A stretch of DNA of 64,000 nucleotides, taken from the NCBI GenBank assembly GCA_017537025.1, contig JAFWCB010000001.1, forward strand, positions 83,198-147,197, in the 5' to 3' direction. This document shows positions 1-64,000 of this stretch, in pieces. The notes beneath the pieces are model-generated. The model worked only from the letters and a program-made list of their open reading frames with translations. It was not told where the DNA came from and made no database searches. Origin of the DNA: Sediminibacterium sp. Lineage in GTDB: Bacteria > Bacteroidota > Bacteroidia > Chitinophagales > Chitinophagaceae. Both the position numbers and the translations under genes were made by a program. Position 1 is the first letter of the stretch; each line of letters opens with the position of its first letter.

Positions 1-257
1 TTTAAAACACGACCTCCATCTACAAAAACGGTTTTCACCACCAGGCTGCTATCAGCAGCGCTTGTACCATTATTTTTTTGCTCCCAATTGCTAATAGCAC
101 TCTTAAGGAGTTTAGCCAATGGCGTGGCATTGTGTTGTGGGTGGTGTTCTAGAATGGCTAGTGCCTTCTCTACTTCCAAACCACGGATCACATCGGCAAG
201 CAAACGCATCTTGCGCGGTCCTGTTGGATAATTGTTCAGTTTTGCTACTGCTTCCAT
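1..257 (-). CDS. rplV: 50S ribosomal protein L22 (uL22), C-terminus cut by window edge
   Basis: Large-subunit ribosomal protein that lines the peptide exit tunnel. The reading frame runs off the window at base 1, so only the first 85 or so codons are present. It begins MEAVAKLNNYPTGPRKMRLL; the GPRKMRLLADVIRG stretch is the typical L22 N-terminal signature. The start ATG is at 255-257, about 70 bases after the end of rpsS, which is the expected S10-operon order (rplB-rpsS-rplV). No promoter or terminator is visible in the gap, so co-transcription with rpsS is likely. The gene is not covered by a long annotated frame here because it is truncated. Confidence 0.93.
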   Translation of the reverse strand, partial: MEAVAKLNNYPTGPRKMRLLADVIRGLEVEKALAILEHHPQHNATPLAKLLKSAISNWEQKNNGTSAADSSLVVKTVFVDGGRVL

Positions 258-327
258 TTTTTATTTGTTTCTGGCTAGATTATTTTTCATCGCTATTCAC
301 AATGAACTATAACCTATAGCCTAATTA

Positions 328-597
328 TTATTTCTTAGTTCCTGCGTGTCCTCTAAAGTTTCTGGTTGGAGCAAACTCACCAAGTTTGTGACCCACCATA
401 AATTCAGTTACATAAACCGGTATAAATTTGTTACCATTATGAACTGCAAAAGTGTGGCCTACGAAATCAGGCGTAATAGTGCTTCTGCGGCTCCAAGTTT
501 TGATAACATTCTTCTTCGTTTTACCATCGTTAATGGCAACCACTTTACCTTCTAGGTTAGCGTCTACGTAAGGACCTTTTTTTATCGAACGACCCAT
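328..597 (-). CDS. rpsS: 30S ribosomal protein S19 (uS19)
   Basis: Small-subunit protein of the 30S head that binds 16S rRNA with S13. The 89-residue product has the full family length and shows the classic start [16 protein letters not shown], the central [22 protein letters not shown] block and the C-terminal [18 protein letters not shown] block. It lies between rplB (44-base gap) and rplV in the S10 operon on the minus strand. Nothing is unusual. Confidence 0.98.
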
Positions 598-641
598 ATT
601 GTTTTATTTATTGGTCTGAATTAGTTTATTGTTTGATTAGC

Positions 642-1481
642 TTATTTCGCTAATTTTTTTCCATCTCTGCGTTGAATAATTAATTTATCGCTGCCTTTTC
701 CTTTAGTACGTGTTTTCTCTCCTTTAGCGTACTTACCGGTTCTGCTGCGTGGGTGACCACCGGAAGCTTTACCTTCACCACCACCCATCGGGTGATCTAC
801 CGGGTTCATCGCAACACCACGTACACGCGGACGAATACCTTTCCAACGATTCTTACCTGCTTTACCTGCAGTTTCCAAATTATGGTCACTATTAGAAACT
901 ACACCCACTGTTGCATAGCAGTTGATCAATACTTTTCTTAATTCGCCTGAAGGCATTTTTAATACTGCGTATTTTTCTTCTTTATTCGCTAATTGAGCAG
1001 AAGATCCTGCACTACGAACCAATTTACCTCCTTGGCCAGGTTGTAATTCTATATTGTGAATCATCGTACCTAAAGGCATATTCTTCATCAATAAAGCATT
1101 TCCAATCTCAGGAGCTACTTCATCACCGGCAATAACTGTTTGCCCTACCTGAATACCTTGTGGAGCAATGATATAACGCTTCTCTCCATCGGCATACTGT
1201 AGTAAAGCGATAAATGCAGTACGATTCGGATCATACTCTACGGATACTACTGTAGCTGTGATATCACGCTTATTTCTTTTAAAATCAATAATGCGATAAT
1301 GCTGTTTGCTACCACCACCCATATAACGCATAGCACGACGACCCTGTGAGTTACGACCGGCTGTTTTCTTCTGTGGCTCTAATAAACTTTTTTCAGGTTT
1401 ATTAGTGGTAATTTCAGCATAGGCATTTCCAATTCTCCAGCGCGTGCCGGCAGTCATTGGTTTGTATTTTTTTAGTGCCAT
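642..1481 (-). CDS. rplB: 50S ribosomal protein L2 (uL2)
   Basis: Large-subunit protein needed for subunit association and peptidyl-transferase function. The 279-residue product is of normal length. It has the N-terminal [16 protein letters not shown] start, the central [18 protein letters not shown] and [14 protein letters not shown] blocks, and the catalytically important C-terminal region [29 protein letters not shown] (in particular the [13 protein letters not shown] loop with the conserved His). The gene lies between rplW and rpsS in S10-operon order. Confidence 0.98.
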
Positions 1482-1526
1482 GTTGTGTTCTTTTTTTCTA
1501 CGGAATTTTCAGCTCCGCTACTATAA

Positions 1527-1826
1527 TTAAATGTTTGCGTATAAATCGATTGTTTCTCCTTCGGCTACGGTTACAAAAGCTTTTTTGTAAGCCGATTTCA
1601 TACCTTGAATAAAACCAGCTTTGGTATAGCGAGCTTTATTTTTACCCGGAGCTACAGCAGTATTTACATCAATAACGTTTACGCCATAAAATGATTCTAC
1701 CGCTTTTTTGATCTCTAGTTTATTAGCCTTACGATTTACTTTGAATGCATATCTTCTCAACTTCTCCTGCTGCGCATTTGCTTTCTCGGTTAAGATTGGC
1801 TTTATTAAAACTTCTGATTGTCTCAT
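1527..1826 (-). CDS. rplW: 50S ribosomal protein L23 (uL23)
   Basis: Large-subunit protein at the exit tunnel rim, docking site for trigger factor and SRP. The 99-residue product carries the L23 signature ILTEKANAQQEKLRRYAFKV near residues 12-31 and NKLEIKKAVESFYGVNV after it. Length is typical. It is preceded by rplD (26-base gap) and followed by rplB in S10-operon order. Confidence 0.97.
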   Translation of the reverse strand: MRQSEVLIKPILTEKANAQQEKLRRYAFKVNRKANKLEIKKAVESFYGVNVIDVNTAVAPGKNKARYTKAGFIQGMKSAYKKAFVTVAEGETIDLYANI

Positions 1827-1852
1827 TGCTTGATGATTGAAACGTTATTGAA

Positions 1853-2485
1853 TTAAGCTGCCGCTTCTTCTTCTGTGAAAATTTTTGCTGTATTCTCGGT
1901 GATCACTAATACGTCTGCATTCATGATCTCGTAAGTATTGATGTCGGCCAACAAAGTGCTAGCTACATTTGGTACATTACGTGTGCTGAGATATACATTG
2001 TCATTATATTCAGGTAAAACAATAAGCGCTTTTTTATCAGCTACTTTTAATTTACCCATGATATCTACCAATTGCTTGGTTTTAGGCGCTTCCAAGTTAA
2101 TATCTTCTACCACTACGATAGCGCTCTCTTTTGCTTTATAGCTAAGGGCAGATATCTTCGCCAAATCCTTCACTTTACGGTTTAATTTGAAATCGTAAGC
2201 ATGCGGCTTTGGTCCGAAAATAGTACCACCACCCTTATATAATGGGTTACGGATATTCCCTTTACGAGAACCACCGGTACCTTTTTGCTTATGAAGCTTA
2301 CGGCTGGCACCCTGCACTTCCGCACGGGTTTTAACCTTGTGCGTACCTGAGCGGCGAGCAGCCAAATATTGTTTAACAGCCAAGTATATTACATGGTCGT
2401 TTGGTTCAATACCGAAAACCTCTTGTGGTAATTCTACCGTTCTACCGGTTTTCTCACCTTTTATATTTAAAACATCTACTTGCAT
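1853..2485 (-). CDS. rplD: 50S ribosomal protein L4 (uL4)
   Basis: Large-subunit protein whose loop reaches into the exit tunnel. In enterobacteria L4 is also the translational and transcriptional repressor of the S10 operon. The 210-residue product begins MQVDVLNIKGEKTGRTVELP and contains the extended loop around residues 45-95 (RSGTHKVKTRAEVQGASRKL, then KGTGGSRKGNIRNPLYKGGG), rich in Arg, Lys and Gly. The gap to rplC is 19 bases. L4's known regulatory role is relevant to the structured region just upstream of rplC. Confidence 0.98.
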   Translation of the reverse strand: MQVDVLNIKGEKTGRTVELPQEVFGIEPNDHVIYLAVKQYLAARRSGTHKVKTRAEVQGASRKLHKQKGTGGSRKGNIRNPLYKGGGTIFGPKPHAYDFKLNRKVKDLAKISALSYKAKESAIVVVEDINLEAPKTKQLVDIMGKLKVADKKALIVLPEYNDNVYLSTRNVPNVASTLLADINTYEIMNADVLVITENTAKIFTEEEAAA

Positions 2486-2504
2486 GATTGTAAATTAAAT
2501 GTGA

Positions 2505-3122
2505 TTACTTCTGGATTAAAACAATAGAACCGTTATGACCTGGTACAGAACCACTCACAAGGATGTAATTCTTCTCAGCAAATATTTTAACCACTTTCAA
2601 ACCTTTCAATTTTACGCGATCGCCACCCATACGACCGGCCATTCTCATTCCTTTAAATACTCTGGAAGGATAAGAAGACCCACCGATAGAACCCGGAGCG
2701 CGCTGACGGTCGTGCTGACCATGAGATGCTTCACCCACACCGGAGAAACCATGACGTTTTACTACACCCTGGAAACCCTTACCCTTGGTGGTACCTACAA
2801 CTTCAACACTTTCTCCTTCAGAGAAAATATCTACTGTTACCGTTTCACCTAAATTCTTTTCAATGGAATAATTACGAAACTCCTTTACAAATTTCTTAGG
2901 AGCAGTTTGTGCTTTTGAGAAGTGATTGAGTTCAGCTTTATTAGCATGCTTTTCTTTCTTATCGCCCAAAGCAAGCTGAACAGCAGTGTAACCGTCGGTT
3001 TCCTGCGTTTTGATTTGTGTTACGGTATTCGGACTAGCTTCGATGATTGTACAAGCAGTTTGCTTGCCATCCGCCGAGAAGATGCTAGTCATCCCGATTT
3101 TTTTTCCAATAATACCTTTCAT
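2505..3122 (-). CDS. rplC: 50S ribosomal protein L3 (uL3)
   Basis: Large-subunit assembly protein near the peptidyl transferase centre. The start was placed at the ATG at 3120-3122, giving [20 protein letters not shown] (205 residues), because L3 proteins begin with this motif. An upstream in-frame ATG (3144-3146) would add eight residues without homology and would place the start inside a hairpin. The C-terminal [20 protein letters not shown] and [20 protein letters not shown] blocks are family hallmarks. It is separated from rpsJ by an unusually long structured gap. Confidence 0.97.
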
Positions 3123-3373
3123 CGTTTTGCGGTTTATGCCCCGCAAGGTTATGAGGACATCCCACCGATGAAGCGGGATTCAATCCTTGTTTCTGCCGAC
3201 CTTTTCCGTTGTTTTCCCGATGTTTATTTCGAGAAGAGGAAGTACCGGAAGTAAACAAACCTCGAAGGGCCTGTTTATATGTTACCCCACTTTAGGTGGG
3301 AATATTTGTTTACTACTCAGAGCTGTTTTTTTCCGAGCATTCGGAATTGACAGATGAAAAATGATAAGAACTA
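3123..3373 (-). promoter_or_regulatory. Structured 251-base leader between rpsJ and rplC
   Basis: This gap inside the S10 operon holds no supported gene but several perfect inverted repeats. In order along the mRNA (minus strand) they are: a 6-bp hairpin at 3331-3346 with a 4-base loop; a 9-bp stem pairing 3305-3313 with 3251-3259, enclosing a 5-bp hairpin at 3286-3300; a 5-bp hairpin at 3159-3179; and a 6-bp hairpin at 3127-3146 that ends four bases before the rplC start codon. The last one could hide the rplC start region. The layout resembles a ribosomal-protein autoregulatory leader. No intrinsic terminator with a long U-run was seen. The assignment is inferred from structure and position only. 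Confidence 0.55.
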
Positions 3374-3679
3374 TCAGGCTTTGATCTCTACCTCCACACC
3401 TGAAGGAAGATCTAATTTACTCAACGCATCTACCGTTCTGGAAGAAGAAGTATAAATATCCATTAAACGCTTATGCGTAGCGAGTTGGAACTGTTCACGA
3501 CTCTTCTTGTTTACGTGTGGTGAACGTAATACAGTGAAAATTTTCTTATGCGTAGGCAAAGGAATTGGACCTGTAACTACTGCACCTGTACTGCGCACCG
3601 TTTTAACGATCTTCTCCGCTGATTTATCAACCAGGTTATGATCGTAAGATTGTAATTTAATTCTGATTCGTTGAGACAT
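3374..3679 (-). CDS. rpsJ: 30S ribosomal protein S10 (uS10)
   Basis: Small-subunit head protein that also acts in NusB-dependent antitermination. The 101-residue product has the S10 hallmarks [20 protein letters not shown] near the start, [30 protein letters not shown] in the middle (an almost invariant block) and [16 protein letters not shown] at the end. It is the first gene of the S10 block here and has its own promoter, unlike the common arrangement in which it directly follows fusA. Confidence 0.98.
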
Positions 3680-3709
3680 AGCCTAAACCCAATTTTTACG
3701 TTGGGGTTG

Positions 3710-3740
3710 CAAAGGTAGGTAGCTGTAGTGTAACAGACAA
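3710..3740 (-). promoter_or_regulatory. Bacteroidota-type promoter of the S10 operon
   Basis: On the minus strand a perfect -7 box TACCTTTG (3710-3717) is preceded, after a 20-base spacer, by a TTG (3738-3740) that fits the -33 element. The known Bacteroidota consensus is TAnnTTTG with TTG about 20 bases upstream. The -7 box lies about 30 bases before the rpsJ start codon. Confidence 0.7.
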
Positions 3741-3805
3741 GTTTTTTAGGTTCTATTTTAACTAATTGTGGATTTATTTTTGAAAAAAGAGATAAAAAAT
3801 TATAT

Positions 3806-3846
3806 TTAATATCGGTTAATATTTTTAAATTTGTATCCGATATTAA
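3806..3846 (+). promoter_or_regulatory. Promoter of fic flanked by a perfect 10-bp inverted repeat (putative operator)
   Basis: TTAATATCGG at 3806-3815 is repeated exactly in inverted form as CCGATATTAA at 3837-3846, with a 21-base spacer. A perfect Bacteroidota -7 box TAAATTTG (3826-3833) lies between the two halves. The second half ends four bases before the fic start codon. Half-site centres are 31 bases apart, close to three helical turns, so a dimer binding both halves would cover the promoter. Because the Fic protein has an apparent C-terminal DNA-binding domain, autorepression is the simplest inference. Confidence 0.65.
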
Positions 3847-3850
3847 TTTT

Positions 3851-4816
3851 ATGTGGCAACTTCCGGCATACGATATGGCAAGGCTTTCTCCTTTTATTCA
3901 AAGAATAGCCGAAAAGAAACAAGCTTTAGATGCGCTAAGGCCACTTCCCGCTAGCGTGCTTTCTCGCATTGAGGAAACGATTGCTGTAGAATGGACTTAC
4001 AATAGCAATGCTATTGAGGGCAATACTATTACCCATAATGAAACCAAATTAGTGGTTGAACTCGGGATCACTGTCGGAGGAAAATCCTTACGGGAACATC
4101 TTGAGATACATAATCATCAAAAAGCTATTCAATATGTATACGGTTTAGTTAGCCAAAAAAACAGTTTACGGGCTATCGACATCCTAAAGCTGCACGAAAT
4201 TGTAATGCGCAACATAGATGATGATTTTGCAGGAAGAATAAGAAATGCTGGCGTTCGTATAAGCGGTGCTAATTTTATACCCCCTGCAGCTTATAAAGCC
4301 TCTCTACTACTAGATGAATTAGTGGCTATTTCCCAAACCGAATTTAGCAACAGCCATCCGATTCTATTTGCAGCCTGGTTTCACCATCGTTTTGTATGGA
4401 TACATCCTTTCTTTGATGGTAATGGCCGAACAGTTAGGCTGCTCATGAATCTATTACTTATGCGAGCAGGCTACCCGCCAGCTATCATTTTGAAAAATGA
4501 TCGCAAAAAATATTATGATGCACTCAATGCGGCCAATAATGGTAAGTACAATAAACTATACTTGCTCTTGCTACAAGCAGTAGAAAGAAGTTTGAATATT
4601 TACTTGCAGGGTGCACCGGGTTATGCTATAGAAGAGGAATACCGGATTATTTCCAACTTAGTAGAGGAAACACAAATGCCTTACAGCGCAGAATATGTAA
4701 GCCTCTTGGCGAGGCAGGGTAAAATAGATGCATACAAAGAGGGCCGAAACTGGCTCACCACCAAATCAGCTGTAGAGCATTATATGGAATTAAGAAGAAG
4801 GAAAAGAAAGGTGTAA
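3851..4816 (+). CDS. Fic family protein with N-terminal inhibitory motif and C-terminal HTH-like domain
   Basis: Fic proteins transfer AMP (or another nucleotide moiety) from a nucleotide to hydroxyl side chains of target proteins. The 321-residue product has the catalytic core HPFFDGNGR at residues 185-193 with all consensus residues intact. The helix motif S-x-x-x-E-G at residues 52-57 (SNAIEGN) matches the inhibitory motif of class II Fic proteins, whose inhibitory helix lies N-terminal to the Fic core in the same polypeptide. Residues about 275-315 (SAEYVSLLARQGKIDAYKEG followed by RNWL) resemble an excisionase/MerR-type helix-turn-helix. It stands alone on the plus strand between rpsJ and an operon facing it. 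No separate antitoxin gene is present, consistent with self-inhibition. Target is unknown. Confidence 0.9.
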   Translation: MWQLPAYDMARLSPFIQRIAEKKQALDALRPLPASVLSRIEETIAVEWTYNSNAIEGNTITHNETKLVVELGITVGGKSLREHLEIHNHQKAIQYVYGLVSQKNSLRAIDILKLHEIVMRNIDDDFAGRIRNAGVRISGANFIPPAAYKASLLLDELVAISQTEFSNSHPILFAAWFHHRFVWIHPFFDGNGRTVRLLMNLLLMRAGYPPAIILKNDRKKYYDALNAANNGKYNKLYLLLLQAVERSLNIYLQGAPGYAIEEEYRIISNLVEETQMPYSAEYVSLLARQGKIDAYKEGRNWLTTKSAVEHYMELRRRKRKV

Positions 4817-4847
4817 TGGGGAGGTTGAGGGTATATAAGTTATCGGG

Positions 4848-5714
4848 TTATTTTCCTAAATGGAAAATGCGTGAGAGATTAAACCCAAATCTGATATCAC
4901 CTTTCAAAAATGAATCAGTGGTTTGTGTGAGATAAGCTCTTTCATTCATACCCACTGCATTTGAAAAATGAAGTTGAAAAACATGCCCTCCGGTTTCAAT
5001 ATCTAAGCCCACTGAAAGTGGATCTTTGGCATCTGTTGCAATTCCACCTAACGGATGATGATAATCGATTGTGAAAGCACAGCGTTTATTGAACTTGTAT
5101 CTTGCTCCCCCTCCTAATGCAAAAATAGTTTGCGACTCTCCCGGGTTCTCAATCATTCCTTTTTGCAATAAAATAGGACTTAGTTGCAAGGAGAAATTCC
5201 GATTAAATTTTCTGCCGGCAATAACTTGAACATAATAAGCAGATCTTTCAGAAAACCCCGGCTTTACTGTGGCAAAGGATTCTTCAGTCCAAACCGAAGC
5301 TCCTGCCACAAGTAAAACCGTCAGGGGATTATTTATTCCTCCGCTTCTCTGTTGTATTAAACGTGTTTTAATAAATCCGTCGATCTCTTTTCTAAAGGTA
5401 CTTCTTCCAATTCCCACCATCAGATTATTGCTAATGCCATAATCGAATCCTAAACGCATGCTGGCAATATCTAATCCGTAGAATTGATTAATCCCAAGAT
5501 TGACCCTGCCAAAACGGTGTAGGATTCTAACATCCAAATTATTTTTACCTAACATCTCTAAGGAGTGTGCATTTATTACTCTTGTTGATTTGAAAGCGCC
5601 TGTAATTTTTTCCGTTCTACCGGAATCTTTTTCAAGGTTGGCCAATAAAGATTCCTGACCTAACAAAGGGAGCGAGAAAAGTATAAGAGTCGATACAGAT
5701 ACTATTATTTTCAT
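4848..5714 (-). CDS. DUF5777 family beta-barrel protein
   Basis: A 288-residue predicted outer-membrane protein. The start was set at MKIIVSVSTLILFSLPLLGQ, which gives a clean signal peptide; nine upstream residues of the longer frame are not signal-like. The body alternates short beta strands (for example RILHRFGRVNLGINQFYGLD, SMRLGFDYGISNNLMVGIGR) and ends with an aromatic strand, as expected for a barrel. DUF5777 genes commonly lie beside YceI and cytochrome c genes in Bacteroidota, as here, with a 4-base gap to the YceI gene. Its biochemical role is unknown. Confidence 0.8.
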   Translation of the reverse strand: MKIIVSVSTLILFSLPLLGQESLLANLEKDSGRTEKITGAFKSTRVINAHSLEMLGKNNLDVRILHRFGRVNLGINQFYGLDIASMRLGFDYGISNNLMVGIGRSTFRKEIDGFIKTRLIQQRSGGINNPLTVLLVAGASVWTEESFATVKPGFSERSAYYVQVIAGRKFNRNFSLQLSPILLQKGMIENPGESQTIFALGGGARYKFNKRCAFTIDYHHPLGGIATDAKDPLSVGLDIETGGHVFQLHFSNAVGMNERAYLTQTTDSFLKGDIRFGFNLSRIFHLGK

Positions 5715-5718
5715 ATTA

Positions 5719-6270
5719 CTATATTTTCCTGAGTGCCGCAATTTGAATATTTACTTTTATGTCTTTCGCTATTTTATTAGTTAGTATAGAAGGTACTTGA
5801 ATATTATAGTCTGCCGGATTTATCACAAAACTTGTTTGAGCCCCCAATCCACCTGCTTTCACGGTAAATAGAATGTCTACTTGTACTGTTTTAGTTATCC
5901 CGTGTAACGTAATGCTTCCCGTAGCCGATTCTTGTACAGTTCCTTCTTTTACAAAAAGACTGGCATCATGTTTATTTAAACTTCCATTAAAAACAGCACG
6001 TGGAAATTTATCACTCTCCATATAGTTCTCATTAAAATGCTCTTGCATTACAGCATTTTTAAATTTGAAATCTTTAATCAGTAAGGAAAACGCTACTTGT
6101 CCATTCGTTACATCAACAACAGCAACACCGGTATATAAATGTGCTTCAATATTTTCAAGTGGAGTTTGTGAGTAAAACGAAACACCGGCTTCCCTAGAGA
6201 AGAAACGATTTTGCTGAGCATGCACAAAAACCGAGAGGCATAGCAATAAACCTGCAAGACTTATTTTCAT
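5719..6270 (-). CDS. YceI family periplasmic lipid-binding-like protein
   Basis: YceI proteins are periplasmic lipocalin-like barrels that bind long isoprenoid-type molecules. The 183-residue product has a signal peptide (MKISLAGLLLCLSVFVHAQQ) and the family pattern: FNENYMESDKFPRAVFNGSL in the middle and GSITLHGITKTVQVDILFTV towards the end. It lies second in a three-gene operon after the cytochrome c lipoprotein (7-base gap), suggesting a role in a periplasmic quinone or electron-transfer process. That role is inferred from context. Confidence 0.88.
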   Translation of the reverse strand: MKISLAGLLLCLSVFVHAQQNRFFSREAGVSFYSQTPLENIEAHLYTGVAVVDVTNGQVAFSLLIKDFKFKNAVMQEHFNENYMESDKFPRAVFNGSLNKHDASLFVKEGTVQESATGSITLHGITKTVQVDILFTVKAGGLGAQTSFVINPADYNIQVPSILTNKIAKDIKVNIQIAALRKI

Positions 6271-6277
6271 CGTAACC

Positions 6278-6685
6278 TTAATTAGTAATCAATCCCCCGG
6301 CATTGATCCAATCTGTAATCTTTGCTTTTTCAGCAGCAGTTAGCATCGGGCCTCCTTTTGGCATAGATCCTTCATCAACTGCACGAACCTTAATTCTATT
6401 TTGTAATGCCACAATATTACATGGGTCAGAATAGCTAACTCCTCCATTTGACAAAGTTGTATTGTGACAGCTAATGCATCTTAATTCAATTAAAGCCTTT
6501 ACTTCCAAAAATTTAGGCCCAGGTGTTCCGGTACAAGTGGGCGTAGGTGTAGGCGTAGGTGTGGGTGTAGGTGTGGGTGTACCGCCGGTAGCGGTTCCAT
6601 CACCTCCTTTGCTACAAGATTGTAAATAAATGGCTCCTGTTAGGATACATAAGATAAATACAGTTAGTGTTGGCTTCCGTAACAT
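6278..6685 (-). CDS. Mono-heme cytochrome c lipoprotein with Thr-Pro repeat linker
   Basis: The 135-residue product has a lipoprotein signal with lipobox LQSC (lipidated Cys24), a (Thr-Pro)n linker at about residues 37-50, and a C-terminal cytochrome c domain. The heme site is CISCH at residues 70-74, and Met108 in GSMPKGG is the likely distal ligand. The mature protein would be anchored to a membrane with the heme domain on a flexible stalk. It is first in the operon with YceI and DUF5777 and sits directly behind an ECF-type promoter element identical to that of the sigma gene upstream. Confidence 0.88.
   Translation of the reverse strand: MLRKPTLTVFILCILTGAIYLQSCSKGGDGTATGGTPTPTPTPTPTPTPTCTGTPGPKFLEVKALIELRCISCHNTTLSNGGVSYSDPCNIVALQNRIKVRAVDEGSMPKGGPMLTAAEKAKITDWINAGGLITN
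6538..6582 (-). repeat. 6-bp tandem repeat encoding the Thr-Pro linker
   Basis: About seven units of a 6-base repeat (GGTGTA with GGCGTA or GGTGTG variants on the plus strand) encode alternating Thr and Pro in the cytochrome lipoprotein. Because the unit is two codons long, slippage would change linker length without breaking the frame. Confidence 0.85.
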
Positions 6686-6704
6686 ATAATCAGTTTGGTA
6701 TAGA

Positions 6705-6732
6705 ATCGTAAATGCCGATGAAAAGGTTGCCT
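6705..6732 (-). promoter_or_regulatory. ECF-type promoter of the cytochrome c-YceI-DUF5777 operon
   Basis: On the minus strand this reads AGGCAACCTTTT, 8 bases, then TTTACGAT. The same two blocks with the same 8-base spacing occur upstream of the sigma factor gene (8527-8554). The AAC-containing upstream block and CGAT-containing downstream block, at this spacing, fit the -35 and -10 elements typical of ECF sigma factors. The downstream block ends 20 bases before the cytochrome start codon. Confidence 0.65.
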
Positions 6733-6741
6733 GCTTAAAAA

Positions 6742-7227
6742 TTATTTTCTAAAAATTATACCTGTCCAAATTCCGGAAGAAAACAGATTTACTTTACCCT
6801 CACCAATACCCTGTAAAGGCATTTGTATATAAGGTTCAGCAAAGAGGAATAGCCGCTTATTCAATTTATGCGCATAGCCTACTGAAAAGCCGGCTATAGA
6901 AAATGGATGCTGGTTCCCTTGAAATTCTTTTTCGTATGAATAATTTGATCCGTTCCTTAGATAATTGTAGTTATAGTCTTCACGCTTCATGAAATAAGTA
7001 GATAAACCGGCAGTTGCAAAGAATAACGACTTCGATTTCTCCCTTAGAATAAACCGAAGGGAAACGGGAATTTCATATACCAAGCAATTTGCATTGATTG
7101 TAGTAAGTTGAAGTGTACTTAGATAAGACCCAGGTTTTACATAATATTGATTGGGGTCTGCATCGTATACCTTTCTACTGACATAAAAGCCCGATTGCAA
7201 GGATAATTTACGATTGACTTGATACCC
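6742..7227 (-). pseudogene. C-terminal beta-barrel part of a frameshifted anti-sigma/outer-membrane-like gene
   Basis: This frame encodes a porin-like segment (GYQVNRKLSLQSGFYVSRKV onward, ending in SGIWTGIIFRK) with alternating aromatic beta strands. It has no credible start of its own: the first candidate is a TTG at 7198-7200 inside conserved sequence. It continues in sense from the preceding frame at 7229, where the upstream protein reads YGLGI and this frame continues GYQVNRKL. Removing one base at about 7228 joins them into a product of about 398 residues. It is therefore the back half of the gene starting at 7939, split by a +1 shift or a sequencing error. Confidence 0.8.
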
Positions 7228-7939
7228 TAATACCTAACCCATAAGCAGCCTGGGTTTTTCCTTCACCTATAAATGATGCTGACCCCCGCGTTATACCCAC
7301 TGATGCACTGAAATAAAATCTACTAGTATGCTTTTTAGGTATCTCCTTTTTTACGTTAGCAACACTGTCAGACTTTACGGTACTGTCAATAGGTGCTGGC
7401 AAACTTATTTTTGGAAGATCCGTATTACTGAGGGAAGTGAGGTTTGTATCCGTAACTGCCATTGTTGGCATTACAGCAATACTTTGTTGTGTAGCTACTA
7501 CTGTATCCGTTCTATTCGGTACTTTCTCAACAATAGCTATTTGAATGGTTTTGCTATCTTTTTTGAAACTATTCCTTCGTGAATTATGTGAATTAATAGG
7601 ATTCACAGATGTAAGAATCGATTGAGTTATGCTTGGCCGAACGGAAGTAGTTGATGAGGAGGAAATTGTTTTTTGTTCCTTAGTGGGTAAGGTTTGGATA
7701 TTTGTATGAAGTGATGTCGCCTTCTTCGTATCTGCAGTAAATAAAAAATAATAAAGTGTACTTAAACCCAATAAACCTACAATAGGTAACCACCAAAAAA
7801 TTAGCGTCCGCCTTTTTCGTTCATCTTCATCCAGCATTTTTTCCATAGCCTCCCAAGCCTCCGGAGTAAATGCGGGTGCTATATTTTCAGCAGCCTCCTT
7901 AATTTTATTTTCAATATGTTCAAATGATTCTTTGTTCAT
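7208..7939 (-). CDS. N-terminal part of anti-sigma-like membrane protein, frameshifted before its beta-barrel domain
   Basis: The 243-residue frame starts MNKESFEHIENKIKEAAENI, a charged cytosolic helical region of the kind that binds sigma factors in Bacteroidota. One transmembrane helix follows at about residues 46-68 (LIFWWLPIVGLLGLSTLYYF), then a Ser/Thr-rich periplasmic linker, then the first beta strands. It ends prematurely at RVSSQS, while the true continuation lies in the next frame. The start overlaps the sigma gene by 20 bases, indicating translational coupling and a sigma/anti-sigma pair. If the frameshift is real, the cytosolic and membrane parts could still work without the barrel-like domain. 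Confidence 0.72.
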   Translation of the reverse strand: MNKESFEHIENKIKEAAENIAPAFTPEAWEAMEKMLDEDERKRRTLIFWWLPIVGLLGLSTLYYFLFTADTKKATSLHTNIQTLPTKEQKTISSSSTTSVRPSITQSILTSVNPINSHNSRRNSFKKDSKTIQIAIVEKVPNRTDTVVATQQSIAVMPTMAVTDTNLTSLSNTDLPKISLPAPIDSTVKSDSVANVKKEIPKKHTSRFYFSASVGITRGSASFIGEGKTQAAYGLGIRVSSQS

Positions 7940-8402
7940 GTTGCATTCGTTCTTCTTGAAATAATTTTTGAATACTGGCTCTTGCTTTGGCCAGATTTGA
8001 TTTTGATGTTCCTACAGAAATATTAAGCTTTTTTGCTATTTCCTCATGCTTGAATCCGTCTATAACAAATAGGTTAAATACCGTACGGTAGCCTGGTGAA
8101 AGTTTTTGAATTTTCTCAATGATCTCGTTGTACGACATTCGGTCTATTATATTTTCAGTATGGTTTTCTTGTTGATATATTTCGTTTGTAAACTCAACCT
8201 GTAAATCATATTTCTTATTTCTCCGATGATGATCAATCGCCGTATAAATCATAATTTTTTTTATCCACGCTTTCAAGGAGCCCTCCACATCTGCTGTGCT
8301 TGGCGCAAAGCCAACTATTTCTTTGAACACTTTCAAAAACCCATCATTCACAATTTCGCGGGCATCGGCATCATTATGGGCATATCGCAAACAAACACCC
8401 AT
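7920..8402 (-). CDS. ECF-type RNA polymerase sigma factor, start codon uncertain
   Basis: Small sigma-70 family factor. Region 2 is seen in CLRYAHNDADAREIVNDGFL and KAWIKKIMIYTAIDHHRR, and region 4 with its helix-turn-helix in GFKHEEIAKKLNISVGTSKS (about residues 115-135). The frame shown uses the first ATG (8400-8402), but the same frame stays open to 8504 and encodes further sigma-like sequence (DIIEGCAQHRRESQKQCYEL, then LYGFAMGVCLRYA) without any ATG, GTG or TTG. Translation may start at an ATT (8502-8504 or 8469-8471), or the gene may have lost its start. It overlaps the anti-sigma-like gene and has its own ECF-type promoter. Confidence 0.85.
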   Translation of the reverse strand: MGVCLRYAHNDADAREIVNDGFLKVFKEIVGFAPSTADVEGSLKAWIKKIMIYTAIDHHRRNKKYDLQVEFTNEIYQQENHTENIIDRMSYNEIIEKIQKLSPGYRTVFNLFVIDGFKHEEIAKKLNISVGTSKSNLAKARASIQKLFQEERMQHEQRII

Positions 8403-8526
8403 GGCAAAGCCATAGAGTAGCTCATAGCATTGCTTCTGGCTCTCTCTCCGATGTTGCGCACATCCCTCAATGATATCCCCCCACTGATCCTGAATAGGTT
8501 GAATTTATTAATTATACCCTATGAAT

Positions 8527-8554
8527 ATCGTAAAAAAGCTGAAAAAGGTTGCCT
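8527..8554 (-). promoter_or_regulatory. ECF-type autoregulatory promoter of the sigma factor gene
   Basis: On the minus strand: AGGCAACCTTTT, 8 bases, TTTACGAT. All 20 fixed positions and the spacing match the element at 6705-6732 before the cytochrome operon. Transcription would start near 8518-8521, leaving about 15 bases before the first open codon of the sigma frame at 8504. Autoregulation by the encoded sigma factor is inferred. Confidence 0.65.
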
Positions 8555-8565
8555 CTAGGTCATAA

Positions 8566-8597
8566 TAAAAAAGCCCCGGGATAATACCGAGGCTTTA
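8566..8597 (-). terminator. Intrinsic terminator of fusA
   Basis: A 9-bp stem (8587-8595 with 8571-8579, one G-T pair) is followed on the minus strand by a run of T. It lies about 20 bases after the fusA stop and ends the fusA transcript before the sigma gene. Confidence 0.85.
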
Positions 8598-8616
8598 GTT
8601 TATTCAGTTTGATGTA

Positions 8617-10767
8617 CTAATCTTCAACTTTTACTTTACCCTTGCTCTTGGCAATCACCTCTTCGGCAATATTATTCGGAGCCGGAGAATAATGAGAGAA
8701 CTCCATGGTAGAGGTAGCCCGACCAGAACTCAAAGAACGAAGTTGGGTTACATAACCAAACATTTCACTCAGTGGTACTTTAGCTTTAATAACCTGCAAA
8801 TTAGCGCGGCTATCCATACCTTCCAGCATACCTCTTCTTCTATTCAAGTCACCGGTAACATCACCCATGTATTGATCGGGAGTCAGTACTTCTACTTTCA
8901 TGATAGGTTCGAGCAATGTAGCTTTTGCCTTTCTACCTGCTTCACGGAAGCCGGCTTTAGCACATAATTCAAAGCTCATAGCATCAGAATCCACATCATG
9001 ATAGCTACCATCGAATACCCGAACTTTCATGTTATTAACCGGATAACCGGCCAGCACACCTGTAGTCATGGATGTTTCGAAACCTTTCTGAATGGCAGGA
9101 ACAAATTCTTTTGGAATTGATCCACCAAACAAATCATTTACGAATTGGAAGCTTTTTCCTTCATTTTCTTTTAACCACTCTTCGTCTGCCGGACCAATAG
9201 AAAATTGAATATCTGCGAATTTACCTCTACCACCCGATTGCTTTTTCAACACTTCGCGGTGTTCAATAGTAGTTCCAAAAGATTCTTTATAAGCCACCTG
9301 AGGAGCACCTTGGTTTACTTCTACTTTAAACTCTCTACGCATACGATCGATAATGATCTCAAGGTGTAATTCACCCATACCGCGTAGGATTGTTTGTCCG
9401 GTATCTTCATCTGTATTTACCCGAAGGGTAGGATCTTCCTCCACTAATTTAGCAATGGCCATACCCATCTTGTCTACGTCGGCCTGTGTTTTAGGCTCAA
9501 CTGCAATAGCGATTACCGGTTCCGGAATAAACATATTCTCAAGTGTGATCGGATGGTTCTCGTCACAAAGGGTATCACCGGTTTTAATTTCTTTAAAACC
9601 TACAGCTGCTGCGATATCACCGGCTTCGATAAAATCGATAGGATTTTGTTTGTTCGCAAACATTTTCATAATACGACTGATACGTTCTTTCTTACCACTT
9701 CTTACATTCAATACATAAGAACCGGCATCTAAGTGACCGGAATAGCAACGGAAGAAAGCCAAACGACCTACAAATGGATCGGTCATAATTTTGAAAGCCA
9801 GGGCTGCAAAAGGTTCTTTAGCGTCTGCTTTACGGGTTATTTGGGCACCGGTATCAGGATCCGTACCAACAGTATCTTCAATATCAACCGGAGATGGTAA
9901 ATATCTACATACCGCATCTAATGCTGTTTGTACTCCTTTGTTTTTGAAAGAAGAACCACACATCATAGGAACGATACTTAAATCGATACAAGCCTTACGG
10001 ATGGCTTCATGAACTTCATCTTCAGAAATAGAATCGGGATTATCGAAAAATTTCTCCATGAGGTTGTCATCATATTCGGCAACCGCCTCAATAAGGTTTT
10101 GACGCCAATGATTTACTTCCTCAATCATATCTTCCGGAACAGGAATTTCATCAAAGGTCATTCCTTCGGTTTCCATATGCCAGATAATACCTTTCATCTT
10201 AATCAAATCTACTACGCCTTTGAAATTATCTTCAGCTCCGATCGGTAATTGTAAAGGAACAGCTTTGGCTCCTAACATTTCTTTTACTTGGTTAACCACC
10301 ATTAAGAAATCGGCACCTGCGCGGTCCATTTTATTTACGAAACCGATACGGGGAACTTTGTAGCGGTTAGCTTGGCGCCATACTGTTTCAGATTGTGGTT
10401 CTACCCCATCAACGGCAGAAAATAAGGCGATCAAACCATCCAATACGCGCATTGAACGTTCTACCTCTACGGTAAAATCCACGTGTCCCGGAGTATCGAT
10501 AATATTGAAATAATATTTTTTGGTATCAGGAGTGGCCTTACCTAACACAGTAGGGAAATTCCACTGGCAGCTTACGGCTGCTGAGGTAATGGTAATACCT
10601 CTTTCTTTTTCCTGCTCCATCCAGTCGGTTGTAGCAGCACCGTCGTGCACTTCTCCGATCTTATGAATCATACCGGTATAGCGCAGAATACGCTCGGTGG
10701 TTGTGGTTTTACCGGCATCAATATGTGCGGCAATACCAAAGTTTCTTTGAAATTTCAAATCAGCCAT
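8617..10767 (-). CDS. fusA: Elongation factor G
   Basis: Translational GTPase that drives ribosomal translocation. The 716-residue product begins [20 protein letters not shown], with the P-loop [15 protein letters not shown], switch region [18 protein letters not shown] and [10 protein letters not shown] as further G motifs. Domain IV carries the expected [20 protein letters not shown] block, and the C-terminus [20 protein letters not shown] is typical. In most Bacteroidota fusA lies directly between rpsG and rpsJ. Here it is alone, with its own -7 promoter box and terminator. Confidence 0.98.
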
Positions 10768-10792
10768 AAAAAGTACTTATTTTTTCAGGCGG

Positions 10793-10800
10793 CAAAGGTA
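10793..10800 (-). promoter_or_regulatory. Bacteroidota -7 promoter box of fusA
   Basis: TACCTTTG on the minus strand, 25 bases before the fusA start codon, is a perfect match to TAnnTTTG. No convincing TTG lies at the expected -33 distance. Confidence 0.55.
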
Positions 10801-10818
10801 AAGATTCTACCGATAACT

Positions 10819-11382
10819 TTACTTACAATTATTGTATTGGTTTACGAGATTTTTTAAAGCTGCCTCATCCACCGTTTTAACTGTAAGGGCTGAACCCAAA
10901 GACGCACAATCACTAAACAGGGTAGCCGCGTTTTTCTGAAAAGCAGCCCCGGAAACCAGTACAGGATTTGAGCTACCGTTTTTCAATACATAAAAATCGC
11001 CGATTTTACCATCCAAAGAGGGGGTATTAACCGGAACCGCACCATTATAATAGATTTTGCCACTATTATCTGTAACTCTTTCTAATAAACTTGCTTTTTC
11101 TCCCTTAACAATAATTTTATAAAAATCATTGGTGTACGCACTAAACTGCTCGGCTCCCACCGTAAAAGCGGATATTTCATTGGGCGATAATTGTTTTTTT
11201 TGAGCATTGCTGTTTTGAAAAATTATCACCCCCCGCTGTTTAAAAAGAGGCTTGATAACACCGGTACTTGTTTCATTGCCGTAGCTGGTAACTGTTCCCT
11301 GTTGAAAATCGCTGTTTTGGGCTTGAGCAAAAAAGCCAATTAAAATGGCTACTAAAAGCATCTGTTGTTTTAACTGTTTCAT
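10819..11382 (-). CDS. Secreted protein of unknown function under TetR-type operator
   Basis: I do not recognise this 187-residue protein. It has a signal peptide (MKQLKQQMLLVAILIGFFAQ, cleavage after AQA) and a body rich in short beta strands (GVIIFQNSNAQKKQLSPNEI, SGKIYYNGAVPV). Two cysteines occur near the C-terminus (SDCASLG and NNCK), possibly a disulfide. It is preceded by an 18-bp near-palindrome identical in its core to one before the adjacent TetR gene, at the same distance from the start codon. It is therefore probably the regulator's target. Confidence 0.75.
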   Translation of the reverse strand: MKQLKQQMLLVAILIGFFAQAQNSDFQQGTVTSYGNETSTGVIKPLFKQRGVIIFQNSNAQKKQLSPNEISAFTVGAEQFSAYTNDFYKIIVKGEKASLLERVTDNSGKIYYNGAVPVNTPSLDGKIGDFYVLKNGSSNPVLVSGAAFQKNAATLFSDCASLGSALTVKTVDEAALKNLVNQYNNCK

Positions 11383-11395
11383 GATGATTGATTTT

Positions 11396-11413
11396 ACTTA
11401 CTAATAAGTAAGT
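11396..11413 (-). promoter_or_regulatory. Operator copy 1, before the secreted protein gene
   Basis: ACTTACTAATAAGTAAGT is palindromic except for one mismatched pair. It lies 13 bases before the start codon of the secreted protein gene. A nearly identical copy lies 13 bases before the TetR gene. Two sites at matching positions strongly suggest binding by the TetR protein. Confidence 0.7.
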
Positions 11414-11430
11414 TTTATGATTAAAAAAAT

Positions 11431-12003
11431 TTATTTTTTGAGTTGTGCTATTAATGCTGTTCTTATACTTTCAAAGTCTTTTTTACCGGTGATCCTGGCC
11501 AACTGTACGCCCGCTGCCAGATTGGTCATTATCAACAAGGCCTTTGTACGGGCGTCTTCTGCAAAGAAAAGTTCACCATTAGTCCTCCCTTTTTCCAATA
11601 CATTAGCCACCATGCCCAAAACCAGATTAGTAAGAAGTATCACACGATCTTTAACTGCCTCAGGTAACGTATAAAAATCTGAAGCCACAGAACCTATGAT
11701 ACAAATACTTTGTAGATCAATTAAATGAGCATAGCGATCGGCAAAAACACTTACCTTATCAATTGCAGGCAAAGTGGAATGAGCCAATCCCGATTCTAGC
11801 TGTTTATAATCTTCTATATAGGTGTTCACGATATCTGCCAACAGGTCTTCTTTCGTGGGATAATGATAATGTACGGCCGCATTCTTAATGTTTAGCTGCT
11901 TCGAAATATCGCTATAGCTAAAGGCATTGTACCCAACCTTCTTAAGCAGGTCCCGTGCAATAGAAAGTATTTCTTGTTTCGTATCGGTTGATTTTGCAGG
12001 CAT
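11431..12003 (-). CDS. TetR/AcrR family transcriptional regulator
   Basis: The 190-residue product has the N-terminal TetR DNA-binding domain at about residues 8-55 (KQEILSIARDLLKKVGYNAF, then SYSDISKQLNIKNAAVHYHY and PTKEDLL), and a helical C-terminal ligand-binding domain. The GYNAFSYSDISKQLNIK form of the helix-turn-helix is common in the TetR branch whose members respond to small electrophiles or lipids, but no ligand can be inferred. It probably represses itself and the downstream secreted protein gene (48-base gap) through two matching operators. Confidence 0.92.
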   Translation of the reverse strand: MPAKSTDTKQEILSIARDLLKKVGYNAFSYSDISKQLNIKNAAVHYHYPTKEDLLADIVNTYIEDYKQLESGLAHSTLPAIDKVSVFADRYAHLIDLQSICIIGSVASDFYTLPEAVKDRVILLTNLVLGMVANVLEKGRTNGELFFAEDARTKALLIMTNLAAGVQLARITGKKDFESIRTALIAQLKK

Positions 12004-12016
12004 AAATATAATACTT

Positions 12017-12034
12017 ACTTACTAATAAGTAAAA
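12017..12034 (-). promoter_or_regulatory. Operator copy 2, before the TetR gene
   Basis: ACTTACTAATAAGTAAAA shares its first 16 bases with the copy at 11396-11413. It lies 13 bases before the TetR start codon, the same offset as copy 1, consistent with autorepression. Confidence 0.7.
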
Positions 12035-12079
12035 AATATATTTTCGTTAATTTATCCCAATATAGGGTTTATTTAAAAC

Positions 12080-12108
12080 AAAAAAGCCGCATCGGTAAAG
12101 ATGCGGCT
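12080..12108 (-). terminator. Intrinsic terminator after rpsG
   Basis: A perfect 9-bp stem (AGCCGCATC at 12085-12093 on the plus strand with its complement at 12100-12108) is followed on the minus strand by six T. It lies 20 bases after the rpsG stop and separates rpsL-rpsG from the TetR unit. Confidence 0.88.
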
Positions 12109-12128
12109 GTATAATGAGTGTTTTAAGG

Positions 12129-12596
12129 TTATACTTTAAAGTGTGAAAAGGCCTTATTGGCTTCAGCCATACGGTGTGTATCTTCTTTCTTTTTAAAAGC
12201 AGCACCTTCGCCTTTTGCGGCAGCCATAATTTCATTAGCTAATTTATCGGCCATAGTTCTTCCATTACGCTCACGGCTATAACGGATCAACCATTTCATA
12301 CTCAACGAAATCTTACGATCCGGACGTACCTCCGAAGGAATCTGGAAAGTAGCACCACCAATTCTGCGGCTTCTTACCTCTACAGATGGGGTTACATTAG
12401 CAATTGCTTTCTTCCAAACTTCATATCCATCCTCTCCTGTTGATTTGCTTACTTTATCAACTGCATCATAAAAAATATTGATGGCAGTACTTTTTTTACC
12501 ATCCCACATCAGGTTATTGATAAACCGTGTTACTAACTTGTCGTTGAAACGACCATCAGGTGCTAGGGGTAACTTTTTCGCTTGTGCTTTCCGCAT
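12129..12596 (-). CDS. rpsG: 30S ribosomal protein S7 (uS7)
   Basis: Small-subunit head assembly protein. The 155-residue product starts [20 protein letters not shown] and contains [17 protein letters not shown] and the conserved block [20 protein letters not shown], plus [12 protein letters not shown] at the end. It follows rpsL after 65 bases, the usual str-operon order. A terminator directly downstream ends the unit before fusA, which is unusual for this operon. Confidence 0.98.
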
Positions 12597-12661
12597 TACT
12601 TAATTTTTATAATTGGCTGAACATCTTCAAGTTTTAAAACTTTACTCAGCCGGGTTTTGAA

Positions 12662-13042
12662 TTATTTTTTTGCCTTTTCTTTCTTAGTACCGTATTTAGA
12701 ACGACTTTTCTTACGATCTTTTACGCCGGCAGTATCCAAACTACCACGTACAATATGATAACGTACACCTGGTAAGTCTTTTACACGACCTCCGCGGATC
12801 AATACGATTGAGTGTTCTTGTAGGTTATGGCCTTCACCAGGGATGTAAGCAATTACTTCCACTTTATTGGTCAAACGCACTTTTGCTACTTTACGCAAAG
12901 CAGAGTTTGGTTTTTTAGGAGTAGTAGTGTACACACGAGTACATACACCACGACGTTGTGGACATGCATCCAAAGCTCTTGATTTACTTTTCGCTCTGAT
13001 AATTTCGCGACCTTTTCTAACTAATTGCTGTATTGTTGGCAT
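12662..13042 (-). CDS. rpsL: 30S ribosomal protein S12 (uS12)
   Basis: Decoding-centre protein and target of streptomycin-resistance mutations. The 126-residue product has [13 protein letters not shown], the [20 protein letters not shown] block containing the conserved Lys, and [20 protein letters not shown] followed by DLPGVRYH. Sequence is that of a normal streptomycin-sensitive-type protein in these blocks. It is the first gene of the str block with its own promoter. Confidence 0.98.
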
Positions 13043-13068
13043 TCTAAACCATTTAAAATTTCGGACGG

Positions 13069-13098
13069 CAAAGGTAATAGCTTGGGGGCATAATCCAA
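13069..13098 (-). promoter_or_regulatory. Bacteroidota-type promoter of rpsL-rpsG
   Basis: Minus strand: -7 box TACCTTTG (13069-13076) and TTG (13096-13098) separated by 19 bases, fitting TTG-N19/20-TAnnTTTG. It lies 26 bases before the rpsL start codon. Confidence 0.7.
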
Positions 13099-13231
13099 AA
13101 TGTTTTGTAAAAAAAAGTATTAATTCCGTTAAATACCCCGTTTAATAACGGTTTTTCAGAGAAAATCCCTTTTCCCCGATTCCTATTTACTTACTTCGTA
13201 TCCTGTAACCCCACATAGCCTGTTTTTAGCC

Positions 13232-16200
13232 ATGCGGGTACCCTATTTACTCTTATTTTCCCTTTTGCTGGCAACGGCTGGCACGAATGCTCAATCTGTA
13301 ACAGCGTTATCCTACAGCATTATAGACAGTACCTACGCCCAAAATTTTGATGGTCTCCCGGCATCAGGTAGCTTTTCGCTTCTAGGTAAAGGCCCTCATT
13401 ATTTATCCCATACCCCAATTAATGCCATCAATACCAATGGCTGGCAGTTTTTGGCTTATGCAGGAAGTACTGGTAATGCTTTTTTTGCACCATCCACGGG
13501 GTCGGCAACGGGTCAGGGTGTTTATAGTTTAGGCACTGCTGGTAGTTCTGATAGAGCTTTAGGTAGTTTGGCATCCGGTAGCGGTGTTTATAGTTTCGGA
13601 ATCGTACTCACCAATAATACCGGGAGTAATATCAATCAAATAACCATTGCTTTCAGCGCCGAACAATGGCGCAAAGGGGGATCTACCAATAAAAATTTTT
13701 GGAAATGCTTCTACAAAACCGGAAATATCACAAGTATCGAGCAAACCAATAAAACTGAATCTCCGAGCCTTGGTTTTTCTTCTATTCAAAATACAGCAGG
13801 CTCTGCCACACTGAACGGAAACCTCCCGGAAAATAAACAAGCGATAAGTGGTACTATCAGTGGTATCGATTGGAAACCGGGAGAACAATTTTTAGTGATA
13901 TGGGAAGATGCAGATGAAGTAGGCAGTGATGATATTATGGCCATAGATGATTTCAGTTTGAAAGGAAGTTTGGTACAAAATAGCACTAATACAGTGCAAC
14001 AAATTATAAGCATAGCTACCAATCCTACCAACGCCGATACCATTCAATACCATATTAGCTTAAGTGGTAATATTAGCGGGCTCGCGAAAAATAATTTTAG
14101 TTTACTTACCAATGGTATTACCAATGCCAACATTACAAAAATTGAAGGCTCAGGGAAAAACTACACAGCTTCTTTATACACCGGAAGTGGAACCGGTTTT
14201 ATCATTTTGGGAATATCTAACAATTCGAATCTTATTCCGGGTTTATCTAATATTCCGTTTTATAGTATCGACACCCAATGGATAGATAAGGTGAAGCCCC
14301 TTCAAACTAATTTTACACACGGTATTGATACTTTATTAAAACTCAACGATACCTTACAACTTTTATTAGAATTCAACGAACCGGTATTCCTAGATACAAT
14401 AAATGGATTTTCATACTTACCCGTTACGATCGGGAGCCGAATAAAGAATATTCTTTTTACGAGTGGGAACGGAACAAATACGCTCAAATTCACATACGTC
14501 ATTCAGCCTGGAGAAATAGATAAAGACGGCATTAGGATGGCTTCTTCATTCAATGCGAAGAATCTATCTGTAAAAGACGGATCGGGCAACGTAGCCAACC
14601 TTATTATCAATTCCCTACCTATTCAAAAAATTAAAGTTGATGCCGTTGCGCCTGAATTCACACAGGCAAGCGACACGATTATCCATTTTTGTAATAGCTC
14701 TGCATTGATAACCCTAGATCAACTTTTAAAAGTTAACAACAAAGAAGCAAATGAACCGCTACGATGGAAACTTGTAAAGTCTCCTTCCAATTATACCATT
14801 ACAAAACAAATATTCGATTCTAGTGGAAGCAGTACTACCCTCATACCAAACGGGTTTGTAGTAAATAATCCGACCAACAGTAATCTCACAGATACCTGTA
14901 TTTTTAGTATCTCTGATGGCATCAATACCGCATACAAAAAAATTATTTTTAGTGTATCGAATGCTTATAAGTGGACCGGCACTGAGAATGCAGAATGGAC
15001 TAACCCCGCAAACTGGTGTAATCATGCAGTTCCACCCGATGCAGCCAATATTTTAGTACCTGCTTCTGCGGTTCATATGCCGTTGATCAACTCCGTTGTT
15101 TCAGCGCATCAAATTACCATTTCGGAAAAAGCTTCTTTAACTGTAAGCGGCGTATTAAAACTAAGAGGTACCATGCTTGCCGGTGATACTTCAGTTGATT
15201 TACGTAATGGCAGCTTGGTGATGTTTGGAGAAATTCCACAAACCATTGACGGGAATTATTTGAAAGAATCCATCATTCAGAAATTAATTATTTCAAATAA
15301 TACTAATACAAGTATTAATAACCTTGTTAAACTAACCCATTCTCTCACGCTAGAGAAAGGATCCTTGAATACAAATAACAAATTAGTTTTTACCAAACAA
15401 ACCATACTTTCTCCAATCGCACAAACGGCGAATATGCAAGGCAAAATAATTTTAGAAACGGGTTGGTTAGGAAAAGATACAGGGCGATATCTAATTGGTA
15501 ATCCTTTTGAAAATTCATTGAAAAAAACTGATTTCAATCATTCTTTTTTACTGCAAAAAATTAAACTCGAGCTAAATAAAGTTGATACTTCTTTTTTTGA
15601 ACAACTTGAAAAATATAATGCCGGATGGAGCATCATATCCGCATCAAATCAATACCAAAAAGATACCATAAGTGGTTATCCTCATATGGGATTACTACAA
15701 ATACCCGTCAATCAAATGGATAGTAGCGGTTTCTTCGCAGTAAGCAACCCTTATCTCTCTCCTATTAATATTCATTATTTACAACCAAGCAATGGGTTAG
15801 CAAAATATTATTGGATATGGAACCCTAAACAAGGTAAACATGGTGGCTTCACCTGTATCGCATCCGATCAGTCTTATATTATTAACACAGGTGAGGCCAT
15901 TATTGTACATGCCAGTACACCAACGAATAATACACTCTTGGTTACAGAAGAAGCCAAAACAAATACTTGGAACACAAATCCTTATCCTGTTATTGAAAAA
16001 AATAATACCTATATGGCTAGTATAGACTTGTGGCAAGATGATATTTTTCAGGATCGTGTAACTATTATACATGCAGATAACGGCAGAAGTAATTTTGATT
16101 CATTAGATGCCCCTAAACTATTTCAATCGGGGTATAATTTATTCAGTAAAAGTGCTGATGGAAAAAGCTTGACAGTTGACACCCGAAAAATGGATAAAAA

Positions 16201-16693
16201 TGCAATTATTCCAATCAATATGAGCAATCTTACATCTGGCAACTATCAATTTAGAATTAGTCATGCCATACTCCCTCCCGATAATACATTGGTTCTCCAT
16301 GATAGATATCTGAATAAATTCCTAGTGCTGCGCAAAGACAGTAGCTATTCATTTAGCGTGAGCTCAGATAGCATGAGTAAAAAAGAAACAAGATTTGAAA
16401 TAGCTGCTAATATTCCTTTGGCAACACTTGATCAGTTAACACATTCGCTATTGGTAAAATTATACCCGAATCCAGTTCACCAAGAATTAACAATACAAAC
16501 TTCAACGAATACAAACAACCCTATAGAATTAAGAATTATCAACGCAAGTGGGGTTATTATAAAAACATTAGCGCCTATCTTGGAAAGAAAAGCGCTAATA
16601 AAAGTAGCCGTAGGCGATTTACCGAATGGATTATATATTTTACAAATTAGTAGTGGTGATACTAGTCAATCACTCCAATTCTTCAAACAATAA
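13232..16693 (+). CDS. Large secreted T9SS cargo protein
   Basis: The 1153-residue product has a signal peptide (MRVPYLLLFSLLLATAGTNA) and a C-terminal type A T9SS sorting domain starting near residue 1077 (VKLYPNPVHQELTIQT, then LRIINASGVIIKTL and LPNGLYILQISSG). The N-terminal 230 residues form a beta-sandwich-like segment of the NFDGLP type found in many Bacteroidota surface proteins (SAEQWRKGG, IDDFSLKG). The middle is rich in Asn, Ser and Thr and suggests repeated Ig-like domains (around residues 250-600) followed by a WTGTENAEWTNPANWCNHAV motif often seen before sorting regions. The specific function is unknown. It converges with ilvE, only two bases away. Confidence 0.88.
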   Translation: MRVPYLLLFSLLLATAGTNAQSVTALSYSIIDSTYAQNFDGLPASGSFSLLGKGPHYLSHTPINAINTNGWQFLAYAGSTGNAFFAPSTGSATGQGVYSLGTAGSSDRALGSLASGSGVYSFGIVLTNNTGSNINQITIAFSAEQWRKGGSTNKNFWKCFYKTGNITSIEQTNKTESPSLGFSSIQNTAGSATLNGNLPENKQAISGTISGIDWKPGEQFLVIWEDADEVGSDDIMAIDDFSLKGSLVQNSTNTVQQIISIATNPTNADTIQYHISLSGNISGLAKNNFSLLTNGITNANITKIEGSGKNYTASLYTGSGTGFIILGISNNSNLIPGLSNIPFYSIDTQWIDKVKPLQTNFTHGIDTLLKLNDTLQLLLEFNEPVFLDTINGFSYLPVTIGSRIKNILFTSGNGTNTLKFTYVIQPGEIDKDGIRMASSFNAKNLSVKDGSGNVANLIINSLPIQKIKVDAVAPEFTQASDTIIHFCNSSALITLDQLLKVNNKEANEPLRWKLVKSPSNYTITKQIFDSSGSSTTLIPNGFVVNNPTNSNLTDTCIFSISDGINTAYKKIIFSVSNAYKWTGTENAEWTNPANWCNHAVPPDAANILVPASAVHMPLINSVVSAHQITISEKASLTVSGVLKLRGTMLAGDTSVDLRNGSLVMFGEIPQTIDGNYLKESIIQKLIISNNTNTSINNLVKLTHSLTLEKGSLNTNNKLVFTKQTILSPIAQTANMQGKIILETGWLGKDTGRYLIGNPFENSLKKTDFNHSFLLQKIKLELNKVDTSFFEQLEKYNAGWSIISASNQYQKDTISGYPHMGLLQIPVNQMDSSGFFAVSNPYLSPINIHYLQPSNGLAKYYWIWNPKQGKHGGFTCIASDQSYIINTGEAIIVHASTPTNNTLLVTEEAKTNTWNTNPYPVIEKNNTYMASIDLWQDDIFQDRVTIIHADNGRSNFDSLDAPKLFQSGYNLFSKSADGKSLTVDTRKMDKNAIIPINMSNLTSGNYQFRISHAILPPDNTLVLHDRYLNKFLVLRKDSSYSFSVSSDSMSKKETRFEIAANIPLATLDQLTHSLLVKLYPNPVHQELTIQTSTNTNNPIELRIINASGVIIKTLAPILERKALIKVAVGDLPNGLYILQISSGDTSQSLQFFKQ

Positions 16694-16695
16694 CA

Positions 16696-17760
16696 TTAAA
16701 TTTTATACATCCAGCCATGTGTATCGGGCACCAAACCATATCTGATATCATTCAATCGCTTTTTGAGTTCGGGCGCGGTAGTCCACTTATCAGTATCGAA
16801 ATGTATAATATGGTCTTTGTACTTCAATTCTTTAATTAAAGAAATAGTTGCTGCAGTACCTGTACCGAATACTTCGTGTAGAAGTCCGGCACGCTGTGCA
16901 TCTAATAAATCATCAATGCTTATTTTGGTTTCTATAACTTCAAAACCCATTTCCCTTAATACCGTCATGGCACTATCTCTGGTAACTCCTTCTAAAATGG
17001 TACCTTCTTCCAAAGAAGGGGTAATGGCTTTATTACCAATGATAAAAAATACGTTCATGGTTCCTACTTCCTGCAAATATTTGTGTTCGAAGGCATCAGT
17101 CCACAATACTTGATCATACCCTTGCTGGCGGGCTAATGCAGTTGCATGCATACTCGCACCATAATTACCTGCATTCTTAGAAAATCCTACACCACCGGGT
17201 GCTGCCCGAGTGTATTTTTCTTCCACATAAATGCGCATGGGAGCGGCATAATATGGCCCGGTTGGACTTAATATGATCATGAACTTGTAGGTTTCAGAAG
17301 GCTTAACACCTATTACGGGATCGGAAGAAAACATAAATGGACGGATATATAAAGAATGATCCTGAATAGAAGGAATCCAGCTCTTATCCATATCTATCAA
17401 CAAACGCATGCCTTCGATAAAAATTTCTTCAGGTACTTCAGGCATTTGCATTCTGGCGGCAGAAATATTAAAACGCCTAAAATTATCTTGTGGTCGGAAA
17501 ATAAAAGCATTACCCTGCGGATCTTTATAGGCTTTGATACCTTCAAAAATAGCTTGACCATAATGTAAAGCCGCTAGTGAAGGCTCCATTAATAATGGCT
17601 GATATGGTTTTATTTCAACGTTTTTCCACTCACCGTTCTCATAATCAGCCTCCAGCATATGATCAGTAAAATATCGCCCAAAAGGAATATTCTCCAAACT
17701 CATTTCCTGTAATTTACTACGCTCTACACGGCTAATGTTTATGTCAAGTACTGAGGTCAT
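16696..17760 (-). CDS. ilvE: Branched-chain amino acid aminotransferase
   Basis: PLP-dependent class IV aminotransferase for the last step of Leu, Ile and Val synthesis. The start was set at MTSVLDINISRVERSK (354 residues); nine upstream residues in the longer frame lack homology. Conserved features are ALHYGQAIFEGIKAYKDPQG, GGVGFSKNAGNYGASMHATA with the PLP Lys in the family position FxKxAGNYG, and LEGVTRDSAM. It stands alone on the minus strand between convergent and divergent neighbours. Confidence 0.95.
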   Translation of the reverse strand: MTSVLDINISRVERSKLQEMSLENIPFGRYFTDHMLEADYENGEWKNVEIKPYQPLLMEPSLAALHYGQAIFEGIKAYKDPQGNAFIFRPQDNFRRFNISAARMQMPEVPEEIFIEGMRLLIDMDKSWIPSIQDHSLYIRPFMFSSDPVIGVKPSETYKFMIILSPTGPYYAAPMRIYVEEKYTRAAPGGVGFSKNAGNYGASMHATALARQQGYDQVLWTDAFEHKYLQEVGTMNVFFIIGNKAITPSLEEGTILEGVTRDSAMTVLREMGFEVIETKISIDDLLDAQRAGLLHEVFGTGTAATISLIKELKYKDHIIHFDTDKWTTAPELKKRLNDIRYGLVPDTHGWMYKI

Positions 17761-17820
17761 AATTCTATATTTGTTGCAAATAAACAAAAAAATAAAAACT
17801 AACGGCTGTTAATATTTTAA

Positions 17821-18366
17821 ATGGTTATGAAAACGGAGCAACTCCCCCCCTTTGTTTTGGCTGAACTATACCCGCATTCCTTGGTATTAGTGGATACCGT
17901 CGCCCCTATTGCCGGGCCTGCGATGAGCACTCCCAAGGAATTACCGGTAATTGAGCAAGAAAAGAAAGGGCTTCATATTTTAGGTAATAATGCCAAAAAA
18001 ATCTGTATTGTGGTGGAAGACCATTCGGCAGTTTTTTTATCGGATTCAGATCTTCAATTCCTAACTAATGTTTTAGGTGCTTGTAAATTGAATATGGGAG
18101 ATGTGGCTTTAATTAATAGTGTTCATAGCGCCGTTGATATAGCGCTCATAAAAAAAGAATTAAACCCCAGCTATTGTTTATTATTCGGTATGGATACAGA
18201 TACCATCGGCTTACCTTTTAAAATCCCCCTTTATCAACAACAATCCTATGCTAATTGCCAGTTTTTAGTTTTTCCTGATTTCCCTAAATTTTCGGGGAGT
18301 ACCGAAGAAGCTAAGCTAGAGAAAACGAGACTATGGGTTAGCTTGAAGAAACTATTAAACATATAG
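17821..18366 (+). CDS. Conserved hypothetical protein upstream of rdgB
   Basis: I do not recognise the family. The 181-residue product is cytosolic (no signal or membrane segment). It starts MVMKTEQLPPFVLAELYPHS, or possibly at the second Met. Residues about 58-130 read like an alternating alpha/beta domain (KKICIVVEDHSAVFLSDSDL, ALINSVHSAVDIALIKKE, YCLLFGMDTD). It is followed four bases later by rdgB, so the two are probably translated from one mRNA. A role in nucleotide or DNA metabolism is possible from context only. Confidence 0.75.
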   Translation: MVMKTEQLPPFVLAELYPHSLVLVDTVAPIAGPAMSTPKELPVIEQEKKGLHILGNNAKKICIVVEDHSAVFLSDSDLQFLTNVLGACKLNMGDVALINSVHSAVDIALIKKELNPSYCLLFGMDTDTIGLPFKIPLYQQQSYANCQFLVFPDFPKFSGSTEEAKLEKTRLWVSLKKLLNI

Positions 18367-18370
18367 GACC

Positions 18371-18964
18371 ATGAGTAGTATTCAATTAATTTTTGCCACG
18401 AATAATGCTAATAAGGTGATAGAAATTCAATCTGTTATTCCAGAAGGTATTCAAGTGATTTCTTTAGCCGAAGCAGGGATCAACATTGATATTCCTGAGC
18501 CACATAATAGTTTAGAAGCGAATGCAACCGAAAAATCCACTGTGATACATCAACTCACAAATAAAAATTGTTTTAGTGAAGATACCGGATTAGAGGTAAC
18601 GGCTCTCCATGGCGAGCCGGGAGTAAAAAGTGCAAGATATGCGGGAGATCATAAAAATTTCAACGCCAATATAGATAAGTTGTTATTAAACTTACAAGGA
18701 GAAAAAAATCGAACGGCTCAATTCCGTACGGTAATCTCTTTGATATGGGATGATAAAGAATATCAGTTCGAAGGTATTTGCAAAGGACAAATAACGCATG
18801 AAACGAGGGGTACTAATGGCTTTGGGTATGATGCAGTATTTATTCCGGATGGTTCAGATAAAACTTTTGGCGAAATGAGTTTGGATGAGAAGAACGAATA
18901 TAGTCACCGAAAAAAAGCTGTGGCTAAATTAATAAGTTGTTTACAAGCGTTAACGGCCAACTAG
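18371..18964 (+). CDS. rdgB: Non-canonical purine NTP pyrophosphatase (RdgB/HAM1)
   Basis: Hydrolyses ITP, dITP and XTP to monophosphates, keeping deaminated purines out of nucleic acids. The 197-residue product has the N-terminal FATNNANKVIEIQSV motif, the CFSEDTGLEVTALHGEPGVK block with the catalytic acidic residues, and GTNGFGYDAVFIPDGSDKTF followed by HRKKAVAKL. Length and motifs are complete. Its stop codon overlaps that of aroE by four bases on the opposite strand. Confidence 0.95.
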   Translation: MSSIQLIFATNNANKVIEIQSVIPEGIQVISLAEAGINIDIPEPHNSLEANATEKSTVIHQLTNKNCFSEDTGLEVTALHGEPGVKSARYAGDHKNFNANIDKLLLNLQGEKNRTAQFRTVISLIWDDKEYQFEGICKGQITHETRGTNGFGYDAVFIPDGSDKTFGEMSLDEKNEYSHRKKAVAKLISCLQALTAN

Positions 18965-19692
18965 CTGTTCCAAATACGCCAACTTTCTTCTGCTTGTATT
19001 ACGAGCATTTCTTGTCCATTTTGTGTGCTGGCACCTTGTTCTCTTCCAAGTTGTAAAAATTTTGTTTCTACCGGATTATAAATTAAATCGAATAAATGAT
19101 GATTAGCTCCAATATATTGATAAGGTAGATGAGGGGCTTCGTCGATATTAGGATATTGACCTACCGGCGACGTATTGATAATCAGTAAATACTGCTGCAT
19201 AATAGTTTCACTTAATTCCTCATAAGTGATCGTAGTTTCGCTTTTGGCGCGCGATACAAATTGATAAAAGATGCCTGCTTTGCGAAGCACATATTCAACT
19301 GCTGCTGCTGCACCACCTGTACCCAAAATCAAGGCATGTGTATGATGCTTGCGAATAAAGGGTTTAAGGGAATGAGCGAACCCAATGATATCAGTGTTAT
19401 AGCCAATTCGTTTGCCATCTTTAATATGTACACAATTACAAGCCCCCATTTCCTTTACTGGTTCGGTTTGCTCGTGCAAAAAAGGGAGTATGGCTTTTTT
19501 ATAAGGGATAGTAATATTGAAACCACATAGGTTATTTTTTTGAAATAACTGCGTTTCCAGATCATCTATCGAAGCAAATGAGAAATTTTCATAGCGAGCA
19601 TCCTGAACAGACTCTGCTTCAAACTTTTTTGCAAAATAGTTTTGTGAAAAAGAATGAGTAAGCGGATATCCCAGTAATCCGTATAAACGCAT
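18961..19692 (-). CDS. aroE: Shikimate dehydrogenase
   Basis: Reduces 3-dehydroshikimate to shikimate with NADPH in aromatic amino acid synthesis. The 243-residue product has the substrate-binding GYPLTHSFSQNYF (Ser pair), FNITIPYKKAILPFL with the catalytic Lys, and the Rossmann motif LILGTGGAAAAVEYVL. It is short for the family but all blocks are present. It follows the phosphosulfolactate synthase gene after two bases, indicating co-transcription. Confidence 0.93.
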   Translation of the reverse strand: MRLYGLLGYPLTHSFSQNYFAKKFEAESVQDARYENFSFASIDDLETQLFQKNNLCGFNITIPYKKAILPFLHEQTEPVKEMGACNCVHIKDGKRIGYNTDIIGFAHSLKPFIRKHHTHALILGTGGAAAAVEYVLRKAGIFYQFVSRAKSETTITYEELSETIMQQYLLIINTSPVGQYPNIDEAPHLPYQYIGANHHLFDLIYNPVETKFLQLGREQGASTQNGQEMLVIQAEESWRIWNS

Positions 19693-19694
19693 GC

Positions 19695-20459
19695 TTATTG
19701 TTTATCGAGGTATAAACTAAATGTATCGCCACGCAAACCAACACGCATGGCTTCCAGTGGTATAATTTCATAAGGCGCAATATTCCCCAAATTCACATTA
19801 CACCCGATCAATTCTAAAAAGTAAAGTTGTTGTACTTTTTGGGGAGCTTCCCAAATAATTTTCTCAGCTGGAATTTGTGTAAGGATTTCTTGTACTAAGC
19901 CTTCTCGAACTTCACCACTACCTCTGTAAATACCAACATTTCCTGATTCACGAGCTTCGGCTATTACATAAGAAGCACCGGCTTCTAATTCCGCACGCAT
20001 CAATTCGATCCATTTATATGGAGGGATAATATGCTCCGCATCTTTGCTACCTACTTCACTTAGTACGGTTGCATATTTTGTTAGCTTTTCAATGTACCCG
20101 CATTTTTCTGCATGGGGAATAGTAATAGAACCGTCGCTTACTTCAATATATTTTATATCATAATCCTTACAAACATGAATATAGTCATCAAACTGATTTC
20201 GAATCAAAAAGGCTTCAAATAAAGTACCTCCGAAATATACAGGGATATTGTGGGATTGATAGAGTTCTATTTTTTCACGGAGATTTGGTGTTACATAGGA
20301 GGTGCCAAAACCAAGTTTAACAATATCTACATGAGGTTGCGCGATACTGATAAAATCTTTTACCTCATTTATACTCAACCCCTTATCCATAACCATGGTT
20401 AACCCATGAGTACGAGGCTGTTTTGTTCTTTCAGGAATTTGGGAAAGGTTGAAGTTCAT
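19695..20459 (-). CDS. Phosphosulfolactate synthase (ComA family)
   Basis: ComA-type enzymes add sulfite to phosphoenolpyruvate, giving (2R)-phosphosulfolactate on a TIM barrel. The start was set at MNFNLSQIPERTKQPRTHGL (254 residues), as family members start there and the 27 extra upstream residues overlap the promoter. Motifs seen: TMVMDKGLS, VDIVKLGFGTSYV, KYIEVSDGSITIP and VIAEARESGNVGIYRGSGEV. No comB or comC gene is nearby. In this lineage the product may feed sulfonate or sulfonolipid metabolism; this is an inference. It is followed by aroE. Confidence 0.88.
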   Translation of the reverse strand: MNFNLSQIPERTKQPRTHGLTMVMDKGLSINEVKDFISIAQPHVDIVKLGFGTSYVTPNLREKIELYQSHNIPVYFGGTLFEAFLIRNQFDDYIHVCKDYDIKYIEVSDGSITIPHAEKCGYIEKLTKYATVLSEVGSKDAEHIIPPYKWIELMRAELEAGASYVIAEARESGNVGIYRGSGEVREGLVQEILTQIPAEKIIWEAPQKVQQLYFLELIGCNVNLGNIAPYEIIPLEAMRVGLRGDTFSLYLDKQ

Positions 20460-20477
20460 TCCAATTAGTTTGGAGTG

Positions 20478-20485
20478 CAAAATTA
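20478..20485 (-). promoter_or_regulatory. Bacteroidota -7 promoter box of the phosphosulfolactate synthase-aroE unit
   Basis: TAATTTTG on the minus strand matches TAnnTTTG and lies 18 bases before the chosen start codon. It supports the shorter start of the downstream gene. No clear -33 TTG was found. Confidence 0.45.
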
Positions 20486-20508
20486 CAAAAAGGAATCCGA
20501 AGGTTTTG

Positions 20509-21930
20509 CTAAATCTTCTTCCCTTTTTTATATCTGGCAATAATATCTACGACCTGATTATTTTGCAAAATGGAGGGATTTAATTCAATAAATTTTTTTA
20601 GAAGCTTGGGGGATTTTTCCATACCTGCTTCCAGCTTCAATAACGCCTCTTTCGATTTACCCAAAACAAATAAACTGGTACTGGCATAGAAATAGAATAT
20701 AGCCTTCCCTTCTGTTGCGGTGAGTGCGTTTAAACATTGCTCATACGCTTCTTCATAATATGCAGCTTTCAATAAACAACGGATAAGTGCTTCCCACCCC
20801 GCACCATTTTTAGGCTTGTGTTTTACTACTGTTCCAAAATATTGAATAGCATCTTTAAATTTATTGAGATTCATTTTGCATTCACCCATAGCCAAATTAT
20901 ATTCCGGAATGGAACGATGAATACGCATGGCATTTTCCAAATGTTTGCAAGCCGTTTGCCACTGCTCTTCGAGCATATAGGTAACAGCAATTTTATAATG
21001 TAGCTTACTATCATCGGGGTTTAAATGAACCGCTTTTTTATAATGAAAGCGTGCGGATGCAAATTTTCCCATTCGATGATAACAATGACCAATGGCTTCA
21101 TATATCACATCTTCCGGCCGGGTGAGTTCCAACACTTTTTCTAATACTTCAATAGCTTCTTTGTACTTTCTTAATCGGAGATAAGCATCTCCCATATTGC
21201 GATAAGCATAATCGAATTTTTCATCAATGGCTACCGCATATTGATAAGCATCTATTGATTTCTCATAAAGCTTTAAGCCTTGATAAGCAGCAGCCAGGTT
21301 AAACCATGCCAATTCATTAAAGGGATAATCATCTATAATTTTCTGGTGGATGCGGATACTTTCTTCATTCCTACCGGTAAAGTCTGTCCAAAAACAAATT
21401 TTATACAAGGCCTCTTCATTGGTAGGCTCTTCTTCCAAGATCAACTTCAAGCAATCAAATACTTTATCAAACTCTTCATAATCGTCGTACACATCAGCCA
21501 GTTCAAATAGTAAGTCGATTCTTTCTTCCCCTTCAAAAAGCTGTAACGCAGCTTCTAAAAGCTCGACCGCTTTCGCCTGTTGATCCAGTGCCAGATAGGC
21601 ATCTGTTTTTAGGATATATAAGTTCAAATCGGAGCTATCGAACAACTCTGCAGTTTCCAGGATATGGAGTGCTTCTTTATATTTTCGGGTTGCCAATAGC
21701 AAATCGGCTTTTTTAATCATTAGCATGGCCGAATAAGGAAACTGCTCTAATCCTATTTCTGCGGCTTCCAATGCTTCCGGTATATTGTCTTTATCGTCGT
21801 AATAATCAATAATTCGCTCGAATGCATCTTCTTCTAAAAAACTGTGGTTTCTACCTTGTTTCAGGTTTTGGTATTGTATGATAAGTTCCCGGAGTTCTTC
21901 CCGGTCTTCGCGGTACGGATTTTCTCGCAT
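20509..21930 (-). CDS. Tetratricopeptide repeat protein
   Basis: The 473-residue product has no signal peptide and is built from TPR helical hairpins over nearly its whole length. Clear repeats include NEALYKICFWTDFTGRNEES, NELAWFNLAAAYQGLKLYEK, DYAYRNMGDAYLRLRKYKEA, EAIGHCYHRMGKFASARFHY and YNLAMGECKMNLNKFKDAIQ. Such proteins are protein-interaction scaffolds, and no partner can be named. The start MRENPYREDREELRELIIQY is preceded by a 130-base AT-rich gap. Confidence 0.9.
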   Translation of the reverse strand: MRENPYREDREELRELIIQYQNLKQGRNHSFLEEDAFERIIDYYDDKDNIPEALEAAEIGLEQFPYSAMLMIKKADLLLATRKYKEALHILETAELFDSSDLNLYILKTDAYLALDQQAKAVELLEAALQLFEGEERIDLLFELADVYDDYEEFDKVFDCLKLILEEEPTNEEALYKICFWTDFTGRNEESIRIHQKIIDDYPFNELAWFNLAAAYQGLKLYEKSIDAYQYAVAIDEKFDYAYRNMGDAYLRLRKYKEAIEVLEKVLELTRPEDVIYEAIGHCYHRMGKFASARFHYKKAVHLNPDDSKLHYKIAVTYMLEEQWQTACKHLENAMRIHRSIPEYNLAMGECKMNLNKFKDAIQYFGTVVKHKPKNGAGWEALIRCLLKAAYYEEAYEQCLNALTATEGKAIFYFYASTSLFVLGKSKEALLKLEAGMEKSPKLLKKFIELNPSILQNNQVVDIIARYKKGKKI

Positions 21931-22064
21931 TGGACAGATGGTTTACCTAAACTAAGCCCTTTTTTTTGACTTTTTTTGCATTTTTTGAGTTTATTAACGT
22001 TTTTAAGCGTTTGTTAATAAAAAAAATATGTTAAAATATTTAGGAATAATCCTACCTTTACTAG

Positions 22065-22415
22065 GTGAAAGGTCAAAGAATATATAAAAAATGGGCTATT
22101 ATAGGTGCACTTATGCTAAGTGTGCATCTAGCTTATGCAACTTTTTCTTTCACCGGGATTGTGGATGATAAAACTAGAAATACTAAATACACACTTCGCA
22201 GCTTAAGTAATTTTTCTAAAAAAGGGTTATCTATCAGTGCCTTAAAATCTACCCTACAATTCAGAGGTTTGCAGGTAATTCCTACTAAACCATCTACAGC
22301 TTCGGATGTGCAAACGATCTTCCAGTATGATAATGGAAATACAACATATGTATATCCGTATCGATTTAAAGTGAAAGTTCCAAGGTTTAAAACTCCTCAG
22401 CCTACTAATCGTTAA
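22065..22415 (+). CDS. Small secreted hypothetical protein
   Basis: The 116-residue product uses a GTG start (22065-22067), giving an N-terminus with a signal peptide (KKWAIIGALMLSVHLAYATF). The remainder is basic and beta-rich (KYTLRSLSNFSKKGLSISAL, NTTYVYPYRFKVKVPRFKTP). No known domain was recognised. It stands alone, with its stop one base before the convergent GLPGLI gene. The start codon is uncertain but no ATG precedes the signal sequence in frame. Confidence 0.65.
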   Translation: MKGQRIYKKWAIIGALMLSVHLAYATFSFTGIVDDKTRNTKYTLRSLSNFSKKGLSISALKSTLQFRGLQVIPTKPSTASDVQTIFQYDNGNTTYVYPYRFKVKVPRFKTPQPTNR

Positions 22416-22416
22416 T

Positions 22417-23049
22417 TTAATTTAGTAATCGATAACCACTGGTTGGGATATCGAATTTAGAAGCTTGTACCGGATTCAGGTTTATTTGCGTTGCCGTATA
22501 AGTAATTTTCTCTCCTTTACCTTCTTGTGCTTCATACTCTAAAACAAAGCCGGGGATATTCCTGAATTGATATTCAAAGTCTTTCACCGAGGGAACGATT
22601 GCAGTTGCATAGAATACCGAGAAACTGGTTCCGTTTTTTAATGTAAGAATCGCTTTTTTACAATCGTACCCTAATATTTTTTTTGTTTCATTACTAAAGC
22701 TCAATTCCATATCAACAAATTTAGCATGTTGTGCTTCCCAAGCTTTCGCATCTAATTTTGTCATGAATTTATTTGTTCCTATCTCTCTCAAAATAACAGC
22801 AGAGCCTGAATTTTTATCATAAATCACCGATTGTTGGAAATTAGGGCTGATCAGATCCACCCTACTATCATTGGCTTTTATATATACATTTTTGGTAGTT
22901 GCTTTTAACAGGTTTACGGTTTCTTTATCAGCACTATTGTCGTCTTTCATTTGAATAGCATATTGAATAGTGCATTCGGCTACTACCCGTGCCTGCGCTA
23001 ATAACCAACAAGGTGCCAAAGCAATGATAAAGAGTACTACCCTACGCAT
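22417..23049 (-). CDS. GLPGLI family protein
   Basis: GLPGLI proteins are secreted Bacteroidota proteins of unknown role, named after a conserved C-terminal motif. The 210-residue product has a signal peptide (MRRVVLFIIALAPCWLLAQA) and the motif in the form RNIPGFVLEYEAQ, near residue 165, plus the family pattern GYDCKKAILTLKNG. It is four bases downstream of yidC, so the two are probably co-transcribed. Confidence 0.82.
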   Translation of the reverse strand: MRRVVLFIIALAPCWLLAQARVVAECTIQYAIQMKDDNSADKETVNLLKATTKNVYIKANDSRVDLISPNFQQSVIYDKNSGSAVILREIGTNKFMTKLDAKAWEAQHAKFVDMELSFSNETKKILGYDCKKAILTLKNGTSFSVFYATAIVPSVKDFEYQFRNIPGFVLEYEAQEGKGEKITYTATQINLNPVQASKFDIPTSGYRLLN

Positions 23050-23053
23050 TGAA

Positions 23054-24892
23054 TTATTTTTTATTTGTTTTGTTTTTCAGGTCTTGTAATTTTTTTTGGC
23101 TCTCCATCATCTGCTCGTAGCGTTCTTGAAATTTACTTTTTGTTTTCGGTGTTTTTCTTTTCACTTCAATTTTTGCCAAAATTTTATCGTGATCGATGAT
23201 ATAGTTCTGAATTACAAATTGCAATAATAAAGTTACCAAATTTGATACGGTATAATACCAAGTTAGAGCCGATGGCAAGCTGTTAAAAATGAATAAGAGC
23301 ATAAAAGGGAATATATATGGCATATACTTCAACGCCGGATTATCCTGTGTGGGCGTCATGCTCATATTATAAATGGAAATAAGAAAACTGGTAATTACCG
23401 CGGTAATAGTAAATAAGCTAATATGGTTCCCAAAAGCAGGGATTGTAAAAGGCAAAGTGGCTATAGAGTCAAAAGAAGATAAATCTTTACTCCAGAGAAA
23501 TGCTTGTCCGCGTAAGGCAATTTGCGAATTAAAGAAACTATATAGGGCGAAGAATATCGGGATTTGCAATAAAGCAGGAATACAGCCTCCTAGCGGATTT
23601 ACTCCGGCTTCCCGGAAGAGTTTCATTTGCTCCATAGCGAAGCCTTGTTGATCATCACCTAATCTCTTTTTGATAGTATCTAATTCCGGACGAAGCGCTT
23701 TCATTTTTGCGCCACTCAAATAGCTGCTATAAGTAAGCGGTGCAGTTACTACGCGTATAAAAAGAGTTAGTAACAATACAACCCACCCATAATTTTTGAC
23801 AAAACCGGCAAAGAATTCAAATACATTCATGATAATGTATTTGTTAATGGGTCGCACAAAAGAGTACATATCTCTTCCTAAATTAACAATACGATCCATT
23901 TCAGGCGCTTGCTTTTTTAGGATATTATAATCACTCGGACCAATATAAAATTGAAGAGCAATCGTAGCAGTACTAGCCGGCGCCAGCTTAATTTGTAAAT
24001 TCGCATTGCTACTAGCTAAATCATTGGTAGAATCTGTTTTACGCGCCCATTTAATATGACCACTAGTAAAACTATTAGTAGCTATAAGTGTATTATTAAA
24101 GAATTGTTGAACCACGCTTACCCATTGGGTGGGTTTCTCAAATTGATGTTCGTCTTTGGCCGAGATATAATCAAACTCATTATTTTCTGAGAAACATATA
24201 TTAGATACCTGACGTTCGTATTTGTTACTACGTTCTTTCATAGTAGTATGTACTTCCCAATTAATATTTAAGGAATTACCCGTAAGTAATTGATCGGCAC
24301 CTACTAAATAAATATTGAATCCAATTTTATAATCATTTTTACTGATTACATATTCATGTATAATAGCTTTTCCATCGGTTGTTTTAATAGCATATCTTAC
24401 CGTAGTATTACCATTGATATTTTTGACTATCGAATCGGCAGTAAAAAATAGGTACCCTGTTTGTGCCGACTGGGAGGAGGCTGTATTGATAGGATAGCTA
24501 AGAAGGTTTTTATCTGCCAATACCACTTGTTTACCATTACCGTCTTTATAGTTTTTGAGTTCTACGCTTTTTATTTGCGCACCTTTATTGGTGAAAGTAA
24601 CTTTCATCAAATCGTTTTCAATAACCTGTAAGGTTTCGGTACCTAAAGCAGCTTCTGTAAAATTACCGGCAGCTGCTTTTTTATCGGCGGTATCTCTTTT
24701 AAGGGAATCTAATTTTGCGGCAACTGTATCTTGTAACTTAATACGAGCAGCAGCTACTTTAGCCAATGAGTCTTCTTCTTTCTTTTTAAGTTGAATGATG
24801 GCTTGGTTTTGTTGGCTGGTATACCAGAAATAGAAAAACAATAAAACACCCAATAAAACAAACCCAATGACTGTATTCTTATCCGTCTTCAT
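23054..24892 (-). CDS. yidC: Membrane protein insertase YidC
   Basis: Inserts and folds inner-membrane proteins with or without SecYEG. The 612-residue product has an N-terminal membrane helix (VIGFVLLGVLLFFYFWYTSQ), a periplasmic beta-sandwich domain (about residues 85-350) and five membrane helices in the conserved C-terminal region (YGWVVLLLTLFIRVVTAPLT, GGCIPALLQIPIFFALYSFF, YMPYIFPFMLLFIFNSLPSA). The C-terminal tail is Lys-rich, fitting ribosome binding. Length is typical for Bacteroidota. Confidence 0.96.
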   Translation of the reverse strand: MKTDKNTVIGFVLLGVLLFFYFWYTSQQNQAIIQLKKKEEDSLAKVAAARIKLQDTVAAKLDSLKRDTADKKAAAGNFTEAALGTETLQVIENDLMKVTFTNKGAQIKSVELKNYKDGNGKQVVLADKNLLSYPINTASSQSAQTGYLFFTADSIVKNINGNTTVRYAIKTTDGKAIIHEYVISKNDYKIGFNIYLVGADQLLTGNSLNINWEVHTTMKERSNKYERQVSNICFSENNEFDYISAKDEHQFEKPTQWVSVVQQFFNNTLIATNSFTSGHIKWARKTDSTNDLASSNANLQIKLAPASTATIALQFYIGPSDYNILKKQAPEMDRIVNLGRDMYSFVRPINKYIIMNVFEFFAGFVKNYGWVVLLLTLFIRVVTAPLTYSSYLSGAKMKALRPELDTIKKRLGDDQQGFAMEQMKLFREAGVNPLGGCIPALLQIPIFFALYSFFNSQIALRGQAFLWSKDLSSFDSIATLPFTIPAFGNHISLFTITAVITSFLISIYNMSMTPTQDNPALKYMPYIFPFMLLFIFNSLPSALTWYYTVSNLVTLLLQFVIQNYIIDHDKILAKIEVKRKTPKTKSKFQERYEQMMESQKKLQDLKNKTNKK

Positions 24893-24914
24893 AAAGCACT
24901 ATATAATTAGGCGG

Positions 24915-24922
24915 CAAAGGTA
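24915..24922 (-). promoter_or_regulatory. Bacteroidota -7 promoter box of yidC
   Basis: TACCTTTG on the minus strand, 22 bases before the yidC start codon, matches TAnnTTTG. A TTG lies at 24945-24947, with a spacer of 22 bases, slightly long for -33. Confidence 0.55.
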
Positions 24923-25018
24923 ATGTTTGCTAAGAAGATATGCTCAAATATCAAATTTTGGTTGTTACTTTGTTTCTCCAACCTCTACCGGTATTATTTA
25001 CCGATTTCAATCTTTTTT

Positions 25019-27740
<2,722 letters not shown>

Positions 27741-27768
27741 TTAACTTAACGTGTAAATCTTTCTTAAT

Positions 27769-28644
27769 ATGAAAAAAATACTGAGTCTAACACTTGCAGC
27801 CATTATTACGGCAGGAATTTTAAGTTATCGTCAAAAAAGTGAGGAACCCGCCATTGCAACTCCGGGTTGTTATGTGTCTTGTTTTACAGATGTTCGGGAT
27901 CAGTTTCGCGCAGAGGCTTCCACAGCAGCATTTGCTGCCATGCACGAAAATCCATATGCCTATGTTTTAGAAAACCCAACAGGTAGTAGTATCAGTTTTC
28001 CCGCAGCAGATGGCAAACCTGCCAGTGGCTATTTTATAAAGAGTAAGAAAAAAACTAAAAATTGGATTTTTGTGATCCAGGAATGGTGGGGATTGAATGA
28101 TCATATTAAAAGAGAGGCTGAAACTTTGGCAGCGGAGTTAGGAAATGTAAACGTTTTAGCGCTGGATATGTACGATGGTGGTGTAGCTGCTACGCCAGAT
28201 AGTGCTATGAAATTAATGCAGGCAGCTAAAACACCACGATTAGAAGCTATCGTTAACGCGGCGTTGGCATATGCAGGTACTGATGCCAAGATATTTACTA
28301 TTGGCTGGTGTTTTGGTGGTATGTGGAGTTTACAAAGCAGTTTATTAGCGGGTAAACAAGCGGCGGGTTGTGTAATGTATTATGGTCGTCCGGAAAATAA
28401 TCTAGAAAAATTAAAGGGACTCAATTGTGATGTGATTGGTTTCTTCGGAAATCTGGATAGGAGCCCATCTCCGGAAGTAGTGAATAAGTTTGAAGCAGAT
28501 ATGGCTGCTGCGGGTAAGAAATTGGAAACACATAAATATGAAGCCGGACATGGTTTTTCAAACCCCAGCAATCCTTCCTTTAATAAAGAAGCAACAGCGG
28601 ATTCCCATGCAAAAACGATTGCCTTTTTAAAAGCGAGGTTGTAA
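27769..28644 (+). CDS. Secreted dienelactone hydrolase family protein
   Basis: Alpha/beta hydrolase of the dienelactone hydrolase type. The 291-residue product has an N-terminal signal or anchor (MKKILSLTLAAIITAGILSY) and an additional segment of about 60 residues before the hydrolase core (VRDQFRAEASTAAFAAMHEN). The Cys-type catalytic triad is visible: Cys181 in GWCFGG, Asp in FFGNLDRSPS and His in AGHGFSN. Also typical is VIQEWWGLNDHIKREAE. The substrate is unknown. A secreted hypothetical gene follows after 11 bases. Confidence 0.9.
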   Translation: MKKILSLTLAAIITAGILSYRQKSEEPAIATPGCYVSCFTDVRDQFRAEASTAAFAAMHENPYAYVLENPTGSSISFPAADGKPASGYFIKSKKKTKNWIFVIQEWWGLNDHIKREAETLAAELGNVNVLALDMYDGGVAATPDSAMKLMQAAKTPRLEAIVNAALAYAGTDAKIFTIGWCFGGMWSLQSSLLAGKQAAGCVMYYGRPENNLEKLKGLNCDVIGFFGNLDRSPSPEVVNKFEADMAAAGKKLETHKYEAGHGFSNPSNPSFNKEATADSHAKTIAFLKARL

Positions 28645-28655
28645 TAAAGAGTCAA

Positions 28656-29900
28656 ATGAAAAAAATTCTATTTTCATTGATGACTTATTGGTTGATCTTC
28701 CCGGCTGTGGGGAATTGCCAAGTTCTTACCGCAAGGCCATCTAACAACCCTGTATTGAATGGACCATTAATTGATGCGAAGGAGGTAGGTGATGGCCCTA
28801 TAGATTTTAGCAGAAAAGAAAATCGCGGAGAGCTTGGAGGAGGAAATTATGACAATAGCTTTTACAAACCTATTAATGGTAGTGGATTGATCAGTTATAA
28901 TGGATACTTATTATCTATTATTAAACCAACTGTAAAACTCAACAAAACAGCATTCCCAACAATAGGTAAGATTAAAATTATTGACGTAAGAACCGATCCT
29001 AATAAAGTTGGGTTTAAACCAATTGACTATACCGATAAAAGAAATGGTATTTTTTCTATTGCACTACAAGTAAATGGGGGATTACGTAAATGGCTACAGG
29101 ATAGTGTATTAGAACGGTTTATACAAACGGATAGTACCTGTAAGCGGCAATTAGTTTTAATGATTAATAAATGCTGGTTAACTAATGACGCGGAAAGTCG
29201 TTATACTGGTAGGCATTCTGTACTTACGCAATCATTACAATACGATATAACGTTGTATAGTTCATTGGGATATGGATATTTTCCACTTCAGCAAATAGAT
29301 GGTTCGTTTTCCAAACCCTATCAATCCAATGATAAGGAGTTTGCTTTATTTGATTCGCTTGCCCAGTTAATTTGTAAAGAAGTGAAGAAGTTAAATTTTT
29401 CTGAAGTAGAAAAGGAAGAGAAATTAGTTAGCATCCCTGATTTTAATACTTTTTATAATAGTCAGAAAAATTTACTCCGTAATATTTTAGCTCCGGCAAA
29501 AGGAATATACAATACGTATGAAGATTTCTTATTACAAAAAGTATTTAGTGACAGTGTAGAATTAATTAAAAAATATGATAATGTAGGGAGAGCCCCTTTG
29601 TATGCTTGTGAGCTTATGCAATTTAATAAACAGGATCCTGCATCTACCAGTAAGAGTTGGGGGTATTCTGATGGGAAAAATTTATATGTTAATATTGGGA
29701 ATGGTTTTTTTGTGCGGACGGTAAGATCGGATGGTAATTATGTTTTTTATGGATTGAATAATATGCTGGATGAGCGCATCAAATCCTCTATAAGTAGCGG
29801 GATTGTATTAGGCAACTCGAGTTTTGAAATCATCAAAGGCTATTCCCGGGTTACACCACTTACCTATGAATTAGATGCGTTAACTGGTAAGTTATATTAG
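28656..29900 (+). CDS. Secreted protein of unknown function
   Basis: I do not recognise this 414-residue protein. It has a signal peptide (MKKILFSLMTYWLIFPAVGN, cleavage before CQ) that could also be read as a lipobox, though GNCQ is weak. The body contains a Gly-rich stretch (KENRGELGGGNYDNSFYKPI) and mixed alpha/beta regions, with the paired cysteines SCK-like C in TDSTCKRQL and MINKCWL. It follows the dienelactone hydrolase gene at 11 bases and ends one base before the convergent proC. Confidence 0.75.
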   Translation: MKKILFSLMTYWLIFPAVGNCQVLTARPSNNPVLNGPLIDAKEVGDGPIDFSRKENRGELGGGNYDNSFYKPINGSGLISYNGYLLSIIKPTVKLNKTAFPTIGKIKIIDVRTDPNKVGFKPIDYTDKRNGIFSIALQVNGGLRKWLQDSVLERFIQTDSTCKRQLVLMINKCWLTNDAESRYTGRHSVLTQSLQYDITLYSSLGYGYFPLQQIDGSFSKPYQSNDKEFALFDSLAQLICKEVKKLNFSEVEKEEKLVSIPDFNTFYNSQKNLLRNILAPAKGIYNTYEDFLLQKVFSDSVELIKKYDNVGRAPLYACELMQFNKQDPASTSKSWGYSDGKNLYVNIGNGFFVRTVRSDGNYVFYGLNNMLDERIKSSISSGIVLGNSSFEIIKGYSRVTPLTYELDALTGKLY

Positions 29901-30698
29901 TTATAAGTCGCTTTTTATTTTCTTATAACTCGTTATGACGCCTTTAATAAGAGAGGAGCTAAAACCCTGATGTTCCATTTCGTTTAATCCGGCGATGGTG
30001 CAACCTTGCGGTGTGGTAACTTTATCTATTTCCTGTTCAGGATGTGTGTTCTTTTGAAGTAATAATTCAGCTGCTCCCTTTACCGTTTGTGCTGCTATCA
30101 ATGATGCGGTGGCGGCACTAAACCCTATTTCGATTCCTCCTTGGATATTGGCACGAATATAACGCATGGCATACGCGGTGCCGCAGGCACCAAGCACTGT
30201 TGCTGCATCCATCAGTTTTTCCTCTATAAAAACAGTTTTACCTAATTGATTGAATAATTGGATTACAAATGCAGTTTGCGTTTCGGATGCGTTACTACTA
30301 TTGATACAGGTCATACTTTGCTGAATAGCAATAGCGGTATTGGGCATAGCGCGGAAAATAGCAAATTGGTCTCCAACAATAGTTATAATATCGTTGATCC
30401 ATACTCCTGTAACCACACTTACTAGGACTTGTTTTTGTGGATTTAGGTAAGGTTTTATTTCGGTCAGGATATCTTTTATTTGAAAGGGTTTTACAGCTAG
30501 GATAATACAATCTGCATGCTTAACAGCATCGGTATTACTGCTTACTATATTTACTCCTTTGGCTGCGAGCGAAGCGAGCAGCGTTGTATTTCTTCTAGTT
30601 ACGGTAAGCTTCGCCGGATCAATAAACCCACTCGTAATAAGCCCTTCAGCCATTGCTGTACCTAAATTTCCTCCTCCAATAATAGTTATTGATTCCAT
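29901..30698 (-). CDS. proC: Pyrroline-5-carboxylate reductase
   Basis: Last step of proline synthesis, reducing 1-pyrroline-5-carboxylate with NAD(P)H. The 265-residue product shows the Rossmann motif IIGGGNLGTAMAEGLI, the CIILAVKPFQIKDIL block, and the C-terminal signature TPQGCTIAGLNEMEHQGFSS in the form seen in many P5CRs (TxxGGTT-like region is replaced by TPQGCTI). Length is normal. It is nine bases downstream of hldD on the minus strand. Confidence 0.93.
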   Translation of the reverse strand: MESITIIGGGNLGTAMAEGLITSGFIDPAKLTVTRRNTTLLASLAAKGVNIVSSNTDAVKHADCIILAVKPFQIKDILTEIKPYLNPQKQVLVSVVTGVWINDIITIVGDQFAIFRAMPNTAIAIQQSMTCINSSNASETQTAFVIQLFNQLGKTVFIEEKLMDAATVLGACGTAYAMRYIRANIQGGIEIGFSAATASLIAAQTVKGAAELLLQKNTHPEQEIDKVTTPQGCTIAGLNEMEHQGFSSSLIKGVITSYKKIKSDL

Positions 30699-30707
30699 GA
30701 CTTTTTA

Positions 30708-31709
30708 TTAATAGATCTTTTTATGCTGCGCCAAATAATTTCTCACATAATCTTCAACCCCATCTTCTAAACTATAAAATGGCTTTGTGTATCCGGCATT
30801 CCTTAATTTTTGCATTTTCGCTTCTGTAAAATATTGATATTTATCACGGATATCCAGTGGCATGTCTATGAACTCAATATTTGCTTGCTTATCTAATCCT
30901 GCAAAGCTCGCTTTCACTAGGTCAATAAATGATCTCGCTTTACCGGTACCGATATTGTACAATCCATTCTGATTTTCATTCCAGTTATTTTTTAACATCT
31001 CATCTAACATCCAAGCAATGATCTGAATGAGGTCTTTTACATACACAAAATCACGAAGCTGCTCCCCATCTTTAAATCCATCTTTATGGCTACGGAATAG
31101 TTTTACAACACCTGTTGTATTAATTTGATTAAAGGAATGCCAAATTACGCTGGCCATTCTTCCTTTGTGATATTCATTTGGACCATAAACATTAAAGAAT
31201 TTAAGGCCCGTCCATAATGGAGGGTGATTGACTTGCGCAACGGCCCATTTATCAAATTCGTTTTTGCTGATCCCATAAGCATTCAAAGGTTCTAACTCAA
31301 AAATTACTTCATGATTATCATCGTACCCTTTTGAGCCATCACCATAAGTAGCAGCGCTTGATGCATAGATAAATGGTATTTCATGTATCGTACAATAATT
31401 CCATAAATCTTGCGAATATTGAACATTCAATTCATCGTGAACAGCATAATCAAATTCTGTAGTATCGGTTCTAGCTCCCAAATGAATCATAGCGCTAATG
31501 ACCAGCTTTTTTTCATCTAGCCACTCTATCAGTGATTGTCGCTCTACAGCAGCAGTAAATTTTTTAGATTCCCAATTAACCCTTTTTTCTTCCACACCAA
31601 AGTCATCTACAATAATAATATTTTCGAAGCCATGCTCGTTCAACAATTGTACCATACAGCTACCAATAAAACCGGCTGCACCTGTAACAATAATTTGCTG
31701 CTCTTTCAT
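30708..31709 (-). CDS. hldD: ADP-L-glycero-D-manno-heptose 6-epimerase
   Basis: Epimerises ADP-D-glycero-D-manno-heptose for the LPS inner core. The 333-residue SDR enzyme has VTGAAGFIGSCMVQLLNEHG (NADP-binding GxxGxxG), YASSAATYGDGSKGYDD, the active-site Tyr and Lys in AYGISKNEFDKW, and FFNVYGPNEYHKGRMASVIW. These match HldD rather than generic epimerases. It overlaps purL by one base, so the two are translationally coupled. Confidence 0.92.
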   Translation of the reverse strand: MKEQQIIVTGAAGFIGSCMVQLLNEHGFENIIIVDDFGVEEKRVNWESKKFTAAVERQSLIEWLDEKKLVISAMIHLGARTDTTEFDYAVHDELNVQYSQDLWNYCTIHEIPFIYASSAATYGDGSKGYDDNHEVIFELEPLNAYGISKNEFDKWAVAQVNHPPLWTGLKFFNVYGPNEYHKGRMASVIWHSFNQINTTGVVKLFRSHKDGFKDGEQLRDFVYVKDLIQIIAWMLDEMLKNNWNENQNGLYNIGTGKARSFIDLVKASFAGLDKQANIEFIDMPLDIRDKYQYFTEAKMQKLRNAGYTKPFYSLEDGVEDYVRNYLAQHKKIY

Positions 31710-33922
31710 TATCCAATTATTTTTTCTATCGCTGTGTCATATAGATTCTTCCAGTCAGCTATATCTCCCCATTCTTCTCCTTGTATTGTTAATTTTGAAT
31801 CGGTAACAATACCAAGATGTAAATACGGAATATCCATGGTTTCGCAAGCGTTAACGAATAGGTCCTGCTTTCCTTCAGCTACTGATACTACAACCCTTCC
31901 TTGGGCTTCACCAAACCAAAAAGCGTCGTTACGAATCGAATACGCAGCGTTTACTAAAAATCCTTTATTACCTGCAAACGCACTCTCTAATAATGTAATA
32001 ACCAATCCACCTTCACTAATATCATGAGCACTTTGTAATAACCCTTGTTGTATAAAACTACTTACCGCCTGTTGTAAAGCGAACTCTTCGTCCAAATTAA
32101 AATAAGGTACCGGAGAATAGGTAACTTGCTTTAATTTATGAAGGTACTCGCTGGCATGAATATCATTATGAATGCTACCCAACACAAAAATCACATCTCC
32201 TTTTTCTTTAAAATGTAAAGTCATTGCTTTTGTAGGATCATCTAATATACCAACCATACCTATAGTAGGTGTTGGATAAACCGGCCCATCAGGGTTTTGG
32301 TTATAGAAACTAACATTACCTCCGGTAACAGGTGTATTAAATTTTTTACAAGCATCGCCCATACCGGTAACGGCATGTACAAATTGATAATACACTTCCG
32401 GATCGTAGGGATTACCAAAATTCAGACAGTTGGTAACGCCTATAGGTTCCCCGCCACTACAAACAATATTCCGTGATGCCTCTGCAACTGCTATCATACC
32501 GCCAATATAAGGATTGGCATATACATATCTGCTATTACAATCTACGGTTACTGCCAATGCTTTACCTGTTCCTTTTGCTAAAATTATAGCAGCGTCACTT
32601 GGATTATTAGTACTGGTATTAGCTGCACCTACCATGCTATCATACTGTGTGTAAACCCATCTTTTACTAGCGATATTTGGCAGTTGAATAAGTTGTTCGG
32701 CAACATCTCTTATTTGCGAAACATCTTCAATATCTGTAATACTATCTTGTACAAATGCATTGATTTTTTCGAAGTAAGCAGGCTCTTTGTATTCACGTGT
32801 ATACTGAGGAGCACCTCCACCCAGTACTAATTCGTAAGCTGGTATAGAAGCTTCTAGAACGCCATGCATGTAAAAATTAAGAATACCATCATCGGTTACA
32901 TATCCTATAGTGCTAGCACTTAAATCCCATTTTTCGAATACGGCCGCAACTTCTGCTTCTCTTCCTTTCTCAACAACCATTAACATGCGTTCCTGACTTT
33001 CACTGAGCAGTAGCTCCCAGGCTTTCATATTTTGCTGACGTGTAGGCACTTTTTCTAAGTCAATATGCATACCCACTTCTCCTTTGGCACTCATTTCAGC
33101 GGTACTGCAAATAATACCTGCCGCACCCATATCTTGCATACCTACCACAGCTCCTGTTGATAATACTTCCAAACAGGCTTCTAATAATTTTTTTTCTTGA
33201 AAAGGATCTCCTACTTGTACAGCAGGTAGTTCTTGCACACTATCGTGAGTAATATCGGCGCTCGCAAAGCTCGCGCCGCCAATACCATCTTTACCGGTAG
33301 CACTCCCAACATAAATTACCGGATTGCCTTTCCCTTTGGCGGTAGCGCTTACCATTTTACTCGCCTCCATGATACCTACACTCATCGCGTTTACCAAAGG
33401 ATTGGTATGATAACACTCTTCAAAATATACTTCACCGCCAACAGTAGGTACCCCAAAACAATTTCCGTAATGACCAATACCTTTTACTACACCCGATAAT
33501 AAATGTTGCGTTTTTTTATCTTCCAGTTTACCAAATCGTAAACTGTTCAGTGAAGCAATGGGCCTTGCCCCCATGGTAAAAATATCTCGTTGAATTCCCC
33601 CCACGCCTGTAGCAGCTCCTTGAAATGGCTCAATAGCGCTGGGATGGTTATGGCTTTCTATCTTAAAAACAACACCAAAGCCATTTCCCATATCCATTAA
33701 CCCCGCATTCTCCTCGCCAGCTGCTACCAACATTCTGCCCCCACTTCTTGGTAATGTTTTAAGCCATTTAATGGAGTTTTTATAGCTACAGTGCTCACTC
33801 CACATACCGCTAAAAGCACAGAGCTCTGTGAAGTTAGGGGTACGATTGAGTTTGGCACAAATAAGATCGAATTCTTCGGTAGTTAGGCGAAGTTGCTGGG
33901 CTGTTTTTGCGGTGATTTCCAT
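31709..33922 (-). CDS. purL: Phosphoribosylformylglycinamidine synthase subunit PurL
   Basis: ATP-dependent synthetase of the fourth step of purine synthesis, small multi-subunit type that needs PurS and PurQ. The 737-residue product has FSGMWSEHCSYKNSIKWLKT, KIESHNHPSAIEPFQGAATG and GGIQRDIFTMGARPIA, the core active-site blocks, and DMGAAGIICSTAEMSAKGEV later. There is no C-terminal glutaminase domain. A TACCTTCG sequence (33930-33937, minus strand), one mismatch from the -7 box, may be its promoter. Confidence 0.96.
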   Translation of the reverse strand: MEITAKTAQQLRLTTEEFDLICAKLNRTPNFTELCAFSGMWSEHCSYKNSIKWLKTLPRSGGRMLVAAGEENAGLMDMGNGFGVVFKIESHNHPSAIEPFQGAATGVGGIQRDIFTMGARPIASLNSLRFGKLEDKKTQHLLSGVVKGIGHYGNCFGVPTVGGEVYFEECYHTNPLVNAMSVGIMEASKMVSATAKGKGNPVIYVGSATGKDGIGGASFASADITHDSVQELPAVQVGDPFQEKKLLEACLEVLSTGAVVGMQDMGAAGIICSTAEMSAKGEVGMHIDLEKVPTRQQNMKAWELLLSESQERMLMVVEKGREAEVAAVFEKWDLSASTIGYVTDDGILNFYMHGVLEASIPAYELVLGGGAPQYTREYKEPAYFEKINAFVQDSITDIEDVSQIRDVAEQLIQLPNIASKRWVYTQYDSMVGAANTSTNNPSDAAIILAKGTGKALAVTVDCNSRYVYANPYIGGMIAVAEASRNIVCSGGEPIGVTNCLNFGNPYDPEVYYQFVHAVTGMGDACKKFNTPVTGGNVSFYNQNPDGPVYPTPTIGMVGILDDPTKAMTLHFKEKGDVIFVLGSIHNDIHASEYLHKLKQVTYSPVPYFNLDEEFALQQAVSSFIQQGLLQSAHDISEGGLVITLLESAFAGNKGFLVNAAYSIRNDAFWFGEAQGRVVVSVAEGKQDLFVNACETMDIPYLHLGIVTDSKLTIQGEEWGDIADWKNLYDTAIEKIIG

Positions 33923-33952
33923 ATCGCCGCGAAGGTATGAAACTACTGTTAA

Positions 33953-34675
33953 TTAAATCTTAGTTACTGTTCCACTACCGCCAATATGTTTTACCACATC
34001 TGTAGCATTCCCTTTATATTGTACATCACCACTCCCACTTATCTTAACATCCAATGATTTATCACTATGTACCCTGCTGTTTCCACTACCACTGATAGAT
34101 ACTTTCACATCATTGGCAACCAAATTTTCGCAACGCGCATTTCCACTACCGCTAATATGAACATCAACCTCATCTCCCTTGCCTTGTAAAATAATCTTTC
34201 CACTACCGGAAATAGATACTTCAGAAGACCTGATTCTGTCGAATGCAACGTCTATATCTCCACTTCCGGAAACCCTAAATTCAGTTTTACCATCATTGCC
34301 AAAATCACCAGATCCGGATATATTGCCACTACCTGATAAGGAAAGTCTCGACAACTTCGTTAACGGTACATATACCGTTATTTTCTTTCTGTGACTAACA
34401 TTTATATTCTTTCTAAATTTTATCACAAGTACATCGTTTTCAACCTTTGTTTCTATATATTCCAATAAATTCTCCTCCCCTTCAATTTTTATAGCACCCG
34501 GCTTGCCAAATTTCAGGGCTACATCGAACGACCCTGAACTGCTCACACCCGAATAAGTTCCAACAGATCTTTCCTCTGTTTTAATATTACCATTACCATT
34601 TACGCGCTCGCCCCACCATTGTGCACAAGCTGAAATAGCTACAATTGAAAAGAAAAAAACAAATAACTTTTTCAT
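33953..34675 (-). CDS. DUF2807 (putative auto-transporter adhesin head GIN) lipoprotein
   Basis: The start was set at MKKLFVFFFSIVAISACAQW (240 residues), which gives a lipoprotein signal with lipobox ISAC; seven extra residues in the longer frame precede it. The body is a repetitive beta-helix with many SGSG units (GSGNISGSGDFG, VSGSGDIDVAFDR, ISGSGKIILQGKG, ISGSGNARCENL), the hallmark of the DUF2807 head-GIN family. These are surface or periplasmic proteins of unclear role. A 290-base gap follows before the next gene on the plus strand, with no gene seen in it. Confidence 0.85.
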   Translation of the reverse strand: MKKLFVFFFSIVAISACAQWWGERVNGNGNIKTEERSVGTYSGVSSSGSFDVALKFGKPGAIKIEGEENLLEYIETKVENDVLVIKFRKNINVSHRKKITVYVPLTKLSRLSLSGSGNISGSGDFGNDGKTEFRVSGSGDIDVAFDRIRSSEVSISGSGKIILQGKGDEVDVHISGSGNARCENLVANDVKVSISGSGNSRVHSDKSLDVKISGSGDVQYKGNATDVVKHIGGSGTVTKI

Positions 34676-34966
34676 GCGATTAATTTTAGTAATCATGTAA
34701 CGTGCATTTTACGCAAAAGTTACATTCTTTTTTTTATACCAACCCGCTTGTATTTTGATTCCTCGGTTAATTTCCGGCTGTTGAATTAAATGCCTGTAAA
34801 TGAATCAGTTAAGTTTAGAAACAATACTTATCGGCAGATACCAAAAACCTACCCGATTTCGTTATGTATAAGGCTGTAAGGAACTTTAGGAGTAAATATT
34901 CAAAGGCAAGCTATTTAGTCCTGACCCTTCAGTGAACAATTATTCATGTTTACTTAATAGGAATCT

Positions 34967-37450
34967 ATGCTAAATAAATATACACGCAATCTGAGTCTCT
35001 TCGTATTACTCTTTACTGCCATCTGCACAGATGCTCAATACCAGTACTTAGGGGGATTCAATAATCAGGGCTACCCTTCTTATTTGGTTACACCCCGCGA
35101 CACAGTTAGTGTATCATTTCGAAATAAAATTGCGGCCACCCTACCGGAATCGAGATCTGTTCCGGTATATAATCCTTTGTTAGTAGCGGATGCCAGAACA
35201 GAAACCATACAGGTAAATTGCAATTCTGATGTATGGATTTCTTTTGTAGATGAAGGGGCTTCTTTTTTAAATGCGCTCGGTTACTATACTTTTAGTTTAG
35301 ACACACCATTAACCGCTGCGCCTAATCCGAACAAAATAAAAATCATTTTCCCGAACGCATCAAAATCCGGTTCTGGTGGTGCTTTTGAACCGGGAGATAA
35401 AGTATACCTAGGGAATTTTCCTGCAAGAACTGGAATTGGATTTGTACTAATGGCCGATGGATGGAATGGAACCGTTGTTACACCTGGCAGATGGACGCTT
35501 TATTCAAATGCTGCATTCAATCCAGAATCGGATTCTACTTTGAAAAAACATACTGTAATTCTCAAAGACACAGTTAATAATCGGCTTGTGATAGGTTTTG
35601 AGGATATTCGAAGAGACAATCCGGCATGTGATAATGATTTTAATGATGTACTATTTTTTGCTACTGTTTCTCCCGTTAATTGTGTAAATAAATTAGATAG
35701 TATCCCCATTCTTACAGATGATGGCCATATTGCCTTTTCAGGAAATACGGGCGGCTTGGAGAGTAAAGGATTAGGTGATAAAATAGCAAAGCGTGTTTTT
35801 AATAAAGCAAAAGCAGGCCTAAATGGAGATATTGATTATAAAAATTTCAAATTAGTATCTGCAGAAAATGGGAACATCCGATCCAACAGTGTTTCAGGTG
35901 GATTACAACTTTCTGCAATTATGCCAACTCAGATTTTAGATCAAGGTTATACAGCTTATATAACTACGCCAACAGATATACCAAGTATTACTAACGCGAA
36001 AGAGGTAAGGTCTATCGACTTTGTTCAATCTGGTATTTGTAAAGCTGTGGCTTTTGCAACAAAAACATTGGGCGTAATGTATGATCATACCAAGCCCATT
36101 TGTGATAGATTAAAAGGCGCCTCCTTATTGGCTATGGATAATTTCAACCTGAAAGGGTTGAATTTTGTTCGATATACCTTGCAACAAGAAGCCGGTAATA
36201 TTGAATATGCCATGAGTTTTACCATCGGTAAGAAGGCAGGGCGGAACAGTTTCTCCTTCCAATCAAACTGGCTAAATAAAGATTATGTTACAGAAGATAC
36301 CCTCATTAATTATCAGGTTTGGGGAATCGCTCCCTATTTGTGTGTAGACATGACATTGGATATTCTGGATAAATTGAATGTTATGATGCCGGTTACTCAA
36401 AATACACCCAGCGCTGTTTTACCAAAAACATATATTATAAACGGAAACAGAAATGGATCTGTACTCAGTATGACGATTGCCAATGAAACGAATGCCACTA
36501 GCGGGTATTTTGAAGTAGAAGAAAGAGCCACTGAAATCGCCTCTTCAAAAACAGTAAGAATTGTACCATTTAGCATGAAGAGTTCAGCTAAAACAGCGGT
36601 TTCCTTTCCAATGTCAGACGCTTTTGAAAGTAATATCGCAATGTATGTTGGAGGTAAATTACAAGATGTAGTGTATATGAGTGACGGAACATGGGCTTTA
36701 GACTTTGATAGTACTAAAACCATCATTAAAAATTATAGTGTAACAAATGACTCGGCAAGGCTTCCGGCAGATGAATACCCCGTTTTCAGAAATATCCAGG
36801 TAACTGCTAATACGAATGATTATGTAACAGCATACAAAGTATTGAGAGGTGCAGGGGCCCTTCAAAACCTTAGTGATTATAAAACAATTAGTTTCAAAGC
36901 AAAAGCTAACGGCAATCTGCGTATTACATTAGTAAAAAATAGTATCACGGATTTTGCTAAACAATACAAAATATTGGTTCCTATTAGTACAGAATTAAAA
37001 TCCTATGCGATAAGTTTAAGTGATTTTATATCGGCTGGAAATAACCAACCAATTAATGCGAACGATATTACAACTATTGTTTTCTCCTTTGAAGCTACAG
37101 GTGGTGTGCAAACCACTATCGATGCAACTATTTCTTCCGTTGCTTTCTCAAAAAAGAGCAAGGAGTTTCTTTCGAATCTCCTAGAGCAACAATTACATGT
37201 ATATCCGAATCCGGTAAGGAGCGGAGGAACTGCCTATGCTGCTTTTAAGAGTACAGAAAATACTAATGTAACCGTGAAATTAATTGAAACAGCAACCGGT
37301 AAAATTGTACAAACGCAACAAGCCAATGCGATTAAAGGAGACAACATGATCCCTATTAAACTTGGCAAGTTGGCTACTCCTACGTTGATCTCCGTAGTAG
37401 TGGAAGGTTCGGGAATTAAGCTAAAGCCGGCTAAAATAATTACAAATTAA
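34967..37450 (+). CDS. T9SS protein with DUF4114-like domain and shared C-terminal module
   Basis: The 827-residue product has a signal peptide (SLFVLLFTAICTDAQYQY), a DUF4114-like calcium-type domain near residues 60-235 with the acidic motif CDNDFNDVLFFATV, and, from residue 262 (GGLESKGLGDKIAKRV), a module of about 566 residues. This module is clearly homologous, over its full length, to residues 830-1394 of the protein at 42240-46424. It includes the identical blocks [14 protein letters not shown] and QSNWLNKDY. The protein ends with a sorting domain (HVYPNPVRSGGTAYAAFK). It probably acts at the cell surface. Its stop overlaps the convergent response regulator by 11 bases. Confidence 0.85.
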   Translation: MLNKYTRNLSLFVLLFTAICTDAQYQYLGGFNNQGYPSYLVTPRDTVSVSFRNKIAATLPESRSVPVYNPLLVADARTETIQVNCNSDVWISFVDEGASFLNALGYYTFSLDTPLTAAPNPNKIKIIFPNASKSGSGGAFEPGDKVYLGNFPARTGIGFVLMADGWNGTVVTPGRWTLYSNAAFNPESDSTLKKHTVILKDTVNNRLVIGFEDIRRDNPACDNDFNDVLFFATVSPVNCVNKLDSIPILTDDGHIAFSGNTGGLESKGLGDKIAKRVFNKAKAGLNGDIDYKNFKLVSAENGNIRSNSVSGGLQLSAIMPTQILDQGYTAYITTPTDIPSITNAKEVRSIDFVQSGICKAVAFATKTLGVMYDHTKPICDRLKGASLLAMDNFNLKGLNFVRYTLQQEAGNIEYAMSFTIGKKAGRNSFSFQSNWLNKDYVTEDTLINYQVWGIAPYLCVDMTLDILDKLNVMMPVTQNTPSAVLPKTYIINGNRNGSVLSMTIANETNATSGYFEVEERATEIASSKTVRIVPFSMKSSAKTAVSFPMSDAFESNIAMYVGGKLQDVVYMSDGTWALDFDSTKTIIKNYSVTNDSARLPADEYPVFRNIQVTANTNDYVTAYKVLRGAGALQNLSDYKTISFKAKANGNLRITLVKNSITDFAKQYKILVPISTELKSYAISLSDFISAGNNQPINANDITTIVFSFEATGGVQTTIDATISSVAFSKKSKEFLSNLLEQQLHVYPNPVRSGGTAYAAFKSTENTNVTVKLIETATGKIVQTQQANAIKGDNMIPIKLGKLATPTLISVVVEGSGIKLKPAKIITN

Positions 37451-38078
37451 ACTCGATCATAAACTTAACCAAAGCAGCAGGTGAATTGAGTTTAAGTTTT
37501 TGCATGATATTCTTACGATGCGTTTCTACTGTGTAAATACTCAAATGTAGTTTTTCGGCTATTTGCTGATTTGTATAGGTTTGTTTCAGGTACAAAAGAA
37601 TTTCTTTTTCTCTTTTTGTGAGATCATATTTTCGCAGGAAAGCATCTAATTTTTTAAATGCATCATCATAATTTATTTCCTTTTGTACACTAAAATAAGA
37701 TTTCCCGGAATATACCTCCATAATGGCATGATGGAGTTCTGCTTTACTGCTACTTTTTAAAATATATCCATCGGCTCCTGCTGATTTGGCTTCTTGTACA
37801 ACCTTCTCATCACTATAGGCCGAAAGCATCAATACTTTCACAGCACCAAAAGATTGCTTGATATATTTGATTGTTTCCAGCCCATTCAAATTGGGCATAT
37901 TTACGTCTAATAAAATCAAATCGGTAGGCACATGTTGTGTTAGCAAATACAAAAGCTGCTTACCATCGTTTGCAATACCACTAATATTAAATTTCTCTTC
38001 TCCCCCGAGAATCATTTTCATCCCCTCCACAAATAGCGGATGATCGTCGGCAATCATTAAATTAATTTTTACATCCAT
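37440..38078 (-). CDS. LuxR/NarL-type response regulator (orphan)
   Basis: The start was set at MDVKINLMIADDHPLFVEGM (212 residues), a standard receiver start; the longer frame adds 19 unrelated residues. The receiver domain shows the acidic pair ADDH, the phospho-acceptor Asp in LILLDVNMPNL, Ser in MLSAYSD and Lys in GYILKSSS. The C-terminal HTH is LTKREKEILLYLKQTYTNQQ followed by IAEKLHLSIYTVETHRKNIM. No histidine kinase gene is nearby. It lies 22 bases after the amine-oxidase-like gene on the same strand, so it may be the last gene of that operon. Confidence 0.93.
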   Translation of the reverse strand: MDVKINLMIADDHPLFVEGMKMILGGEEKFNISGIANDGKQLLYLLTQHVPTDLILLDVNMPNLNGLETIKYIKQSFGAVKVLMLSAYSDEKVVQEAKSAGADGYILKSSSKAELHHAIMEVYSGKSYFSVQKEINYDDAFKKLDAFLRKYDLTKREKEILLYLKQTYTNQQIAEKLHLSIYTVETHRKNIMQKLKLNSPAALVKFMIEFNL

Positions 38079-38100
38079 AGTCTTGTCGCCTAAATATACA

Positions 38101-39864
38101 TTATTTATGAAAAGGAACAAATAATGGCCCGGCAAAGCAGGGGTATGTTTTTACCTTATATTGCCCGTTTTCGTAATAGGTCTCAGCCCAACAGTATTTA
38201 GACGAGGGGGTATCATCATTTTTTAACTGAGGAACATACCATAAAATTAAGTCAGTATTTCGAATATTTTCCTTTATGGGTATCATGAATTTTTCAGGCC
38301 CTTGTTGATAATCAGTATTACAACACGGACCAATGGTTACCAAATCGTTTTGTCCTTCGTTTTTGTCCAAATGATTCTTTGTTACGTATACATATGCATT
38401 ATCGCCTCTACCGCCGTCACCAAATTGCCCTCTACCCGGTTCGATAAAATAACCACCATTAGGGCTGGTATTGAGTTTATATTGATACCCTTCTTTCGTA
38501 TACACAGTTGTAGCGTCTTGTAGTTTCCATCCCTCTTTATCCCAAACTTTCCATTCATCTTTATTCCATTCGGCAAAAAGTTGATTATTACCTGAAAAAC
38601 CAATGCGAAAAACCGGCCTATAAGTACCGTTATTCCCACAGCCTCTCCCAATAGAAGCGCAGCTCATTCGAAATCGACCATCGGTATAAAAAAAATAACG
38701 CTGAGAATAACTGTAATTACAAGGTCCCGGCCATAGTTCACTGAAAAATTTTTGCTCTAACATAAAGCCTGCAACCGTATCCGCTTCAATAATGTCGGCC
38801 ACCTGTGGTGGCTCAGTTGCTACCACTGCGGCTTCACTAAAAATCGGACAGCCTACGGCGTCGCTGTATCCAAAACCATCTGTTCCGGAATAACTTACAT
38901 GCCAATCTACCAATTTTGCACTGTTGATAACCTGTTGATTCTTATACTTTACATTACTGATCATTAACCCATCAGAAGAAGTGAGTAAGTAATCCATCTC
39001 CCAGCCTTTTTGTGAAAGGGTATTTACTTTATTACAGTAACAATCAGCAATATTTTCATTTTGAATTTTCCGCTCCGTTACAACTGGTTGTTCCAGCTCT
39101 TTACTGGTGTTAGTCCAACGTAAGCCAACTACCCTAAAATCGGTTAGATCAACGATAGCCCACAATGCTCGATTGCCTTGCACGAAGGTGGGTGCTACAC
39201 ACAAATGTTGTGAGCGTTCGCAGCGGGTTCGATTCAAGGCGGTTTTAGTAGAAGCCATTACAGGTAAAGATGCTGAGGGTTTAAATCCTAATGCTTTTGT
39301 TACTTCAGGTGCATCAACTGCAATTTGCACGGCTAGTTTTATTAGCGAGGGAGGCAAATCGGGTTGTGTTTGAGGAAAATGATCAACCGATAATATTTTT
39401 TGCGAGAAAATGTCTACTACAGCCACTGTTGTGAGGTTGTAGGCGTAGTTATACATTTCTACTCGCATGGCCATACCGGGTAGTACCGTCATTCCTTTTC
39501 GAATATCACCGGGCCGGGCAGGATATACACCAAAGATCTCATTCCAAAGAGGCTTCCCGGTTGCTTTATCAAAAATATATCGGGTAAAAAAAGTATCAGC
39601 AATAGCTACTTGTTGCGCCACTGCAATCTTTTCATCAAGCCTATCAATAAAAAATTTGATAGGCATCGAAAGGTTAAGCACAGAGTCTTTTTCTAATTTT
39701 CTTTTAATAATATACTTCGCGGTATCAACAGTAGTTTCTTTAAGCAGGTTTTTACGATATTCATTTACATACACCGCATCCTGAGAAGTTTTATGCTGTG
39801 AAAAAACCTGCACGCCTATTAAAAAGCAATAGCTCAACAATACTATTTTATGAAACATCTTCAT
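38101..39864 (-). CDS. Secreted protein with apparent copper amine oxidase fold, copper ligands not recognisable
   Basis: The 587-residue product has a signal peptide (VLLSYCFLIGVQVFSQ). By eye it follows the copper amine oxidase (CuAO) core. A D3-like segment ends ALWAIVDLTDFRVVGLRW (residues 233-250), then WEMDYLLTSSDGLMISNVKY (288-307) and WHVSYSG (321-327), then the topaquinone-region pattern NYSYSQRYFFYTDGRF (383-398). In true CuAOs this is N-Y-D/E-Y, the first Tyr becoming topaquinone; here Tyr384 is kept but D/E is Ser385. The usual His-x-His copper pair is replaced by TYRPVFRIGFS (414-424), and no third ligand was found. The predicted mature part has 12 Cys. The fold call is an inference. 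The gene overlaps the di-heme gene by four bases. Confidence 0.6.
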   Translation of the reverse strand: MKMFHKIVLLSYCFLIGVQVFSQHKTSQDAVYVNEYRKNLLKETTVDTAKYIIKRKLEKDSVLNLSMPIKFFIDRLDEKIAVAQQVAIADTFFTRYIFDKATGKPLWNEIFGVYPARPGDIRKGMTVLPGMAMRVEMYNYAYNLTTVAVVDIFSQKILSVDHFPQTQPDLPPSLIKLAVQIAVDAPEVTKALGFKPSASLPVMASTKTALNRTRCERSQHLCVAPTFVQGNRALWAIVDLTDFRVVGLRWTNTSKELEQPVVTERKIQNENIADCYCNKVNTLSQKGWEMDYLLTSSDGLMISNVKYKNQQVINSAKLVDWHVSYSGTDGFGYSDAVGCPIFSEAAVVATEPPQVADIIEADTVAGFMLEQKFFSELWPGPCNYSYSQRYFFYTDGRFRMSCASIGRGCGNNGTYRPVFRIGFSGNNQLFAEWNKDEWKVWDKEGWKLQDATTVYTKEGYQYKLNTSPNGGYFIEPGRGQFGDGGRGDNAYVYVTKNHLDKNEGQNDLVTIGPCCNTDYQQGPEKFMIPIKENIRNTDLILWYVPQLKNDDTPSSKYCWAETYYENGQYKVKTYPCFAGPLFVPFHK

Positions 39865-40958
39865 TTGTTTAAAGCTACAAAAAGTAGTTTTTTATTTTTT
39901 AAATACCCGGTGTCCGTTAAACAATTTAAAAAAGATATTAGATTTTCTTTTTCTTCTTTACTTATACTGAACCCCTTGATTAATTTACTTTTATAAGGGT
40001 TTTGGGAACCGTCGCCAATATGCTCTCCAACTTCAATCTTGCGTCCACCCCTTGCGTAAATATCAATCATTTCGGTTACAGTAGATACACTTCCATCATG
40101 TGTATAAGGTGCAGTTAATAGTACATTTCGTAAAGATGGGACACGAAACTTACCTTTATCAAAATCATTCTTAGTGATTTCATAAAGCCCCTGATCTGAA
40201 CGAGGATAATCCCCAGTCATATCAAGATTATACAACCCTGTATTCTCAAATCGGGATGGTATCAACTTATTTTTAGGGTCCCATACATGACAGGTTCCGC
40301 AATTTAATTTCCTAGAGAAAAATAATCTCATACCGGCTTTTTCATCAGCCGTTAATATAGATTCATTACCCTCCAAATAGGCATCATACCTTGATGCATG
40401 AGATACAATAGTTTTCTCAAATGCAGTTATTGCATAAAAAATATTTTTAATTGAAATAGGCGTTTTATGTTTCGGAAAAACAGTATTAAACAAAGCCACA
40501 TAGCCGGGTATATTTTTTATCCTTGCACCAACGGCTTGTTCATTTTCCCAACCTAATTCTTTTGGATGTTGATTGAAGAAAGGGAAAAATAACTGCCTAT
40601 CAAAACGATGAATACCGCTATCACCCCATGTAAAACTGCCCCTGTACCGTACATTTAGAAGGGAGGGTGTATTTCTTCTTACCGCATAGCCATCTGCTCC
40701 AACAGCCGTTCTGTATCCGTCTGAAAAAGCCAATGAAGGATCATGACAAGAAGCGCAGGATTTGGTTTGATTATAAGATAAACGAGTGTCGTAAAATAAA
40801 TATCTACCTAACAATGACAATTCCTCACTTGGTTTAGTAAGTTTTTTTTCTGTAGAGGGATAGATATACGATATGAAAAAAAAACTAAGAAAAAGTATGG
40901 CAGTAAGTAAATATTTTTTTTTCACAAACAGCTTTATTGCAGATCTATTAATTGCCAT
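39861..40958 (-). CDS. Di-heme cytochrome c peroxidase / MauG family protein
   Basis: Two c-type heme motifs are present: CASCH at residues 68-72 and CGTCH at 220-224, counted from the ATG at 40956-40958. The start MAINRSAIKLFVKK gives a positive N-terminus and an export signal (YLLTAILFLSFFFISYIY); another ATG seven codons upstream is possible. Family blocks seen are GRYLFYDTRLSYNQTKSCAS, RRNTPSLLNVRYRGSFTWGD, and KFRVPSLRNVLLTAPYTHDG. Members reduce peroxide or, as with MauG, oxidise residues of a partner protein to build a cofactor. It overlaps both neighbours in a tightly coupled operon with the amine-oxidase-like gene downstream. Confidence 0.9.
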   Translation of the reverse strand: MAINRSAIKLFVKKKYLLTAILFLSFFFISYIYPSTEKKLTKPSEELSLLGRYLFYDTRLSYNQTKSCASCHDPSLAFSDGYRTAVGADGYAVRRNTPSLLNVRYRGSFTWGDSGIHRFDRQLFFPFFNQHPKELGWENEQAVGARIKNIPGYVALFNTVFPKHKTPISIKNIFYAITAFEKTIVSHASRYDAYLEGNESILTADEKAGMRLFFSRKLNCGTCHVWDPKNKLIPSRFENTGLYNLDMTGDYPRSDQGLYEITKNDFDKGKFRVPSLRNVLLTAPYTHDGSVSTVTEMIDIYARGGRKIEVGEHIGDGSQNPYKSKLIKGFSISKEEKENLISFLNCLTDTGYLKNKKLLFVALNK

Positions 40959-41938
40959 TTCTTGCTGGCGTAATTCCATTGGAACTTATATTGTGTTTCG
41001 GGTTTTTCGCTGGATGCTTGTAAGTTAAAATTAAATGCGATCCCGTTTACAATCATGGTATTATTTTGAAATCGAATTTTTCTGGCCTTATCATCTCCCC
41101 TGGGACCAATCCCTACTAAGCTGAGCTCTTTTCGAAGGGATGACTTTACAAATTTATTTTTTGAATTAACCGCAACAGAATAAATATCTCCGGTTCTCGC
41201 TTTTCCAAAATATACTCTTTTATTACCTAACTCATCAAGTGCCAATGTTAGTCCGATGGCATCAATACCTACCAAGGAATCTGATTTTCTTTTCGTATCT
41301 GCATGAATGATATAAATAATGCCGGCTTCTTTTTGTCTATTTGATGCAGCAACGGTGGCACAGTATAGGTAATGAGCTATACAATCATAGGCAATCCCTA
41401 ATAAACCATAGGGGTTCTCTAGACTTGTTTTTTTGTTCGGTAGGATGGCTAACCAAGGCTGCATGTCACCTGTAAGATTTTTTATTCGGTATACTGTGTT
41501 GAGCTTTTCGATTGGGTTATTAAGCATAGAAATAAAAGGAGAAGGAATCACATATGCATTTCCAAATTTGTCGAAACATATAGCCGATAAATATCCGGCG
41601 CTTCTCCAACTGGGATGTTGATATACTGTTTCTCTGGGTCCGTTAGGTAAAGGAGAACTAATACCATCAACTTTCTTATAAGCGATTAATACCGCACCCA
41701 TTTTTTGTTTTTCAGAAGTACTGAGGGCTGTCCATAAGGGATCAAAACCCAGGGTTTGGATAAATGCCGGAGGTTGATTACAGGGTTTTATCTCTTGTTG
41801 TGCTATCGAAGACATTCCCAAAAAGAGAAAAAAACCGATAATTGGGATACCCAGAAGTTGGGTTTTTCCAAAAAAAAGACAGAATGTGGGTATTTTTTTT
41901 AAAAAAAATAATTTCAAACTTATTATATTGATTTTCAA
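40934..41938 (-). CDS. Secreted propeller-like protein, first gene of the di-heme/amine-oxidase-like operon
   Basis: The 334-residue product has a long N-terminus with a hydrophobic export segment (LGIPIIGFFLFLGMSSIAQQ). The body has spaced strand motifs of the kind seen in beta-propellers (SAICFDKFGNAYVIPSPFIS, GLLGIAYDCIAHYLYCATVA, GLTLALDELGNKRVYFGKAR). I infer an NHL/SMP-30-like fold but am not certain. It overlaps the following di-heme gene by at least 25 bases, so these genes are made together. No enzymatic residues can be assigned. Confidence 0.65.
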   Translation of the reverse strand: MKINIISLKLFFLKKIPTFCLFFGKTQLLGIPIIGFFLFLGMSSIAQQEIKPCNQPPAFIQTLGFDPLWTALSTSEKQKMGAVLIAYKKVDGISSPLPNGPRETVYQHPSWRSAGYLSAICFDKFGNAYVIPSPFISMLNNPIEKLNTVYRIKNLTGDMQPWLAILPNKKTSLENPYGLLGIAYDCIAHYLYCATVAASNRQKEAGIIYIIHADTKRKSDSLVGIDAIGLTLALDELGNKRVYFGKARTGDIYSVAVNSKNKFVKSSLRKELSLVGIGPRGDDKARKIRFQNNTMIVNGIAFNFNLQASSEKPETQYKFQWNYASKKWQLIDLQ

Positions 41939-42239
41939 TTTAATAAAAAAATTAAAATATTTATATATTATATTTTGCCTATTTAATACCTCTAAAATGT
42001 CACTTTATACCCCCAAAAACCTACCAACTACTTTGTATAGGATTGATTCGCAATGAATTGTAAATAAAAATTAATGCGATAATTACCCGTTTTTTCCTAC
42101 TTTTATAATGTCCATAGTTGTTCAATATCCATTGTGGAATTGTTTTTGTAAAACAAATCTAGTTCTGAAACCAATAAATTCCGAATCCCGTATAATAGAT
42201 CACTAGAAAAATAATTAAAAATATTCAAATAGGTACTGT
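41939..42239. other. AT-rich divergent intergenic region
   Basis: This 301-base gap separates the divergent propeller-like (minus) and large T9SS (plus) genes, and must contain both promoters. No open frame of note and no strong hairpin was seen. A plus-strand ATATTTTG (41970-41977), one mismatch from TAnnTTTG, is the only -7-like box found, but it lies more than 250 bases before the start codon, so neither promoter could be placed with confidence. Confidence 0.4.
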
Positions 42240-45200
42240 ATGGATAATTTCTACTCTTTTCAAACCTACCAAAAAAAGAATAAAGGAAGATTCTCTCTTT
42301 ATTTTCTTTTTGCTCTTGGTTTCCTTGCCTTTTCACAAATGCTAACTGCCCAAACTTCGGTTACAGGTACCGTGTACCGTGATTTTAATGGAAGTGGAGC
42401 AAAAGAAAACACTAGTGCTTATAATGAACCGGGTGTATCAGGGGTAACTGTGAAAGCTTATAGCGCAGCGGGAGTTTTGCTTGCCACTGCAACTACTAAC
42501 GCGAATGGCGTCTATACTTTTAGTGCGCCTGCCGTAGCTAACAATACAAAAGTTCGTCTGGAATTTACAGGTTGGCAGAGTAGTGATTATCCCGCCCCTA
42601 CCGGGTTGAATAGCAAATCAAGTGTGCAGTTTGCTACAGCTAATACAACAACTCCTGCAGTTGCTGATTTTGGTATTAATTACCCAGGGCACTATGTAGA
42701 TAATTTAAACGCAAGAATTGTAGTCCCAACTTATGTGAATGGCGATAATCAAACCATTACCGGTAATTGGTACGATGCCTCAGAAGGAGATGGTGCTTAT
42801 GCATTCAATTACGACGGTTCGGCGCAGACTACCATTGCTAAACAAGGACAAACCGGTGCAACTTGGGGTACCGCTTACAGTAAACAAGCAGATAAACTAT
42901 ACTATGCGGCTTTTGTTAAACGACATGTAGCATTGGGCCCCTTGGGTGTTAATGGTTTATACGTTACCAATGGTGCTAAGGCAGTGGCGAATACTGCTAG
43001 CACAACAAGTTTTGTAAACCTTAATGCAATAAATCCCGCTTTCAACGCCGGTAGCTTACCGGGTAGAAGTTTTAGTCCAGGAAATAATAATAAAACACAG
43101 GCTAACTACGATAATATTACTGGTGGTAATGTGGTAACAGAAGTTGGCAAAGTAGGTTTAGGAGGTATTACAATTTCCGATGATGGGAAGTATCTCTATG
43201 TTATAAATTTAGCGGATAGAAGATTGTGGAGAATTCAACTAGGGGCTAATGGTGCTGCTCCTACTCTTGCATCGCAAATTGTTCGATATGATATGACTTA
43301 TGGGATTGCTGAAGGAAATAGTACCTTCCGTCCTTTCGCGGTAAAATTTTATAGAGGCAATATTTATGTAGGGGGTGTATTGGATGGTGTAAAACCCGAT
43401 AATTCTGCAGTTGACAGAAATGAATTAAAAGCTATCGTTGTAAAAGTAGATGCCAGTGCCAATCCGGCAACAGCTCCGTTTACAGAAGTCTTAAATACGC
43501 CTTTAACATATAATAGAAGAGCCAATGCCAATACCGGTTTTGGATTTAATAAAAACACAAATTATACTGATCCAAACGGCACTATACCAGCAGCTACTAT
43601 CTGTCAAACTTCATGGCATCCTTGGGTAAGAAATTTTAATGAACTTACTAAGAACAGTTCGAGTATCATACACCCACAACCGATGCTCAGTGCTATTGAA
43701 TTTGATCCGAGTGATAATGATGCTATGATTCTAGGAATCACTGATAGAACAGGCCATCAAACCGGTAATGTGAATTTGGGTGTGAGCGGCAATACATTAT
43801 ACACAGGTAATTCCGTTGGAGATATCATGAAAGCCGGTAATACTGGTGGAACTTATTCAAGCTTTTCCATTGAAAACAATGGTACAGCAGGATCGAAAAC
43901 AACTAATGGCGCTGGTAATAATGAAGGCCCCGGTGGCGGTGAGTTTTATTATACTGATCGTTTTTCTGCCAATGCTATCGGAAACCCTGGCCCACTGTAT
44001 ATTGGTAATCCAGCTACAGGCTCAGGTAATCTAGACCACGATGAAACAAGTGTTGGTAGTGTGGCAAACTTCCCTGGTAAAGAAGTTATTAATACAGCTT
44101 TCGACCCATACACAATTTGGTATACAGGAGGTGTGCGTTATTATGCAAACGACAATGGTCAGGCTAAAAATGGTAAGGTTCTTTACAGTGGTAATGATGT
44201 AAGTGTATTCGGTAAAGCAAGTGGTTTGGGAGATATTGAAATTATTTCATCACCAGCCCCAATTGAAATTGGAAACCGTGTTTGGTTTGATGCTAATGGA
44301 AACGGTATACAAGATGCAGATGAGGATGGCATAGCCGGTGTAACAGTGCAACTTCGTCAGGGTGCTACTGTAATTGCTACGGCCGTTACCGACGCATCGG
44401 GCAACTACTATTTTTCTAGTGATCCAAGCCGTTCTTCAACCGGTTCTGCAAAATATAATATCAGTCAACTTCAGCCTGATGGAACTTACACTATTCGAAT
44501 TCCAAATGCACAAGGTGGTAGTGTGCAAGCGCCTCTATCTACTTATGAGTTAACATTTGCCAATAATGGCGGTGTGGATCCTAATGCAGGTGAGCGTGAT
44601 AGTGATGGGGCTTACACAGGTAACGACGCAGATATTACGGTTACAACTGGTGTTGCGGGAAGTAATAATCATAGCTATGATTTTGGATTTGCTACAATCG
44701 GAACCGTTAGCGGCGGTGGCGGTGGTGGTGTGGAAAGTAAGAGTTTAGGTGATGCTATCGCAACAAGAGTTTATAAGAATGCTGTTAATAGCATGCAAGG
44801 AGCAGTTGACTATAGCAAACTACCAAGTGCAACGATCAGTTCAACTATCAGAACTAACAACTCAGGTTCAGCATTAAAATTATCTGATATTTTACCAACC
44901 ACATTAAGCAATAGTTCTTATAAATCATTAATAACAACACCAAAAGATTTATTAGCTATTACCAATGCAAAAGATATTCTTTCTATTGACTTTGTAAAAA
45001 ATAATGTAGCCAATGCTGTTGCGTTTGGAACACAAACCTCCAGTGAAGTATACGATCACACTAAACCAATTTGCGATCGATTAAAAGGTGCCGAATTAAT
45101 TGGATTACAAACTACCAATGTAAAAGGTATCGACATGGTTCAGTACACGCTAAAAAACAATAAAGGGGAAACTGAATATGCCATGAGCTTCATAATTGGT

Positions 45201-46424
45201 GCTAAATCTGGTAGAAGCAATTATACGATACAATCAAACTGGTTAAATAAAGATTACACGATAGATGAATCAATGTTTAATATTCAGCTTTGGGCTGGTT
45301 CTCCTGCGCTAGTTCTGGAAATGGCTGCAGACATCGTTACTCGTTTACAAAAAACTCAGCCTATTCAGGAGATTAAGAGTAATGCAGGTTTACCTCAGGC
45401 TTATATCACAGCAGGTGCTAGAGTGGAAGATAAAGTAGAACTAACGATTAATAATGGCTTAAGTGCTACAAACGGATCATTTGAAATTAGTGATAGAGCA
45501 AATGAACAAACAACCGGTACCGTTAAAAGAACAATCCCGGTAACACTAACTGCAAATGGTATTACTAAGGTTAGCATCCCAAGTAGCGATCTTTATGAGT
45601 CTACCATCAATCTATATGTGAACGGACAGCTTACTGATGTAGTATTCATGGCAGATGGTGCTTGGGGATTAGATTATAACACAAACACAACCAGTATTAA
45701 AAACTTTACTGTTACAAATACTAATAAAGCTCCTGTTAAAGATGAGTTCCCGGTATTTAGAGATGCTTCAGTTACAGGAACCACTCCAGATTATCTTACG
45801 ATTTACAAGCTCTTAAGAGCTGGTGGTGTGCCGCAAGATTTAAGTGCTTTCAAAACACTCAAATTCACTGCATCCGGTAATACTACGCTAACTATTACTT
45901 TGGTGAAACAATCCATCACCAATTGGAAAGATCAATATAGTTTGCAACTTCCTGTTTCGAAAGATCCACAGGAATATATGCTAAGCTTATCTGATTTTAA
46001 ATCTGCTAATTTAACAACCCCGCTAAATCCTAATGATATTAATTCTATAGTAGTATCTATGGGTCCAGCTTCACAAGGTAGAAGCACAGAAGTAACAACT
46101 TCATTAAGTAGTGTGTCATTCACTAAAGATGATCTCGTTTACTTGAGAAGCTTACAAGCAAAAGACGTTACCTCTTATCCTAATCCTAGTAATGGCAGGT
46201 TTGCAGTAACCTTTAAGGCGGATAAGGATTATAGCTTGAACTTAAAAGTAACGGAAGCCGCTAGTGGCAAAGTAGTTGCTACAAAAGCAGTGAATGCAGT
46301 TAAGGGTGAAAATATTGTACAAATGAATGTAGATGGTAATGGCACACAGAAATTGTATATCATTAATCTTGAAGGATCAAATGTTAAGTACAAAGCTTCG
46401 AAAGTGGTGATAGGTAAGAACTAA
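42240..46424 (+). CDS. Large T9SS surface protein with SdrD-B-like domain and shared C-terminal module
   Basis: The 1394-residue product has a signal region ([20 protein letters not shown]). An SdrD-B/Cna-B-like domain lies at about residues 38-145 ([20 protein letters not shown]). A propeller-like middle follows ([40 protein letters not shown]). A second SdrD-B domain starts at about residue 676 ([20 protein letters not shown], with Asp-rich calcium-type motif). After a poly-Gly hinge (about 822-829), residues 830-1394 are the module shared with the protein at 34967. It ends with a [14 protein letters not shown] sorting motif. It is probably a surface or matrix protein. A strong terminator follows. 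Confidence 0.85.
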
Positions 46425-46441
46425 TCAAATTCAATAATCTT

Positions 46442-46478
46442 AAAAAGCCTCCCAACAGGATCGTTGGGAGGCTTTTTT
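46442..46478 (+). terminator. Intrinsic terminator after the large T9SS gene
   Basis: An 11-bp perfect stem (AGCCTCCCAAC at 46446-46456 with its complement at 46463-46473), extended by A/T pairs and followed by a T-run. It lies 18 bases after the stop codon. Confidence 0.9.
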
Positions 46479-46618
46479 ATTTTGTTCATTTCACATGATA
46501 AATAAATATATATTTTGATTTATTAACAAAAAATGCTCCGATCGACAATTTTAATAGGATTTTTTTAGCATCTTATTATCTTTTAGCTTTATTTTGAGCT
46601 ACTAAAAATGATTTACAT

Positions 46619-48811
46619 ATGTCTTTACGTTTTAATGCCATTAGCGGCATTTCAAAGGAAAGCGATACATTATCGCCCAGTTCAGGAGCCAAAATCACCG
46701 CTATATTTGGTGAGAATGTATTTACCCTAAAAATCGCTCGTGAGTATTTAAGCGACGAGGGTTATAAAAGCTTAACGACTAGTATTAGGGGTGGCAAAAA
46801 AATTGATCGAACTGTTGCGAATCAAATAGCAAACGGAATCCGTGCTTGGGCACAGAGTAAAGGTGTTACCCATTTTACACACTGGTTTCAGCCACTAACA
46901 GGTACAACAGCTGAAAAACACGACTCATTTTTTACAATCAAAAGTGATGGTACAGCCATTGAAGAATTTGATGGTGCCGCTTTAATTCAACAGGAACCTG
47001 ATGCTTCTTCTTTCCCCAGCGGCGGACTAAGGGCAACTTTTGAAGCAAGGGGTTATACTGCTTGGGATCCTTCCTCACCCGCTTTCATCATTGAAATTGG
47101 AAAAGGCAAAACATTATGCATTCCTACCATTTTTGTTTCATATACAGGTGAATCGTTAGATTATAAAGCTCCTTTATTAAAAGCTTTGGAATCACTGAAT
47201 AAAGCAGCAGTAGATGTTTGTAATTATTTTGATAAAAATGTAACTAAAGTAACTGCTACCCTAGGATGGGAACAAGAATATTTTGTTATTGATGAATCCC
47301 TTGCGAATGCACGTCCGGATTTAATTCAAAGTGGCAGAACAGTATATGGTGCGGCTCCTGCCAAAGGTCAACAATTAGAAGATCATTATTTTGGTTCTAT
47401 CCCCGAACGTGTGTATGCCTTTATGCGTGATTTCGAAAATGAATCTTATAAATTAGGTATTCCACTTCGTACTCGCCACAATGAAGTTGCTCCTGCCCAA
47501 TTTGAGTGTGCGCCTATATTTGAAGAAGTGAATATTGCTGTTGATCATAATACCCTGTTAATGGACGTTATGACACGTGTAGCTAAGCGCCATAAGCTCG
47601 TTGTGTTACTGCATGAGAAACCATTTGCCGGTATCAATGGAAGCGGTAAACATAATAACTGGAGTATGGCTACAGATACAGGTGTAAACTTGTTGGCGCC
47701 TGGTAAAACCCCCAAAACGAATCTAATGTTCCTCACATTTTTTGTGAATACCATTAAAGCCGTTCATGATCACGCAGATATTATGCGTGCTGCTATTGCC
47801 TCAGCGCCTAATGATCACCGATTAGGTGCTAATGAAGCACCACCAGCAATTATTTCTGTATTTGTTGGGCAATATCTTTCAAAAGTATTGGCTGATGTTG
47901 AAAGCAGAGTAGGTACTAAATTTGATGAGCAGGATGAAGCGATTTTAAAACTTGATCTTCATAGAAGCATTCCGGAGTTGATGCTAGATAATACGGATCG
48001 TAACCGTACTTCACCATTTGCTTTCACCGGAAATAAATTCGAATTTCGCGCAGTAGGATCTTCTGCAAACTGTGCAAATGCCATGACAGTAGTAAATACA
48101 ATTATGGCCGATACCCTTAAAAAGTTCAAAGCCGATGTAGATGCGCTAATTGAAAAGGGTGATAAGAAAGAAATTGCTATTATGCATGTGATCCAAAAAT
48201 ATATTGTAGAAAGTAAAAAGGTATTATTTGAGGGGGATGGATATAGTGATGAATGGCATCATGAGGCGGAGCGCAGGGGCTTGCCGAATTTGAAAACCAC
48301 CCCAATAGCATTAGATGCTATGGTCACAGAGAAGGCGAAAAAATTGTTTGAATCCAATGGTGTATATAGCCACTCTGAATTGGAAGCACGTCATGAAATT
48401 GAATTAGAGAAATATATTAAAAAAGTACAGATAGAAGCACGTATTATGGGTGATTTAGCCATCAATCATATTTTACCTGCTGCCATCAAGTATCAGAACG
48501 AACTACTCAATAACATAAATGGCTTAAAGTCTGCGGGTCTACCGGAATCTGCATATAAAAGTCAATTTACCATATTGAAAGAAGTAAGCGAACATATTCA
48601 AATCATTCATAGCAAAGTGCATGATATGGTAGAAGCCAGAAAAATTGCAAATAATATAACAGATACCAGAACTAAAGCTATTGCTTATGAAAGCCAAGTA
48701 AAGTCAGCTTTCTTTGATGATATTCGGTATCATGTAGATAAGCTAGAGCATTTGGTTGATGATGAGTATTGGACCCTGCCAAAATACAGAGAAATGCTAT
48801 TCTTACGGTAG
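46619..48811 (+). CDS. glnN: Glutamine synthetase type III
   Basis: ATP-dependent synthesis of glutamine from glutamate and ammonia; GSIII is the large dodecameric type common in Bacteroidota. The 730-residue product has the GSIII-specific N-terminal half (THWFQPLTGTTAEKHDSF; SGGLRATFEARGYTAWDPSS) and catalytic blocks WEQEYFVID, RTRHNEVAPAQFECAP, GINGSGKHNNWSMATD and FRAVGSSANCANAMT. Length is normal. It starts behind a 140-base AT-rich region and ends at a hairpin terminator. Confidence 0.96.
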   Translation: MSLRFNAISGISKESDTLSPSSGAKITAIFGENVFTLKIAREYLSDEGYKSLTTSIRGGKKIDRTVANQIANGIRAWAQSKGVTHFTHWFQPLTGTTAEKHDSFFTIKSDGTAIEEFDGAALIQQEPDASSFPSGGLRATFEARGYTAWDPSSPAFIIEIGKGKTLCIPTIFVSYTGESLDYKAPLLKALESLNKAAVDVCNYFDKNVTKVTATLGWEQEYFVIDESLANARPDLIQSGRTVYGAAPAKGQQLEDHYFGSIPERVYAFMRDFENESYKLGIPLRTRHNEVAPAQFECAPIFEEVNIAVDHNTLLMDVMTRVAKRHKLVVLLHEKPFAGINGSGKHNNWSMATDTGVNLLAPGKTPKTNLMFLTFFVNTIKAVHDHADIMRAAIASAPNDHRLGANEAPPAIISVFVGQYLSKVLADVESRVGTKFDEQDEAILKLDLHRSIPELMLDNTDRNRTSPFAFTGNKFEFRAVGSSANCANAMTVVNTIMADTLKKFKADVDALIEKGDKKEIAIMHVIQKYIVESKKVLFEGDGYSDEWHHEAERRGLPNLKTTPIALDAMVTEKAKKLFESNGVYSHSELEARHEIELEKYIKKVQIEARIMGDLAINHILPAAIKYQNELLNNINGLKSAGLPESAYKSQFTILKEVSEHIQIIHSKVHDMVEARKIANNITDTRTKAIAYESQVKSAFFDDIRYHVDKLEHLVDDEYWTLPKYREMLFLR

Positions 48812-48885
48812 GAAAGACCTGAGTTTTCTCTTTCAGCAAATTTTAAGCCTGGTTAGACCGATATAGATGGGCCTTGACCGATAAT

Positions 48886-48914
48886 AAATAGTGGATTCTT
48901 AGAATCCACTATTT
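48886..48914 (+). terminator. Perfect 14-bp inverted repeat, intrinsic terminator after glnN
   Basis: AAATAGTGGATTCT (48886-48899) pairs with its exact complement at 48901-48914, separated by one base; a T-rich tract follows. The near-symmetrical hairpin could stop transcription from both directions. It lies 75 bases after glnN. Confidence 0.75.
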
Positions 48915-48953
48915 TTATTATATACAAGTATTATCTATTTAAAAGCTATTAAC

Positions 48954-49322
48954 ATGAAAAAGATTCTCTTCTTTTTAACAGTAATCTTTGCTACATCACT
49001 TAGCCAAGTATCCGCACAACAAGGCCCTCCCAGTCCGGAACAAGTGATTGAAATGATGAAGCAGCGCGTAAAACCCGGCCTTATCGAGAAAACTAAAATC
49101 ACAGATGCTCAGGCCGACAAAGTAATCGAAACATTGGTTTGGGCTCAGGGTCAGATGCGTGGTATGCGCGACATGAGCCAAGAAGAACGCGAAAAGAAAA
49201 TGAAAGAAGTAAATGACGAGCGCACTAAGAAATTCAAAGCTATTCCACTCACCGAAGACCAAGTGAAAGCGGTGAACCAATACTTAGATGAAATGCGCAA
49301 TAATAGAGGTCCACGCGGTTAA
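48954..49322 (+). CDS. Small periplasmic Spy/CpxP-like helical protein
   Basis: The 122-residue product has a signal peptide (MKKILFFLTVIFATSLSQVS, cleavage at AQQ) and an all-helical, strongly charged body (KTKITDAQADKVIETLVWAQ, MSQEEREKKMKEVNDERTKK, LTEDQVKAVNQYLDEMRNNR). This layout, with LTxxQ-type helices, resembles periplasmic Spy/CpxP-like chaperone or stress proteins. The exact family is not certain. It is flanked by terminators on both sides, so it is a single-gene unit. Confidence 0.75.
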   Translation: MKKILFFLTVIFATSLSQVSAQQGPPSPEQVIEMMKQRVKPGLIEKTKITDAQADKVIETLVWAQGQMRGMRDMSQEEREKKMKEVNDERTKKFKAIPLTEDQVKAVNQYLDEMRNNRGPRG

Positions 49323-49345
49323 TTCTCGTTTCATATCCCCCATAA

Positions 49346-49380
49346 AAAAATCCCCCTGACAGTATTGATGGGGGATTTTT
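49346..49380. terminator. Bidirectional terminator between the Spy-like gene and accC
   Basis: AAAAATCCCCC (49346-49356) and GGGGGATTTTT (49370-49380) form an 11-bp perfect stem with a 13-base loop; A and T tracts on both flanks let it act for both converging genes. Confidence 0.88.
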
Positions 49381-49402
49381 AATGCTTACCAATCCGTTAT
49401 AC

Positions 49403-50740
49403 TTATTTCATCTTAAAACTCTCTAGGAACTTAGTTGTAAAATTTCCTTTACGGAAATCCTCATTCTGCATTAACTGCAAGTGAAAAGGAATGGTGGTTT
49501 TCACTCCTTCAATAACATATTCACTCAATGCTCTGTACATAGTATCTATCGCTTCCTCTCTGGTTTGTGCAACAGTAATAAGTTTACCAATCATAGAATC
49601 ATAATACGGAGGAATCACATATCCTGCATAAACATGGCTATCTACCCGCACCCCATGTCCACCAGGTGTAAATAAGGTGGTTATTTTACCCGGCGAAGGT
49701 CTAAAATCATTGTATGGATCTTCTGCATTGATTCTACATTCGATAGCATGCATCGTAGGCTCGTAATTTTTCCCTGAAATTTTATCACCGGCAGCAATTT
49801 TAATTTGCTCTTTAATCAAGTCAAAACTTACCACTTCTTCTGTAACACAATGCTCTACTTGTATTCTGGTATTCATTTCCATGAAGTAGAAGTTCCGATG
49901 TTTATCTACTAGAAACTCAATGGTACCAACACTTTCATAATTGATAGCAGAAGCAGCCTTAATTGCAGCTTCACCCATTTTCGCCCTTAATTCGGGGGTC
50001 ATAAATGGAGAAGGTGATTCCTCAACTAATTTTTGGTGACGCCTTTGAATAGAGCAATCTCTTTCGCTTAGGTGACAAACATTGCCATATTGATCACCTG
50101 CTACCTGTATTTCTATATGTCGGGGCTCTTCTACAAATTTCTCCATATAAACCCCATCATTTTTAAATGAAGCAGCTGCTTCCATTTTAGCAGTGGTATA
50201 TGCTTTTTCCATCTCCCCTTCTTCCCAAACAACACGCATACCTTTACCTCCCCCTCCGGCAGTGGCTTTTAATATAACCGGGTATCCTACTTCTTTAGCT
50301 AATGATTTAGCTTGTTCAACGCTCTCTAATAATCCTTCTCCGCCGGGTACAACAGGAACCCCTGCTTTAATCATGGTTTCTTTCGCAGTGATTTTATCTC
50401 CCATTTTATTGATCATTTCGGGAGTTGGTCCAATGAACTTGATACCATGATCAGCACAAATCTGAGAAAACTTGGCATTCTCTGCCAGAAAACCATAACC
50501 CGGATGAACAGCATCTGCATTGGTAATTTCCGCAGCAGCCATGATATGAGCAATATTCAAATACGAATCGGCACTTTGCGGCTTTCCTATACAAACCGCT
50601 TCATCAGCAAATTTTACGTGTAAACTTTCTTTATCGGCAGTTGAATAAACAGCAACTGTTTTAATACCCATTTCTCTGCAAGTACGAATTACCCGTAAAG
50701 CAATTTCACCTCTGTTTGCAATCAATATCTTCTTAAACAT
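49403..50740 (-). CDS. accC: Acetyl-CoA carboxylase biotin carboxylase subunit
   Basis: Carboxylates biotin on AccB with ATP and bicarbonate, first half-reaction of fatty acid synthesis. The 445-residue product starts [20 protein letters not shown] and contains the ATP-grasp blocks [17 protein letters not shown] and [20 protein letters not shown], and [20 protein letters not shown] with metal-binding residues. It lies 33 bases after accB in an accB-accC unit downstream of efp. Confidence 0.97.
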
Positions 50741-50773
50741 GCTTAATTTTTTGGTAATGAAATCGATTTACTA

Positions 50774-51259
50774 CTAGGCAGGCTCAACGAGGAATAGGGG
50801 TTGATCGTATTCAACAGGACTAGCATCTTCTACCAATACTTTTACGATAGTGCCTTTTACCTCACTTTCGATTTCATTAAATAATTTCATGGCCTCAATG
50901 ATACAAACCACTTTGCCGGGAGACACTTCGGTTCCTACATCTGCTAACAAAGGTTTATCTGGAGCAGGACGACGATAGAAAGTTCCAATCATCGGACTTT
51001 TTATGGTTATAAAATTATCCGCTTTAGGAGCAGCAGGAGCCGGGGATGGAGCTGCCGCAGGTGTTGTTGGGGCTGCAGCAGGAGTTGAAGGCAGCGTTGG
51101 GGCAGCAGTGTACACTTGATGAACGGGTGCAGCAACTGTAACGGGTGCGTCTTCTTTTTGTTTGATGGTTACCTTCCCGTCTTTGTCTTCAATGCTTATC
51201 TCTCCAATATTACTTTTGTTGATAATTTTGATTAATTCGTGGATTTGCTTTAAGTCCAT
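50774..51259 (-). CDS. accB: Acetyl-CoA carboxylase biotin carboxyl carrier protein
   Basis: Carries biotin between carboxylase half-reactions. The start was set at MDLKQIHELIKIINKSNIGE (161 residues), the usual AccB start; three upstream residues of the longer frame are dropped. An Ala/Pro-rich flexible linker occupies about residues 50-83. The C-terminal biotinyl domain carries the EAMK site (IIEAMKLFNEIESEVKG) with the Lys to be biotinylated. A 9-bp hairpin lies upstream. Confidence 0.96.
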   Translation of the reverse strand: MDLKQIHELIKIINKSNIGEISIEDKDGKVTIKQKEDAPVTVAAPVHQVYTAAPTLPSTPAAAPTTPAAAPSPAPAAPKADNFITIKSPMIGTFYRRPAPDKPLLADVGTEVSPGKVVCIIEAMKLFNEIESEVKGTIVKVLVEDASPVEYDQPLFLVEPA

Positions 51260-51316
51260 AAATGGCAATTTTAGGGGTAAAATCAGTTAGATTTAGTGAA
51301 ATGGGAGGGCAAAATA

Positions 51317-51338
51317 GCCATTTTTTAGCAAAAATGGC
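51317..51338 (-). promoter_or_regulatory. Perfect 9-bp hairpin upstream of accB
   Basis: GCCATTTTT (51317-51325) and its exact complement (51330-51338) enclose a 4-base loop. It lies about 58 bases before the accB start and just after the efp terminator. It could be an operator or an mRNA hairpin. No T-run follows, so it is not a typical terminator. Confidence 0.4.
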
Positions 51339-51347
51339 AAAAAATAC

Positions 51348-51371
51348 AAAAACCCGGAATTCCGGGTTTTT
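51348..51371 (-). terminator. Intrinsic terminator after efp (24-bp perfect palindrome)
   Basis: The 24-base palindrome has a CCCGGAATTCCGGG core flanked by five A and five T on each side, eight bases after the efp stop. The symmetry makes it bidirectional. Confidence 0.82.
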
Positions 51372-51378
51372 AGTTAGT

Positions 51379-51945
51379 TTATTCTTTCACGCGCTCCACA
51401 TAATCTCCTGTTTTTGTGTTTATTCGTATCAATTCACCCTGATCAACGAATAAAGGCACCATAACAGTAGCTCCTGTTTCAACGGTGGCAGCTTTTAATG
51501 CTCTTGTAGCGGTATCCCCTTTCAAACCGGGTTCGCAATAAGTAATTTGCATCACAATTTTTTCCGGTAATTCTGCACCTATTGGTTGTTCTGTTTCTGT
51601 GTTAATAAATACAAAAACCTCTGACCCATCCTTTAAAAATTGGGGTGCATCGATCATATCTTCTGGCAATGCAATCTGTTCAAAAGTTTCATTGTTCATC
51701 AGGTTATACCCGCTATCGTCTTTATACAAAAACTGGAATGCCTTTTTTTCAACTCTTACAGGAAAAATATTTTCGCCACTATTCCATGTTTTTTCTATAG
51801 ACCGTTTATTGTCTACCCCTTTTAATTTAGCCCATACTTTAGCCGCTGCTCGAGCTGTTTTATTTTCGCCAAATTCTACTACAGAATATAAGCTGCCATC
51901 GAGCTTAATAATCATTCCCCTGCTAATATCTGATGTTGTTGCCAT
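51379..51945 (-). CDS. efp: Elongation factor P
   Basis: Relieves ribosome stalling on proline runs. The 188-residue product has the KOW-like N-terminal domain start MATTSDISRGMIIKLDGSLY, the loop region ENKTARAAAKVWAKLKG where other EF-Ps carry a modified residue, and the C-terminal OB domains (VMQITYCEPGLKGDTATRAL, VPLFVDQGELIRINTKTGDY). The loop is of the unmodified-Lys-poor type common in Bacteroidota. It is transcribed ahead of accB-accC but separated by a terminator. Confidence 0.96.
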   Translation of the reverse strand: MATTSDISRGMIIKLDGSLYSVVEFGENKTARAAAKVWAKLKGVDNKRSIEKTWNSGENIFPVRVEKKAFQFLYKDDSGYNLMNNETFEQIALPEDMIDAPQFLKDGSEVFVFINTETEQPIGAELPEKIVMQITYCEPGLKGDTATRALKAATVETGATVMVPLFVDQGELIRINTKTGDYVERVKE

Positions 51946-51979
51946 ATACTTATTTTATAATAAACACAATAAACTGGCG

Positions 51980-51987
51980 CAAAAGTA
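51980..51987 (-). promoter_or_regulatory. Bacteroidota -7 promoter box of efp
   Basis: TACTTTTG on the minus strand matches TAnnTTTG, 34 bases before the efp start codon. A TTG lies at 52006-52008 with an 18-base spacer. Confidence 0.5.
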
Positions 51988-52006
51988 GGGATTGAAAGGC
52001 AAAAGC

Positions 52007-52043
52007 AAAAATAGTATGCCTATTTTTAATGACCCAAATAGGC
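52007..52043 (+). promoter_or_regulatory. Two overlapping, mutually exclusive inverted repeats before the DUF4198 gene
   Basis: AAAAATAG/CTATTTTT (52007-52014 and 52020-52027) and GCCTATTT/AAATAGGC (52018-52025 and 52036-52043) are both perfect 8-bp inverted repeats that share bases 52018-52025, so only one hairpin can form at a time. They lie 22 bases before the start codon of the next gene and could act as operator or switch. The region also overlaps the efp promoter on the other strand. Confidence 0.4.
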
Positions 52044-52065
52044 GGGCTTCACTATTTAAGTAGTT

Positions 52066-52869
52066 ATGAAACAGAAATATGTTTTTTTATTTGTATTTGC
52101 AATTTTAGTTGTTACAGGTATTGCGCATGAATTTTGGTTATCTCCAAAGCGTTTCTTTTATACAAAAAATGACATTGCAGTTATAAAATTTTCAGTTGGT
52201 GAAGGGTTTATGGGTGAGAATTGGAAGGGCGATAAAAGTCGAATTATTCAACTAATACATATTACCCCTTCAGGCCAAGCAATCGATTTAAAAGACAGTT
52301 TAAGTCTTTCCCCCGGTGATTCGTTAAAGCTTTTTTTATCAAAGGAAGGAACTAATATGATCTACTTTAATAGTACGAATTCTTTTATCAGCCTTGATCC
52401 AAAAAAATTTAATGCCTATTTAGAGGAGGATGGCTTACAGTACATAAAAGCTGAAAGAAAAAAGTATAATGAAGAAAACAAGAACAGTAATGAATACTAC
52501 CAAAGAAGTGTAAAAACAATTTTACAAGTTGGGAATACTTTAACAGATGCATGCACAAAACCTACAAGCCTTCCCTTAGACATTATTCCATTGAAAAATC
52601 CGTATCAGAAAACGAAAGATAAAAAAATGCCTTTCTTGATTTTATTTAAAGGAAAACCTTTAGCGAATTATGTTGTAAAAATTTGGTCGAAATTAAATTT
52701 TACAAAAGTTTCCGTACAAGAACTAAGAACAGATAGTAACGGTAAAATTTTGTTACCGAAAATACATGGGGTAATGATGGTGAGTACTGTTTATATGGAA
52801 CGCATCGTGGATGACCCTAAAGCACAGTGGCAAAGCTATTGGAGCAGTTGCACCTTCGAAAATAAATAA
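52066..52869 (+). CDS. DUF4198-like secreted protein
   Basis: The 267-residue product has a signal peptide (VFLFVFAILVVTGIAHEFWL) with AHEFWLSP directly after cleavage, the typical mature N-terminus of the DUF4198 family, often linked to metal (nickel, cobalt) uptake genes. The C-terminal GKPLANYVVKIWSKLNF and RTDSNGKILLPKIHG match the family's Ig-like domain. The conserved His is consistent with metal binding. No metal transporter gene is adjacent, so the link is weak. It stands alone, three bases before the convergent membrane-protein gene. Confidence 0.75.
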   Translation: MKQKYVFLFVFAILVVTGIAHEFWLSPKRFFYTKNDIAVIKFSVGEGFMGENWKGDKSRIIQLIHITPSGQAIDLKDSLSLSPGDSLKLFLSKEGTNMIYFNSTNSFISLDPKKFNAYLEEDGLQYIKAERKKYNEENKNSNEYYQRSVKTILQVGNTLTDACTKPTSLPLDIIPLKNPYQKTKDKKMPFLILFKGKPLANYVVKIWSKLNFTKVSVQELRTDSNGKILLPKIHGVMMVSTVYMERIVDDPKAQWQSYWSSCTFENK

Positions 52870-52872
52870 ACT

Positions 52873-53376
52873 TTATTGTGCCATAAATTTAGAAGCGTAT
52901 TGTCGCATTAATTTAAAACTGATAAAAACATGAGCAAGGGAGATACTACCGACTATTAATAAAAAAGCGGATACCCCTTTGAACATACGAAACAAAACAT
53001 CAACTGAAATTTGCTTACCGAGTTGTGGCTGTGCTTCTAACATAGTACTCAATTGCTGCCTTAATGTTATATCACTGGTACTAAAACTTTGCAAGGCACT
53101 CAAGATAAACATTACAGAAATAAATGCAGCTCCATAAGCATTCACTTTGATCCAGTCTTTCAGGCTGCTGCTAACTGTATTTTGTCGAATAATTACTTTT
53201 ATCAGAAACTGTAAACTTGTAAAACAATAAATCGTATAGCAAATAAGTACGAAAGCCATTAGCAAAAAAGCTGGGTTTGTACTTATCGCCATAAAAAAAA
53301 TAATGATACCCATCAATCCAAAAATCAGTGCAACAGGTATCATTAAAAAACTAAAAATTCTATAAATAAGTAGCAT
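52873..53376 (-). CDS. Membrane protein of unknown function, last gene of the ATP-grasp/alpha-E/transglutaminase cluster
   Basis: The 167-residue product has four likely membrane helices (FSFLMIPVALIFGLMGIIIF, AFLLMAFVLICYTIYCFTSL, AAFISVMFILSALQSF, VSAFLLIVGSISLAHVFISF). I do not recognise the family. It lies two bases after the transglutaminase gene, so it is probably co-transcribed with that cassette, but I do not know whether it is functionally part of it. Confidence 0.7.
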   Translation of the reverse strand: MLLIYRIFSFLMIPVALIFGLMGIIIFFMAISTNPAFLLMAFVLICYTIYCFTSLQFLIKVIIRQNTVSSSLKDWIKVNAYGAAFISVMFILSALQSFSTSDITLRQQLSTMLEAQPQLGKQISVDVLFRMFKGVSAFLLIVGSISLAHVFISFKLMRQYASKFMAQ

Positions 53377-53378
53377 AG

Positions 53379-54317
53379 TTACTGTTGTTGTGCAGCGAAG
53401 TTATTAAATAAATTGGGGGTATCGGTATCTGCCAATTTCTCCATTTTCACATTATTCATTTCTTCAAACACAACACCATCTTCATAACCAACAGATACAT
53501 ACACAGATAATGACTGCTTTGAAATACCCTTAAAAGTTCCTTTAACCGGAGTACAATCCTTGAAATCCCTTCCAACAGCAAGTTTTACATGATGGCTTCC
53601 AGCCCAACAGTTATTGGTCGGGTCTATTCCTGCCCATCCATAATCCGGAATAAAAGCTTCTACCCACGCATGTGTAGCGCCTTCGCCACGCATTCCGTTT
53701 TTATTCGGGCAAATATATCCGCTAACATAACGAGCAGGGATATTCATCCTGCGAAGAAGCGCTAACAATACATGTGAAAAATCTTGACAAACGCCTGCTT
53801 TTTGCGTAATAATTTCATCTACAGTAGTTTCTATTGTTGTAATTCCTTTTATATATCGAAAATGATTAAAGATATATTCATTACAGCTAACAATGAGTGA
53901 TACTAATGTTTTATCCCTTCTATAAAGATCATTCACACATTGTGTAAGCCAATCCTCTTGTTGCATGAATTCGGGGCTCACATATTGTAACAATTGAAGT
54001 TGCTGAGAATCGTATGTATAATTTGAAACGATTATTTGCGGCAAATCAGATATATCGAAGGTTTTGGTTGCAACAGTGAGTTTACTTTCAATAGTAAGTG
54101 TTTGATGCGGATAAGTAATCGAAAAATTACCTGTTTTATTCCCCCAGTAATCTACAAATTCAAAAATATCCGGATCGCCGGTAATACTAATTTCGTGATT
54201 AATTAATTGCTGGGAGGGAACTGCAAGTGGATAAATCTTTATTTCATTCACACTCTCCTTAACAGGGTATTCATATTCGTATTTTGTAATGTGGTGGATC
54301 TTAAAAACAGACATCAA
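53379..54317 (-). CDS. Transglutaminase-like family protein
   Basis: The 312-residue product has an N-terminal beta domain (MSVFKIHHITKYEYEYPVKE) and a papain-like transglutaminase core with the catalytic Cys in QKAGVCQDFSHVLLALLRRM, His in GEGATHAWVEAFIPDYGWAG, and Asp in GIDPTNNCW. This is the cassette type that accompanies circularly permuted ATP-grasp and alpha-E proteins. Such proteins are thought to form or break isopeptide bonds. The start uses either of two adjacent Met codons. It lies seven bases after the alpha-E gene. Confidence 0.92.
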   Translation of the reverse strand: MMSVFKIHHITKYEYEYPVKESVNEIKIYPLAVPSQQLINHEISITGDPDIFEFVDYWGNKTGNFSITYPHQTLTIESKLTVATKTFDISDLPQIIVSNYTYDSQQLQLLQYVSPEFMQQEDWLTQCVNDLYRRDKTLVSLIVSCNEYIFNHFRYIKGITTIETTVDEIITQKAGVCQDFSHVLLALLRRMNIPARYVSGYICPNKNGMRGEGATHAWVEAFIPDYGWAGIDPTNNCWAGSHHVKLAVGRDFKDCTPVKGTFKGISKQSLSVYVSVGYEDGVVFEEMNNVKMEKLADTDTPNLFNNFAAQQQ

Positions 54318-54323
54318 TATATA

Positions 54324-55265
54324 TTAAGCATAAGAGAAATAGGTTTTACCGAATAAACTACTAAACTCATTTAATTCTCGCCTTATCATTTGCAAATAAG
54401 TTTCCAAACCCGTCTGTTCAATAGCAGCTAGGTCTGCAAATTTAACCTGACTAGCAACACGGCCGAAAGATCTTTTCAACATATCTGTTCCTTCAGCAGC
54501 ATTATCATTGGTAATATCGAGTAAATATTTATTAGCTCTATCCAAAGAATAATATAAAGATCTTGGGAAATAATGATCAAATAATACCTGCTTCGCTACA
54601 TTTCGATTATGATCTTGATTATTATAATTCTTTAAGTGTAATTCATAACCGGATAATGCTAATAATAGATTTCTCCAGAAAATGATGTCTTGCTCGTTTT
54701 CTAAACTATAGTTGATTCTACGATAAAAATTATGTACATACTCCACGGTAAGTAAACAACGTTCTGTGAACTTTCCCAAATTCATATAATTCCACCCTTT
54801 CCCTCTAGGCATAGTACTATCAGAAATACCAATATATTGATCACTAGCTGCGATCAATTCATCTAAAACCGTAATGGCATCTGCACTATTAAGTCTTGCA
54901 CTAAGGGTATGATTATTTACCAAATGATAAATATGGTTTACCTGCTCCCACACTTCTTTGGTAATTTGATCTTGAACACCACGTGCATTTTCTCTGGCAC
55001 GGGTAATAATAGAACGTAAAGAGTTATTATTATGAGGACTGAGTATAAGATATTCTAATGCAGCCGATTCATTTGCTTGTAAACTGTTTATTTTCTCCTC
55101 CGCTAAAGAAGTGAAAATTTCTAAAGCAGGCTGCCAGCTCATCCCGCCTGCTTGTACTTTATCAAAAGAAAGGATATAACTGGTTTTTAATAATCGCAGC
55201 ATACCATCTGTCCTTTCCATATAGCGTTGCAGCCAATATAATGAATCTGCTATTCTACTAAGCAT
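54324..55265 (-). CDS. Alpha-E domain-containing protein
   Basis: The 313-residue all-helical product starts MLSRIADSLYWLQRYMERTD, the hallmark N-terminus of the alpha-E (DUF403) family, and has the family's GWNYMNLGKFTERCLLTVEY block. Alpha-E proteins always accompany circularly permuted ATP-grasp proteins and transglutaminases, which predicts a peptide-tagging or peptide-synthesis role. It lies between those genes with gaps of six and nine bases. Confidence 0.92.
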   Translation of the reverse strand: MLSRIADSLYWLQRYMERTDGMLRLLKTSYILSFDKVQAGGMSWQPALEIFTSLAEEKINSLQANESAALEYLILSPHNNNSLRSIITRARENARGVQDQITKEVWEQVNHIYHLVNNHTLSARLNSADAITVLDELIAASDQYIGISDSTMPRGKGWNYMNLGKFTERCLLTVEYVHNFYRRINYSLENEQDIIFWRNLLLALSGYELHLKNYNNQDHNRNVAKQVLFDHYFPRSLYYSLDRANKYLLDITNDNAAEGTDMLKRSFGRVASQVKFADLAAIEQTGLETYLQMIRRELNEFSSLFGKTYFSYA

Positions 55266-55274
55266 ACGTGTAGG

Positions 55275-56738
55275 TTAATAGTTAGAAATAGATTGATCAA
55301 TTACCCAGGTATCTTTACTACCCCCACCTTGAGATGAATTTACTACCAATGAACCTTCTCGAAGTGCAACACGCGTTAAGCCTCCCGGCACAATATCAAT
55401 ACCTTTGGGACCGCATAACGCGTAAGGGCGAAGGTCTACATGCCTTGCTTGTAAAGTACCATCTAATAAACAGGGAACCGTTGATAAAGAAATAATTGGC
55501 TGAGCAATAAAATTTCTCGGGTTTGCGGAGATCGCCATTTTTGTTTTCTTCAATAATTCTTCGGAGGCACTATTGCCCATAACCAACCCATATCCGCCGG
55601 ATTGGTTTGTTTCTTTGATTACCATTTTTTCAATATGACTGAATACGTATTCTCTTTCTGCCTCTTTTTCCATTTGATAAGTAGGAACATTAGGAAGAAT
55701 GGGATCTTCATTCAGATAGTATTTGATCATTTGTGGAACGTACGCATACACGGCTTTATCGTCTGCTACTCCATTACCCAATGCATTTACAATAGCTACA
55801 TTTCCTTTATGATAGGCACTTATTAAGCCTGGTACGCCCAATGCACTATCCGGCTTGAACACAAGCGGATCCAAAAATTCATCATCTACCCTTCTGTATA
55901 TAACATCAACCTGTTTTAACCCATCGGTTGTTTTCATATACACTTTCTGATTATCTACCAACAAATCTCTTCCCTCTACGAGTTGAATACCCATTTGTCG
56001 GGCAAGAAAGGTATGCTCAAAATAAGCCGAATTATATACTCCCGGTGTAAGTAATACCACAACCGGATTACTGATTTGCCGGGGTGATAAAGCAACTAAA
56101 TTATCGTAGAGTACGAGTGGGTACTGGTTCACCATTCTAACATTATTCCCTGCTAATAAATCGGGGAAAATGCGCTTGGTAACTTCCCTGTTTTCGAGCA
56201 TATAAGAAACTCCCGATGGCGTCCTTAAATTGTCTTCTAGAATATAAAAAGTACCATCTTCGCCACGTATTAAATCAATACCTGCTATGTGTACATAAAT
56301 ATCGTGGGGCACTTTAATGCCATGCACTTGATGTGTAAAATGGGGGCAGGATGCAATTAAGGCAGCAGGTAAAACATTGTCCTTCAGAATTTGTTGATCA
56401 CTATAAATATCTTTTAGAAAAAGATTCAAGGCTTTTAGGCGTTGTTTGATCCCCGATTCAATATGTAGCCATTCCGCCGCTGTTATAATACGTGGAATGA
56501 TATCGAATGGAAAAATGCGTTCTATGCCTTCATTATCGTTATATACTGTAAAAGTAATTCCTTGACTCATGAACAATTCTGCCGCTAATTGATGTTTTCG
56601 CTGCAGTTGTTCTAAACTAAGCTTGCTAAGCGCTTTAAAAATATGCTGGTAAGTAGCACGAATATGATCGTTTTCCTTCATTTCATCCCATATACCCGGT
56701 TTTATTGTATAGGCCCGAAATAATTTTTCTATCTCCAT
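55275..56738 (-). CDS. Circularly permuted type 2 ATP-grasp protein
   Basis: Predicted ATP-dependent carboxylate-amine ligase. The 487-residue product shows ATP-grasp motifs in permuted order: FPFDIIPRIITAAEWLHIES, IAGIDLIRGEDGTFYILEDN, LRTPSGVSYMLENREVTKRI and, near the end, KETNQSGGYGLVMG with the Gly-rich ATP loop, and FIAQPIISLSTVPCLLDGTL. It is the first gene of the ATP-grasp/alpha-E/transglutaminase operon. The amine and acid substrates are unknown. Confidence 0.92.
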   Translation of the reverse strand: MEIEKLFRAYTIKPGIWDEMKENDHIRATYQHIFKALSKLSLEQLQRKHQLAAELFMSQGITFTVYNDNEGIERIFPFDIIPRIITAAEWLHIESGIKQRLKALNLFLKDIYSDQQILKDNVLPAALIASCPHFTHQVHGIKVPHDIYVHIAGIDLIRGEDGTFYILEDNLRTPSGVSYMLENREVTKRIFPDLLAGNNVRMVNQYPLVLYDNLVALSPRQISNPVVVLLTPGVYNSAYFEHTFLARQMGIQLVEGRDLLVDNQKVYMKTTDGLKQVDVIYRRVDDEFLDPLVFKPDSALGVPGLISAYHKGNVAIVNALGNGVADDKAVYAYVPQMIKYYLNEDPILPNVPTYQMEKEAEREYVFSHIEKMVIKETNQSGGYGLVMGNSASEELLKKTKMAISANPRNFIAQPIISLSTVPCLLDGTLQARHVDLRPYALCGPKGIDIVPGGLTRVALREGSLVVNSSQGGGSKDTWVIDQSISNY

Positions 56739-56887
56739 AACCTAATATACATAAAACAAGGGAATTGGCTTGAAAAAAAACATATACATAATTTTTTAAT
56801 GTATTTGTTTATGTACCTGCTTAAGCAGAATTTGCAAAAAAATTCTTGACTTTAAAAAGAAGTATATCCTCTTGCTTACTAAGCTTA

Positions 56888-58714
56888 TTATTTAAAATTC
56901 AATTTTATCTGCAATTCCTCGAATTGTTTATCATCAATAGTACTAGGTGCATCGAGCATTACATCTCGTCCACTATTATTTTTAGGGAAAGCTATAAAAT
57001 CGCGGATACTTTCACTTCCACCAAGAATAGAACAAAGCCTGTCGAAGCCAAAAGCGATACCACCATGTGGTGGGGCACCGTATTCAAATGCACCTAATAA
57101 GAAACCAAATTTATGAAGCGCTTCTTCTTCGCTCATACCTAGAGCAGCAAACATTTTTTCCTGAAGCGAGCGTTGATAAATACGTATCGAACCTCCCCCA
57201 ATTTCATTTCCATTTAATACCAAATCGTATGCATTGGCTTTAATATTGGAATAAGGGTGTTCTAAATATTTGTCGGCATTTTCAATAGCAGGATTATTAT
57301 TGATCATCACTTCAATATGATCAGGCTTTGGCGAAGTAAAAGGATGGTGACGAGCTACCCAACGATTTTCATCTTCCGCATATTCAAAAAGTGGAAAATC
57401 GAGTACCCATAATAATTTAAATTCATTATCCTTACGTAATCCCAAACGTTTTCCAAGTTCTAAACGAAGATCACTGATTGCTTTTCTGGTTCGTTCTTCT
57501 CTACCTGCTACTATCAATACTAAATCACCGGCTACTGCACCTGCTGCATCTGCAATAGCTTTCAATTTTTCTTCACTGTAAAATTTATCTACACTACTCT
57601 TATAGGTACCATCTACATTACACTTAATGTAAACAAGACCTTGCATACCTATTTGCGGACGTTTAACCCATTCGGTAAGCTCATCTGTTTGTTTACGGGT
57701 ATATTCAGCACAACCCGGTACAGCAATCGCCAATACCGTTTCTGCATTATCAAATACACCAAATCCTGCGCCATTGATCAAGTCTCCGGTAGCTGTAATT
57801 TTTCCCCCTTTTCGAAATGCGGATTTTAGGTTGAGCACTTGCATACCATAACGAATATCAGGTTTATCGTTTCCGTATTGCCACATCGCATCTTCCCATG
57901 TCATACGCTCCACCCTATCGGTATAATCTATATTTTTAACGTCTTTGAATACCCGCTTCACCAAACCTTCAAACATATTCAAAATATCTTCTTGCTCTAC
58001 AAATGTCATTTCACAGTCTATCTGCGTAAATTCAGGTTGGCGATCGGCGCGCAGGTCTTCATCCCTAAAACATTTTACAATTTGATAGTAGCGATCGTAA
58101 CCACTCACCATCAATAATTGCTTGAAAGTTTGTGGCGATTGAGGAAGTGCATAAAATTGGCCGGGGTTCATCCTGGAAGGCACCACAAAATCACGTGCCC
58201 CTTCAGGAGTAGATTTAATAAGGAATGGCGTTTCAATATCCATGAATAAATTTTCATGCATATAATTACGTACCGAACGATTCACGGCATAACGTAATTC
58301 TAAATTTTTCTTTACCGCATTTCTTCGCAGATCTAAAAAACGATATTTCATCCGTAAATCATCTCCACCATCTGTATCATCCTGAATGGTGAATGGGGGA
58401 ACGGCAGACTTATTTAAAATAGAAAATGAGGTAACATTAATTTCAATTTCACCTGTAGGAATGTGTAGATTCTTATTACTTCTTTCAGTAACAGTTCCTA
58501 CTACTTGTATCACATATTCTCTCCCTATTGGTTGTTCTTCCAACTTTGTATTTAATGACTCTCCAAATAACAATTGGGTAATACCATAACGATCTCTCAA
58601 GTCTACAAAAGTAATAGCTCCGAATTTCCTAACTGTTTGAACCCACCCTGCCAGGGTTACTGTTGTTCCGATATTCTCTTTTCTTAACTCACCACAGGTA
58701 TTCGTACGATACAT
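56888..58714 (-). CDS. aspS: Aspartate-tRNA ligase
   Basis: Charges tRNA-Asp. The 608-residue bacterial-type enzyme includes the N-terminal OB anticodon-binding domain ([20 protein letters not shown]), class II motif 2 ([20 protein letters not shown]), the GAD insertion domain typical of bacterial aspartyl-tRNA synthetases (about residues 315-420), and motif 3 [20 protein letters not shown]. The start [16 protein letters not shown] is the expected one. Confidence 0.97.
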
Positions 58715-58742
58715 GACGCTGTTTTATTAATTAGTTGGGTTG

Positions 58743-58750
58743 CAAATATA
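58743..58750 (-). promoter_or_regulatory. Bacteroidota -7 promoter box of aspS
   Basis: TATATTTG on the minus strand matches TAnnTTTG and lies 28 bases before the aspS start codon. No -33 TTG was found at the expected distance. Confidence 0.45.
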
Positions 58751-58793
58751 ATCCAAATGCATAAAGTGGCGTGTTTGCGATATTTTTGGAGGA

Positions 58794-59936
58794 ATGAATA
58801 GTGTAACCCATAAACCTAGAATCTATCGATTTGCTGTTGCCGCCTTTTTCTTTATTGCAGGTATTTCTTTTGCCAGTTGGGCAAGCCGAATACCTGATAT
58901 CAGCAGAGCGTTGAATTTGCACGAAGGTGCCTTAGGTGCCGTTCTTTTTGCCTTGCCCATCGGATCTATGTGTAGCCTGCCATTATCAGGCTGGTTAGTA
59001 GCAAAACTAGGGAGCAGGAAAGTAGCTACTATTAGTGGTTTGATTTACCCAACTATATTAATTTGTTTAGGTTTTTCTAACACTGTTCCATTACTTACAA
59101 TCACCCTTTTCTTTTTTGGGCTTTTTGGAAATATGATGAATATTTCTGTTAATACACAAGCAGTGGGTGTAGAAGCGATGTACAATCGCTCTATTATGGC
59201 TACATTTCATGGTGTATGGAGTTTAGCCGGTTTCACCGGAGCGGCCGTAGGTACTATCTTGATATCACAAGGATTTGATCCTTATCAACATTTTATAGGC
59301 ATCGCTTCAGTAATGATATGCATGGCTCTTTTTTCACAAAAATATATTTTACCATACGATCAGTACCACCCCGATCAACCCATATTCGCAAAGCCAGATG
59401 CTAATTTATTAAAACTTGGTTTGATTGCTTTTTGCTGCATGGCTGCAGAAGGAACCATGTTTGATTGGAGTGGTATATATTTTCAAAAAGTAGTTCAGGC
59501 TCCAAAAAATCTAACCACATTAGGTTATGCTGCTTTTATGAGTACAATGGCTGGTGGAAGATTTTTGGGAGATAGATTAGTTACTCGTTTTGGCAGAAAA
59601 AATATCTTATTAGGTAGTGGTAGTGTTATAGCTACCGGGCTATTAACTGCTGTTATTTTCCCCAGCCTAGTTACCGCAACTGCAGGCTTTTTATTAGTAG
59701 GCATTGGTGTATCTTCTGTTGTACCGGTGGTATATAGTGAGGCCGGAAAGTCTACTACGATGAGTGCAGGTGTTGCATTAGCCGCTGTTTCTAGCATTGG
59801 ATTTTTAGGTTTTCTGATTGGCCCGCCTTTAATCGGATTTATCGCTGAATGGTTGGGGCTACAGTGGTCGTTTGCGCTGATTGCTTTGCTGGGATTTGGA
59901 ACCACATTATTAGCAAGGATCACTAAATTTTCGTAG
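58794..59936 (+). CDS. MFS transporter
   Basis: The 380-residue product is a major facilitator with about 12 membrane helices. It has the start FAVAAFFFIAGISFASWASR, a first-loop motif A equivalent (GWLVAKLGSRKVATISGLIY), helices such as LLTITLFFFGLFGNMMNISV, and the second-half equivalent GGRFLGDRLVTRFGRKNILL. The family is close to YbjJ-like MFS proteins, but the substrate cannot be named. A TATTTTTG box lies just five bases before the ATG, too close for a certain promoter call. Confidence 0.9.
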   Translation: MNSVTHKPRIYRFAVAAFFFIAGISFASWASRIPDISRALNLHEGALGAVLFALPIGSMCSLPLSGWLVAKLGSRKVATISGLIYPTILICLGFSNTVPLLTITLFFFGLFGNMMNISVNTQAVGVEAMYNRSIMATFHGVWSLAGFTGAAVGTILISQGFDPYQHFIGIASVMICMALFSQKYILPYDQYHPDQPIFAKPDANLLKLGLIAFCCMAAEGTMFDWSGIYFQKVVQAPKNLTTLGYAAFMSTMAGGRFLGDRLVTRFGRKNILLGSGSVIATGLLTAVIFPSLVTATAGFLLVGIGVSSVVPVVYSEAGKSTTMSAGVALAAVSSIGFLGFLIGPPLIGFIAEWLGLQWSFALIALLGFGTTLLARITKFS

Positions 59937-59937
59937 A

Positions 59938-60050
59938 AGTCAATAAGAAAGTCGATAAGAAAGTCCGGGAGTCGGTAAGCCGAGTCCGAAAGCTTGAAGA
60001 ATTAAATATCGGACTGGCTCACTGACTCACCAACTTGGCTTACGGACTAT
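59938..60050. repeat. AGTC-rich intergenic repeat with nested inverted repeats
   Basis: Several AGTC units with similar spacing (AGTCAATAAGAA, AGTCGATAAGAA, AGTCCGGG) lead into an imperfect inverted repeat. AGTCGGTAAGCCGAGT (59970-59985) pairs with ACTTGGCTTACGGACT (60033-60048) at 14 of 16 positions. Inside it, AGTCCGA (59983-59989) pairs perfectly with TCGGACT (60009-60015). It is non-coding and lies between the MFS gene and rarA. It looks like a REP-type palindromic element. Confidence 0.6.
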
Positions 60051-60089
60051 AGTTTGCTACCTTTAACAATAAAATAATTTCAATCTCAA

Positions 60090-61343
60090 ATGACTCCCCT
60101 CGCAGAAAGAATAAGACCTACAACACTAGATCAAGTAATTGGTCAGGAGCATATTACCGGTGAAGGGGGTATTCTTCGTAAAGCGTTGCAACAAAGAGCT
60201 ATTCATTCCATGATTTTATGGGGCCCGCCGGGAGTTGGTAAAACTACCATTGCACAGATAATTGCTGAAAGCCTTGGTATGAATTACTTTCAGCTTAGTG
60301 CCATCAGTAGTGGAGTGAAGGAAGTACGAGATGTGATCGACAAAGCCAAACAACTCAACGGGGCTGTTTTATTTATTGATGAAATACATCGATTCAATAA
60401 ATCCCAGCAAGATGCTTTGCTCGGTGCAGTAGAAAAAGGTATTATCAGATTGATAGGCGCCACTACCGAAAATCCTTCCTTTGAAGTAAATAGTGCTTTA
60501 TTGAGCAGGTGTCAGGTATATGTTTTAAAAGCTTTATCAGAAGAAAAACTCATTCAATTACTAGAAAACGCAATTGAGCGTGATGCGATACTGCAAAAAC
60601 AAAAAATCGTTTTAAAAGAAACATCAGCATTGATTGCCATCAGCGGTGGAGATGGTAGAAAACTTTTGAATTTATTAGAGATCATAGTTGAATCTGGTAA
60701 TACAACTATTACCGATAAAGTAGTGATGGATATAGCGCAGAAGAAAATTGCGTTATACGATAAGAGTGGTGAACAACATTATGATATTATTTCCGCTTTT
60801 ATAAAAAGTATTAGGGGTAGTGATCCTAATGGAGCTGTATATTGGTTGGCTCGTATGATTGAAGGAGGAGAGGATATCAAATTCATAGCACGGAGAATGC
60901 TGATACTTGCCAGTGAAGATATCGGCAATGCTAATCCAAATGCTTTATTATTAGCGAATGCAACATTTGATGCAGTGAGTAAAATTGGTTATCCAGAAGG
61001 TCGCATTATATTATCTCAATGTGCAACCTATTTGGCTTCTTCTCCCAAAAGTAATGCAGCTTATGAAGCTATAGGTAAAGCCCAGCAAGCGGTTCAGCAA
61101 TATGGCGATTTACCGGTACCCTTGCATTTACGAAATGCACCTACTAAATTGATGAAGCAAATGGATTACGGCAAAGATTATCAGTACTCCCATTTAGGAG
61201 AGGGAAATTTTTTAGATCAGGAGTACTTACCTAATGAAATAACAAATACCAATTTCTACATGCCCGGGAATAATGCGAGAGAACAAGAGTTGCTGAAATT
61301 TCTTGCGGCACGTTGGAAAGGGAAGTATCGTTATAAATTATGA
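60090..61343 (+). CDS. rarA: Replication-associated recombination protein A (RarA/MgsA family AAA ATPase)
   Basis: AAA+ ATPase acting at stalled replication forks. The 417-residue product has Walker A ([20 protein letters not shown]), Walker B ([20 protein letters not shown]), sensor residues in [20 protein letters not shown], and the C-terminal tetramerisation region ([20 protein letters not shown]). Its start [20 protein letters not shown] matches the family. Its stop lies at the edge of a hairpin repeat. Confidence 0.96.
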
Positions 61344-61415
61344 ATTAGGAATTAGGAATTAAAAAATCGATTTATAACTCATAATTCTTAATTAATAATT
61401 CTTAATTCTTAATTC
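61342..61415. repeat. Tandem and inverted AATTAGG/AATTCTT repeat
   Basis: GAATTAGGAATTAGGAATTA (61342-61361) pairs with TAATTCTTAATTCTTAATTC (61396-61415) over 20 positions, 18 exact and two G-T type. Each arm is a tandem repeat of seven-base units. The hairpin covers the stop codons of the two converging genes and may act as a bidirectional terminator. Confidence 0.6.
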
Positions 61416-62881
61416 TTTTTCTGTGGTACCATTCTTCCTCCTACTTTCTTCAACTCCTCTGCCCCTCTTTCTCCTCCTTCATGATATTCAGCATCTTCAT
61501 TTACATCCCATAAATCATAGATTTCTTTTCCGGCTATAATATTTTTAGCCGCCAGCATAGCTGTCATCATACTATGATCTTGGTTATTATATTTATGCAT
61601 CCCATTTCTACCGATCAAATACAAACCCGGATATGCTTTCAAGGCCTCGCGAACATCATTTACTTTCTCTTTGTAAGTTTGATCATATACAGGATATGCT
61701 TTGGGTTGCCGTACAACATAACCATCAACAACTGCTTCCGGGTGTGTGAGTCCGATTTGATTAATTTCTTTGGTAGCTAAAGCAATAAGATCTGCATCGG
61801 AGGAAGTCCACAAACCATCTCCTTCAAAACAAAAATATTCTAACCCATAACAAGCCATTTCGGGATCAGGAACCATATATGGGCTCCAGGATTTGAAGTT
61901 TTGGATACGACCTACTTTAACGCTAGGATCATGTATATAAATCCAGTTATCATGAAAGGCATCTTCATCTTTACAAATCAGAACAACAGTCAGAAAATCG
62001 CGGTATTCTAAATGTTTTGCCGAATCAAAAGCTTGTTGAGGAAAAGTAGGTGTTACTGATGTAACCAATTCGCGCATGGGTGCAGTACTTAACACATAAT
62101 CGAACCCATCAAAAATTCTGTTATCACTTGTGTGAACTGTCCAGGTAGTATTATTGAGTTGAATATCTTTTACGGCGCAATTCATTTCAACCTGTACCCC
62201 CATTTTTTTACTCTTCAGGGTACAAACTTCCCACATCATACCCGGTCCCATTTTCGGGTATCGGAACGAATCGATCAATGTTTTAATAACTTGATCTTTG
62301 CTTGTAGGCTTGGCTTTAAAAACTGCATTCCATATGGCGCTACTGAGCGACAGGCCTTTGATACGTTGTGCCGCCCAATCGGCAGAGATTTCTTTACAGG
62401 GAATACCCCATACTTTTTCTGTATAGGTTTTAAAAAAAATATTGAAAAGTCGGCGACCAAATTGATTTACTACCCAATCTTCAAAATTTGTTGGATTTTT
62501 AACTGGGAATAGTTTTGCACGCATATAACTGAGAACGCACAAACCGCTTTCCCACACCCCTAATTTGGTTAGCGCTTCAAAAGCAACAAGGGGGTATGAA
62601 AAGAATTTTTTATTGTAATAAATGCGCGAGCTTCTGGGGCGTTCAAGCATTTCATCACCAAGAATTTCGGTCCAGAAATCTTCTACTTCTTTAGATTTGG
62701 AAAAAAAACGATGTCCGCCTATGTCAAAGTGATAGCCTTTGTATGTTTCTGTACGGGAGATACCACCCACATAATGAGGGTCTTTTTCAAAAACTGTTAC
62801 ATTTTCATTTGCCTTTCCTAGTAGATAGGCAGCTGTTAAACCTGCCGGGCCAGCGCCGATTATTGCAATTTTTTTAGGCAT
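61409..62881 (-). CDS. NAD(P)/FAD-dependent oxidoreductase, UDP-galactopyranose mutase-like
   Basis: The 490-residue product has the FAD-binding motif [20 protein letters not shown] and an extended family pattern [41 protein letters not shown] second block ([20 protein letters not shown]) resembles UDP-galactopyranose mutase and amine oxidase-like enzymes; the GGHRFFSK pattern is frequent in FAD enzymes of glycan assembly. Substrate is unknown. A weak -7-like box CACCTTTG (62909-62916, minus strand) lies before the start. Its stop is inside the neighbouring hairpin repeat. Confidence 0.88.
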
Positions 62882-62956
62882 GAATCTCCCTATATTTTAT
62901 TAAGGAGGCAAAGGTGCGTAATAATTGCGTAAAATTGCGGAAATAGAAATAATTAA

Positions 62957-63406
62957 ATGGAGTCAGTTTATAAAATCTACTACAAGGCTTTTGGGGCGCT
63001 CAATCCTGGTGAGTTGTACGATGCTATTAAGCTTCGAAATGAAGTATTTGTTGTAGAGCAAAATTGCATTTTTCAAGATGCTGATGGTAAGGATTTGGAT
63101 GCTTTTCATTTATTCATTTATGAAGAGAATAGGTTACTTGCTTATGCTCGTTTGATGCCACCCGGTTTGGGATATGAAGAAATGAGTATTGGTAGAATTG
63201 TTAGTTCACCTGCTGCGAGGGGTATGGGTATTGGTAGAGTACTGGTAGCTGAATCTATTAAGGCTTGTAAACAACTTTTTGGAGAGGGGCCCATTCGGAT
63301 TGGTGCACAATATTATTTATTGAATTTTTACAGGTCGTTTGGTTTTAGGGAGGAAGGAGAAATATATCTAGAGGATGGGATAGAGCATGTAGAGATGTTG
63401 TTATAA
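62957..63406 (+). CDS. GNAT family N-acetyltransferase (ElaA-like)
   Basis: The 149-residue product carries the acetyl-CoA binding region SIGRIVSSPAARGMGIGRVL (motif A, R/Q-x-x-G-x-G/A) and FYRSFGFREEGEIYLEDGIE near the end. The N-terminal LYDAIKLRNEVFVVEQNCIF is typical of ElaA-like GNATs. Substrate unknown. It stands alone on the plus strand before the rRNA operon. Confidence 0.92.
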   Translation: MESVYKIYYKAFGALNPGELYDAIKLRNEVFVVEQNCIFQDADGKDLDAFHLFIYEENRLLAYARLMPPGLGYEEMSIGRIVSSPAARGMGIGRVLVAESIKACKQLFGEGPIRIGAQYYLLNFYRSFGFREEGEIYLEDGIEHVEMLL

Positions 63407-63425
63407 AAAGGCTAGCGTATATTGC

Positions 63426-63458
63426 AAAAAAAAAGCCCCGACTAAAAGTCGAGGCTTT
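63426..63458 (-). terminator. Intrinsic terminator of the rRNA operon
   Basis: AAAGCCCCGACT (63432-63443) pairs with AGTCGAGGCTTT (63447-63458), 12 pairs including one G-T wobble, with a 3-base loop and a T-run on the minus strand. It ends the rRNA transcript after 5S. Confidence 0.9.
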
Positions 63459-63464
63459 AATAAA

Positions 63465-63574
<110 letters not shown>

Positions 63575-63694
63575 AAGAGGTCAAAGGGAAAAGGAGTAAG
63601 GAGGGAAGGTAACGAAGCGGAGCTTATACCTTATACCTCAAACCTAGTACCTTAAAAAGGTCATATTGGGAAGGAAACAATAACATAAAAAAAT

Positions 63695-64000
63695 AAAGCT
63701 TACGGGCAATTAGTACTACTTGGCTTTACTGTTACCAGTTTTACACCTATAGCCTATCAACGTCGTAGTCTTCGACGACCCTTAAAAGTAAACTCATCTT
63801 GTGGAAGGTTTCACGCTTAGATGCTTTCAGCGTTTATCCTGTCCGTACATAGCTACTCTGCATTGCACCTGGCGGCACAACAGATACACCAGCGGTACGT
63901 ACGACCCGGTCCTCTCGTACTAAGGTCATGTCCACTCAATTTACTAGCGCCCACCACAGATAGGGACCGAACTGTCTTGCGACGTTCTGAACCCAGTTCA
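63695..64000 (-). rRNA. rrl: 23S ribosomal RNA, 3' end (partial)
   Basis: The window ends inside 23S. The visible part is the 3' domain: the plus strand reads GACCCGGTCCTCTCGTACTA and CAATTTACTAGCGCCCACC, complementary to the conserved sarcin-ricin loop (AGTACGAGAGGACCGG) and nearby helices. The 3' end is placed near 63695 from the end-pairing sequence AAGCTTACGGGCAATTAGTA, and is approximate. The gene continues past base 64000. Confidence 0.9.

Follow-up and report, generated by a model that had tools for sequence, protein, structure and literature searches.

A copper-less amine-oxidase-like protein family linked to di-heme MauG/MbnH-type proteins in Bacteroidota and Chloroflexota

The operon described here encodes a secreted protein that, on profile comparison, is clearly, if distantly, homologous to the copper amine oxidases, and next to it a di-heme protein of the MauG/MbnH type. 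The link between the two genes is real, though not universal, among the relatives surveyed. Loss of the copper ligands, retention of the cofactor tyrosine and the presence of heme neighbours suggest that an enzyme of this kind may be built, or may work, without copper. The best reading is that the heme partners make the cofactor of this copper-less amine-oxidase-like (CAO-like) enzyme or take its electrons.

The window, a stretch of 64,000 nucleotides from Sediminibacterium sp., carries the four genes as ORFs packed on the minus strand within 37440-41938 (Table 1). The tight packing described in the initial annotation is borne out by the ORF coordinates, as is the spacing that it gave (overlaps of 25 and 4 bases, then a gap of 22 bases) when the di-heme gene is started at 40958; its longest ORF begins at 40979.

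Table 1. Features of the operon and its flanks (window positions; residues numbered in the window proteins)
Feature	Position	Strand	Basis
Propeller-like secreted protein, 334 aa	40934..41938	-	ORF; no Pfam match
Di-heme MauG/MbnH-type protein, 365 aa, N-terminus hydrophobic	39861..40958	-	Pfam CCP_MauG, 145.3 bits
First heme motif CASCH, residues 68-72	40743..40757	-	One of two CXXCH in the di-heme protein
Second heme motif CGTCH, residues 220-224	40287..40301	-	One of two CXXCH in the di-heme protein
Tyr301, putative distal-heme-ligand column	40056..40058	-	Alignments
CAO-like secreted protein, 587 aa	38101..39864	-	ORF, profile homology
Tyr325, matching E. coli precursor Tyr399, the active-site Tyr that hydrogen-bonds the quinone	38890..38892	-	hhalign, family alignment
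Asp335, possible catalytic base, paired with Asp413 of the E. coli precursor	38860..38862	-	hhalign
NYSY (383-386), with Tyr384 in the place of the topaquinone residue	38707..38718	-	hhalign against E. coli NYDY
Tyr415, an invariant residue on or next to the missing HxH copper pair	38620..38622	-	Alignments
Vicinal Cys514-Cys515, family-specific	38320..38325	-	57/66, gap in 9
Asn549, at the third-copper-His position	38218..38220	-	N 48, T 15, S 2, I 1 (n=66)
NarL/LuxR-type response regulator	37440..38078	-	Domain matches
DUF4114 surface protein, 827 aa	34967..37450	+	Pfam
SdrD_B-type surface protein, 1394 aa	42240..46424	+	Por_Secre_tail, 23.9 bits (cut-off 27)

A relative of the copper amine oxidases without copper histidines

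The Pfam model Cu_amine_oxid matched the window CAO-like protein over residues 281-329 only, with 26 bits against a cut-off of 27, and a single-sequence search against solved structures gave no relevant match. When a 37-row profile of the CAO-like family was compared with eight amine oxidases by hhalign, 453 columns were aligned (residues 76-546; P 98.8, E 1.2e-16). The relationship to copper amine oxidases, on which the initial annotation had staked its proposal, is thus confirmed by profile. One of the eight, a Leisingera protein with HDH and no NYxY, was excluded from the seven true copper amine oxidases (CAOs) used below.

The family set comprised 66 CAO-like sequences from Bacteroidota and Chloroflexota, the window included, with a minimum identity of 19%. 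In this set L221 stands in for L213 (the same gene), and L085, which duplicates L015, and L087, which duplicates L017, were dropped along with identical proteins. Relatives in G003, G011, G021 and G023, a weak match in G849 and second CAO-like copies in four Chloroflexota genomes lie outside both this count and that of the 57 loci surveyed below. A tree placed the copper-less rows on one side and the true CAOs on the other (43 versus 7, support 100/100). Of 587 columns, 25 are invariant in the 66 sequences, and ten of these, among them Tyr325, Tyr384, Tyr386 and Arg420, are also invariant in the seven true CAOs. Comparison of the window gene with L011 gave a dN/dS of 0.049, and selection on the family is apparently purifying.

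At the column aligned with the third copper His, none of the 66 sequences carries His, whereas all seven true CAOs do. An HxH pair, sought up to 140 residues after the NYxY motif, was likewise found in 0/66. TYRPVFR (residues 414-420) had been proposed to stand in place of this pair in the window protein; no His is present there in any of three alignments, but the exact alignment is uncertain, one putting Tyr415 on the second His and two leaving a gap at HxH. The family has no invariant His at all (His322 is kept in 57/66 and His220 in 38/39). Because no copper His was found in the 66 sequences while the cofactor-site residues are invariant, we regard the family as a branch devoid of copper ligands.

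The position assigned to NYSY was upheld by hhalign, which sets it on NYDY 495-498 of the E. coli enzyme (precursor numbering). Conservation of Tyr384 among homologues, a further point on which the proposal hinged, is complete (66/66); Tyr386 is also present in 66/66 and Asn383 in 55/66, with substitutions in the other 11. Asp or Glu follows the cofactor Tyr in 0/66, and the window protein departs from the consensus T-X-X-N-Y-D/E given for CAOs in a passage of PMC3382800, having Gly380 in place of Thr and no D/E after Tyr. Tyr325 is present in 66/66 CAO-like sequences and 7/7 true CAOs. Asp335 is also kept in 66/66; hhalign pairs it with the E. coli base, for which the MAFFT alignment shows only a gap in the family. 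Cys382, two residues ahead of Tyr384, is invariant in the family, and the 12 Cys counted earlier in the mature window protein are indeed there, 12 of its 13 falling outside the signal peptide. Compared with the CAOs (PF01179; E. coli TynA), the family shares ~450 homologous columns, N-Y-x-Y, the topaquinone and hydrogen-bonding Tyr residues and a candidate Asp base matched in the profile alignment, but differs in its lack of copper His (n=66) and of Asp/Glu after the Tyr, in the invariant Cys two residues before it and in its heme-protein partners.

The di-heme protein and its association with the CAO-like gene

Among curated models, the closest to the di-heme protein was that of the NCBIfam MbnH family, TIGR04039, with 354.3 bits against a cut-off of 362.85, or 8.5 bits short; the MauG model TIGR03791 gave 157.6 bits against 443.85. 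The best solved relative was 6e1c, listed as 'Di-heme enzyme' (E 2.5e-74), which we take to be MbnH. The Tyr301 column, presumably that of the distal heme ligand and presumably Tyr in MauG also, is occupied by Tyr in 6e1c and by Met in peroxidases. Within a 30-row CAO-linked clade (see below) it holds Tyr in 24, Phe in four (L025, L104-L106) and a gap in two (L093, L139); outside the clade it holds Met in L098, L099, L100 and L103 and His in L199/L201. The distal Tyr is not distinctive, because all 14 rows from genomes without a CAO-like gene carry it.

Pfam and NCBIfam searches detected no MbnP-like gene beside the window di-heme gene, whose neighbours are the propeller-like and CAO-like genes. 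The sole MbnP-like match in the genome, at C23, is weak (22.3 bits against a cut-off of 140) and adjoins the genome's other di-heme match, which falls outside the CAO-linked clade. The CAO-like neighbour and the tree placement rule out an ordinary MbnP-partner gene at 39861-40958. The window protein shares with the MbnH/SACCP/CorB enzymes (TIGR04039) two CXXCH motifs and the distal-column Tyr (found in generic relatives too), but it lies below the curated cut-off and has a CAO-like neighbour instead of MbnP. The MauG/methylamine dehydrogenase system, with its TTQ cofactor and propeller subunit, resembles the locus in combining a di-heme enzyme and a propeller-like protein with a putative quinoprotein; here, however, a CAO-like protein stands where the Trp-Trp subunit would, and the TIGR03791 score is below cut-off. 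The methanethiol oxidase operon (mtoX, SCO1/senC, mauG), described in a passage of PMC5739008, also sets a MauG-like gene in an operon-like arrangement with a secreted redox enzyme for which TTQ has been proposed, but mtoX encodes a copper enzyme of family SBP56 and the operon has a SCO1 gene.

In order to probe the association we surveyed 57 loci, 36 from Bacteroidota and 21 from Chloroflexota, apart from eight fused proteins. A di-heme gene lies within 3 kb of the CAO-like gene at 28/36 and 6/21 loci, respectively; the remaining 8/36 and 15/21 have none within that distance, and at L020 and several Chloroflexota loci the contigs end early. Five Bacteroidota genomes without adjacency still have an unlinked di-heme orthologue. 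Gene order around the pairs varies between loci, and the di-heme genes in these pairs fall into four parts of their tree. The CAO-linked clade (30 rows, support 100/98) consists of 24 adjacent and six unlinked genes, all from CAO-like genomes, and contains 0/14 rows from the best-scoring genomes without a CAO-like gene. Other paired groups are L098/L099/L100/L103, L199/L201 and L207-L210; joins between some groups are weak (81/32), so the count of independent pairings is uncertain. Of the 396 genomes of the order, 15 reached at least 279 bits with the CAO-linked di-heme model, and every one of them belongs to the 22 CAO-like genomes (hypergeometric 3e-22, kinship ignored); scores of the di-heme (A2) model are partly circular because A2 was built from CAO-like genomes. 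L107, L108, L109 and four Met-type rows were excluded from the family di-heme HMM. Chance adjacency is ruled out by the 28/36 Bacteroidota loci, the several gene orders and the four parts of the tree. The co-occurrence anticipated by the initial annotation therefore exceeds chance in Bacteroidota, but it is not universal, adjacency within 3 kb failing at 8/36 Bacteroidota loci as well as at 15/21 from Chloroflexota.

Other heme proteins accompany the family. The eight fused Chloroflexota proteins join a CAO-like domain to a C-terminal cytochrome c motif (CXXCH), and the gene before the CAO-like gene at L199 encodes a protein in which three CXXCH motifs and three Cytochrom_C stretches occur. 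Relatives of the propeller-like protein occur within 3 kb at 30/36 Bacteroidota and 10/21 Chloroflexota loci; a Pfam search of these proteins gave no named family, and a YncE propeller match of the window protein was weak (16.7 bits against a cut-off of 400). The response regulator adjoins the operon in closer relatives only and is a local addition, not a core member. Of the flanking surface proteins, the DUF4114 protein is a conserved neighbour within its own family only and the SdrD_B-type protein is a conserved neighbour of the operon. In the order sample, their shared C-terminal region was found in 7/7 CAO-like genomes of family f1 and in 0/15 from other families; 35 genomes carry this region, and 28 of them have no CAO-like gene. 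Restriction to f1 and presence without the CAO-like gene rule out both as core.

Possible roles of the heme partners

The full explanation, which we judge to be evenly poised between right and wrong, is a copper-independent redox enzyme of the CAO fold, matured by the di-heme MauG/MbnH-type protein and partnered by the propeller-like protein. The di-heme enzyme, with peroxide or an equivalent oxidant, would oxidise a side chain of the secreted CAO-like protein, most likely, we infer from the sequences, that of Tyr384, and the product would be a protein-derived cofactor, quinone-like or cross-linked, that is otherwise made with copper. In the absence of copper, a dehydrogenase would be likelier than an oxidase; its electrons would pass to a cytochrome, consistent with the cytochrome-c-fused branch. 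The propeller-like protein may be a structural or docking subunit, the role of the propeller subunit in methylamine dehydrogenase. It is possible, though we are doubtful, that the whole amine-oxidase branch became copper-free by recruiting di-heme enzymes to make a Tyr384 cofactor and consists of cytochrome-wired dehydrogenases. Cys382 or Tyr415 might then join Tyr384 in the quinone or cross-linked cofactor, and the wiring in one branch would be by cytochrome c fusion.

Given the Met-type pairings and the cytochrome c fusion, the di-heme protein might just as well accept electrons from the CAO-like protein, or remove peroxide that it makes, any cofactor being self-made or otherwise formed. Classical-peroxidase-like proteins of the Met type pair with the CAO-like gene at the Bacteroidota loci L098, L099, L100 and L103, and the three-CXXCH protein of L199 and the 15/21 Chloroflexota loci without a nearby di-heme gene point the same way. 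We nevertheless consider a purely redox role unlikely, as the main partner clade is nearest to MbnH among curated models (354.3 bits; 6e1c). The MbnH family modifies partner proteins. For MopE/SACCP, modification is called possible in a passage of PMC3621798.

The MbnH-like score would also fit a di-heme enzyme that, as with MbnP/MopE, converts a partner Trp to kynurenine or cross-links Trp, Tyr384 being kept for the fold only; this would create either a metal site or some other cofactor. Trp288, Trp378, Trp438 and Trp542 are each present in 66/66 CAO-like sequences, and the Trp438 column holds Trp in just 1/7 true CAOs. Trp modification seems quite improbable given that no MbnP-like gene is adjacent, that fold alone hardly explains the joint retention of Tyr325, Tyr384 and Tyr386, and that a MopE-type copper site, described in part of PMC3423442 as two His plus kynurenine, needs two His where the family has no invariant one. 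We give least credence to the idea, raised earlier as an alternative, that the CAO-like protein is a non-catalytic relic or a binding protein on an old amine oxidase scaffold. The lost copper ligands, the lost Asp/Glu and apparently broken copies in two draft genomes of the same genus (G023, G003) would agree with it, but it is disfavoured by the dN/dS of 0.049, by active-site Tyr residues invariant across two phyla at 19% minimum identity and by the way in which heme proteins repeatedly turn up paired with the family or fused to it.

Literature searches for MauG with copper amine oxidase in Bacteroidetes and for topaquinone with cytochrome c peroxidase had no match, and papers on MauG with copper amine oxidase were off topic, judging from their titles and opening abstract lines; no description of such a system was found among the matches listed, and earlier mention in MbnH papers is possible. 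MauG-family enzymes are known for acting on Trp. Topaquinone, according to a passage of PMC3382800, arises within the active site of the protein itself, with the help of a metal, usually copper, that is bound by His. The uncharacterised di-heme protein family gains a concrete, testable partner and, if maturation of the copper-less enzyme by the di-heme protein is true, Tyr-derived cofactors would have a second way of being formed and the known substrates of the MauG family would be extended.

Kinship of the CAO-like protein with amine oxidases

The order and overlaps of the four genes, as described in the initial annotation, match the ORFs of the window. Re-reading of the copper-less amine-oxidase-like (CAO-like) protein likewise bore out its NYSY motif (residues 383–386), its TYRPVFR stretch and the 12 Cys of the mature part. 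Tests on the single sequence gave weak indications of amine oxidase kinship: Pfam scored 26 bits, slightly below the cut-off of 27, and a search of solved structures returned no relevant match. Profile comparisons clearly tie the protein to the family. A 39-row profile matched a true copper amine oxidase (true CAO, with His ligands) of the same bacterial family (P 78.6, E 1.7e-5), and a 37-row profile compared with eight amine oxidases by hhalign gave P 98.8 and E 1.2e-16, aligning residues 76–546 with 130–716 of the Escherichia coli precursor at 18% identity. In this alignment Tyr325, Asp335 and Asn383/Tyr384 fall on precursor Tyr399, Asp413 and Asn495/Tyr496. Subtracting 30 (757-residue precursor, 727-residue chain) yields Tyr369, Asp383 and Asn465/Tyr466, active-site residues of the E. 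coli enzyme. Asp335 and the Asp base are paired by hhalign but not by MAFFT. A motif consensus and three strictly conserved His are given in a passage of PMC3382800.

Locations of the operon and of other features discussed
Feature	Location	Strand
Regulator	window 37440..38078	-
CAO-like protein	window 38101..39864	-
Di-heme protein	window 39861..40958	-
Propeller-like protein	window 40934..41938	-
Large surface protein	window 34967-37450	
Large surface protein	window 42240-46424	
Second di-heme match, window's own genome (L109)	G000 C23:532830-534481	
Protein with three CXXCH	L199 4718-5791	
Leisingera plasmid protein, annotated hypothetical	L228 165-2081	
Double copy, CAO-propeller-diheme-CAO-propeller (G758)	L096 5860-12372	

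Conservation and copper ligands

Relatives of the CAO-like gene were found in 7/60 near genomes, 5/395 genomes of the phylum sample, 22/396 of the order sample and 25/199 of the class to which one Chloroflexota relative belongs (cytochrome-fused branch counted); a contig scan of genomes gave 15 loci. Across 66 sequences (39 + 19 + 8, window protein included), with identity as low as 19% (median 39%), invariance is limited to 25 of 587 columns, among them Tyr325, Asp335, Cys382, Tyr384, Tyr386, Cys409, Tyr415, Arg420, Trp438 and Cys558; Asn383 is kept in 55. His at the third copper-ligand column occurs in 0/66, compared with 7/7 true CAOs, and no HxH lies within 140 residues downstream of the motif in any of the 66, the position of the HxH pair aligning differently among alignments. 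These comparisons demonstrate, at the level of sequence, an amine oxidase homologue that has lost its copper ligands and kept the predicted cofactor Tyr with its surroundings; by definition it is no copper amine oxidase. A tree branch with 100/100 support separates the copper-less proteins from the seven true CAOs, so copper loss need have occurred only once, although the tree is unrooted. Plant members without the N-Y-D motif, described in a study of the amine oxidase tree (PMC12058724), represent a different loss. The Leisingera amine oxidase relative, with HDH and without N-Y-D/E-Y, is the mirror image.

All four genes have low dN/dS against L011, a related locus (CAO-like 0.049, di-heme 0.115, propeller 0.102, regulator 0.020). 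In two same-genus drafts (G023 and G003; L005, L007-L010), CAO-like copies beside the regulator gene look broken by internal stops, possibly through assembly errors.

Heme partners of the CAO-like genes

The di-heme protein matches CCP_MauG (145.3 bits), falls just below the curated MbnH cut-off (354.3 against 362.85 bits) and has 6e1c as its best solved relative (E 2.5e-74). The nearest named locus is a Flavihumibacter MAG (94% identity in the CAO-like protein), followed by Sediminibacterium MAGs. Within 3 kb of the CAO-like gene, a di-heme gene lies at 28/36 Bacteroidota and 6/21 Chloroflexota loci, and a propeller gene at 30/36 and 10/21; these are lower bounds, because L020 starts partway through its CAO-like gene, and contig ends lie close to the gene at several Chloroflexota loci. 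Gene orders vary (propeller-diheme-CAO, diheme-CAO-propeller, CAO-propeller-diheme), and opposite-strand, tail-to-tail pairs occur. G758, which has the double copy, carries a second di-heme gene of the same clade elsewhere.

Besides L020, seven Bacteroidota loci lack di-heme adjacency (at L097 and L102 one of the flanks is short). Five of these genomes (G478, G517, G551, G612, G690) carry an unlinked orthologue, scoring 302–410 bits compared with 171–245 for seven generic di-heme proteins under a family HMM built without those five; the stretches fetched around these orthologues hold neither CAO-like nor propeller gene. The CAO-linked di-heme model reached at least 279 bits in 15/396 genomes, all 15 with the CAO-like gene; the next match (272 bits) came from a genome without it. 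As that model was built from CAO-like genomes, a tree was made as a further test. The 24 adjacent and six unlinked di-heme genes formed one clade (support 100/98), which contained 0/14 rows from the best-scoring genomes without the CAO-like gene. The short protein of G744 (L093) fell inside on a long branch, and the second di-heme protein of the window's own genome outside; the latter lies near a weak MbnP-like match (22.3 bits, cut-off 140). Eight loci (L015-L019, L021, L086, L110) encode di-heme proteins of 302–310 aa that lack two stretches downstream of the second CXXCH and keep both CXXCH and the ligand-column Tyr.

In the remaining six CAO-like genomes of the order, a Met-type (classical-peroxidase-like) di-heme gene adjoins the CAO-like gene in G512, G532, G718 and G790; G658 and G680 have none. 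Two further di-heme groups are paired in Chloroflexota (L199/L201, His at the ligand column; L207-L210, Tyr), and in the two Anaerolineales genomes that contain L023 and L024 all di-heme genes are generic and lie elsewhere. The heme partners are non-random and, coming from several tree groups, were swapped or recruited more than once, an uncertain number of times given weak joins (81/32).

Eight Chloroflexota proteins (718–748 aa; L221 cut by the contig end) fuse the CAO-like domain to a C-terminal CXXCH, with CxCCYRYE at the motif region and no HxH nearby. Pfam Cytochrom_C scored 23.5, 22.3 and 19.1 bits (cut-off 21.3) in the three scanned. Among listed ORFs of at least 110 aa in four neighbourhoods of fused genes, none but the fused ones has CXXCH. 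The L199 protein encoded upstream of a CAO-like gene combines three CXXCH with three stretches of cytochrome c type.

Possible roles of the di-heme partner

The flanking surface proteins share a C-terminal region of approximately 565 residues (43% identity), present in 6/6 own-genus genomes with the CAO-like gene and 0/9 without (15 in the order sample). Because the region tracks the gene, both proteins may act as clients or anchors within this bacterial family.

MauG-like genes beside redox enzymes have precedent in the mtoX operon (part of PMC5739008). A term search of the main text of the CCP_MauG network paper (PMC6405878) returned neither 'amine oxidase' nor 'MbnH', and the literature matches listed, whose coverage excludes the main MbnH papers, include no account of a copper-less CAO-like/di-heme system. 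Perhaps the pair works like MauG and a quinoprotein: the di-heme enzyme would make a protein-derived cofactor on the CAO-like protein, most likely at Tyr384, electrons would pass to a cytochrome and the propeller would serve as docking subunit. Alternatively, the di-heme protein may be the electron partner of the CAO-like protein rather than the maker of its cofactor, which suits the Met-type partners and the cytochrome fusion at least as well as maturation does. Both maturation and electron transfer may be true, each in different lineages.
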